A stretch of DNA of 37,877 nucleotides, taken from Bacteroidota bacterium. GTDB taxonomy: Bacteria > Bacteroidota > Rhodothermia > Rhodothermales > Rubricoccaceae. Within the stretch, counting starts at the first letter, position 1. Each line of letters begins with the position of its first letter. The position numbers were made by a program, and so were the translations under genes. The notes beneath the pieces are model-generated. The model worked only from the letters and a program-made list of their open reading frames with translations, did not search any database and was not told the DNA's origin. Where the stretch lies: positions 1 through 37,877 of the forward strand of contig JADFQN010000011.1 in assembly GCA_022561755.1 (NCBI GenBank), in the 5' to 3' direction. This document shows, piece after piece, positions 1 to 37,877 of this stretch.

Positions 1-152
1 CACAAAAGGCCGAGAATCGCGAAGACGATGGCCAGGAGCAACGTGCCTCGCGACTTCGGCCTGATGCTCAGCAGATACAACCCGAAGACGAGGAGTAGCA
101 TGGCCTGGGACAAGGCAAGCACAGAGCCTGGCTGAAGCAGATACCAATCCAT
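1..152 (-). CDS. Membrane protein, N-terminal part only (runs off window)
   Basis: The ORF track missed this because it is cut by the window edge. Reading the minus strand from the ATG at 152 gives about 50 codons (MDWYLLQPGSVLALSQ...) without a stop. Two hydrophobic stretches (around residues 10-27 and 36-50) are split by a short basic turn (RPKSRG), which suggests at least two membrane helices. A good ribosome site (GAGGAG, about 7 bases upstream) supports the start. Such multi-helix N-termini occur in sensor kinases and cyclases, but nothing visible allows a functional call. Confidence 0.6.
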   Translation of the reverse strand, partial: MDWYLLQPGSVLALSQAMLLLVFGLYLLSIRPKSRGTLLLAIVFAILGLL

Positions 153-353
153 GATTTTATCTCCTCAAGATGCTCGGTGCAAGAGGGCGCTAGGGCGGTC
201 GGGGTCCAGGTTTCGAGTTCTATCCAATATTTTCACGCCTCGCCTAAAGTAGCCATCAGACGTCTTCAGCACAGACGGCCTCTCGCGCCGTAGTTCAAGA
301 ATTTCTGGGCCTCGCCCAACTCCCGCTGCTGTTATCAGCCACGCGGGCTCACT

Positions 354-1721
354 TCAAACTTCCACGACCGTCACTTTGGTCCGCACCCGATCCTTCGGGA
401 TCAGCGCCGGCCAGTAGGCAATGACCTCGCTCGGGCGCGGGCGGCCACCGGCAAAGCCCGTCACAGCGCTGGGGCCGGTTAGAATCAAGGGTGCGATTTC
501 GCGGCCGAACTGGGCGATGGCCTCCTTGTCCTGCCCGCGCACGGAGACACGGAGCATGACTTCGTCGAGGTCGGCTTCCTTGGCGGCCCTGGCCTGCGGA
601 TCTTCGCAGAGCGCGTTCAGGCCGATGAGTTCGGCGCGGTACTCCTCAAACTCCAGCCCGAGGTTGTCGAGACGGGTTTTAAGGATATCGGCGGCAGCTC
701 GGGCCTTCTTTGCCGCGTCCGGCCACGCGTAGACGAGCGTGGATGTGGCTTTCCAGCCGTCGGCGTACGCCGCGGAGACTTTGTAGAACTCCGTCTTCGG
801 TTCACCGGCAATGCCGTGAACTCGCACGCGATCTTTGCCCTCGTTTTCGATGTGGATGGACGTGAAGTCGGCGATGCAGTCGGGCGTGATGTAGTCCTTC
901 GGATCTCCGATTTCGTAGAGGAGTTGCTCGGAGACCGTCCCGACCGAGACAAGGCCGCCCGTGCCCTCGTGCTTGGTGACGGTGAACGTACCGTCCGGAT
1001 GCGCCTCTACAATCGGGAAGCCGATCTCGGCCATGTTGGGCACGGTGTCCCAGTCGGTGAAGTTGCCTCCGGAGGACTGCGCGCCGCACTCCAGGATGTG
1101 CCCGGCCACCGTGCCGGCCGCCATCTTGTCCCAGTCGTCTATCGACCAGCCGAACTCGTGGATCATGGGGGCGAGCGTGAGGCCCGTATCGGTCGTGCGG
1201 CCCGTCACCACGACATCCGCGCCCAGCCTGAGGGCCTCCACGATGGGCTCGGCGCCGAGATACGCGTTAGCGCTCACGAGGCGATCGCGCACCGTTGACA
1301 TCGGCTCGCCGGTTTCCATGTGCTTCATCTCGATGCCGTCGGCAAGCAGGTCGTCCAACTGGTTGAGTAGATCATCCCCTGTCACCACGGCCACCTTCAG
1401 TCCCGTCACCCCGCGCTTTCTCGCGTTCCGCACGATGGCATCCGCGCAGCCCGTGGGGTTCACGCCGCCCGCGTTGGAGATGATCGTGAACCCTTTCTCC
1501 TTGATGTCGGGCAGCAGCTCCGTCACCACATCCACATAGTCGCGCGCGTAGCCCATCTCAGGGTTGCGCAGCTTCTGCTTCTGCATGATGGACATGGTGA
1601 CCTCGGCGAGGTAGTCCATCACGAGATAGTCGATCGGGCCGTTGCGCGCCTGATCGATAGGCGCGCGCTGGAGGTCGCCCCAGAAGCCCTGTCCCGAGGC
1701 GATGCGGATGGTGTCTTTCAT
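354..1721 (-). CDS. AtuA-family protein (DUF1446, acyclic terpene utilization-like)
   Basis: A cytoplasmic protein of about 455 residues that I recognise as the DUF1446/AtuA family from its N-terminus (IRIASGQGFWGDL), the early YLVMDYLAEVTM block, the SNAGGVNPTGCA glycine-rich loop and the DVVVTGRTTDTGLTLAP motif. AtuA belongs to the citronellol/geraniol degradation cluster of Pseudomonas, but most homologues elsewhere have no proven reaction. No other terpene or acyl-CoA genes are nearby, so the pathway is not supported by context. The ORF track opens at a TTG (1751). I prefer the ATG at 1721 because the family starts with MKDTIRIA-like residues. The gene follows the lipoprotein at 1764 in the same direction with a 42-base gap, so co-transcription from the ackA side is possible. 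Confidence 0.8.
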   Translation of the reverse strand: MKDTIRIASGQGFWGDLQRAPIDQARNGPIDYLVMDYLAEVTMSIMQKQKLRNPEMGYARDYVDVVTELLPDIKEKGFTIISNAGGVNPTGCADAIVRNARKRGVTGLKVAVVTGDDLLNQLDDLLADGIEMKHMETGEPMSTVRDRLVSANAYLGAEPIVEALRLGADVVVTGRTTDTGLTLAPMIHEFGWSIDDWDKMAAGTVAGHILECGAQSSGGNFTDWDTVPNMAEIGFPIVEAHPDGTFTVTKHEGTGGLVSVGTVSEQLLYEIGDPKDYITPDCIADFTSIHIENEGKDRVRVHGIAGEPKTEFYKVSAAYADGWKATSTLVYAWPDAAKKARAAADILKTRLDNLGLEFEEYRAELIGLNALCEDPQARAAKEADLDEVMLRVSVRGQDKEAIAQFGREIAPLILTGPSAVTGFAGGRPRPSEVIAYWPALIPKDRVRTKVTVVEV

Positions 1722-1763
1722 AAACCGGCAGTCAATAAAAGAGCTTGCCAACTTACCACGGCG

Positions 1764-2537
1764 TCACTGCGTGATAGGCTCCAACCGCACATCCTCCAGT
1801 TGAATATCTGACACCACCCGCAGCTCGCCCGCTTCGAACATCAGGCCCATCTCGGCGAGATCCGTGCCGGCATCTGCCGTGAGGTTACGGTAGTCTTGCA
1901 CGCGGTAGCCGTTTACATCGCGGACGTTGCCGGCCTCACGGAAGCGGATTCCGGTGGCGTTGGGGCCGGTTTCATCCGCACCTAAAATGTAGGAGTAGGC
2001 GAGATAGTCCATCGTGTGCCGCTCGGTGTGGAACCAGTACACGAAGACATCCTGATAGTCGCGGCCGCCGCCCTCCTGTGCGAACGTTCCCTCCACCATA
2101 TCGTAGGCCTCGCCGTTGATAATCTGCGAGCCGAGGTACCGCTTCTGCATCGCCGGGTCGTTCAGCGGAATCGGTAGCAGCGCGAAGTAGGCCACCGAGT
2201 TCACGTCTGTGTTGATGCGCCGCGTGGTGATGGAGTCGATGGCAACCTCCTCGCCCTCCACAAACCGGTGCGCGCCTTGGTTGTCCACGATGTCTTCGAT
2301 GGTCTGGCGGAGCGAATCCGTGGTCGTCCGCTTATACGTAAACCGGCCTCCATCCCGCATAACAGAAAACGGCGTGCCTCGGAAGTCGAAGGACAGTTCG
2401 GCGTGCTCGAGAACATCTCCTCCATGGGCTTCTATGGCCGCATCAACCATGGCCTGCGGATCGTCGGTCTGGCTCTCTGATACGCAGCCGGCGGTGATCA
2501 CAACGGCGAGAAGGAATACAAATGGTGCTCTAAGCAT
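1764..2537 (-). CDS. Lipoprotein, DUF6503-like
   Basis: A 257-residue protein with a lipoprotein signal (hydrophobic residues 5-16, lipobox ITAGC with Cys near 18), so it should be exported and lipid-anchored. After the anchor comes AMVDAAIEAHGGD, then a beta-rich body with FDFRG and RDGGRFTYKR segments. This is the pattern I associate with DUF6503 lipoproteins of Bacteroidota, which resemble LolA/LolB-type folds. Its ATG overlaps the ackA stop by 8 bases, so it is probably translationally coupled to acetate kinase. The function is unknown. Confidence 0.75.
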   Translation of the reverse strand: MLRAPFVFLLAVVITAGCVSESQTDDPQAMVDAAIEAHGGDVLEHAELSFDFRGTPFSVMRDGGRFTYKRTTTDSLRQTIEDIVDNQGAHRFVEGEEVAIDSITTRRINTDVNSVAYFALLPIPLNDPAMQKRYLGSQIINGEAYDMVEGTFAQEGGGRDYQDVFVYWFHTERHTMDYLAYSYILGADETGPNATGIRFREAGNVRDVNGYRVQDYRNLTADAGTDLAEMGLMFEAGELRVVSDIQLEDVRLEPITQ

Positions 2538-3744
2538 AGGGACTTTGTTTTGCCGCGAGGGCCAGTTTCATGGCATCCTGCGCGATCACCAGCTCTTCGT
2601 TCGTCGGAACCACCCAGACCTGGACAGAGCTGTCGTCGGTGGAGATTTGCGCTTCGGTACCGTTTGCCGATTCGTTGCGCCCCGCATCGAGTACGATCCC
2701 GAGTCCATCGAGGTCGGCGCAAATTTGCTCCCGGATGACATCGGAGTACGTGCCGATGCCTGCCGTGAACGCAATAGCGTCGCAGCCGTTGAGGGCGGCC
2801 ATATACATTCCGAGGTAGCGTTTGATCTGGTAGCAGAAAACGTCCACGGCCTGTTGGCAACGCGCATCGCCTGCGGACGCCTCCTCCAGCAGATCGCGCA
2901 TGTCGCCGGCGTATCCGGAGAGCCCGAGCAATCCGGAATAGCGGTTGAGTAGGGCGTGTACTTCGGCCAATGTCATCTCCTCTTTGTCAACGATATCAAA
3001 GATGAGGCTCGGGTCGATGTCGCCGCATCGCGTTCCCATAACAAGTCCGGAAAGCGGCGTCATCCCCATCGACGTATCCACGGAGCGCCCATCGCGGATG
3101 GCGGCCATCGAGCAACCATTCCCGAGATGGCAGATGATCACCTTACTGGCGTCGGGCTCCAGCCCGGCCAATTCGTACAGTCGGCGGCTCACGTACGCGT
3201 AGCTCGTACCATGAAAACCGTAGCGCCGCATCTTGTGGCGGCGATAGAGCCGGTTTGGAAGCGCGTAGAGGTAGGCCTCGGGCTCGAGTGTCTGATGAAA
3301 CGCCGTGTCGAAAACGGCTACGTGTGGGACGTCCGGGAACGCCTGCTGCGCCGCTCGAATGCCCTTCAGGTTTGCGGGATTGTGGAGCGGCGCGAGGTCG
3401 AAGGCGTCGTGGATAGCGTCGATAACCTCGTCATCGATGAGAGCGGATTCGGCGAAATGCTCGCCACCATGCACCACCCGATGGCCGACCGCTTCCACGT
3501 TGCCGTCGCCTTCAATGTCCGGGTGATCGCGGAGCTGTTTTAGCAGGAAGTCGAGCGCCGCGCCGTGGTCCCCGGCATCCAGACTGTGCCGGACGGGCTT
3601 CTCGTCGCCGACCTGAAACGTGGCCAGGGCCGCTACCGCGCCGATCCGCTCCACGAGGCCCGAGGCGATCTCCCGGCCCGCCGGCATCGTCAGCAGATCG
3701 AATTTGAGGGACGACGATCCGCAATTGACGACGAGAATGTTCAC
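2530..3744 (-). CDS. ackA: Acetate kinase
   Basis: Interconverts acetate + ATP and acetyl phosphate + ADP in the cytoplasm, in overflow or acetate metabolism. Family motifs appear in order: N-terminal NCGSSSLKFDLL, GHRVVHGGE (catalytic Arg), PLHNPANLKGI, VFDTAFHQT (catalytic Asp), RYGFHGTSYAYV (catalytic His), HLGNGCSMAAI, the MTPLSGLVMGTRCGDIDP block and a C-terminal NEELVIA. The ORF track starts at 3855, but the family begins at the NCGSSS strand. A GTG at 3744 with a GGAGAG site 8 bases upstream gives 404 residues, the normal length. The usual FTAGIGEN motif reads FTAGIGTYS. No phosphotransacetylase lies in the window. It is divergent from the first toxin-antitoxin cassette, sharing about 130 bases of promoter region. 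Confidence 0.95.
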   Translation of the reverse strand: MNILVVNCGSSSLKFDLLTMPAGREIASGLVERIGAVAALATFQVGDEKPVRHSLDAGDHGAALDFLLKQLRDHPDIEGDGNVEAVGHRVVHGGEHFAESALIDDEVIDAIHDAFDLAPLHNPANLKGIRAAQQAFPDVPHVAVFDTAFHQTLEPEAYLYALPNRLYRRHKMRRYGFHGTSYAYVSRRLYELAGLEPDASKVIICHLGNGCSMAAIRDGRSVDTSMGMTPLSGLVMGTRCGDIDPSLIFDIVDKEEMTLAEVHALLNRYSGLLGLSGYAGDMRDLLEEASAGDARCQQAVDVFCYQIKRYLGMYMAALNGCDAIAFTAGIGTYSDVIREQICADLDGLGIVLDAGRNESANGTEAQISTDDSSVQVWVVPTNEELVIAQDAMKLALAAKQSPYA

Positions 3745-3818
3745 AGTAGGCTCTCCAGGCAGGGTGAATGGCGGCGGCGTTTCAGGCAGAACGTAATCAC
3801 TCCGCCGGAACAAATCCT

Positions 3819-3839
3819 CGATGTCAACAATTGACATCG
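3819..3839. promoter_or_regulatory. Operator-like palindrome upstream of parD-like gene 1
   Basis: CGATGTCAA-CAA-TTGACATCG is a perfect 9+3+9 inverted repeat, 33 bases before the antitoxin ATG. The same site recurs before the second cassette. Ribbon-helix-helix antitoxins of the ParD type bind such palindromes to repress their own operon. It also lies about 75 bases upstream of the divergent ackA start, so it could affect ackA. Binding itself is inferred. Confidence 0.7.
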
Positions 3840-3872
3840 CTGATCGAATCGACAACCTGAACCACCACTGCC

Positions 3873-4136
3873 ATGAACGTTTCGCTTCCTAAGAAGCAGG
3901 AGCAGTATGTGAAGGCCCTCGTCAAGAAAGGGCGATACAACTCGGCCTCCGAGGTCGTCCGCACCGGCCTACGGCTTCTTGAGGAGAAGGAGCGCGTCAA
4001 CGAACTTAAGCTCAAGGAGTTGAAGCGCCTCATTCAGGAAGGCATCGACAGCGGCCCGGCAGCGCCGCTCGATATGGAGGAAATCAAGGCAACGGCACGC
4101 AGGCAGTTCGAAGAGCGCAAAGCCAACCCCGCCTAG
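3873..4136 (+). CDS. ParD-like antitoxin 1 (type II TA, ribbon-helix-helix)
   Basis: An 87-residue protein. The N-terminus MNVSLPKKQEQYVKALV followed by GRYNSASEVVRTGLRLLEE is the classic ParD/CopG-like ribbon-helix-helix DNA-binding domain. The C-terminal third (from about residue 62) should wrap and neutralise the partner toxin. The toxin gene begins one base after the stop, as in a coupled TA operon, and a perfect palindrome sits just upstream for autoregulation. Residues 1-62 are almost identical to those of the second antitoxin at 4559, whereas the tail (PLDMEEIKATARRQFEERK) is unrelated. The two copies therefore share DNA-binding specificity but probably not toxin specificity. Confidence 0.92.
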   Translation: MNVSLPKKQEQYVKALVKKGRYNSASEVVRTGLRLLEEKERVNELKLKELKRLIQEGIDSGPAAPLDMEEIKATARRQFEERKANPA

Positions 4137-4137
4137 T

Positions 4138-4449
4138 ATGGCGCTGCGCATTGACCGGCTGCCGGAGGCTCGTCTCGACCTTATCGAAATCTGGCATTAC
4201 ATCGCAGCCGACAATCCGAAGGCCGCCGATCGCGTACTTGATAGCATAAACACGAGCATTGGCCGGCTAGCAGTGTATCCCGAACTCGGCCGCGCAAGCC
4301 CAGAGATCCAGAAGAACCTCCGCAGCATGGTCAGTGGCCACTACGTTGTGTTTTATACACCACGCCGAGAAGCGATTGAAGTAGTTCGTGTCATCCGCGC
4401 GGAGCGGGACGTCTCACCCGAGATGCTTGAGGGTGCCGGGGACAAATAG
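4138..4449 (+). CDS. ParE-like toxin 1 (RelE/ParE superfamily)
   Basis: A 103-residue basic protein. LPEARLDLIEIWHYIAADNP at the start, RLAVYPELGR in the middle and YVVFYTPRREAIEVVRVIRAERD near the end match the ParE branch of the RelE/ParE superfamily. Studied ParE toxins poison DNA gyrase; that activity is assumed here from family membership. It is one base downstream of its antitoxin. The final residues (SPEMLEGAGDK) and the DNA after them closely match the end of toxin 2, although the cores of the two toxins differ strongly. Confidence 0.92.
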   Translation: MALRIDRLPEARLDLIEIWHYIAADNPKAADRVLDSINTSIGRLAVYPELGRASPEIQKNLRSMVSGHYVVFYTPRREAIEVVRVIRAERDVSPEMLEGAGDK

Positions 4450-4506
4450 GGCAAATGCGCGCTGCCTCCGGCAGAACGTAATCAAACGCGCCGGAACATA
4501 GTGGCG

Positions 4507-4523
4507 ATGTCAACAATTGACAT
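4507..4523. promoter_or_regulatory. Operator-like palindrome upstream of parD-like gene 2
   Basis: ATGTCAA-CAA-TTGACAT, an inverted repeat with the same 17-base core as the site at 3821-3837, 35 bases before the second antitoxin ATG. Conservation of the operator together with the antitoxin N-terminus predicts cross-regulation of the two cassettes. Confidence 0.7.
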
Positions 4524-4558
4524 TGCCGAGAGAATCGACAACCTGAACCCCCACCGCC

Positions 4559-4867
4559 ATGAACGTCTCGCTCCCAAAGAAGCAGGAGAATTACGTAAGG
4601 AGCCTCGTCAAGAAGGGCCGCTACAACTCGGCTTCCGAGGTCGTCCGCACCGGCCTACGGCTTCTTGAGGAGGAGGAGCGCGTCAACGAACTCAAGCTCA
4701 AGGAGCTGAAGCGCCTCATTCAGGAAGGCATCGACAGCGGCCCAGCAACGCCTTACAGTCGCGAGGAAATGCGCGCGCTCGTCGGAAAGCGCATTGCCGA
4801 ATTGCGCGGCGAGGTCGAACGGGGTGAACGCCCAGCGCCGGGAGGCCCCGACTCGATCCCCGTTTAA
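4559..4867 (+). CDS. ParD-like antitoxin 2 (type II TA, ribbon-helix-helix)
   Basis: A 102-residue paralogue of the antitoxin at 3873. Residues 1-62 (MNVSLPKKQENYVRSLV... to EGIDSGPA) are nearly identical, including the DNA-binding domain, and the DNA is nearly identical too. After that point the sequence changes abruptly to PYSREEMRALVGKRIAELRGEVERG and a Pro/Gly-rich end. The stop codon is directly followed by the toxin ATG. The sharp breakpoint at the junction between DNA-binding and toxin-binding parts suggests recombination rather than gradual divergence. Confidence 0.92.
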   Translation: MNVSLPKKQENYVRSLVKKGRYNSASEVVRTGLRLLEEEERVNELKLKELKRLIQEGIDSGPATPYSREEMRALVGKRIAELRGEVERGERPAPGGPDSIPV

Positions 4868-5191
4868 ATGGAGCCGTACGACCTCCTTCCGCGAGCACAG
4901 AAGGACTTTGTAGATTTGGCGACATACGCGAGCGAGTACAACGACGCTGCGCGCGACCTAATCACGGACACGCTGTTTGACTGCTTCGAGCTTCTCGCGG
5001 AGTACCCGCAGATCGGCCGAAGCCGTGAGGGTCTGGCTCCGGGATTACGCAGCTTCCCGGTGAATCGCCTGAAAGTGACCGTGTTCTACTTTCCGACGAC
5101 CGATGCAACGGGGCCTCCCCTCATTGCGCGCATCCTCCGCCAGGAGCGGGACATCTCACCCGAAATGTTCGAAAGTGCCGGGGACAAATAG
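4868..5191 (+). CDS. ParE-like toxin 2 (RelE/ParE superfamily)
   Basis: A 107-residue protein starting immediately after the antitoxin 2 stop (TAAATG). YDLLPRAQKDFVDLATYASEYN, LLAEYPQIGRSREGLAPGLRSFP and VFYFPTTDATGPPLIARILRQERDISPEM fit the RelE/ParE fold. The core differs strongly from toxin 1, but the C-terminal ERDISPEMFESAGDK is the same block as in toxin 1. The target (gyrase or mRNA/ribosome) cannot be told from sequence alone. Confidence 0.88.
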   Translation: MEPYDLLPRAQKDFVDLATYASEYNDAARDLITDTLFDCFELLAEYPQIGRSREGLAPGLRSFPVNRLKVTVFYFPTTDATGPPLIARILRQERDISPEMFESAGDK

Positions 5192-5265
5192 GGCAAACGC
5201 GCGATGATTCGCTCAGAACGTAATCAAGCGCAACGGGTTCTAGCGGACCAACTAGCCGCTCTCCC

Positions 5266-5505
5266 GTGGACGAATCCGATTTCTACATCGCGATTGCCGT
5301 GTCCTTCGTCGGCTTCTTCGTGCTGGCGTTCGTGCTCCTCTACCCTGTCTATCGCTTCATGAAACGCGAGGAGAGACGCAGCGAGGCGTGGACGGATTCT
5401 GCGATTGCGGATAGACGGCGGCAAGCTCTCGAACAAGCCGAGCGAGCGAGCTCCGAGGGCGACGGGAGCGGCGGGCCGGGAGAGCCGCCGGAGGTGATTG
5501 GGTGA
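5266..5505 (+). CDS. Small single-pass membrane protein
   Basis: A 79-residue ORF with a GTG start. Residues 6-31 (FYIAIAVSFVGFFVLAFVLLYPVYRF) form one strong membrane helix, followed by a charged Lys/Arg/Glu-rich stretch (MKREERRSEAW...) and a Gly/Pro-rich tail. This suggests an outward N-terminus and a cytoplasmic tail. No clear ribosome site is visible before the GTG, so the start is uncertain. No family is recognised. It lies just after the third copy of the cassette-bounding repeat. Confidence 0.5.
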   Translation: MDESDFYIAIAVSFVGFFVLAFVLLYPVYRFMKREERRSEAWTDSAIADRRRQALEQAERASSEGDGSGGPGEPPEVIG

Positions 5506-5674
5506 TTACGTGAGGGGCGTGAGGATGGCGACCGGCGGGGATTCGCCGCACGCTGGACATCCGTGCACCAACACGTGTGATAACGCAGAGATGCTGTGCT
5601 CATGTTTGGATCGTCCAACCGGAGGAGCGCCTCCGATGAGCGTGATACCGTGGGACTGCCATTAACTACGCATT

Positions 5675-5698
5675 CACGTAATCACGTAATCACGTATT
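5675..5698 (+). repeat. Short tandem repeat (3 x 8 bases)
   Basis: CACGTAAT CACGTAAT CACGTATT in tandem at the 3' end of the ComEA-like gene. An inverted copy (TGATTACGTGA) lies at 5503-5513, so the two flank a gene-free stretch of about 160 bases. The role is unknown; it may be slippage or the edge of a small repeat element. Confidence 0.6.
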
Positions 5699-6234
5699 CA
5701 CTCCACGTATATCCACGGCGCCATCTTTTCCAGCGTCTTCTCGCCGATCCCGCGCACATTGACGACCTGATTGATGCTGGTGAACGGCCCCCGGTCCCGC
5801 CGGTAGGCGATGATGCGGCCTGCTAGCGCCGGGCCGATCCGGGGCAGGCGTTGCAGCAATTCGACATCCGCCGTATTGAGATTCATCCGCACAGGATTGT
5901 TGGCGCTGGAGCGGGTGCGCGACCTTCTTGTGCGCCGGCGGGGAGAGGCATCGGCGTACCCGGACGTGGGAATGACGACTGAATCGGCAGGGACAATCCG
6001 CGTTGCGAATCGAACCGGCGTTGCGGTATCCGCGTCCTCGGCGCTCGCCAGACTATCGCGCTCTGCCCATTGCGCATCCACTTCGCTGAAGAGATCGGCG
6101 GCGGGCTCGGTCGGTTGGCCCTGAAGCTGCCGAACGCCGAAGCCAACTGTGAGCGCGCCGCAAAGGACGAGGATGGCCGTGGCTTCGATGCTTGTGATGG
6201 ATAGACGCTGCTGGAGGCGATAGATTCTGTGCAT
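5698..6234 (-). CDS. ComEA-like helix-hairpin-helix protein
   Basis: A 178-residue protein with one N-terminal membrane helix (about residues 18-37, ATAILVLCGALTVGFGV), a low-complexity linker rich in Arg/Ser (RRRTRRSRTRSS), and a C-terminal double helix-hairpin-helix domain. The domain reads VRMNLNTADVELLQRLPRIGPALAGRIIAYR and continues to VVNVRGIGEKTLEKMAPWI. This is the DNA-binding module of ComEA, the periplasmic receptor for incoming DNA in competence. Proteins with this module but no other com genes nearby are common and may do something else, so uptake of DNA is only a suggestion. It is divergent from recO across about 100 bases. Confidence 0.85.
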   Translation of the reverse strand: MHRIYRLQQRLSITSIEATAILVLCGALTVGFGVRQLQGQPTEPAADLFSEVDAQWAERDSLASAEDADTATPVRFATRIVPADSVVIPTSGYADASPRRRTRRSRTRSSANNPVRMNLNTADVELLQRLPRIGPALAGRIIAYRRDRGPFTSINQVVNVRGIGEKTLEKMAPWIYVE

Positions 6235-6338
6235 GGCGGGTTGCGTTTTGTGACGCCCTCATAGACATCTGCGAACATGCGGATCTAACCTCGCCCACCC
6301 GCTCTTCACGCTGATTCCACACTACGACACGCCATCCG

Positions 6339-7103
6339 ATGATCGTTCGCACCGACGCCGTTGTACTCCGCGCCTTCGACTACCGCGAGACGAGCACCAT
6401 TGCTACGCTGTTCACGCGCCGCGACGGGGTGATCAGCGTGCTGGCGCGAGGGGCTCGGCGTCCGAAAAGCCGCTTCGGAGCTACGCTGCAACCGATGTCG
6501 TACATCCAGATCGTCTACTACGTCAAGGAAGGGCGGACGCTGCAAACGCTCACGGAGGCCGCGCACGTCCATCGCTTCCCCGACCTCACAGCCAACATCG
6601 ACCGCGTGACCGCGGGGCTACGGATGGTGGAGCTTGTCCGCGCCATGCTCCACGAAGGCGACAGCCAACCGATGGTGCTGAAGCTGCTCGTGCAATCCCT
6701 CACATGGCTCAACCACGCCGAGGACCGCATTGCCAACGCGCTGCCGTGGTTCCAACTCCGGCTGGCAACACTGCTGGGCTTCGCTCCGGATGTTCAGAAG
6801 GATGATCTCGATGCCCTGAATGATGACGGCGGCTGCCTTCTGCTCGACACCGGCGGCGCGGCATCATCGAGCGGCGGGAAGAACTCCGTGAAGGCCTCAA
6901 GAGCTGCCCTCCGCGCGTTTGCCGTGTTCGCGCGGACTGAACTGGACACGGCCGGGCGCATGGACCTCGGCGACGGCTGTCGGCATGAAGTGGAGGCGAT
7001 GGTCGATGCCTACCTCCGCTATCACGTGGAAGGCAAATACCCTGACCGTGTGCACAAGGTGGCCGTGCAACTCGAACGTGGACTCGCCCGAATTGCCGAG
7101 TAG
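6339..7103 (+). CDS. recO: DNA repair protein RecO
   Basis: A 254-residue cytoplasmic protein of normal RecO length. The N-terminal OB fold is clear (IVRTDAVVLRAFDYRETSTIATLFT, then VISVLARGARRPKSRFG and LQPMSYIQIVYY). A helical domain follows (MVELVRAMLHEGDSQPMVLKLLVQSL and PWFQLRLATLLGFAPDV). RecO works with RecR/RecF to load RecA on SSB-coated single-stranded DNA and to anneal strands. The zinc-finger cysteines found in many RecO proteins are not present; only one Cys is visible in that region. It is followed by a YceI-like lipoprotein gene 77 bases downstream in the same direction. Confidence 0.93.
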   Translation: MIVRTDAVVLRAFDYRETSTIATLFTRRDGVISVLARGARRPKSRFGATLQPMSYIQIVYYVKEGRTLQTLTEAAHVHRFPDLTANIDRVTAGLRMVELVRAMLHEGDSQPMVLKLLVQSLTWLNHAEDRIANALPWFQLRLATLLGFAPDVQKDDLDALNDDGGCLLLDTGGAASSSGGKNSVKASRAALRAFAVFARTELDTAGRMDLGDGCRHEVEAMVDAYLRYHVEGKYPDRVHKVAVQLERGLARIAE

Positions 7104-7180
7104 CCTTCACCAGTTCCTCCCGAACCGAACGCAGCGCAGATGGTTGACGGCAGGTTCCGTTTTTCAAAGTTCACCGCCTC

Positions 7181-7858
7181 ATGCTCCACCACTCGTTTTC
7201 CATCCTCCTTGCCGCTTCCCTTGCCCTCTCCGCCTGCGCCGATGTTGGCGATGCCCCCGAAGCCGAAACCACGGCGGTCGAATCAATCGAATCGACCTCC
7301 GAAACTACCTTCTCCGGCACGGCCCTTCCGCTGAATCCCGATAACAGCGCAATCGAATGGACGGCGGCCAAAATTACGCGGACGCACAACGGCGGCTTCA
7401 ACACATTCAGCGGCGTGATCTACCTCGACGGCGAAACCATTTCGGGCATCGAGATCACGATAGACGCCGCGTCCATTTTCAGCGACACGGATCGACTGAC
7501 CAACCACCTTAAGAGCGACGACTTCTTTGATGTCGAAGCCTGGCCCGAGGCCCGTTTTGAGGCGACCTCGTTCGAGCCCATCAGCGAAGGATTAGACGGA
7601 TCCGGCGCTACGCATACGGTGACGGGCACGCTCACCTTGCGCGATCAGACGAACCAGATCATATTTCCGGCAATCGTAGCTGTAGAAGCCGATGTCGTTT
7701 CGGCCGACGCCGACTTCCTCATCGACCGCCAGTTGTGGGGCCTCTCGTACCCCGGCCGACCCGACGACCTGATTCAGGACGAGGTGCGAATCTGGCTGAC
7801 AATGAATGCTGACCGTGGCATCGAAACCGGGCCTGAGGAAGAGCAAACGACGGATTAA
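7181..7858 (+). CDS. YceI-like family lipoprotein
   Basis: A 225-residue protein. Residues 1-20 form a lipoprotein signal (hydrophobic run, then LSAC), followed by an acidic/Thr-rich linker. The rest matches the YceI family: NSAIEWTAAKITRTHNGGFNTFSG, TISGIEITIDAASIFSDTDRLTNHLKSDDFFDVEAWPEARFEATSF, and TGTLTLRDQTNQIIFPA. YceI proteins are lipocalin-like barrels that bind isoprenoid-type lipids in the periplasm; the ligand here is unknown. Co-directional with recO upstream and a second lipoprotein downstream. Confidence 0.9.
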   Translation: MLHHSFSILLAASLALSACADVGDAPEAETTAVESIESTSETTFSGTALPLNPDNSAIEWTAAKITRTHNGGFNTFSGVIYLDGETISGIEITIDAASIFSDTDRLTNHLKSDDFFDVEAWPEARFEATSFEPISEGLDGSGATHTVTGTLTLRDQTNQIIFPAIVAVEADVVSADADFLIDRQLWGLSYPGRPDDLIQDEVRIWLTMNADRGIETGPEEEQTTD

Positions 7859-7937
7859 GTCGGGCTTGGGACGGGCCGATACCTCTGCGGTCATCAGTAT
7901 CACTACCTTAACTGTTCGCGTCTACGCGCTTTCCGCC

Positions 7938-8486
7938 ATGTTTTCTCGTCGCCTGTCCCCCGCTTTCGTAGGATTGTGCCTGTTCCTAGGAGCCTTTTCG
8001 CTGCTGGCAGCCTGCGATTCGGTAAATACGGACAACTTGTCCGGTGTTTGGGTTGGTACGGCAACCTTCACGGCCGATAGCATCTTGGCCGACCAAAACC
8101 TCCGTATCCAGGCGGATTACACGGCATCGTTCACCTTCCGCATCACCGACGACGGCGGCCTCATTACCGGCACGTTAGACGCTGCGTTCAACGGCACTCG
8201 CACGACGACGGAGGCCGGGCAGCCTTCCCAGACGCTCACGTTCGATCCGACTACTCCGTTTACCGACGAATTTTTCGGGACATACATCAAGCCGGTTCTG
8301 GAGATGGACGTGGCGGGCGAGCGCTACGAGGAGAATCTCTGGACGTTTGATGTCTCAGGCAGTGGGGCGGACCTCGACCGCTTCCTGACGCACAACCACA
8401 CCATTGTGCTGGCCGACAGCTCCGAGTTCACGTTCTCCATCGACTCGGACGATTTTTTCGAGATGGATTACGAGAGCAGCAACTAG
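7938..8486 (+). CDS. Lipoprotein of unknown function
   Basis: The ORF track opens at 7806, inside the preceding gene. I prefer the ATG at 7938 because it gives a proper signal peptide (MFSRRLSPAFVGLCLFLGAF then lipobox LAAC, Cys near 25). The mature part of about 155 residues begins with NLSGVWVGTATF and alternates short beta segments (YTASFTFRITDDGGLITGTLDA), as in small lipocalin-like beta-barrel lipoproteins. No named family is recognised. A good intrinsic terminator follows. Confidence 0.7.
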   Translation: MFSRRLSPAFVGLCLFLGAFSLLAACDSVNTDNLSGVWVGTATFTADSILADQNLRIQADYTASFTFRITDDGGLITGTLDAAFNGTRTTTEAGQPSQTLTFDPTTPFTDEFFGTYIKPVLEMDVAGERYEENLWTFDVSGSGADLDRFLTHNHTIVLADSSEFTFSIDSDDFFEMDYESSN

Positions 8487-8517
8487 ATCGGGCCGAACCA
8501 CTATCGACAAATCGGTC

Positions 8518-8551
8518 ACAGGGCGTCGCAGATGTGGCGCCCTGTTTTTTT
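8518..8551 (+). terminator. Intrinsic terminator after the lipoprotein gene
   Basis: CAGGGCG (8519-8525) pairs with CGCCCTG (8538-8544) around a 12-base loop, directly followed by seven T. It sits 32 bases after the stop at 8486 and before gluQ, which fits rho-independent termination. Confidence 0.85.
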
Positions 8552-8589
8552 GTACATCCGTTGGAGAGAGAGGCTGCTAGCTTGGCTGC

Positions 8590-9588
8590 ATGTCTCACCC
8601 CCCTCCCCCGCACCGCGGCCGCTTTGCTCCCAGCCCCACGGGAGGCTTGCACCTCGGAAGTGCCCTGGTTGCACTCGTGGCATGGCTTTCGGTGAGGTCG
8701 CAGGGAGGTGTCTACATATGGCGCATCGAGGATATCGACGGGCCACGCGTCGTTCCGGGAGCAGCAGAGCAGCAGATGAAAGAGGCCCGGTGGCTTGGGC
8801 TGAATTGGGATGAGGGGCCGGATATTAGCGGACCCATCACGCCGTATTCCCAATCTGAGCGGAGCGAAGAGTATGAGGCCGCGTTGGCCACGCTAGCCGA
8901 CGCGGGGCGTCTTTTCCCCTGCAAGCTCTCCCGGAAGGATCTTCGCAAAATTGCTTCGGCTCCGCACGGCCGCGACGGGCAGCCGCCCTATCCCAAAGAG
9001 CTTCGACCCGCCGATCTGCAGGAAGACTGGTTTGAGATCCACCTTGCTGCCGAGAACCAGGATGCGGCCTTACGTTTCCTGGTAAACGACCACCCCGTCG
9101 CCTTCAACGATGTGGTGATGGGAGAAGTGACCGAAAACGTAGCCGAGACCACCGGCGACTTCGTCCTCAAGCGGCGCGATGGTGTGTACGCCTACCAATT
9201 GGCTGTTGTGGTGGATGACATCGAAATGGGCATCACGGAGGTCGTGCGCGGCGCCGATCTGCTCGACTCGACCGCCCGTCAGATTCAGTTAACAGAAGCC
9301 CTCGGCGGACGCATCCCAGCGTACGCCCACCTTCCCCTCATCTTGAATGAGAACGGAGACAAGCTCTCGAAACAGAATGAAGCTCTCACGCTTGCGGAGT
9401 TGCGCGGAGCGGGAGTTTCGCCCCAGGCGATTTCGGGATGGCTGGCGCATGCCGTCGGCCTTGCAGATACCTTTCAAACCATTCATCCACGCGAACTCGT
9501 CGATTCTTTCGTTTGGGAGCGCGTGCGTACTGAACCCATCATCGCCCCGAATAACCTCGTGGAACTGCTCCGCACCCTGTCATCGTAA
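8590..9588 (+). CDS. gluQ: Glutamyl-Q tRNA(Asp) synthetase
   Basis: Class I synthetase-like enzyme that attaches glutamate to queuosine in the anticodon of tRNA-Asp. It is the catalytic half of a glutamyl-tRNA synthetase: GRFAPSPTGGLHLGSALVAL carries the HIGH-type motif (HLGS), IWRIEDID the Glu/AMP pocket, and KLSKQNEAL the KMSKS-type loop. There is no anticodon-binding domain and the length is 332 residues, normal for GluQ. The zinc site typical of E. coli YadB (three Cys and a Tyr) appears largely lost: only FPCKLSR keeps one Cys. That leaves a small chance that it is a diverged form with altered stability. Confidence 0.9.
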   Translation: MSHPPPPHRGRFAPSPTGGLHLGSALVALVAWLSVRSQGGVYIWRIEDIDGPRVVPGAAEQQMKEARWLGLNWDEGPDISGPITPYSQSERSEEYEAALATLADAGRLFPCKLSRKDLRKIASAPHGRDGQPPYPKELRPADLQEDWFEIHLAAENQDAALRFLVNDHPVAFNDVVMGEVTENVAETTGDFVLKRRDGVYAYQLAVVVDDIEMGITEVVRGADLLDSTARQIQLTEALGGRIPAYAHLPLILNENGDKLSKQNEALTLAELRGAGVSPQAISGWLAHAVGLADTFQTIHPRELVDSFVWERVRTEPIIAPNNLVELLRTLSS

Positions 9589-9613
9589 CATGATCCGTCC
9601 GTACCATTGCGCT

Positions 9614-10000
9614 ATGCGTCTTCTCCTTCTCACATCGCTGGTGCTGCTGGCCTCCGCGGCGTCAGCCCAAACCCTGACCACCGGCGAATGGACCGGGGAG
9701 TTAGCGTGGAGCGACGCCGAGCCCGTAACCCTTACCGCGAACATCGAAACGTGTGCTGAAGGGCTCAAAATCAGACTGGAATCGAACGACGAGCGGTATC
9801 GAACAAACACTACCGTCATCGCACAGAGCGGACCCGTAGAGTTTACAATCCACAACAACCAGCGAGGCTATACGCTGGCCTGCTCGCTCAGCCGGCAAAA
9901 CGACGGCAGCCTTTCCGGTAGCTGTGCAACCGGTTCTTCGCGTGCCCGCGTGACGCTGCAGCCGCCTGCGCAAAGCACCATAGGGTGCTCGGACGGCTAG
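9614..10000 (+). CDS. Small secreted protein, unknown function
   Basis: I start it at the ATG at 9614, where a clean signal peptide appears (MRLLLLTSLVLLASAASAQ, cleavage near ASA-QT). The ORF track start at 9347 lies inside gluQ. The mature protein is about 110 residues with beta-type sequence (GEWTGELAWSDAEPVTLTANI) and several Cys that could form disulfides (ETCAEG, LACSLS, GSCATG). No family is recognised. Convergent with aconitase. Confidence 0.65.
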   Translation: MRLLLLTSLVLLASAASAQTLTTGEWTGELAWSDAEPVTLTANIETCAEGLKIRLESNDERYRTNTTVIAQSGPVEFTIHNNQRGYTLACSLSRQNDGSLSGSCATGSSRARVTLQPPAQSTIGCSDG

Positions 10001-10009
10001 TCGTGCAGG

Positions 10010-10027
10010 GGCGATTCATGAATCGCC
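10010..10027. repeat. Perfect 18-base palindrome between convergent genes
   Basis: GGCGATTCATGAATCGCC lies between the stop of the small secreted gene and the 3' end of acnA. It could act as a two-way transcription end or be a dispersed palindromic repeat. I see no other copy in the window and no T-run beside it. Confidence 0.6.
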
Positions 10028-10056
10028 ACTACCCCATTTCTAACAATTACGCGGCG

Positions 10057-12783
<2,727 letters not shown>

Positions 12784-12820
12784 AACGGGTGGGCGTTGGC
12801 AGTGCGGGTGGATGGGGCGG

Positions 12821-13001
12821 GAGCCTGTTGAAGAAGTGCTCCCCGCAACGAGCGCGGGGCGGGCTGTCGCCGAGGCGAGCAGACCTCGGTCGAGATCAAG
12901 GCGCGGGATCGCGGGCGAATCGGTGATTCGTCGAGATACTCACAACGCTTAGATCGGCCGAGAGATGCCGCCGCAGGCAGGATGACTATTTCAACAGGCT
13001 C
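12821..13001. mobile_element. MITE-like element family A, copy 1
   Basis: About 181 bases bounded by GAGCCTGTTGAA and its exact inverse TTCAACAGGCTC. No coding potential. The interior shares a block of about 70 bases (GCGAATCGGTGATTCGT core) with copy 2 at 14178. The ends resemble those of some insertion sequences, but no transposase is present in the window. Confidence 0.75.
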
Positions 13002-13110
13002 ATCAAGTATACGCGGCAGACGGCCTCCGGAGCCTGCATCCGGACGTGTCCAAAAAACCTTCATACGTTTCCTTGCTGAGCCGTACACTATAGAGAGCAA
13101 AATCTCCGCC

Positions 13111-13277
13111 CTAGGAGCCTGTCTGACTAAGGACGGATCTACTGCGGCGGCGATAAATCGGCCCATTTCTCCGATCTTTTTCGTTACGTAGCCCCATTAT
13201 GCGCCTCAAAAGATCGATTAAATGGACTCGATTCCTCACTCGCCTCGCTACAATCTCCTGAGTCAGACAGGCTCCTA
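13111..13277. mobile_element. MITE-like element family B, copy 1
   Basis: About 167 bases with 17-base perfect inverted ends (TAGGAGCCTGTCTGACT and inverse). The internal sequence is shared with copies at 22517 and 24951: TACTGCGGCGGCG, ATCGGCCCATT, GATCTTTTTCG, TCAAAAGATCG, CTCGCCTCGCTAC. GATCTTTT and AAAAGATC can form an inner hairpin. The right end is 3 bases from the start codon of the LCCL gene at 13281. Confidence 0.85.
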
Positions 13278-13280
13278 CCT

Positions 13281-13676
13281 ATGAAACGCCTCCTTGCAGC
13301 CTCGTTCTTTTTGTCCAGCTTTGTCGCTATGGCTGGGTGCAACCAGGCTACACGCCTTGCCCAGAATGTCGTCACCATCAACGCAAGCTGGGCGGACAAT
13401 GCGGTTGAACATCGTGGCAACCAGAACATCCGATACGTGTATGTTTGCCCTCCAAATCTGTCGAAATCCGGAGTGGGCACGGTTTGGGGGACGGACACCT
13501 ACTCCGACGACTCATCGGTTTGTGCGGCAGCAGTTCATGCGGGCGCCATCACCTTTGCCGGCGGCTCCGTGACGGTGGAGATGCGAAGCGGCCTGGATAG
13601 CTACTCCGGTTCAACCCGCAACGGAGTAGGCACACAAGACTGGGGTTCATGGTCGGGCAGCTTCGTTGTCCTCTAG
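13281..13676 (+). CDS. LCCL-domain lipoprotein 1
   Basis: A 131-residue protein with a lipoprotein signal (MKRLLAASFFLSSFVAMAGC, Cys at 20). Nearly all the mature part is one LCCL domain: VYVCPPN, then GTVWGTDTYSDDSSVCAAAVHAG, then SYSGSTRNGVGTQDWGSW. The paired Cys and the YxDDSSVC...AAxHAG motif are the family hallmark. LCCL domains are best known from animal extracellular proteins (cochlin, Limulus factor C). In bacteria they occur in secreted or anchored proteins of uncertain role. The ATG follows 3 bases after a MITE end and has no visible ribosome site, so its original leader may have been replaced. A close paralogue follows. Confidence 0.88.
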   Translation: MKRLLAASFFLSSFVAMAGCNQATRLAQNVVTINASWADNAVEHRGNQNIRYVYVCPPNLSKSGVGTVWGTDTYSDDSSVCAAAVHAGAITFAGGSVTVEMRSGLDSYSGSTRNGVGTQDWGSWSGSFVVL

Positions 13677-13717
13677 CCCTGTCTCACAGCCCACGCTTTC
13701 ACCAATCGAGCACTACC

Positions 13718-14119
13718 ATGACACGCATGCTCACACTCATTCTCGCTTGCACATTTCTTGCTGCCTGTGGCGGCGGCGCAAACGGGAGCGGCTTTTCCTC
13801 CGACGGCCCCGTAACCAATGCCGGGTGGACAACCAGCGCAATGGAATATCGCGGACAGAACGGCGTCATTGTGGGGTACGAATGCGCGCCCAACCCGGAT
13901 CGCGTTGCGGTAGGCACCGTGTGGGGTACGGGCACGTACTCGGATGACTCGTCGGTTTGCGCCGCAGGCGTCCACGCGGGAGCCATCACGTTTGCGGAGG
14001 GCGGCGTTGTGGTTTTCGAGGCGTTAGCAGGCCAGGAGAGCTACACCGGCTCTAACCAGAATAGCGTTGAATCGGCCAACTGGCCTTCCTGGCAGGGGAG
14101 CTTTTCAATTCTCCAGTAG
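13718..14119 (+). CDS. LCCL-domain lipoprotein 2
   Basis: I place the start at the ATG at 13718, which gives a lipoprotein signal (MTRMLTLILACTFLAAC, Cys 17); the track start at 13649 lies in the previous gene. After a Gly/Ser linker comes an LCCL domain (VGYECAPN, GTVWGTGTYSDDSSVCAAGVHAG, SYTGSNQNSV...WPSWQGSF). It is a tandem paralogue of the gene at 13281, 41 bases apart, and likely co-transcribed. The two differ mainly in the loop after AITFA. A MITE family A copy follows. Confidence 0.88.
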   Translation: MTRMLTLILACTFLAACGGGANGSGFSSDGPVTNAGWTTSAMEYRGQNGVIVGYECAPNPDRVAVGTVWGTGTYSDDSSVCAAGVHAGAITFAEGGVVVFEALAGQESYTGSNQNSVESANWPSWQGSFSILQ

Positions 14120-14177
14120 AACCTGGCACGCTACCGCCAAACCATCAAGTTCTAGCGGCTGGCCAAACGCCGAGGGC

Positions 14178-14348
14178 CTAGGAGACTGTTGAAATACTAC
14201 GCCGTAAGCGAGGCGCGCGAATCTTGGCTGAGATCGAGGCGCGAAATCGCAGGCGAATCGGTGATTCGTTGAGTATTTCGCAACGCAGAGATCGGGCAAT
14301 CCTGCCGTATGGCGGGAAGGTAGGTGGAGTTTTTCAACAGCCTCCTAG
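14178..14348. mobile_element. MITE-like element family A, copy 2 (with an extra end fragment)
   Basis: About 171 bases bounded by CTAGGAGACTGTTGAA and TTCAACAGCCTCCTAG (one mismatch). The core matches family A copy 1 (GAGGCGCGAAATCGCAGGCGAATCGGTGATTCGT). A further end-like piece, CTAGGAGTTTGTTGAA, begins at 14345 and shares the CTAG, as if a second element once abutted and was mostly lost. Confidence 0.75.
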
Positions 14349-14489
14349 GAGTTTGTTGAATTACGTAGGATTCACGGGCTCATCCTTTTGACTGGCTTCG
14401 ACCCGCACGAATATCGGCGCCATATCGACATTCATTGCGATCCTGGGTATCATGCACACTTGTGGTTTTCTTCCCTTTGCCAACACCCC

Positions 14490-16281
14490 ATGCAACGCTC
14501 GCTACTACTTTCCCTGATCCTTTTCGGAGTCTCCATCTCACTTTCAGCGCAATCTCTGTTCGTTCCTGCGAATGTCAGTCCCGGCGATTTGTTAGGTCGC
14601 CAGGCAGCTTTATTGCAGCATCTCCAGGATATTCCTGCCTATGTTGAGTCTGAGTTGGTGACTGTCAACTTGGACGCGCTTCAGCAGTCGTCGGCGCTCA
14701 TTTACGTGCCGTCGGTCGGAGAAATTCCGATGGCGCGAACCAGGACGCAAGCCAACTTGAGGGAAGACGTGTACTCCTACACCTGGTATGGTAGTGAGCA
14801 GGGTTCCAGCGCGAGTGCGATTCTGGTCGTCAGAAACGACGACGTCACAGGAACGATCCGGGCCAGTGGCCAACTTTACTTCGTCCGTCCACTTACCGAT
14901 GGTTTGCACGCCATAGCCAGAATGGACGAGAGCGGATTCGTAGACCATGACGCCGGTTTCTCGGACGTAGAAGATGCCTCGGCTGATTTTTATGAAACGC
15001 ATGACGTGAACTCCATGCTTGAGGCCTCCGAACCAGGCGTACTGGGAGGCATCGTTATCTACTTGATCGTCGCCTACACGCCCATAGCCGCGTCCGAAGT
15101 TGGAGATATCGATGCCTTGATCCTACTGGCTGTAGCCGAAACCAACACGTCTTATGCGAATAGCAACATTGAACCCCGCGTTGCGCTCACACACAAGTTC
15201 GGTCTCACTCAGAACGAGAGCGGGTCGTTCTCGACAGACCTCAGCCGGTTGATCAATACGTCGGATGGGTGGTACGACGAAATCCACCCGCTCCGTGACG
15301 CCCATGGCGGCGACGTGGGCCTTATGATTACGCGCGACTATGGCGGATCATGTGGGCTTGCCAGTTCGATTTTGGCGCCGAACGACGCGCTTGGCCTTTG
15401 CCGCCGCATCGCAATCGTATGCGACCGGCTATTATACGTTTGGTCATGCGATTGGCCATCTCCAGGGGGCACGGCACAATCCTGAGGCCGATGGGTCGAC
15501 TTCGCCGTTCGCGTACGGGCACGGCAAATATTACCAGGCCGGAAGCTGGCGCACGGTCATGTCGTACAACTGCCCCGGCGGGTGCACCCGCGTAACCCAA
15601 TTCTCCAACCCGGACGTGGACTATCAGGGCCAGCCGACGGGAGATGTATCGACGCGCGACAACGCGCGAGTTCTGGATGAAACGGGGGCTTACATCGCCG
15701 ACTTCCGGCCGGACCCGATTCCCGTAGAACTCATCTCCTTCGAGGGATTCCTGGACAATCAACTCGTGCGTCTTTCATGGGCAACGTCAAGCGAGACCAA
15801 CAACGCGGGGTTTGAAGTGCAGCGGGCTGTTGCCGACGGATGGGCAGTCCTCGGTTTCGTACCAGGCCACGGTACAACCACAGAGGAACACACCTACGCG
15901 TTCACTGACGTCGGCCTCTCCACACCGGCAGGCAGTGCAATCTATCGACTAAAACAGGTAGACTTCGATGGTGCATTCGAGTACAGTGGACAGGTTGAGG
16001 TTGCACTCGGGGTGCCGGATGCGTTTGCGCTTTCCGCTGCATATCCGAACCCATTTAACCCCTCGACGACGATTGGTTTTAGCCTACCGGCAGCGGCTGA
16101 CGTGACAATCGAGGTTGTCGATGTCCTTGGTCGGCAGATCGCGCTACTCGTACAATCCTCCATGGATGCCGGCTATCACACCGCCACGTGGCAGGCTGGG
16201 AATACACCAAGTGGCACGTATGTCGTTCGTATGACGGCCAACGGACAATCATCTTTTCGGCGCTTGACGCTGCTCAGGTAG
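14490..16281 (+). pseudogene. Secreted metalloprotease with T9SS sorting domain, frameshifted and active-site-altered
   Basis: Two overlapping frames (track ORFs 14388-15485 and 15340-16281) together make one protein of about 600 residues. The first starts at the ATG at 14490 with a signal peptide (MQRSLLLSLILFGVSISLSAQ) and carries a reprolysin-like metalloprotease body (RVALTHKFGLTQNES, HGGDVGLMI). The reading frame shifts near 15385-15405. The second frame continues with the zinc-site region GHAIGHLQGARHN, WRTVMSYNCPGGC, then a beta domain and a T9SS tail starting YPNPFNPSTTIGF. The zinc motif should read HEIGHLQGARH; here the catalytic Glu is Ala (GCG at 15448). A sequencing error could explain the shift but not both lesions easily. 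Confidence 0.75.
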
Positions 16282-16656
16282 CACACACGATTTTCGCAGA
16301 ACTGGACGGTGCCGCATGAATACTGTGGCGCCGTCTCCATTTTGTCGCGTGTTTGGGGCTATGGCTTGGCGGCAGAGCCTTTGACTGGAGGATCGGAACC
16401 GGCTCGGACAAGCACGGTGCTGAGCCGGCAGGTTGTCCTCGCCGCCAAGGAAAGTTCTCCTACTAAAACTCTCCTATTAAAACGAGGTAGCACGCCGTAT
16501 TAGCCGTGCCTGAGCGAGGAACAGAGTCACGTTGGGCCAGGTCAGGTCGTTCACGCAACGCAGATGGCTTGTGACGCATTCCGTTGCGTGCCATCATCCT
16601 TGGCCGGCCTTGGCAATGGCATACATTCAACATTCTCCGCTCAAACCACCTGACAC
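16282..16656. other. Gene-free stretch between two protease genes
   Basis: No convincing gene. A 64-codon ORF (16309-16503) has no protein-like features or ribosome site. A 14-base near-repeat (CTCCTACTAAAA / CTCCTATTAAAA) lies at about 16456-16482. The stretch presumably holds the promoter of the M36 protease; I cannot point to a clear one. Confidence 0.4.
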
Positions 16657-19419
16657 ATGTACTACCGACACGTACTTCTGGCAATCGGCCTCCTGCTTGT
16701 CGCCTTGCCGTCGATTGCACAGGCCCCTCGCGTTCAGGACGCGCTCAGTTACATCACCCAGGAAGCGCCGAGCCTCGGGCTTTCCGTCGACGACGTTGCT
16801 GACCTTTCCGTTACAGACGCCTTTACGAGCCGCCGAAGTGGCACCACGCACGTGTACCTCCGCCAGCGTATTGATGGTATCGAGGTCATCGGATCCGAGA
16901 TGACTGTAAACGTTGGCCGCGACGGGCGCGTGTTCCACACAGCAGGCCAGATGATCGCTGGTCTCGACCAGCGGATTCACATGCAGCATCCGTCCCTGGA
17001 CGCAATCTCTGCTGCACTGCGAGCAGCAGCCTACGTTGGAATCCGGGCCATGCCCACACTCCACGTTTTAGAGTCGGGTTCGGGTAACGACAGAACGACA
17101 ACGTTCTCGACAAGCGGATTGGACGATAATCCGGTGCGCGCAAAGCTGGTGTACAAGCAGGACGCGAACGATGCCTACCACTTGTCGTGGGAAATCGAAC
17201 TGGCGCTGAAAGCCCAGAGTGAGTACTGGCTGGTTTATGTGGATGCAGTTACCGGCGAAGAAGTTGCCCGAATCAACCTGACCGTCACCGAATCGTTCGG
17301 GCACGCTGCCGAGAATAAGCCGGTGTCGAATGCCACAGAGAGCTTTGCGCCCTTTGAATCCACCGAACACGCATTGGCAGTGATGGCCCCAACGGCTCTG
17401 GTTGGGTCGTACCGTGCTTTTCAGCTTCCGGTCGAGTCGCCAGACCACGCATCCCCGCCGCTTCCTACCGACGGACGGACACTTCACGCGAACCCGGATG
17501 ATGCCACGGCCTCTCCGTTTGGATGGCATGACACGAACGGTGCTCCAGGCGCCGAATCCACACTCACGACAGGTAACAATGTCGATGCGCACAAAGGCGC
17601 GACGCGCCCAAACGGCGGTGCCTCACTGATCTTTGACAACCCTGCCGACTTTTCATTGTCACCTCTCAACTTTATTCCGGCGGCTATCACCAATGCCTTT
17701 TACCTCAGCAACATCTTTCACGACATCGCCTACCAGTACGGGTTTGATGAGTCTTCCGGCAACTTCCAGGAGAACAACTATGGAAATGGAGGCGCAGGTA
17801 GCGACGGGATAAACGCGAACGTACAGGCGTCGGGCAATTGTAACGCGACGTTCGGCACACCAAGTGATGGGTCGAACCCGACGATGAACATGTTCCTGTG
17901 TACGACGCCCAATCCGGATGCGGACACCGACTTCGACACGGGTGTACTCTTCCACGAGATTGGCCACGGTGTCTCGAATCGGCTGACGGGTGGCCCGGGC
18001 AACGTGGGATGCCTGAATAACGCCGAGCAGATGGGCGAAGGCTGGAGCGACTTTTACGGTGTCTCACTCACCATGGAAGTCGGAGACGCGAGGTCCGATA
18101 CGCGCGGACTAGCAACGTATTCCTTGACGAACCAAGGGCCCAACGGCCCGGGCATCCGCCTTGCCCCGTACGACACGGATTTTGCGGACAACGACTACAC
18201 GTACGGTTGGACGTCGACAATGTCGTCGGTCCACCAGATTGGTTTTGTGTGGGCAACCATTCTGTGGGAAGTCATGTGGGACTTGGTAGACCTGCATGGG
18301 TTTAGCCCGGACTTCTACAATGCCTCCGGGACAGCCGGCAACCAGATCGTGCTTAGCCTCGTGACCACAGGCATGAAGCTTCAGCCTTGCTCACCGGGCT
18401 TTGTGGACGGGCGTGATGCGATCCTTGCTGCCGATGTCGCCCTCTACAGTGGAGTGCACGTAGACGACTTATGGATTGCATTCGCTCGGCGCGGCCTAGG
18501 CTTTTCGGCCAACCAGGGATCGACGAACACGAACTCGGATAACACCGAGGCATTCGACGTTCCGCCGACCGGCAACGTGCCCCCGAATGCCGCCTTCACC
18601 TTTTCGTGTACAAACCTGGCTTGCGACTTTACGGATCAGAGCACCGATTCTGACGGCTCTATCGTGAGTTGGGATTGGTCGTTCGGAGACACCGGATCAT
18701 CGAGCTCCCAGAATCCCTCGCATACGTATGGCGCCGACGGAACGTACACAGTCGAACTTACTGTGACTGACAACGAGGGTGCTACAGACATGGCGTCGCA
18801 ACCGGTCACCGTGACAAGTGGCGGTGGATTTCCGATCACGCTCAACGTAGGGTTTCATACGCAGGGACGGAATACTTATGCTGACCTGTCATGGAGTCCG
18901 GCGGATGGTGGCAAGGTTGATGTTTTCCGAAACGGTTCAGTGGTTCGTCGGACAAAAGACGATGGCGCCTATTCCGACCGGCTCGGCCAGAATCCAAGCG
19001 GCACGTTCACTTATCAGGTGTGCGAAACCGACTCGGGCGATTGCTCGAACATGGCATCGATAACATTCCTGAATGGAAATCCGATCGCATCCGCAGATGG
19101 GTCGTCTGCTGCTGCCCAAGCGGATGCAACAAACGACTCTGCGTCCGGCCTTCCCGAGACGGTAGAACTCACTGGAGCCTACCCTAATCCGTTCAACCCT
19201 ACCTCGACGATCACGTACGCGCTTGCTGAGAGTGGCCCGATCGAATTGTCCGTCTACAATACACTCGGGCAGCGTGTAGCCATACTGGCAAGTGGCGTGC
19301 AGGATGCCGGCCGGCATGACGTCCGGTTCGACGCGTCGTCGCTCCCGAGCGGCGTATACGTTTACACGCTGCGTGCGGAAGGCCAACTACTCACAGGGCG
19401 TCTCCTGTTGGTCAAATAG
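16657..19419 (+). CDS. Secreted M36 (fungalysin-type) metalloprotease with PKD and T9SS domains
   Basis: A 920-residue exported protein. Order: signal peptide (1-21, ending PSIAQA); FTP propeptide (about 30-230, TTHVYLRQRIDGIEVIGSEMTVNV); M36 catalytic domain with zinc motif HEIGH at 433-437 and the third ligand in GEGWSDF (Glu 461); a PKD domain at about 645-725 (FTDQSTDSDGSIVSWDWSFGD...YTVELTVTDNEGA); a beta segment; and a C-terminal T9SS sorting domain from YPNPFNPTSTITYAL. M36 enzymes digest extracellular protein. The T9SS tail predicts export across the outer membrane and surface attachment or release. Unlike the protease just upstream, all active-site residues are intact. A strong hairpin follows the gene. 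Confidence 0.95.
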   Translation: MYYRHVLLAIGLLLVALPSIAQAPRVQDALSYITQEAPSLGLSVDDVADLSVTDAFTSRRSGTTHVYLRQRIDGIEVIGSEMTVNVGRDGRVFHTAGQMIAGLDQRIHMQHPSLDAISAALRAAAYVGIRAMPTLHVLESGSGNDRTTTFSTSGLDDNPVRAKLVYKQDANDAYHLSWEIELALKAQSEYWLVYVDAVTGEEVARINLTVTESFGHAAENKPVSNATESFAPFESTEHALAVMAPTALVGSYRAFQLPVESPDHASPPLPTDGRTLHANPDDATASPFGWHDTNGAPGAESTLTTGNNVDAHKGATRPNGGASLIFDNPADFSLSPLNFIPAAITNAFYLSNIFHDIAYQYGFDESSGNFQENNYGNGGAGSDGINANVQASGNCNATFGTPSDGSNPTMNMFLCTTPNPDADTDFDTGVLFHEIGHGVSNRLTGGPGNVGCLNNAEQMGEGWSDFYGVSLTMEVGDARSDTRGLATYSLTNQGPNGPGIRLAPYDTDFADNDYTYGWTSTMSSVHQIGFVWATILWEVMWDLVDLHGFSPDFYNASGTAGNQIVLSLVTTGMKLQPCSPGFVDGRDAILAADVALYSGVHVDDLWIAFARRGLGFSANQGSTNTNSDNTEAFDVPPTGNVPPNAAFTFSCTNLACDFTDQSTDSDGSIVSWDWSFGDTGSSSSQNPSHTYGADGTYTVELTVTDNEGATDMASQPVTVTSGGGFPITLNVGFHTQGRNTYADLSWSPADGGKVDVFRNGSVVRRTKDDGAYSDRLGQNPSGTFTYQVCETDSGDCSNMASITFLNGNPIASADGSSAAAQADATNDSASGLPETVELTGAYPNPFNPTSTITYALAESGPIELSVYNTLGQRVAILASGVQDAGRHDVRFDASSLPSGVYVYTLRAEGQLLTGRLLLVK

Positions 19420-19452
19420 AAATCGGCTGAAACCGAATAACGATGCCTGATC

Positions 19453-19486
19453 GAAAGCCCGAATGCCTCATCACATTCGGGCTTTC
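19453..19486 (+). terminator. Hairpin after the M36 protease gene
   Basis: GAAAGCCCGAATG (19453-19465) pairs perfectly with CATTCGGGCTTTC (19474-19486) around an 8-base loop, 33 bases after the stop. The stem ends in a T-containing stretch but without a long T-run, so termination is likely but not certain. It may also work on the opposite strand. Confidence 0.65.
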
Positions 19487-19585
19487 TGTCGTCGTATGCG
19501 TCGATGCAAACTTCGGGCATCCTACGCCGGCTACCGCAATCGAACGCCGAACCAAGCAGCACCGCCGCCTCATATTTCGTTCCTC

Positions 19586-19610
19586 GGGGCTATAGCTCAG
19601 TTGGTAGAGT
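19586..19610 (+). pseudogene. 5'-half fragment of tRNA-Ala
   Basis: GGGGCTATAGCTCAGTTGGTAGAG is identical to the 5' acceptor and D-arm of the intact tRNA 98 bases downstream. The next bases (TGTCCCCGCAATTC...) form no proper anticodon arm, and there is no T-arm (GGTTCGA) or matching 3' acceptor. It is therefore a partial copy, not a working tRNA. Confidence 0.75.
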
Positions 19611-19683
19611 GTCCCCGCAATTCTGTGGGGAAGGTCTGCACGTGCAACGACCACTTGACGCGCCTGCGTATATTTGAGTTCAC

Positions 19684-19756
19684 GGGGCTATAGCTCAGTT
19701 GGTAGAGCGCTTCGTTCGCAATGAAGAGGTCAGCGGTTCGAACCCGCTTAGCTCCA
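19684..19756 (+). tRNA. tRNA-Ala(CGC)
   Basis: The full cloverleaf can be drawn. Acceptor GGGGCTA/TAGCTCC (one G-T); D-arm GCTC...GAGC; anticodon arm CTTCG/TGAAG with loop TTCGCAA, giving anticodon CGC (reads GCG, Ala); variable AGGTC; T-arm AGCGG-TTCGAAC-CCGCT; discriminator A. CCA is not encoded (ACGAG follows). Confidence 0.93.
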
Positions 19757-20125
19757 CGAGATCGGCACGAGGGATGCAGGGTGAACGACTTCGGGCGGCG
19801 CACTGCCTTGTTGCAGTCGGCGTATTGATTTGTTCAGCGTGGCAGATCCGAAAGCCAATGATTCGCTAAAGAACCAGGTTTGGCTACCAATCTGGTGGTG
19901 CGAAAGCGTGACACGTTATGAAGGTGTTTTTCAGAGGCCGGGAAGTGCTGATACCGAGGTAATAAGCGGCTCACTCGTGGTCGTCACCCTGAATTCCTCC
20001 GGCCGTCCGATCACCTGCCTCCTCTCATTGAGACACCCAATACCCTTATGTATACTTCATCGACGCGTTTCGCTGCTGCTAACGGCCTTCCTTGTCTACG
20101 CTAGCACGTTTGCGGCCCGCCAACC
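19757..20125. other. Gene-free stretch after the tRNA
   Basis: A 116-codon ORF (19830-20180) crosses most of it but overlaps the L,D-transpeptidase gene on the other strand and shows no domain, signal or ribosome site. I see no terminator or attachment repeat. Confidence 0.35.
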
Positions 20126-20857
20126 TTATGGCAGCGTCCACTCTGCCTGTAGCCGCTTATACTCGCTCTGTGGGAGCTGAACGAACATGGGGTTCTCGGC
20201 AGCATCGAGCCACGCGGCTACGTCTTCCATGGCGTTCGAGGTCATCGCCGTACAACCGGACGTAGTGGTACCTGGGCCGCGCCAGATATGGAGGAAGATG
20301 CACGAGCCACCGCGCGGGACGGCAGCCTCGTTGTGCGCCACCACGACCCCGAGCCGGTATAATTCGTCCCGCCGGCGCATCTCCTCGTGGCTCACCCAAT
20401 CAACTTCGACCTCGCTGCGATTCAACACGCGGTTGTAGAACTGCGAGTCCGAGTCATCTACGCATTCTACGTCACGCGTGGCGTGGACATAAGGCAATCC
20501 GGTCGCTTCCGATTCCGCGTAGCCGAACGTCTCGGTCAGCGAGAAAACGCCGGCAGGAGCGCGTCCATCCCCCTCTCGCTTGGTTGGGCCATTGGTTTGT
20601 TCGGGATGCAGCCCTGTCCCCCATCCCAGGCCGGCCCTCCCGACCACAACCGGGATGAGATCAGAGACTGGCTCCCAGTTGCCTTCAACTCGCTCGAAGA
20701 GCTGTAGGCTGCCTGAGGTGGCCTCCCACGAATCCGTTGTCACCACGATCAACTGCCGGCTGTCCGCAGGTAGGACTGATGAATCTGCAGATACTGTGGG
20801 CTGCGCGCTGCACCCAATCGCAACGAAAGCAAGTGCCAGTATAGCTCGATATCGCAT
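20126..20857 (-). CDS. L,D-transpeptidase family lipoprotein (YkuD domain)
   Basis: A 243-residue protein with a lipoprotein signal (ALAFVAIGC, Cys 16). The catalytic stretch HIWRGPGTTTSGCTAM (His 190, nucleophile Cys 202) fits the HxxG...SGCxxM signature of L,D-transpeptidases. The region before it (VVVGRAGLGWGTG, RAPAGVFSLTETFGYAE) is the typical YkuD entry. These enzymes make 3-3 cross-links in peptidoglycan or link proteins to it. Members with the sequence around LPYVHATRDVECVDDSDSQFYN form a subgroup whose exact substrate is not settled. It stands alone, divergent from the DinB-like gene. Confidence 0.88.
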   Translation of the reverse strand: MRYRAILALAFVAIGCSAQPTVSADSSVLPADSRQLIVVTTDSWEATSGSLQLFERVEGNWEPVSDLIPVVVGRAGLGWGTGLHPEQTNGPTKREGDGRAPAGVFSLTETFGYAESEATGLPYVHATRDVECVDDSDSQFYNRVLNRSEVEVDWVSHEEMRRRDELYRLGVVVAHNEAAVPRGGSCIFLHIWRGPGTTTSGCTAMTSNAMEDVAAWLDAAENPMFVQLPQSEYKRLQAEWTLP

Positions 20858-20987
20858 GATTGGTCAGTTCGAAGCCGGGAAGCGGTGCGTCTCTGTTCCG
20901 GTGGAGTCATAGTAGCTGAGACGGCCCGGCCGGTTCCCTGCATGTACGGTTCGAATGTACTTTGGTGGACTATCCACTATCTCAAAC

Positions 20988-21545
20988 ATGTCGCTCTCGA
21001 ACCCTCCACGTTACTCTGCCGAAACAGCCCGCGCGTACGTTTCGGCGCTGATCGAACTTCTCGGCGACCGCGACCCGATGCACGTGATGGCTGCTACGCC
21101 CAAATCGCTACGTGAGGCCGTGAGCCGGCTCTCGGGCGAAGCCCTTCGTTCGCCGGAGGCCGACAACAAGTGGTCGGTATTGCAAGTGGTGCAGCACCTG
21201 GCCGACTCGGAGCTGGTGTACGGCTACCGGATGCGGCTCATCGTTGCGGAGGATGCGCCGGACATCCCTGGGTACGACCAGAACGCGTGGGCGGCAAATC
21301 TCCGCTACAACAGCGCGGAAATGACCGAAGCCCTCGCCGACTTGACAGCAATGCGCACCATGAACCTGCGTTGGTTACGCGGCCTTGCGGATGATGAGCT
21401 TGACCGGACGGGCATGCACAGCGAGCGCGGTGAAGAGTCCGTCCGCCACATCGTGAAGCTCCTGGCTACGCACGATATGGTTCACCTAAGCCAGATCGAG
21501 CGGATTAAAGCGGCGCTCGGCCAGGAGAGGATCTCGCAAAGCTGA
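20988..21545 (+). CDS. DinB-like four-helix protein
   Basis: About 185 residues from the ATG at 20988; an earlier ATG at 20955 is possible but adds 11 residues that do not look like the family. NKWSVLQVVQHLADSE, LRWLRGLADDEL, GEESVRHIVKLLATHDMVHLSQIERIK carry the three spaced His residues of the DinB/YfiT-type metal site. Such proteins are small cytoplasmic metal-binding bundles, some of them bacillithiol-, mycothiol- or glutathione-dependent transferases. The substrate is unknown. Confidence 0.85.
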   Translation: MSLSNPPRYSAETARAYVSALIELLGDRDPMHVMAATPKSLREAVSRLSGEALRSPEADNKWSVLQVVQHLADSELVYGYRMRLIVAEDAPDIPGYDQNAWAANLRYNSAEMTEALADLTAMRTMNLRWLRGLADDELDRTGMHSERGEESVRHIVKLLATHDMVHLSQIERIKAALGQERISQS

Positions 21546-21687
21546 CGGCAGATAGAAGCCGGGATCAGCGGATCGAGAGCAGAGAACAGAGGACGGAAGA
21601 CCGAGGACGGGAGTCAGGGGGCAGCACCCCGAAGAACGAAACACAAAGCTCGAAGAACGCCTTTTCGGACGCCTCGGCGATGCGTCC

Positions 21688-22431
21688 CTACCCCTCGCCC
21701 TTCACCGCATACCCCACGTATCCTACTGCCTGCGAACGCGTCTTCGTGAAGGAAAAGTCCGGATGGATGCGGCGGTGGAACACCGACCACCAGAAGGCGC
21801 GGTTTACCATGGGCCGGACGCCCTGTATCTCCTTGACAGCGAGGCCAACTTGGCCGGCCATCCGGCCTAACTCGGCCGGCGCAATAAAGAGATCGTAGAC
21901 ATGCACATGCTCCGGCGTATCGCGCGCAACGATTTTCATGCCGTGGATGGCCAGCAGTTGTGCAGCGAGAGTCCGATTGAATGTGTGGAAGACAACAACA
22001 CCACCCGGCTGGAGCACCCTGGCCGCTTCGGTCAGCACATCAGCGGGACGTTCCACATGCTCGAGCATATCGAGCAGAAGTACGGCATCGTAGTGCGCAT
22101 CCGGCTCACCGGTATCGTATGCATCGGCAACAGCAAACGAAGCGTCGGTTCCGGCCGAGGTGTGCGCCCGAGCCGTTTCAATGGCGCCCTCCGCCAGATC
22201 AATCCCGCGTACCAGAAAACCGGCCTCGGCCAATGGAAGGGCCACCAGACCGGCTCCGCAGGCCACATCCAACACACGAGTACCCGGTTCGATGCCCACC
22301 TTCTCAAAGACCGCGTGCACGTAATCGATCTTGATGACCGATTCTGCCCTCAACAGTGCAATGGCGTGGTCGTCGCCCTCAAACCAGCGGTCGCCGAGAT
22401 CTGAATAGAAGGCGTTGTTGATCGTGGGCAC
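21688..22431 (-). CDS. UbiG-like SAM-dependent methyltransferase
   Basis: About 247 residues from a GTG at 22431; the ORF track uses a TTG at 22500. The N-terminal NNAFYSDLGDRWFEGDDHAIALLR is the UbiG entry motif. The SAM site is VLDVACGAGLVALPLAEAGF, with motif II DAVLLLDMLEHVE and motif III LQPGGVVVFHTFNRT. The C-terminal part (HVHVYDLFIAPAEL) also follows UbiG. In ubiquinone producers UbiG methylates ring hydroxyls twice. In this lineage menaquinone is expected, so an O-methyltransferase acting on another phenolic compound is likelier. The upstream neighbour, in the same direction, is a type III polyketide synthase, whose resorcinol- or quinol-type products would suit it. Confidence 0.85.
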   Translation of the reverse strand: MPTINNAFYSDLGDRWFEGDDHAIALLRAESVIKIDYVHAVFEKVGIEPGTRVLDVACGAGLVALPLAEAGFLVRGIDLAEGAIETARAHTSAGTDASFAVADAYDTGEPDAHYDAVLLLDMLEHVERPADVLTEAARVLQPGGVVVFHTFNRTLAAQLLAIHGMKIVARDTPEHVHVYDLFIAPAELGRMAGQVGLAVKEIQGVRPMVNRAFWWSVFHRRIHPDFSFTKTRSQAVGYVGYAVKGEG

Positions 22432-22516
22432 GGCAGTTTTCCGTAATGCATATTCCGTAGTATCGTGTGTAAGGGTACCCCGCCTACCCACTTTATGCAA
22501 TACGAACTACGTACGA

Positions 22517-22682
22517 GGAGCCTGTCGAACTTAGGAGAATTCTACTGCGGCGGCGGTAAATCGGCCCATTGTTTCCGATCTTTTTCGTTTCATAGCCCCA
22601 CTATGCGCCTCAAAAGATCAAAAAAATGAACTCGATTTCCCACTCACCTCGCTACGAACCCCTAAGTCCGACAGACTCCTAG
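22517..22682. mobile_element. MITE-like element family B, copy 2
   Basis: About 166 bases with inverted ends GGAGCCTGTCG / CGACAGACTCC, and the same interior as copies 1 and 3 (CTACTGCGGCGGCGG, TAAATCGGCCCATTG, GATCTTTTTCG, CCTCAAAAGATC). It lies between the type III PKS and methyltransferase genes. Its terminal CTAG provides the TAG stop of the PKS gene (22679-22681). Confidence 0.85.
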
Positions 22683-23872
22683 GTCACCTGCATCAGGTTC
22701 ACCGCTACCGTCAGTCCTGGGCCGAACGCGACGGAGCAAACCAGGTCGCCGGAAGCCACCTCTTCATCAGCCGACATCGCTGCCCAAATGTGAGGAATAG
22801 TAGTGGACGACATGTTGCCGCGCTCGTAGAAGACCTGTTTGCTGTGGCGGACGGCTTCCTCGGAAAGCTCGAGCGCCTCGGCCGTGCTTTCTATCACCCG
22901 CGGCCCCCCCGGATGGACGGCCCACCAGCGGACATCGTCCACGACGAGGCCGTTCTTGCCCAGGAATCGCTGCACAACCCTCCCAAGATTGTCGTTGATG
23001 TGCTGGGGGATGCGGCGGCTCAGCGTCATCCGAAACGCAGAATCAGCAACACGCCACGTCATTTCATCCAGCGTGTCGGGAATGAGTGCCTCTGCATGAT
23101 CGAGAAGGCCGAAGCTGCCCGCCATGGGTTCGGACGTCACGTCTACACGCACAGCCCCATCGGCGAACAGACACTGCTGGACGATTTGCTCGACATCGGT
23201 CGTGGCCGGATTGTGGTGAAGGGTGCACAACTCAACCAGGAAAATAGCTGCGTTGGAGTGTGCTAACGGATTAGAGGTAGTAGTCAAAAACCTGTGGGCA
23301 CCTACATTATCTGCCGCCATAGCCACGGCCGGAAGCGCCGCATAGCATCCCATATGGCCCAGATGGAGGATGCGGGTATTCCGCCACCCCTTCTCCACCG
23401 CCACGCGCTGAACGGCGGTTGGGCTATCGTACCCCGTACAGGAAACCTGCACGAGCAGGTCCGGCGCCTCAGCATCTGCGCGGAATGCCACGCGAGCCAG
23501 TTTGAGAGCGGTCTCGGCAAACACCTCCATTCGAGCATCCAGCGACGCCTGGCGCCACTGCGAGGAATCGGCTACAACCTGACCGTCCCCGGAGATCGGC
23601 GCCACATGAACACGCATCCGATCCCAGTCCAGGTGTGTGTAGTCGTCGAGGCAGGTCGTTCGAGAACCAATTGCCGACACCCTCAACAGGAGGTCGTAAA
23701 ACCGTAGGGCACGCTCCGTACCTGGGGCGGATACCGAGTCGCCGCTCTGTAGCGCAGCTTTCATCCATCCGATGCCATCAACCTGCGAAACAGCATGCCC
23801 GAATACGAGAGGCTGAGAGGATACGTAGGCACGAGGGTTCATGGCGGCGTTCTGGTTTGCGTACCCCATCAT
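22679..23872 (-). CDS. Type III polyketide synthase (chalcone synthase-like)
   Basis: A 397-residue thiolase-fold enzyme. Its catalytic triad is visible: Cys 176 in LGHMGCYAALPAV, His 320 in WWAVHPGGPRVIE and Asn 353 in ERGNMSSTT. The early VSCTGYDSP stretch and the C-terminal VAFGPGLTVAVNL also match. Type III synthases extend an acyl-CoA starter with malonyl-CoA and cyclise it to pyrones, resorcinols or phloroglucinols. In bacteria many make long-chain alkylresorcinols or alkylpyrones. The neighbour is a methyltransferase, as in many such loci. The start could be the ATG at 23872 or the one at 23839. The last codon is followed directly by a TAG belonging to a MITE end, so the original C-terminus may have differed slightly. 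Confidence 0.9.
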   Translation of the reverse strand: MMGYANQNAAMNPRAYVSSQPLVFGHAVSQVDGIGWMKAALQSGDSVSAPGTERALRFYDLLLRVSAIGSRTTCLDDYTHLDWDRMRVHVAPISGDGQVVADSSQWRQASLDARMEVFAETALKLARVAFRADAEAPDLLVQVSCTGYDSPTAVQRVAVEKGWRNTRILHLGHMGCYAALPAVAMAADNVGAHRFLTTTSNPLAHSNAAIFLVELCTLHHNPATTDVEQIVQQCLFADGAVRVDVTSEPMAGSFGLLDHAEALIPDTLDEMTWRVADSAFRMTLSRRIPQHINDNLGRVVQRFLGKNGLVVDDVRWWAVHPGGPRVIESTAEALELSEEAVRHSKQVFYERGNMSSTTIPHIWAAMSADEEVASGDLVCSVAFGPGLTVAVNLMQVT

Positions 23873-24066
23873 GCCGGAGTGGAGAGTTGGTTCCTGGATA
23901 GGTGAATGCCCGGCTGCGCGTCTCGAAGGCGACTTTCATCGGAGGAAAAAACCTATTATCATACCATCTGAGCAAACTGAATTGATGTATTGGGCTGGGC
24001 TAAAGAGTACGGTGAGAGTGCCGATAACGGACCTCGACCCCCCAATCCACCATTCTCAACCGCATC

Positions 24067-24489
24067 ATGAAGAAGTATTTCGCCTTCGCCGCCTGCGCGG
24101 TTCTGCTCGCTGGCTGCGACTTCCTCGGAGGCTCCGACGCCCCAGTTGCCTCGGTAGCCAATATCACTATCACCGAGGCAGCGCTCGGTGGCGCTTCCAG
24201 CATCCGCGTAGAGGTTCAGGATATTGCCGGACGCTCATATTCAGAGAGCAACCATACCGACGTCTCACTTCCACTTTCGCTGGGCATGCAGTTTGACGTG
24301 CACAATGGAGCACGCGGCCTAGCCATCATTGTTATGCGCGACAACGGAGCAAGCAGTGCTCAGCGCTACTCATTCCTCGCTGCATCCGACCTGTTCACCG
24401 GTGACGGCCTTGCCTCAGCCGCTGGTTCTTCGCTGCAGGTTGGCGGAAGCGTCTCGGCTACGATCGACGTTGCCGAATCTGCCGAATAA
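24067..24489 (+). CDS. Small lipoprotein, unknown function
   Basis: A 140-residue protein. MKKYFAFAACAVLLAGC is a lipoprotein signal with Cys 17. The mature part has repeated beta-type stretches (VANITITEAALGGASSIRVEVQD, LSLGMQFDVHNGARGLAIIVMRDNG), suggesting a single beta-sandwich. No family is recognised. It is divergent from the PKS gene and followed by an intrinsic terminator. Confidence 0.75.
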   Translation: MKKYFAFAACAVLLAGCDFLGGSDAPVASVANITITEAALGGASSIRVEVQDIAGRSYSESNHTDVSLPLSLGMQFDVHNGARGLAIIVMRDNGASSAQRYSFLAASDLFTGDGLASAAGSSLQVGGSVSATIDVAESAE

Positions 24490-24518
24490 CACAACCTGGC
24501 CAATACCATTCGACGATG

Positions 24519-24554
24519 AGCGCCGTCCGGGATTCCCGGGCGGCGCTTCTTTAT
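24519..24554 (+). terminator. Intrinsic terminator after the small lipoprotein
   Basis: GCGCCGTCCGGG pairs with CCCGGGCGGCGC over a tight loop (24520-24546), followed by TTCTTTATT. It lies 30 bases past the stop, and could serve the convergent gene as well. Confidence 0.85.
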
Positions 24555-24563
24555 TGTGGAGGC

Positions 24564-24893
24564 CTAGAAACTCATGATGCGCCGCAGCCGCACGCCTTCA
24601 ACATCGATGTCCAGCGACCATTCGAATCCTTGAATATCCCCCGCCCCGATGCGTTCTACCGGCACGTGTATCTCCCCAACCCGCTCGTTCTCGGTGCCAA
24701 AAAGTGTTATGACCAACTGCGCGCTCCGCATGCGGCCGCTCGAGTTGCGCACCACGCCACTCACGAATTGGGATCCATCGCGCTCGCGCACAAGCCGCAG
24801 GTTTTCGACCTCAAGAGTAGCTTCTGTGGCCTCCGGCTGTGCGCAGCCGACAGAAAGGTATAAAACGGAGAAGAGGGCGATGAAACGGAGCAT
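24564..24893 (-). CDS. FxLYD-type small lipoprotein
   Basis: A 109-residue protein with lipoprotein signal MLRFIALFSVLYLSVGC (Cys 17). The mature sequence LEVENLRLVRERDGSQFVSGVVRNSSGRMRSAQLVITLF, with FEWSLDID further on, follows the FxLYD pattern. This is a short Ig-like extracellular domain with conserved strand residues and a G.V.N.S turn. The role is unknown. Confidence 0.72.
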   Translation of the reverse strand: MLRFIALFSVLYLSVGCAQPEATEATLEVENLRLVRERDGSQFVSGVVRNSSGRMRSAQLVITLFGTENERVGEIHVPVERIGAGDIQGFEWSLDIDVEGVRLRRIMSF

Positions 24894-24950
24894 GTTCGGC
24901 GGGGGGACGGCTGCGATAGAAGGTACCGGGCCTTATCACCTGATCGAAGG

Positions 24951-25138
24951 CTAGGAGCCTGTCGGATTTATGATGATTCTACTGCGGCGGCGGTTAATCG
25001 GCCCATTGTTCCGGTCTTTTTCGATACATAGGCTCACTATACTCCTCAAAAGATCGAAAAATGGCCTCGATTCTCCACTCGCCTCGCTACAGCCTGCCCC
25101 GCCTTGGCGGGGAACCCCTGAACCCGACAGGCTCCTAG
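24951..25138. mobile_element. MITE-like element family B, copy 3
   Basis: About 188 bases bounded by CTAGGAGCCTGTCGG and its exact inverse CCGACAGGCTCCTAG (15 bases perfect). It shares the family B interior but carries about 22 extra bases near the right end (GCCCCGCCTTGGCGGGG, itself a hairpin). It cuts a small reading frame on the minus strand (25135-25164). Confidence 0.88.
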
Positions 25139-25164
25139 TTCAATTCTTCGAACGAACTGAACAT
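25135..25164 (-). pseudogene. Start of a gene cut off by a MITE
   Basis: A minus-strand ATG at 25164 with a strong ribosome site (GAGGAG, 7 bases upstream) opens MFSSFEELN, then hits TAG made by the CTAG end of MITE B copy 3. SFEELxVW is how many four-helix-bundle (23S rRNA intervening-sequence type) proteins begin, so this may be the stump of one. No remainder is visible on the other side of the element. Nine codons are too few for certainty. Confidence 0.35.
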
Positions 25165-25324
25165 AATGAATCTCCTCGAATGTCTCCGGACGTAAATGAA
25201 GGGTATTGCAGCGCGTGAGGCCCGTTCTTATCTTCAGGGAGATTCGGAGAGATTCCGCGAGATTAGGCAATTGCCTTTCATGATGCTTGCGTAATACTTC
25301 CCCTTCTTCTAAACCCGGCTCGCC

Positions 25325-26545
25325 ATGGCCGTCAGATTTTACCTCAACACTCGGTCCGACACAGGAAATAAACCCGTGTCGATCTGTCTCGTGGCCATGC
25401 GTGGGGGCACGCAGATTAAGATCTCCACACCAGTTAGGGCGCGGCCCTCCGACTGGGCGCGCAAACAGCAGCGCGTTCGGTCTTCCGTGCCCGGTGCTGC
25501 CGAAGTGAACGGGGCGCTAGCGAGGCTGAAGGCCGATGCTGAAAGAATGCTTCTGGATTGCCGCACCGAAGCCGAGCTTAGGCAGGCTCTCCGGGAACGG
25601 CTTGGGAAGGGTGAGGCCAATCAGGAATCGGACATACTCGAACTCTTCGACAGGTTCATTGAGCATAAGCGAACGCGGTGCAGTGTCTCTACGATAAATG
25701 GATACCGGGCGGCACGGGGGCATCTTGCGGCATTCCTCGACGACCGCACCATCGCGCCTTCGGCCATCGGCCCCAGCTGGTTGGATGATTTGGCCACGTT
25801 CCTCGCGGGCACAGGAGCTCAGAACAGCACGGTCAACAAGATTCTAACACGAACGAAGAGCTTCCTTCGGTGGCTAGTGAGGCGAGAAATGCTGGCGAAG
25901 GTGCCGGTCTCCGAACCGCTTCCTACTGCGCAGAACTTCACTGTTTACCTTTCCCTTGATGAGCTGGCTACCCTTGCCGGCCTCGACTTGTCCGAGTACC
26001 GGGAAAGCTATGAGGCAACACGAGACCACTTCATTCTTGGGGCCGTCACCGGGCAGCGGTTCAGCGACGTGCAGGCCCTCCGGTGGGAAGACCTCGTGCC
26101 ACCTAGTGAGCCACATATTTGGCGACTCGCGGTGAAGAAAACAGGCGATACGATCACCGTGCCGCTCGCAGCCCCAGCCCGCTCCATTTTGGAACGCCGC
26201 AGGGGTGAACCCCGGCCTCTACCCCGGCTCACGAATCAGAGGGCGAACATCATCATCAAAGAGCTTTGCAAACTGGCGGGGATTGATGAGCCGGTGACGA
26301 CACACCGCGTGAAGGGTAGTGGGCGGAGTTCCGAGACGAGACCCAAACACGAGGTCATTTCCATGCACGCGGCGAAGAGATCGTTTGTCACGGTGACGCT
26401 TCAGTCAGGGCTCGCGCCGCATGAATTGTTGGGTTTCACACACCGAGACCTGAAAACACTGGAATTGTATGCCGGGAAGGACCAGGGCCGACTTACGACG
26501 GCTCTAGGGCTCGCCTTCGACGACCTGGAGTTGAGGGCGGGGTGA
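25325..26545 (+). CDS. Tyrosine recombinase (integrase)
   Basis: A 406-residue integrase of the kind found in Bacteroidota mobile elements. It has an N-terminal arm-binding part (VRFYLNTRSDTGNKPVSI), a SAM-like core-binding domain at about 105-195 (DILELFDRFIEHKRT...LTRTKSFLRWLVRREML), and a catalytic domain from about 205. Arg 245 (TGQRFSDVQALRWEDL), Lys 271/272 and the Tyr 382 nucleophile (LELYAGKD) are in place. Two catalytic spots are unusual: the HxxR box reads HAAKR (Lys at the Arg position, Arg one later), and the usual GH before the Tyr reads GFTH. It catalyses element integration and excision. Its stop overlaps the next start (GTGA), so the two are coupled. Confidence 0.92.
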   Translation: MAVRFYLNTRSDTGNKPVSICLVAMRGGTQIKISTPVRARPSDWARKQQRVRSSVPGAAEVNGALARLKADAERMLLDCRTEAELRQALRERLGKGEANQESDILELFDRFIEHKRTRCSVSTINGYRAARGHLAAFLDDRTIAPSAIGPSWLDDLATFLAGTGAQNSTVNKILTRTKSFLRWLVRREMLAKVPVSEPLPTAQNFTVYLSLDELATLAGLDLSEYRESYEATRDHFILGAVTGQRFSDVQALRWEDLVPPSEPHIWRLAVKKTGDTITVPLAAPARSILERRRGEPRPLPRLTNQRANIIIKELCKLAGIDEPVTTHRVKGSGRSSETRPKHEVISMHAAKRSFVTVTLQSGLAPHELLGFTHRDLKTLELYAGKDQGRLTTALGLAFDDLELRAG

Positions 26546-27834
26546 GCGAAGGAGGGCCCTATCATATTAAGGGGAAGCACGTCTCGCGCTGGGAGTATCT
26601 CACCGAGTGCCATGGAGAGGTAATTGCCGACGCCGCGGAGCGGGGGCGCTACGGGTATTCGGACGAGGGGTGGGGCTATCTATATCTCCGTACCGACAGC
26701 ATCATTCCCAGACCCGAGCGGGTTAGTATTGAGAGGGTCTTTCCGATAGACGTGTCGGCCTTGGCAGACCCCGCCACGCACTTTCGTGGGCTGGCTTCGT
26801 GGACCCGGTTCTTGCAGTGGTCTCCTCAGATACAGGATAATGACGCCGCCGTGACAGAGCGTGACTACTCCTATCCGGCAAAGCATTTCGATTCCAAGGC
26901 CCCAAAACGCGTCGGAGAGCAATATGATAGGCTTCGAAGCGACCACTTTGCAAGAGGCAAGCCGAGGGCCGGGGCTGTAGCAGACCTCCGAGCACTCAAG
27001 AATGAAGCGCGGGAAAGCCTCCAGCATTGGGCAAAGCAGATAGGCTCAAAGCTGGAATCGCTCAGGAAAGTGGTGGCCGTGCTGTTCCTGGAAACATGGT
27101 GGGCTATGGACGTCGAGCCGGAGACGCCATGGGAAGACCTCCCGGAAGAGAGGCGAAACCGGCTTGATAGCCTGGAGGCCCTATTCGTAAGCAGATGGCG
27201 CGATGCGATATTCGGCGCTAGCCGGACCTGGGCGATTGGAAGAGATATCACTAACTGGTCGTGGGGCTGGGAGGATGCCCCGGAAGTACTCTATGAACTT
27301 CAAGGATCTCGGATTCTCAGCCTCTGGGACAGACGGGATGCAATCATAGATGAGGTTTTCCCCGTAGAGGTTCAGCGCATGGCGTGCGAGAACATTCTCG
27401 CTAAGATTGTTCGCGGGGAAGAAGTGGGCCCGTGGAGCAAAAAGGACGAAGAGAGCCTATTGCCTCCCAGAGAAGACTTCGTGTGTCAGTCTCGCGAAGC
27501 CAGACGGGACATTTTTGACCTCTACGACGCACTGAATGAGGGGGGATATCGTGAGGAGGAGTGGACGATCCACACTGATATATATCGGGTGTTGGCAAAA
27601 AGAGAGGCAGAAACGAAATCACCGAACACCTCCAGGTCCAAGTTTATTGCTGGCGAGGTTGAAAGGCTAGCCCTGATGGTAAAGCGGACGCTTGAGTGGC
27701 GAGGCGCTAATGGCTTCCCTGGCGATAATGCTGTCCTATCGGGGACCAGCGAGGAGGCTGCGAAGCATGTTTGTGACTGGCTTTTTGAAATAGGGTGCTC
27801 GCATAAGTCCGAGTGGATGCGCAAAATGGCGTAA
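26542..27834 (+). CDS. Unknown protein of the element (430 residues), coupled to the integrase
   Basis: Starts at a GTG overlapping the integrase stop by 4 bases. It has no signal peptide or membrane segment. The N-terminal third holds a beta-type segment rich in aromatic residues (GYSDEGWGYLYLR, FRGLASWTRFLQW). The rest is mostly helical and charged (LRALKNEARESLQHWAKQIGSKLESLRKVV). I recognise no domain. A gene in this position might be a regulator, an integrase partner or a cargo gene such as anti-phage defence; the sequence does not decide. Base composition is similar to the integrase. Confidence 0.75.
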   Translation: MSEGGPYHIKGKHVSRWEYLTECHGEVIADAAERGRYGYSDEGWGYLYLRTDSIIPRPERVSIERVFPIDVSALADPATHFRGLASWTRFLQWSPQIQDNDAAVTERDYSYPAKHFDSKAPKRVGEQYDRLRSDHFARGKPRAGAVADLRALKNEARESLQHWAKQIGSKLESLRKVVAVLFLETWWAMDVEPETPWEDLPEERRNRLDSLEALFVSRWRDAIFGASRTWAIGRDITNWSWGWEDAPEVLYELQGSRILSLWDRRDAIIDEVFPVEVQRMACENILAKIVRGEEVGPWSKKDEESLLPPREDFVCQSREARRDIFDLYDALNEGGYREEEWTIHTDIYRVLAKREAETKSPNTSRSKFIAGEVERLALMVKRTLEWRGANGFPGDNAVLSGTSEEAAKHVCDWLFEIGCSHKSEWMRKMA

Positions 27835-27839
27835 GGAAT

Positions 27840-27879
27840 TTCCGACAGCTGTCGAAGCCTGTCGGAAGAACTGTCGGAA
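27840..27879. promoter_or_regulatory. Cluster of four CTGTCGGAA-type sites before the excisionase-like gene
   Basis: TTCCGACAG (27840, inverted), CTGTCGAAG (27849), CTGTCGGAA (27859) and CTGTCGGAA (27871) lie within 40 bases, the first two joined as a perfect CGACAGCTGTCG palindrome. Spacing of the direct copies is 10 and 12 bases, about one helix turn. This fits cooperative binding by the element's own HTH regulator/excisionase, or iterons of a replication origin. Confidence 0.6.
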
Positions 27880-27925
27880 TGGGTTAGTTGTCTTTAGGGG
27901 AAATCGACAACCTTTAGGCTCCATC

Positions 27926-28153
27926 ATGCACCGACACCCATCACCCGCTCAAGACGAAGTTGAGCCCACGCCGTACCTCAGCATCGAGCAAGTGACGCGG
28001 CGGCTGCACATCTCCAAAACGACCTTGTGGCAATTGCGCCGTGACGGCAAAATCCGAGCCTTCCACGTCGGACGTCGCGTTCTCTTCAAATCCGACGATG
28101 TCACCGCTCTCGTCGAGCAGGACGGCGCAGAACCCATCCTCCAGCCCGCCTAA
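27926..28153 (+). CDS. Excisionase/AlpA-type helix-turn-helix protein
   Basis: A 75-residue protein made of one winged HTH: YLSIEQVTRRLHISKTTLWQLRRDGKIRAFHVGRRVLFKSDDVTALV. This is the pattern of the excisionase/MerR-like HTH_17 family (helix, recognition helix with TTLWQLRR, wing GRRVLFK). In integrated elements such proteins direct excision and/or switch on the integrase and replication genes. It lies 46 bases after a cluster of repeated operator-like sites. Good family match; the role is inferred from context. Confidence 0.88.
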   Translation: MHRHPSPAQDEVEPTPYLSIEQVTRRLHISKTTLWQLRRDGKIRAFHVGRRVLFKSDDVTALVEQDGAEPILQPA

Positions 28154-28258
28154 CCCCCTTTTAGCCCAAAACCCCGCCCCGGTATTCGCCGGAGACGGGG
28201 CTCGGGTACTCACGGCGCAGAGGCAGGTCAAAGCATTTGCGCGCATCACGTAGTAACA

Positions 28259-28756
28259 ATGCCTAAGAACATCATCACGACCGAACAAGATACGGCAGAT
28301 TCCCAGGAAAGGTCCAATAACGGTCATCGCCCAGACGGAATCCCCCGACAGGCTCTTGGGCGCTTCGTTAACCCGGGAAGCCATCGCATCATTTATAGTG
28401 GAGGTCCAGACAGCACGCTCCGATGGGCCTCCACAGTGTATGGCCGACAATCCGGCTCCGTTCTCCGCCTGGTAGAATTTCTCGTATCCAGAAACCGGAG
28501 ATTACTGGCCCTGCGGAAGAGGAATTTCCCCGTTCTACTCCCTGAAAGAATCTGCGAGCCATCGAATCAGACGTGGCGGCGGCGGCTCGTGGGCACGCCC
28601 GCGTACCAGGCTGATCGCCGGGCGCGGCGAGCCCGTGCGATAGTTGAGCTCTTGAAGCGGAGGCGAATACTCGGCAAGCAAGGCAACGCCCTGCCAACGC
28701 CGCGGCTGGTGCGGGGCGATTCTCGCCAGGCCCTTCAAGCAGCCGGGGCAGTATGA
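28259..28756 (+). CDS. Small basic protein of the element, unknown
   Basis: A 165-residue ORF ending in an ATGA overlap with the primase-like gene, which argues it is real. The middle and C-terminal parts are very rich in Arg (RRRLVGTPAYQADRRARRARAIVELLKRRRILGK), consistent with nucleic-acid binding. No family is recognised and no ribosome site is clear at 28259. A longer minus-strand ORF (28389-29054) overlaps it but runs into the primase gene, so I favour this strand. Confidence 0.5.
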   Translation: MPKNIITTEQDTADSQERSNNGHRPDGIPRQALGRFVNPGSHRIIYSGGPDSTLRWASTVYGRQSGSVLRLVEFLVSRNRRLLALRKRNFPVLLPERICEPSNQTWRRRLVGTPAYQADRRARRARAIVELLKRRRILGKQGNALPTPRLVRGDSRQALQAAGAV

Positions 28757-30552
28757 GCACTGACGTGACAGCACAAGAGAGGGTAGACCAGAAAGCTGCC
28801 GAATCCCGCAAGGCAGCGAAGGCGGATCCGGCAATGCTTCGCCAATTTCTACGCCTCACCGATAGCACTTCTGACGAAATGGTAAAGATGATCGCAGAGG
28901 CCGACGCGGCTGCGGTCACATTGCAGGGCGAGTACCAAGGTGCGAGAGTTCGCGCACGACAGCTACGCGAGGGGCAGGAGAAGTTGACACCGGACGGCTC
29001 GCTGCCTTTCATGCCCTTCCCAGTTGAGGAGGTATTCGCAGAGCCTCTAGCCAACTTCGTACGTACTCAGGAGGCTTCTATCGGCTGCGATGCAGCGGCT
29101 ATTGCCCTCCCCGTTATTGGGCAGATGGCGGCCGGAGTAGGTAACTCGCACCGCGTCGAAGTGATCGAAAACAACTGGTACGAGCCTTCGACTGTTTGGG
29201 TGTTCAACCTCGGCAAGTCCGGCACGCACAAGTCCGTCGTGCAGCGCGCCGCGTTGAAGCCCATGAAGAAGTGGGCGACAGATGCGTATGACGAGTACGC
29301 CTTTTCGATGGAATCGTACGACAACACGCTTGCCGAGTGGAGCGCAAAGCCGCCCAACGAACGAAAGGACAAGCCCACGCCGCCGGTATGCCAGCGATAC
29401 GCCGTCAATGATATCACGATTGAGGCGCACGCGATCATCCAATCCGAAAACCCGCACGGTGTGCCGCTGGCTAGGCCCGAGGGCAGTGGTTGGCTGAAAG
29501 GCATGGGCCAATACAAGAAAGGCGGTGGTGGCGAAATGTTGAGTTGGATAGAGTTCTGGGATGGTGACGAAATGACCATCGACAGGAAGACGGGCACGCA
29601 CCGCACCGTCCACATTCCCGCGCCATGTACTACCGTGATATCAGGAACACAACCGGGAGCATTGCGCCGGGACTTGACAGCTGAGCATTTTGACTCAGGA
29701 TTCGCCCCTCGTTTGCTTTTATGCGAGCCTCCCACGAGGCCCAGAAGGTTCACCTGCACGCCCGTGTCCACCGAGGTGTGGTACGAATACCACGCAGCGA
29801 TAGACGGGCTCTACGCCCGGCCCGATGGCGGCAGGCCAATCCCCTTCTCGCCAGAAGCCGAGGTGCTCTGGGAGAGATACTACAACACCTGTGCGGATGC
29901 CATTGAGCTGATCAAGTCTGATCGCTTGCGGGCCGCGTTCGTCAAGCTCGAAACGTATTGCGCTCGGTTCGCCTTGATCCTGCACCTCTTGGATGTTCAC
30001 CTGGATGGCGTGCCCCCCAATGAGGCGCCGCCGCCAATTTCGTTTGATGCGATGCGCCGGGCCGTTATTCTGGCGGTGTGGTGGAGGCACGAAACGGCGC
30101 GGATCTACGACAAATATGGATTCTTAGGCTTTGCCAACAGCAAGTTCGCTGAAAAGGCGGATGAGCTACCCGAGGTGTTCACCGCGAGAGACGTTGAGGA
30201 CGTTTGGAATGTCCAGCGGGCGCAGTCCTTCAAGATCATCAAGGGCCTGGTTCGTGATGGGATCGCGCGGCAGGACCAGCACGGCGAATACCGGAAAGAG
30301 ACGGTAGACTTTGGAGACTTTGGAGACTTTGCAGGCGTGACGATAGACACAAAGGCGTTACTTGCTGGGCTTGGGGCCAATAGTCTCGAAAGTCTCCAAA
30401 ATCCACAGTCCACACGGCCAGAAATCGAAACGGAGCCCGAGCCCTTGGAAGCCCGGCAAAACGGTAGCCACGAAGCGCCCGCCGGCGATGGGGTTAGCAC
30501 GGATGAGCCCGCCTTTGTTTGGGATGCAGACGACCAAGAAGGTGAGGCATAA
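28753..30552 (+). CDS. DUF3987 primase/helicase-like replication protein
   Basis: A 599-residue protein of the DUF3987 family, common in phages and integrative elements of Bacteroidota. The N-terminal FPVEEVFAEPLANFVRTQEASIGCDAAAIALPVI block leads to a P-loop-like GKSGTHKS at 154-161, in the position of Walker A. Next come SWIEFWDGDEMTIDRKTG, TTVISGTQPGALRRDL and FAPRLLLCEPP, all typical. The C-terminal part (about 475-515) looks like a winged helix (EVFTARDVEDVWNVQRAQSFKIIKGLVRDGIARQD). DUF3987 proteins are thought to be helicase-type ATPases used in element replication. DFGDFGDF near residue 520 comes from a repeated 9-mer. Confidence 0.9.
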   Translation: MSTDVTAQERVDQKAAESRKAAKADPAMLRQFLRLTDSTSDEMVKMIAEADAAAVTLQGEYQGARVRARQLREGQEKLTPDGSLPFMPFPVEEVFAEPLANFVRTQEASIGCDAAAIALPVIGQMAAGVGNSHRVEVIENNWYEPSTVWVFNLGKSGTHKSVVQRAALKPMKKWATDAYDEYAFSMESYDNTLAEWSAKPPNERKDKPTPPVCQRYAVNDITIEAHAIIQSENPHGVPLARPEGSGWLKGMGQYKKGGGGEMLSWIEFWDGDEMTIDRKTGTHRTVHIPAPCTTVISGTQPGALRRDLTAEHFDSGFAPRLLLCEPPTRPRRFTCTPVSTEVWYEYHAAIDGLYARPDGGRPIPFSPEAEVLWERYYNTCADAIELIKSDRLRAAFVKLETYCARFALILHLLDVHLDGVPPNEAPPPISFDAMRRAVILAVWWRHETARIYDKYGFLGFANSKFAEKADELPEVFTARDVEDVWNVQRAQSFKIIKGLVRDGIARQDQHGEYRKETVDFGDFGDFAGVTIDTKALLAGLGANSLESLQNPQSTRPEIETEPEPLEARQNGSHEAPAGDGVSTDEPAFVWDADDQEGEA

Positions 30553-30824
30553 TGAAGCCGATGACACAGGCCGAACTAAGCCAAGCCACAAGCAACGCGG
30601 CGCGGTGGTTTGACCATCATCGCAACCGCTACACAGCGGAGGACGAGGACCTGTTCGACGCGTTGCTCCAGTTGATTGAAACGCGCCTGCATCTGCTCGC
30701 GCTCAGCGAAGAACTGGAGCGCCGCCAGCTGCACGAACCAATGGCACAGGACCGCGCCGCCAACCCATCACCACACCACACACCGGTGCACTCACCCGCC
30801 TCCATCACCATCCCGACAAACTAA
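30552..30824 (+). CDS. Small helical protein of the element
   Basis: A 90-residue protein whose ATG overlaps the last base of the primase stop (TAATG). The middle (EDEDLFDALLQLIETRLHLLALSEELERRQL) is a long amphipathic helix, probably a coiled coil. The tail is rich in Pro/His/Ser. No family recognised. Tight coupling with its neighbours supports it being expressed. Confidence 0.6.
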   Translation: MKPMTQAELSQATSNAARWFDHHRNRYTAEDEDLFDALLQLIETRLHLLALSEELERRQLHEPMAQDRAANPSPHHTPVHSPASITIPTN

Positions 30825-30829
30825 TAGCT

Positions 30830-31288
30830 ATGGGCACCCGACTACAGGACACCTACTCAGACGACTTTAGAGCAGCCGCCCTTACGCTCGTAGAGGCTTC
30901 CGGCGGTAAGGGGCACGTCATGCGCGTGGCTGACCAGCTGGGCATCCCTGTGAGTACCCTGCATCACTGGTTCGCGACGAGCCAGAAGCAGAATGAGACC
31001 CCTGAGTTTGCAAGAACACGAGACATTAAAAAAGGTGAGCTTGTGGACTTGCTGGAAAGCCTCGTGTTAACCGCCCTGGGCGTACTCGACGACGCCGACA
31101 AGCTCAGCAGTGCACAGGTCCACCACGTGAGTACGGTCATGGGCACGGCGTTCGACAAACTCCAGCTATTAAAAGGAGAAGCGACACAGCGCACAGAAAC
31201 CACTATCGAGCGGGGAATCTACACGGACCTCCGGTACATACCGGATGTCGAAGAGGCTGAGATAGTCGAGGAACTGCGAAACGAGTGA
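30830..31288 (+). CDS. HTH protein resembling phage small terminase subunit
   Basis: A 152-residue protein. Residues 10-48 (DDFRAAALTLVEASGGKGHVMRVADQLGIPVSTLHHWF) form an HTH of the kind seen at the start of phage small terminases and in IS3-type transposase OrfA. There is no transposase continuation: the rest is a helical part (KKGELVDLLESLVLTALGVLDD...STVMGTAFDKLQLLKGEA), as in phage HTH/TerS-like proteins. If it is TerS-like, it would redirect a helper phage's packaging machinery to the element. This is inference from shape and position as the last gene of the element. Confidence 0.6.
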   Translation: MGTRLQDTYSDDFRAAALTLVEASGGKGHVMRVADQLGIPVSTLHHWFATSQKQNETPEFARTRDIKKGELVDLLESLVLTALGVLDDADKLSSAQVHHVSTVMGTAFDKLQLLKGEATQRTETTIERGIYTDLRYIPDVEEAEIVEELRNE

Positions 31289-31436
31289 TAATCATTGCGA
31301 GGATGATGGCGATGCGGACTAAAATGCCAGCGAAGAAGCGAAGAGGGCGTTAGGTACGAAGCGAGAGAACTCGCGCTATAAAAAGGAGGTCGGGGGCCAC
31401 GGCATTATCAGACCGCCCCCCCACGCCTCCCGCTTC

Positions 31437-31925
31437 CTACTCGACCAGTAAGATCTCGAACGGCCCGTCTCCGTGGAGCTGGATGACGGTATAGCCCGTC
31501 GCTCCCCCGAAGTGAGGATGCTCGGCCGGGATGTTGAGGAAATCACCGGGTCCATAGCCGACGAGCTGACTCTCATCGACGGTGTCGCCCATGGCCAGGA
31601 GCAACGTGCCCGAAATGACGGTTAGATTCTCGTCCATGGGATGAAAGTGGGCGGGAAAGCGGTAACCGTCAGGGAACGAAAGACGGAGCGCGTATGGGCC
31701 CTCCGCGGTGAAGTCACCGTACAACGCGGCGAACTCCATTCCCGAATCAAAGCCGGGAACCTCGAGGGCAGCAAATTCCAAATCGTCGGCCATGATCATC
31801 GTCGCGGCGGTCATGTCTTCCGTGTGTTCCGCATTCTGAGGGCCGTCCTGAGCTTGAATCGAAATAGGTGCCAGCGCCAGCGCGAGGCTGCACACCATAA
31901 GTAGTGTTGTTAGGCGGTTGTTCAT
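31437..31925 (-). CDS. Secreted cupin-domain protein
   Basis: A 162-residue protein with signal peptide (MNNRLTTLLMVCSLALALAPISIQA) and a strong GGAGGTGA ribosome site 4 bases before the ATG. The mature part is a single cupin: motif 1 around FPAHFHPMDENLTVISG and motif 2 around YGPGDFLNIPAEHPHFG give the metal-binding His and Glu residues. Small periplasmic cupins of this kind bind a metal and a small ligand; the reaction is unknown. Convergent with the last gene of the mobile element, across 148 bases with no obvious attachment site. Confidence 0.9.
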   Translation of the reverse strand: MNNRLTTLLMVCSLALALAPISIQAQDGPQNAEHTEDMTAATMIMADDLEFAALEVPGFDSGMEFAALYGDFTAEGPYALRLSFPDGYRFPAHFHPMDENLTVISGTLLLAMGDTVDESQLVGYGPGDFLNIPAEHPHFGGATGYTVIQLHGDGPFEILLVE

Positions 31926-32184
31926 TGGTTCACCTCCAGGGGTGATTGTGAGAGTGGAGGGACCGAAATCCCTTGGCAGTGCTGAATGTAGAGGGCAGGG
32001 TACATATGGTGCCGGTTTTTTTTGCGGAGCTGGACTGGCAATTGGTTCAGGTCGAAATGATTTCGTCCTGCTGAGAAGTGAATTGCGTCGCTGCGATTGC
32101 GTCGTAACGGGTGTCTTGTGTATGTTCGTTCATGCCTACCATGGCATGAGGACGCGAAGGTTCATAGCGTCCTTTGTGAGAGTA

Positions 32185-32219
32185 CAGAAACCCTCGGGCT
32201 ATGGCCTGAGGGTTTTCTG
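32185..32219. terminator. Hairpin, possible two-way terminator
   Basis: CAGAAACCCTCGGG pairs with CCTGAGGGTTTTCTG around CTATGG. The arm bears A's on the left and T's on the right, so it could end transcription in either direction. No gene ends immediately before it on the plus strand; the nearest intact plus-strand gene is far upstream. Confidence 0.55.
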
Positions 32220-32235
32220 CGTTCTCGGCATTTAG

Positions 32236-32346
32236 CGGGCACGCGAGGCGATCTCCCATGCGGATGGTCTACCTAGCGGTACGTACCTCTACCGGCTGGA
32301 GACGCCGCAGGGTAGCCATGTGCGGACGATGCTGCTGGCGAAGTAG
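32236..32346 (+). pseudogene. Orphan C-terminal fragment of a T9SS sorting domain
   Basis: The plus strand reads ADGLPSGTYLYRLETPQGS, then HVRTMLLAK and a stop at 32344. This is the exact closing pattern of T9SS type A sorting domains (compare DASSLPSGVYVYTLRAEGQ in the M36 protease). No upstream part of a protein is in frame: a stop lies at 32233. It is the remains of a lost surface-protein gene. Confidence 0.7.
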
Positions 32347-32504
32347 GAGAACCCCCAATTCAGCATAAAACACCTTCCGCCCATGAGAGACCCGAGGGCT
32401 TCGAGCCGCCCCTCGTCGGCGGGCGGGCGTCGTGTGCGAACTAAGTGATGCTGTCCAGTTGGCCCAACTCGCTCCGTCTAACCCGCACGGACGGTCGGCG
32501 GCAG

Positions 32505-32541
32505 GCTCAGCCCGTAGAAGACGCGGAGTTCGCCGCCGTTG
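32505..32541 (-). repeat. Dispersed 37-base repeat (second copy at 33592-33628)
   Basis: CTCAGCCCGTAGAAGACGCGGAGTTCGC occurs here and at 33594, with a few differences just after it. On the minus strand both read ELRVFYGLS, and then each runs to a stop. They may be tails of related decayed genes rather than a regulatory repeat. Confidence 0.5.
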
Positions 32542-32829
32542 CCACCTGAGCAGCGCTTTGCCAGTAGCCATGCCGATGGTCGATTCGGAGTAGGCGCCCA
32601 ATATGCGGCGTTGACGTAACACTAATGTTCCCTGCGGCCAAACTGAATCACGCTGGGGCCCGGGGGCTCGATAGCTGCCCGCCTTGTTGTACTGGAGCGC
32701 GATACGCCAACCGGTGCTCGTTTCGCACTCTTGGGCTACTCAAGCACAAGATTGCATACGCGCCAACTCTGGGTTCTGAAAACCTCTCGACAAGATCGAC
32801 GTTACTAAGGAAAACCTTCCCCTTCTATC

Positions 32830-33408
32830 ATGAAACTGCAGATCTCCCTTCCTCTTGCAGTATTCTTGCTCTGCTCGTTTGTTGTAGGCTGCGATGCAAT
32901 CGAAACGTTACGCGGCGAGCACACTGTGGTAATTAGCGGCGACGTGACCGACGCATTCACCGGCGACGCCGTTTATTCCGTTCTCGATGGCACATCTGGC
33001 CCGCGGTTCGTGTTGTTGCTTTCCCGCGACGACTTGTCCGACTGGGAAGACGACGACTACACCTACATCGTGATGACCCGCCGAGGCGACACGCCGGGGG
33101 TCGGCGTATTTGCAATTGCGGCGGACGATGCGTCGAACGATACGTTCTCAGGCAGCTTTGCCGACCTCCAACAGGCCGACGAACCGCTCGAAGTTAATGG
33201 TCCGGCACTGACTGCTAGCACTGGCGTGCTCACCATCACGGACATAAACGCAGGGCACCTGGTTGGAGCCTTTCGGTTTGAGGCCCGAGGACTGAATCTT
33301 CCAGACCGGTCCAGCTTCATCGATGCTGTGTTGGACGGTTCGTTCGACGCCCGACGCGTCAGCCCAAGTACGCTGAACAATCTTGAAGTCGACTTCGATT
33401 TTAACTAG
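32830..33408 (+). CDS. Lipoprotein of unknown function
   Basis: A 192-residue protein with signal MKLQISLPLAVFLLCSFVVGC (lipobox VVGC, Cys 21). The mature part is Asp-rich with beta-type stretches: TVVISGDVTDAFTGDAVYSVL, RFVLLLSRDDLSDW, TGVLTITDINAGHLVGAFRFEARG. It resembles small beta-barrel lipoproteins of the group, like the one at 7938. No family recognised. Flanked by decayed sequence on both sides. Confidence 0.75.
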   Translation: MKLQISLPLAVFLLCSFVVGCDAIETLRGEHTVVISGDVTDAFTGDAVYSVLDGTSGPRFVLLLSRDDLSDWEDDDYTYIVMTRRGDTPGVGVFAIAADDASNDTFSGSFADLQQADEPLEVNGPALTASTGVLTITDINAGHLVGAFRFEARGLNLPDRSSFIDAVLDGSFDARRVSPSTLNNLEVDFDFN

Positions 33409-33827
33409 ACTGCCTTGGGGCCATCCCACGGCCTAAAGCAGCCCGCGTTGCTCGGCCGGGATTGATTCCACAATTGAAATCCTTGATAGCCGTGCTAGGG
33501 CGGATCGAGCGTCCTGATGACGAAGCCTTGATTCTTACTGGCCGTACGCTTGAGCGAGAAGCCGAAACACTGAATCGTCGCTTAGCACAACGCTCAGCCC
33601 GTAGAAGACGCGGAGTTCGCGGTCGTTGGGGCGTGAGCCGCTGCGACCGGAAGAGCGCGGCAGTGCCCCAGGGCGTTCTCCCTTCATTCGCAGACCCTTG
33701 ACTTTTGGAGAATTAGTCGTACATAGTGGTACACGTTTGAGCTGTGCCGCCAGCGCCTAGCTGGCCTGACGACCGTGTCCCCCCTCCTTCAGACGCCCCG
33801 AAGCCACCCTGATTGGAGGAACCACCG
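33409..33827. other. Gene-free stretch with a decayed fragment
   Basis: Holds the second copy of the dispersed 37-base repeat (33592-33628) within a minus-strand coding-like fragment (RPNDRELRVFYGLSVVLSDD... to a stop near 33532). A plus-strand 79-codon ORF (33462) looks like its shadow. The end holds the leader of the FG-GAP gene, with GGAGGA 7 bases before its ATG. Confidence 0.4.
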
Positions 33828-35366
33828 ATGAAAACACAGCTATCGAGACCCCCCGTGTCTCTGGCCCTGCCGCTCTTAGCGGTGCTGCTGAGCCTGACCA
33901 CAGTGACCGCTGCCCAGGTAACAGAGCACAAGCTCACCGCCTCCGACGGCGCCGCGGAAGACATCTTCGGCTTTTCGGTGTCGCTTTCGGGGGACCGCGC
34001 CCTCGTAGGGGCAATCGGAGACGACGACCTGGGTTCTGCCAGTGGTTCGGCGTACGTGTTCGAGCGGCAGGGGGATGGCTCCTGGCTCGAGGTGGACAAA
34101 CTCACAGCCTCCGACGGCGCAGCGATTGACGCCTTCGGCAATTCGGTTTCGCTTTCGGGGGATAGAGCCCTCGTAGGGGCTCGGGGGGACGACGACCTGG
34201 GCAATAGAAGCGGCTCGGCCTACGTGTTCGAGCGGCAGGGCGACGGCTCCTGGCTCGAGGTATTCAAGCTCACAGCCTCCGACGGCGCCGCGGAAGACTT
34301 GTTCGGTTCTGTGTCGCTTTCGGGGGACCACGCCCTCGTAGGGGCCCAATGGGACGACGACCTGGGCACGGACAGCGGCTCGGCGTACGTGTTCGAGCGG
34401 CAGGGGGACGGCTCCTGGCTCGAGGTGGACAAGCTCACCGCCTCCGACGGCGCAGCGTTTGATCGCTTTGGCAGTTCGGTGTCGCTTTCGGAGGGGACCC
34501 GCGCCCTCGTAGGAGCCAGAGATGACGACGACCCTGCGGAAAGCGGCTCGGCCTACGTGTTCGAGCGGCAGGGGGATGGCTCCTGGCTCGAGGTGGACAA
34601 ACTCACAGCCTCCGACGGCGCAGCGGATGACGTCTTCGGTATTTCGGTGTCGCTTTCGGGGGACCACGCCCTCGTGGGGGCCAACGGGGACGACGACCTG
34701 GGTTCTGCCAGTGGTTCGGCGTACGTGTTCGAGCGGCAGGAGGATGGCTCCTGGCTCGAGGTGGACAAACTCACAGCCTCCGACGGCGCAGCGTTTGACG
34801 CCTTCGGCTTTTCGGTGTCGCTTTCAGGGGATCGCGCCCTCGTCGGGGCTCTGGGAGACGACAACTTTAGCGGCTCAGCGTATGTGTTCGCGCAACAGGG
34901 AGACGGCTCCTGGCTAGAGGTCGACAAGCTCACAGCCTCCGATGGCGCTGCGTTTGATCGCTTTGGCAGTTCGGTGTCGCTTTCGGGGGACCACGCCCTC
35001 GTGGGGGCCACGGAAGACGACGACCTGGGCCTGAGCAGCGGCTCGGCGTACGTGTTCGGTAACCTCTTGCCGACCGCGGTAGAAATGGCCGCCTTGCCCC
35101 AGGGCTATCTGCTATCGGCGCCTTATCCGAACCCGTTTAACCCTCGCGCCGTGGTGCCGTTCGAGGTGCCGGAAGCGGCGCACGTCCGGTTGACGCTCGT
35201 CGACATCTTTGGCCGTGAGGTTGCAATTCTATTGGACCGACAGGTAGCCGCCGGAAGCCACGAGGCTGTGCTCAACGGTGGCCGTTTGGCCAGTGGAGTG
35301 TATCTCGTTCGCATGGAGGCAGAAGGAATTATCCACGCGACACAAAAGGTGCTGTTGCTACGATAG
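33828..35366 (+). CDS. Secreted FG-GAP beta-propeller protein with T9SS sorting domain
   Basis: About 512 residues from the ATG at 33828 (GGAGGA ribosome site). It has a signal peptide ending TVTAAQ, then seven near-identical repeats of about 56 residues, each KLTASDGAAxDxFGxSVSLSGDxALVGAxxDDDLG...GSAYVFERQGDGSWLEV. These are FG-GAP/integrin-alpha-type blades with a Ca-binding-like DDD loop. Seven blades would make a closed propeller. The end is a T9SS sorting domain from YPNPFNPRAVVPFEV, so the protein should reach the cell surface. Blade 3 has lost a residue (LFGSVSLSG) and blade 4 carries SEGTRALVGARDDDDPAE. The ligand is unknown; adhesion is the usual guess. Confidence 0.93.
   Translation: MKTQLSRPPVSLALPLLAVLLSLTTVTAAQVTEHKLTASDGAAEDIFGFSVSLSGDRALVGAIGDDDLGSASGSAYVFERQGDGSWLEVDKLTASDGAAIDAFGNSVSLSGDRALVGARGDDDLGNRSGSAYVFERQGDGSWLEVFKLTASDGAAEDLFGSVSLSGDHALVGAQWDDDLGTDSGSAYVFERQGDGSWLEVDKLTASDGAAFDRFGSSVSLSEGTRALVGARDDDDPAESGSAYVFERQGDGSWLEVDKLTASDGAADDVFGISVSLSGDHALVGANGDDDLGSASGSAYVFERQEDGSWLEVDKLTASDGAAFDAFGFSVSLSGDRALVGALGDDNFSGSAYVFAQQGDGSWLEVDKLTASDGAAFDRFGSSVSLSGDHALVGATEDDDLGLSSGSAYVFGNLLPTAVEMAALPQGYLLSAPYPNPFNPRAVVPFEVPEAAHVRLTLVDIFGREVAILLDRQVAAGSHEAVLNGGRLASGVYLVRMEAEGIIHATQKVLLLR
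33927..35058 (+). repeat. Seven tandem repeats of about 168 bases inside the FG-GAP gene
   Basis: Units start near 33930, 34098, 34266, 34431, 34599, 34767 and 34926 (spacing 168, 168, 165, 168, 168, 159). DNA identity between units is very high, so copy number should vary by recombination in steps that keep the frame. Long antisense ORFs here are produced by the repeat. Confidence 0.92.
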
Positions 35367-35686
35367 CGGCGGCCCCCCTCTCGGGTACCCCGGTTCCGAG
35401 TGCGATACACTCTCCTTTCCGAAACCTGTACCCCTCATAGGTCAGTTATCGAACCAGTTCCGAAAGGTCTTAGGTAGATTAGCCGAACTTGAACCAATCC
35501 TACCAGTCACGCTGCTAGAGCCGTGCAAACACTTCTTGGCAGCCTATCACGAACGGTAACACCGGCACGTTAAACCTCCCTCATGGAGATAGAACCTGCG
35601 CAGTGGCTTCGACGCTCAGACGCGCTCCGCACATAGATGATTTGACACTCCGAGGCGGCTTCCTCCATGACTAAACGGGAAATCCC
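35367..35686. other. Gene-free stretch with a possible protein remnant
   Basis: The plus strand reads PLIGQLSNQFRKVLGRLAEL... to AAYHER and a stop at 35559. This looks like a helical protein tail but has no start, so it may be a gene remnant (weak). Nothing else is recognised. Confidence 0.35.
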
Positions 35687-36235
35687 ATGGTTGCGGCTTG
35701 GGCAGTCACGCAAGATTTCATGCAGAAGTATTTCCGATCCTTGGCCACTCCAGGTCATGACAATCATTTCGACGGGGGTAAACGATACTCCTCCCACCAT
35801 GCGACGCCCGGTGCCTGGATTCAGATATTTACCGACACTGGTTCTGCCAACGAAGAAGATTATCCTCTTGATCACCCAGACGGACCTTCTACGTCTGAGG
35901 CTAGACGAGCATTCATAAATGCGATATCTGATCACGGTGACCGAGCAGACGCCTCCTTTACCCTTGAAGAGCTAGAAGCTGTTGGGCAGGTACAGGGTCT
36001 TTTCGCATTCCGCACACCCCAAGATGCCATCGAATACTCGAATGAAAATGTTTACACACGCTCAGGGAAAGACCGCTATGTAGTACTGACCGGGAAGGTA
36101 GTAGGAACTGCCGTTGAAGATCGCTCCGTAGTTATTGCGGATCATCGCCTGGTGGATGGCCCTATGTCCCGTGCTGACCTACTTGCTAGCTATTCAGAGG
36201 AGGCCGAGAGCGAGTCTTCTTCCTCGTACGAATAA
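35687..36235 (+). CDS. Unknown protein, paired with DUF4238 gene
   Basis: A 182-residue ORF whose stop directly abuts the next ATG (TAAATG), so the two are probably one unit. The start is uncertain: ATG 35687, or the ATG 33 bases later (MQKYFRSLATPGH). It is acidic with a Ser/Glu-rich end (EEAESESSSSYE). The middle (LFAFRTPQDAIEYSNENVYTRSGKDRYVVLTGKVVG) looks like a small alpha/beta domain. I recognise no family. DNA is visibly more AT-rich than the flanking genes, suggesting transfer. Confidence 0.65.
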   Translation: MVAAWAVTQDFMQKYFRSLATPGHDNHFDGGKRYSSHHATPGAWIQIFTDTGSANEEDYPLDHPDGPSTSEARRAFINAISDHGDRADASFTLEELEAVGQVQGLFAFRTPQDAIEYSNENVYTRSGKDRYVVLTGKVVGTAVEDRSVVIADHRLVDGPMSRADLLASYSEEAESESSSSYE

Positions 36236-37150
36236 ATGGGAATCGAATCTCGACGGCATCACTTCGTTCCACAGTTCTTTCTTAAACGATTCGGCAGGGT
36301 CGTAGACGGAAATACTCAACTCTACGCGATAGATCTCAAAGAAGGGAATCGTTTCAAGTCGGGGACGAGAGGCCTCGCGGTGAAGAAAGACTTTCATCGA
36401 GTTGAGTTTGGTGATATCGCTCCAGATTATGTTGAAAATGAGCTCTCCAAGATCGAGGGGCGAGTTGCTTCAGTATTTCGTGAGATAGATCAATCCAGAC
36501 TCCTGCCACATCTGGAAAGCGAGAATTACGCATTCCTGATGACGTTCATAGCCCTTCTTGGTGTCAAGCACCCCGCAGTGCGAAAACAATACGAGGAATT
36601 TCTGAGGCGCGAAGACCAAGCATTAAATGAACTCATTGTATCTACTCCTGAAGTCTGGGCCAATGTGGTTTCCCGCATGAGAAGAGATGGATACGTTGAC
36701 CCAGTCCTACCGTACGACGAGATGCGGCAGTTCGTCATGGAAGGAGAGAACGAGACTAGGTTCGTTCCTGGAGACAGCTTGCTACGCGAGCTTCAAGGTG
36801 TAGACAAAATCGCCCCCATCCTCGGCCAAAGAAACTGGCATCTACTCGAAGCTGACCCCACTGCGAGTCACTTGATTTGCTCAGATAGACCCGTGAGTTT
36901 GCTTCCGAATCAGTTTGGCGTCAGTCTGCAGGCATACGGCTTTGGAACTCCTGGAACAGATCTCATTTCCCCTATCGGTTCCAAGATGGTGATGGTCGGT
37001 CGTATGGAAGAGGGGCTGTCGGATGGGCAGCTAGACAAACAGGGAGTGGCGGCAATCAACAGTAAGACTGTCCGGACTTGTGACCGATTTGTTTACTCCG
37101 CGGAGGAGACATTCTCGTGTCTAACGACAATGGGAATTGAACGAGGTTAG
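36236..37150 (+). CDS. DUF4238-domain protein
   Basis: A 304-residue cytoplasmic protein with the DUF4238 entry motif RHHFVPQFFLKRF, followed by VKKDFHRVEFGDIAPDYVENELSKIEGRVA and FLMTFIALLGVKHPAVRK. The later NWHLLEA...HLICSDRPV block is typical too. The family is widespread and patchy in bacteria, and its function is unknown. It follows its partner gene with no gap. More AT-rich than its neighbours; a degenerate tRNA 3' half lies 96 bases downstream, so the pair may be an inserted unit. Confidence 0.88.
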   Translation: MGIESRRHHFVPQFFLKRFGRVVDGNTQLYAIDLKEGNRFKSGTRGLAVKKDFHRVEFGDIAPDYVENELSKIEGRVASVFREIDQSRLLPHLESENYAFLMTFIALLGVKHPAVRKQYEEFLRREDQALNELIVSTPEVWANVVSRMRRDGYVDPVLPYDEMRQFVMEGENETRFVPGDSLLRELQGVDKIAPILGQRNWHLLEADPTASHLICSDRPVSLLPNQFGVSLQAYGFGTPGTDLISPIGSKMVMVGRMEEGLSDGQLDKQGVAAINSKTVRTCDRFVYSAEETFSCLTTMGIERG

Positions 37151-37246
37151 CGATCAGTCGTCTCGTCGGATAGGGAAACCCAATCTCTCCAGTTGGGCTC
37201 CAATCTCTACTATGGTTGCGGGTGTTAGAGTCTCTCGACTGACTCG

Positions 37247-37291
37247 TACCCCCTGTAGGACTCGAACCTACGACAGCCTGATTAAGTCAGG
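37247..37291 (-). pseudogene. Degenerate tRNA 3' half
   Basis: On the minus strand: CCTGA-CTTAA-TCAGG (anticodon-like stem with a loop of only 5), then T-arm GTAGG-TTCGAGT-CCTAC, then AGGGGGTA like a 3' acceptor and discriminator. No matching 5' acceptor or D-arm lies upstream. A tRNA 3' end without its 5' half is the usual scar of tRNA-targeted integration. Confidence 0.6.
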
Positions 37292-37669
37292 TCCTCCCAG
37301 CGGTTCGCGGCTTTTGCGAGCTATTGGTCGTCCTTCGTCAATTGGACCTGCCTAACGGGGCAACTAGGGGCTCTACGGGAACAGACTTGGGGAGCTTCCA
37401 TGGGGTGCCTTGTCTTCCATGGGGTGCTTTTTCGAGCCATGCCGGTGGCTATTTCTTCAAATAACCAACTTCGATCTCTTGTTTCGCCAATGCCAGCGAC
37501 ACATCGGTCTGGGGACTCGCAGCATTTGTTATCTCAATCCTCGAATGATTCGAGAGGATTCAGTTCTAGCCAACGGAGATTGAACCAGCCAGTGGGCTGA
37601 AGTAACTACATTCGATGGAAAATCGGATAGTCCGATTAATCAGCAATTAGACCGCACGAGGTCGGGAGT
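37292..37669. other. Gene-free stretch before the amidohydrolase-like gene
   Basis: Contains a 14-base direct repeat (CTTCCATGGGGTGC at about 37396 and 37414). A 66-codon ORF (37400-37600) has no supporting features. The end should hold the promoter of the gene at 37670. Confidence 0.35.
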
Positions 37670-37877
37670 TTGAAACGCACCGTTCTATCTATTCTCGTGG
37701 CCAGTGTGTGTCTGGCGTTCGCTTCATGCTCCGACTCGCCAGAACGCTTGGTTGTTGAAGATCTGATAGTGATTCAGGGCGGCACTCTGATCGATGGAAC
37801 CGGAGCGCCTCCCTCCCCGAACGCAGCGATTGTCCTGAGTGGCGATTCTATCCTCCGCGTCGGTACCGTTGGAGATT
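37670..37877 (+). CDS. Amidohydrolase-like lipoprotein, N-terminal part (runs off window)
   Basis: Not in the ORF track. A TTG at 37670 preceded by GGGAG opens a lipoprotein signal (KRTVLSILVASVCLAFASC, Cys near 20), then VEDLIVIQGGTLIDGTGAPPSPNAAIVLSGDSI. That opening (GGTLIDGTG) is the first strand block of the metal-dependent amidohydrolase superfamily; the catalytic His residues would lie beyond the window. The start codon is uncertain. Confidence 0.75.
   Translation, partial: MKRTVLSILVASVCLAFASCSDSPERLVVEDLIVIQGGTLIDGTGAPPSPNAAIVLSGDSILRVGTVGD

Follow-up and report, generated by a model that had tools for sequence, protein, structure and literature searches.

A candidate PICMI-like phage satellite in a Rubricoccaceae genome, its sibling element and tRNA-bounded relatives

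The window analysed here, a stretch of 37,877 nucleotides (positions 1 to 37,877 of contig JADFQN010000011.1, assembly GCA_022561755.1) from a Bacteroidota bacterium of the family Rubricoccaceae, contains a block of seven open reading frames that we refer to as E1 (Table 1). The integrase, excisionase-type HTH and DUF3987 genes named in the first-pass annotation were all confirmed by Pfam and PHROGs matches. The integrase, of the Phage_int_SAM_5/Arm-DNA-bind_5 type, matched Phage_int_SAM_5 (E-value 4.6e-9), Phage_integrase (2.7e-6) and phrog_1 (1.9e-23); the excisionase-type protein matched HTH_17 (PF12728, 4.3e-12) and the excisionase family phrog_66 (4.4e-10); and the DUF3987 protein matched PF13148 (4.6e-52) and a helicase family, phrog_2373. 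Missing from that earlier gene list was the 430-aa gene between int and alpA (26542-27834), for which Pfam and PHROGs gave no match, as was also the case for ORF165, where the codon-position GC signal is weak; in all, a Pfam family match at a meaningful level is lacking for three of the seven ORFs. The genes do share a single orientation with overlaps, as had been noted, at three junctions: 4 nt (GTGA) between int and the 430-aa gene, 4 nt (ATGA) between ORF165 and the DUF3987 gene, and 1 nt between the latter and the 90-aa gene. The core frames are all open and have a coding-like base composition. In agreement with the reported lack of capsid, tail and conjugation genes, no capsid, tail, portal, TerL or relaxase match was obtained in the block with Pfam and PHROGs.

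Table 1. Features of the window (positions counted from its first nucleotide), the sibling element E2, and relatives bounded by repeats.
Feature	Position	Strand	Evidence or remark
MITE-like dispersed repeat, 18-bp inverted repeats, CTAG ends	24951..25138		inverted-repeat search, genome copies
Three direct repeats TTCNGNGAGATTNNG, putative integrase arm or operator sites	25233..25267	+	function inferred
E1 gene block	25325-31288	+ (all)	5.96 kb
Tyrosine integrase, 406 aa	25325..26545	+	Phage_int_SAM_5, Phage_integrase, phrog_1 matches
430-aa gene, positional analogue of PICMI iolg	26542..27834	+	no family match
Dyad/direct repeat cluster TTCCGACAG..CTGTCGGAA..CTGTCGGAA upstream of alpA	27840..27879		repeat search
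AlpA/Xis-type HTH_17 protein, 75 aa	27926..28153	+	PF12728, phrog_66
ORF165, doubtful gene, position of PICMI up1	28259..28756	+	no family match
DUF3987 replication protein, 599 aa	28753..30552	+	PF13148
90-aa conserved gene	30552..30824	+	homologue in sibling element E2
152-aa HTH protein	30830..31288	+	HTH_Tnp_1 below cut-off; low-confidence model
E2	G000:C193:9853-21506 (L027:854-12507)		11.65 kb; 15-bp repeat at tRNA-Val 3' end
L029			5.9 kb; tRNA-Val 3'-end repeats, 17 bp
L095			5.35 kb; tRNA-Asp 3'-end repeats, 18 bp
L098			9.9 kb; tRNA-Ser 3'-end repeats, 14 bp
L100			6.25 kb; tRNA-Ser 3'-end repeats, 16 bp

The direct repeats upstream of the integrase gene are 15-mers at 10-bp spacing, and these three copies are the sole zero-mismatch matches within the window. 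The site cluster that had been described at the excisionase gene is likewise present, as the repeats upstream of alpA. Tens of copies of the MITE-like repeat were found across the genome, and its end sequence, AGCCTGTCGGA, occurs again inside the alpA cluster (27856). In the integrase, the second catalytic arginine is replaced by lysine (HAAKRSF versus HxxR), with H-x-x-R at this position in the eight relatives compared; the nearest integrases are those of relatives L100 and L098, at 34-37% identity.

The last gene of the block had been described as TerS-like, a claim that found no support, as the search for a terminase small subunit with Pfam and PHROGs was negative for the 152-aa protein. 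It scored 21.4 bits against HTH_Tnp_1, where the cut-off is 24.1, and HTH_23 was also below its cut-off in Pfam; the possibility, raised earlier, that this protein would match only transposase OrfA or generic HTH families was therefore realised in part, with both matches falling short of the threshold. No homologue was found among 395 genomes of the phylum, and nothing significant came from the order-level genome search, phage tblastn, PDB phmmer or Foldseek run on a low-confidence AlphaFold model (pLDDT 55). The predicted layout, an N-terminal HTH followed by two long helices forming a helical hairpin and a floppy tail, could be compatible with TerS, but the identification is unsupported, no terminase family, fold or homologue backing it. 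A search with the motif DKLQLLxGEAT drew 33 viral stretches, with an HTH protein in most of them; we discarded this link as motif-only and circular because the viral profile loses the 152-aa protein once the motif is masked. The viral proteins form a phage HTH family on IMG/VR contigs (L108-L140), where genes carrying DKLQLLxGEAT lie in an early region beside an excisionase-type HTH gene and a DnaQ-type exonuclease.

The limits first proposed for the element, 25139 and 31436, are not its ends, since 25138 is the edge of the MITE-like repeat and 31437 is the stop of the neighbouring cupin gene. The MITE-like repeat adjoins the left side of E1 and possibly lies just outside it. The flanks are non-phage, with a chalcone-synthase-like gene, lipoproteins and the cupin gene as neighbours. 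To about 24.9 kb the left flank is syntenic with the chromosome of the sole same-genus genome; the right flank was not found in that genome, and neither was an empty site. Exact and mismatch-tolerant searches that began in the left flank and ran as far as the end of the contig returned no att repeats above the shuffled level. Further right, at 37245-37290 on the minus strand, is a sequence resembling the 3' half of a tRNA (GTAGGTTCGAGTCCTACAGGGGGTA), not called by ARAGORN (default settings) or Rfam, which is possibly the scar of another tRNA integration; it was rejected as the distal end of E1, the integrase side having no matching copy.

The same genome encodes a sibling element, E2, bounded by a 15-bp repeat: one copy lies precisely at the 3' end of tRNA-Val, the other at C193:9853, and GGTCAAACATT arm repeats are present at both ends. 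Its genes are an integrase, an int-overlapping gene, an HTH_17-type gene whose Pfam score stays under the cut-off, a helicase of the AAA_25 family, a homologue of the 90-aa gene, an Sf6-type TerS (PF20901 2.6e-15, 56.8 bits versus a cut-off of 27; phrog_1482 3.7e-14) and a further HTH protein weakly similar to TerS. E2 showed no TerL, capsid or tail genes, and Sf6-type TerS was not found in any other genome of the order. In both E1 and E2, int is followed in order by the overlapping gene, xis, the gene for the replication protein and the 90-aa gene; the two 90-aa genes are homologues (75% DNA identity over 115 bp, 4.6e-15) and the replication proteins have a common N-terminal region (34%, 9.1e-5). 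No mutual homology was detected among the int-overlapping proteins. E2 is a better satellite candidate than E1. It runs 6.6 kb beyond its last core gene, and this region holds cargo consisting of a Ser/Thr kinase-TPR protein and a SpoIIE phosphatase. Downstream of its TerS, E2 also contains sequence 94% identical to remnants found 1 kb to the right of E1 (32283-32532), which resemble the end of a T9SS C-terminal sorting domain. Because of the E2 cargo and these remnants common to both elements, E1 may be longer than 6 kb.

A family-model search of 113 genomes of the order found DUF3987 in 17, and a peptide-pattern search of viral contigs and genome contigs recovered nothing close. The gene order of E1 recurs at L094, L095, L098, L100 and L105, where the integrases resemble those of E1 or E2, and int and alpA are homologous and in the same order across E2, L094, L098, L100 and L105. 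In L095 a clear gene between int and alpA is missing, and in L098 an IS-type transposase has inserted next to the gene at this position. Four relatives from the same order or phylum (L029, L095, L098 and L100) carry DUF3987 and are bounded by direct repeats at tRNA 3' ends; no capsid gene was seen in these bounded elements, and a search for the empty site of L100 did not find its flank in four congeners. Because relatives are delimited in this way, the plan is that of a genuine integrative element. Other neighbourhoods differ: L032 ends in a DUF5681 gene; L033 (G422) encodes int, xis and DUF3987 followed by a MobA/VirD2 relaxase (PF03432, 9.2e-38); and in L006 (G005) and L101 (G071) the genes after DUF3987 encode a TerS-like HTH or DUF2280 protein and a tape-measure or minor-tail protein; these two loci may be prophages that bear tail genes, or elements of some other kind. 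The concern that the genes might belong to a larger prophage in relatives bears on the prophage-like L006 and L101. Since it occurs beside a relaxase in L033 and beside tail-type genes in L006 and L101, the DUF3987 module is common to more than one kind of mobile element.

PICMI115 of Vibrio, at 6,110 bp, encodes int, iolg, alpA, up1, a DUF3987-type primase and up2; iolg overlaps int by 4 nt (ATGA) and is required for excision, and the element, which has no packaging genes, enters helper capsids in the form of a concatemer (PMC10803314; Nat Commun 2024). The PICMI model consists of co-localised integrase, AlpA (PF05930/PF12728) and primase (PF13148/PF19263) genes, integration downstream of fis with direct repeats is called a hallmark, and a gene overlapping int by 1, 4 or 13 nt is found in 21 of 35 PICMI subfamilies (PMC10803314). 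E1 combines an integrase with PF12728 and PF13148, as the gene-based model describes, and further resembles PICMIs in the 4-nt GTGA overlap of int by the 430-aa gene (a likeness of position), in the ORF between alpA and the primase and in a core of about 6 kb. No packaging or capsid-remodelling gene was identified in E1 either, but its right end is not fixed and the 152-aa HTH protein could be a TerS. In contrast to PICMIs, E1 is not at fis, showed no direct repeat, is not from Vibrionaceae, encodes an integrase with Phage_int_SAM_5/Arm-DNA-bind_5 domains and ends in the 152-aa HTH gene. PICMIs, moreover, never occur more than once per genome, and complete ones are described only from Vibrionaceae (PMC10803314), whereas this genome has two elements of this plan, of which E2 carries TerS. 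Because the fis hallmark failed, we call E1 PICMI-like and do not file it as a PICMI. Elements of the PICI/SaPI type (Gram-negative PICIs; PMC6092414) resemble E1 in the presence of int, an AlpA-type regulator and a replication protein in a short block, and E2 in also having terS, but in E1 no terS was identified, small-capsid genes are lacking and DUF3987 takes the place of classical pri/rep; a site bounded by attL and attR, present in E2 and four relatives, was not found for E1. Of the PICI order int-alpA-pri/rep-terS proposed in the first-pass annotation, int, alpA and the DUF3987 gene stand and terS is unsupported, and the Vibrio PICMI layout fits better than the classical PICI. E1 differs from a prophage in the absence of capsid, portal, TerL and tail genes.

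On balance, we consider the chances about even that E1 is a candidate phage satellite, integrated and PICMI-like, or the excision and replication core of one. The satellite reading is partly supported by sequence comparison, chiefly through E2 and the relatives; we infer mobility and helper-phage use. By analogy with PICMIs, one would expect int and the int-overlapping gene in the lysogen, a helper phage that infects it would turn on the alpA operon through the promoter with the dyad, and AlpA, Int and the product of the overlapping gene would together excise E1, which the DUF3987 protein would then replicate. Packaging by the helper is expected because E1 has no capsid-remodelling or recognisable packaging gene; it would proceed as for PICMI concatemers, provided that the 152-aa HTH protein is not a TerS that escaped recognition, and might lead to transduction. 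Counting against a satellite are the lack of att repeats, an empty site and a TerS or packaging gene, the integrase lysine and the L033, L006 and L101 contexts, as well as the helper-prophage marker TerL_ATPase (PF03354), for which this incomplete genome yielded no gene.

Several of these points would suit an E1 that has decayed and become immobile, or one that forms the left part of some larger island or prophage with its right end beyond 31.4 kb or beyond the contig, an explanation we regard as unlikely. The missing terminal repeats, the change of Arg-II to Lys, the reach of E2 past its core genes and the T9SS-tail remnants downstream in both elements speak for it, but the open core frames with their coding-like composition and the left flank, syntenic chromosome in the same genus, speak against it. 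The claim that E1 is intact and mobile is weakened because no terminal repeat beyond chance was found and because E1 has a non-syntenic right flank, is possibly longer and has the integrase lysine. "Compact", "mobile" and "helper-dependent" are therefore putative terms for E1: no att repeat was found, the right end is not fixed and the integrase carries that lysine.

Bacteroides NBU elements have the gene order int–xis–primase. E1 resembles mobilizable elements of the NBU1 type in its integrase type, xis-like gene and primase-like gene order, and it might be such an integrative mobilizable element, or an island without a relaxase that conjugation machinery, and not a phage, moves in trans. The Phage_int_SAM_5/Arm-DNA-bind_5 integrase and the relaxase that follows int, xis and DUF3987 in L033 would agree with this, but domain searches (for some elements, gene inspection alone) found no relaxase in E1, E2, L029, L094, L095, L098 or L100, and the sibling E2 carries TerS instead. 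The explanation is weaker because the relaxase is absent, and we think it rather improbable. That E1 is a chance neighbourhood of unrelated genes, as the three ORFs without a meaningful family match might suggest, is most improbable given the overlapping gene junctions and the repetition of the order, with homologous int and alpA, in E2, L094, L098, L100 and L105.

Phage satellites have been described mainly in Proteobacteria and Firmicutes, and in our partial coverage of the literature we found no paper naming them together with Rhodothermota. With E1 read as a PICMI-like candidate satellite, we tentatively suggest, as a possibility somewhat short of even, that there is a lineage of tRNA-targeting minimal satellites outside Vibrionaceae, built on int, an overlapping gene, alpA and DUF3987 (or an AAA_25 helicase), some with Sf6-type TerS and two in one genome. 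If true, this lineage would bridge the plans of PICMIs and PICIs and bring satellites into this phylum. The known range of satellites would be broadened by compact DUF3987 elements that have tRNA att repeats, together with a sibling that carries TerS, and these would offer defined targets for a search for helper phages in this phylum.

Follow-up and report, generated by a model that had tools for sequence, protein, structure and literature searches.

The 304-residue DUF4238 protein encoded toward the end of the window (the whole 37,877-nucleotide stretch analyzed here, from a Bacteroidota genome of the family Rubricoccaceae) is probably the product of a horizontally acquired, single-protein anti-phage gene, carried on a mobile, species-specific island and preceded by an unrelated, lineage-specific open reading frame (ORF). 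The most likely description of the locus is an ordinary solo DUF4238 defense gene behind an unrelated orphan ORF. The orphan, of 182 codons, occupies 35687..36235 and the DUF4238 gene 36236..37150, both on the plus strand, and they meet at TAA|ATG, with no spacer between the stop of one and the start codon of the other. A sequence-only reading of this DNA had placed two abutting ORFs here, as the coordinates and the junction, read directly, confirm, and had proposed that they form a transferred two-gene unit, possibly defense or toxin-antitoxin-like. It had also noted that the pair is unlike its neighbors in composition, and this holds: GC content is 51.4% in the orphan ORF and 49.9% in the DUF4238 ORF, versus 55.1 to 63.8% in 13 host genes of the window and 64.2% in the adjacent FG-GAP gene, and third-position GC is 0.46 to 0.51 in the pair versus 0.62 to 0.85 in the host genes. 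First-position GC is raised in both ORFs (0.60 to 0.62). A scan for promoters and terminators returned matches at chance level and none beyond.

Membership of the 304-residue protein in the DUF4238 family (Pfam PF14022) is clear, with a match over residues 7 to 290 (E = 1.9e-31) that covers model positions 1 to 279 of 281 and scores 109.9 bits, against a curated cut-off of 27. The PADLOC profile DUF4238-Pers also matches, over residues 5 to 297 (E value of 1.2e-31). Conservation was judged on an alignment of 57 family members, in which M1, H9, Q13, L16, P113, and P219 do not vary and H8, E67, E74, R116, R199, W201, D217, and N275 hardly do; the window protein has every one of these. The N-terminal family motif HHxxPQxxL reads HHFVPQFFL in the window protein and the central SDxPV reads SDRPV, while departures from the family are found at Y15, F213, and F257, replaced by F, L, and M, respectively. 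Structure prediction, which the sequence-only reading had suggested as a check, gave a confident AlphaFold2 model (pLDDT 94.9). A fold search of the PDB with this model found no match at an E value of 0.001 or below, and the same search among viral proteins found a single match, to a protein of phage Smp131.

A defensive role for this family has been published. In the work of Rousset et al. (2022), one DUF4238 protein cloned from the P2 hotspot conferred strong resistance to T7 in E. coli (PMC9122126). By its sequence, the window protein is a distant, full-length relative of this T7-blocking type, with 27% identity over residues 5 to 298 (E = 3e-37) to an E. coli P2-site DUF4238 protein that is of the same type as the T7-blocking one and may not be the very protein tested. 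Compared with the known single-gene system (DUF4238-Pers in PADLOC), it belongs to the same Pfam family over its full length with the most conserved motifs intact, and the location is mobile in both cases. The E. coli gene stands alone in a P2-like prophage, between the replication endonuclease and portal genes, whereas the window gene lies in a recombinase-led chromosomal island, follows an abutting orphan ORF, is separated from its counterpart by the low identity given above, and has an activity that is predicted only. By analogy, we infer a defense activity for the window protein as well. Because identity to its closest relatives, the E. coli P2-site member included, is only about 27 to 33%, that activity need not be conserved.

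To ask what accompanies the gene elsewhere, we compared 97 other DUF4238 loci (80 genomic and 17 viral), together with nine plasmid loci. Co-directional upstream genes are common at these loci, and in six (L018, L023, L067, L075, L123, and L133) the upstream gene overlaps DUF4238 by 1 to 4 bases. These upstream genes are mutually unrelated, the exceptions being near-identical copies and the upstream genes of L023 and L120, which are homologous; that of L067 is a resolvase. A homologue of the 182-residue protein is found beside DUF4238 at none of the 97 loci or the nine plasmid loci, nor at ten further loci recovered by searches of the order and the phylum. Among 126 scanned neighbors of DUF4238 relatives, each Pfam family turns up three times at most. 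These neighbors comprise genes of phages and plasmids, recombinase genes, and a wide variety of defense genes, including PARIS AriAB, DISARM DrmC, a type IIG restriction-modification gene, a DRT-type reverse transcriptase, ApeA, and AbiH, as well as a resolvase, plasmid RepC, and P2 genes. Such varied neighborhoods are the picture of a solo defense gene residing in defense islands. The defense-like character first suggested for the locus is thus borne out, as a prediction and for DUF4238, by a published anti-T7 member and by relatives found among diverse defense and mobile genes.

The 182-residue protein is an orphan by every search made. It is acidic (pI 4.7) and matches no Pfam, PHROGs, NCBIfam, or PADLOC family, and tblastn against plasmids and phages found no relative. 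Relatives are likewise lacking in 114 genomes of the order, in 396 of the phylum, and in 40 genomes that carry DUF4238 relatives, and exact-word scans of GTDB and IMG/VR contigs, a method that sees close relatives only, found none. The best weak match (E = 0.007, in genome G018) falls inside what appears from its sequence to be a dihydrolipoamide-acyltransferase-like protein and was taken as chance. A single-sequence structure model was unusable (pLDDT 34.6) and was set aside. The ORF is only probably a gene, because a frame as long arises in 40 of 2,000 base shuffles of the region (2%) and no relative offers proof.

Lateral gain of the DUF4238 gene is well supported, since the region is missing from a genome of the same genus, is led by a recombinase, and carries a gene that is patchily distributed in the family and order. 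Positions 20.1 to 24.85 kb of the window are syntenic with contig C104 of G001, a genome of the same genus. Beyond the synteny, the backbone of G001 continues with a small gene and then valS; in the window, a repeated element takes the place of this junction, followed by genes for a tyrosine recombinase, an HTH_17 protein, and a DUF3987 helicase-like protein and by everything else up to the contig end, and from about 25.1 kb onward this DNA is absent from G001. The valS gene of the window's own genome lies near the end of another contig (C153), and the right-hand junction of the island falls outside the assembled sequence. The recombinase, an integrase at 25325..26545 on the plus strand (phrog_1, E = 1.9e-23), lies at the left edge of the species-specific region. 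It is followed on the same strand by the excisionase-like HTH_17 gene (27926..28153; PF12728, E = 4.3e-12) and the DUF3987 gene, of phage helicase/primase-like type (28753..30552; PF13148, E = 4.6e-52; phrog_2373 DNA helicase, E = 3.7e-27). DUF4238 itself is lacking from all eight of the family's other genomes and occurs in 4 of the order's 114, this genome counted; together with the DNA missing from the same-genus genome, these counts substantiate, for DUF4238, the earlier suggestion of a transferred gene.

Positions 25325 to 31288 form a compact integrative element that comprises the integrase, a 430-residue gene without a family, the HTH_17 and DUF3987 helicase-like genes, and small genes; two of its genes have weak relatives elsewhere in the genome, on contig C193. 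A short repeated element, a MITE-like family with more than 25 further copies in the genome, is present at 22516-22682 and, at the left border of the island, at 24953-25136, where it is flanked by the inverted ends AGGAGCCTGTCGG and CCGACAGGCTCCT. Dispersed repeats at 32293-32667 and 33590-33917 match parts of contigs C191 and C193, mostly at 87 to 95% identity. The FG-GAP repeat protein (33813-35366) has about seven tandem repeats, spaced at 159 to 168 bases, and a C-terminal sorting domain, and the rest of the genome holds three or more close copies of its gene (C174, C156, and C37). At 19587-19610, 98 bases ahead of the corresponding stretch of an intact tRNA-Ala, lies a 5'-half tRNA fragment, GGGGCTATAGCTCAGTTGGTAGAG, the second partial tRNA of the window.

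The first is a pseudo-tRNA downstream of DUF4238, a 3'-half scar of tRNA-Lys(CTT) at 37246..37296 on the minus strand. The scar had already been seen in the sequence-only reading and stands, with a 51-base match at 91% to the genome's own tRNA-Lys(CTT), although the distance from the DUF4238 stop is 95 bases rather than the 96 first given. The letters CT of the anticodon loop are deleted in the scar and the 5' half is absent; the intact gene belongs to a tRNA cluster (Pro-Arg-Cys-Lys) on contig C137. For a 20-base piece of the scar, shuffles of the window lead one to expect 0 matches. The scar may be the end of the recombinase-led element or an older trace, and a second att copy that would tie it to the integrase at 25325 is absent from the window.

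Could the two abutting genes nevertheless be a true two-gene defense or toxin-antitoxin unit, the acidic protein serving as a lineage-specific inhibitor, sensor, or activator of DUF4238, with translation coupled through TAAATG? The absence of a spacer, the shared strand and low GC, the low pI of the first product, and the tightly coupled upstream genes of several DUF4238 relatives (the 1- to 4-base overlaps) speak for such a unit, and a pair of short genes that abut and run in one direction within a mobile island does resemble type II toxin-antitoxin operons in general. We nonetheless consider it unlikely. Apart from L023 and L120, the coupled genes of the relatives are unrelated to one another, the 182-residue protein has a homologue in no collection searched, and the E. 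coli member works alone (PMC9122126). Unlike toxin-antitoxin operons, the window proteins show neither a toxin-antitoxin family match nor a conserved pair, and that part of the original proposal is unsupported. The two-gene unit itself fares no better, with no homologue of the first protein anywhere searched and no such partner at the other loci; whether homologues of that protein always pair with DUF4238 had been put forward as the check, and since none was found there is no recurring pairing at the loci compared, an outcome that the sequence-only reading had itself named as refuting its proposal. There is a small chance that the 182-residue protein is a new accessory or control protein of the DUF4238 effector, specific to this lineage and with a fold unseen in solved structures.

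Slightly less likely still is the notion that these ORFs are debris of a degrading island, passengers between integration scars, with the upstream ORF a chance or decayed frame under no selection for function. The tRNA scar and repeats close by, the orphan status and low-confidence model of the 182-residue protein, and the frequency of frames of its length in shuffled sequence would fit such decay, but DUF4238 is full length with the most conserved motifs intact, and the enrichment of GC at first positions is seen in both frames. A role outside defense, for example in maintenance of the mobile element or in general processing of nucleic acids or metabolites, strikes us as very improbable. The molecular function of the family is unknown (PMC9122126) and the context is mobile, but DUF4238 neighborhoods are rich in diverse defense genes and anti-phage activity has been published for one member.

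Under the preferred reading of a solo defense gene, one soluble DUF4238 protein would act within the infected cell, by way of a putative conserved polar site made up of H8, H9, Q13, E67, E74, R116, R199, W201, D217, and N275. The protein would most likely be an enzyme-type effector that halts phage development. The enzymatic step is a guess, because the confident model found no match among solved folds, and the conserved residues could be structural rather than active-site residues. The 182-residue protein would be dispensable for DUF4238, and the TAAATG coupling, which has no spacer and no obvious ribosome site, probably reflects mere read-through expression.

Our comparison shows that the DUF4238 family retains no fixed partner, and it extends a published, mechanistically unexplained single-gene defense to this lineage. 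If the 182-residue protein were an accessory after all, the locus would represent a two-gene variant of a defense so far known as single gene. The alignment of 57 members yields a confidently predicted fold that lacks a counterpart among solved structures, and the conserved residues listed above are direct targets for mutation.
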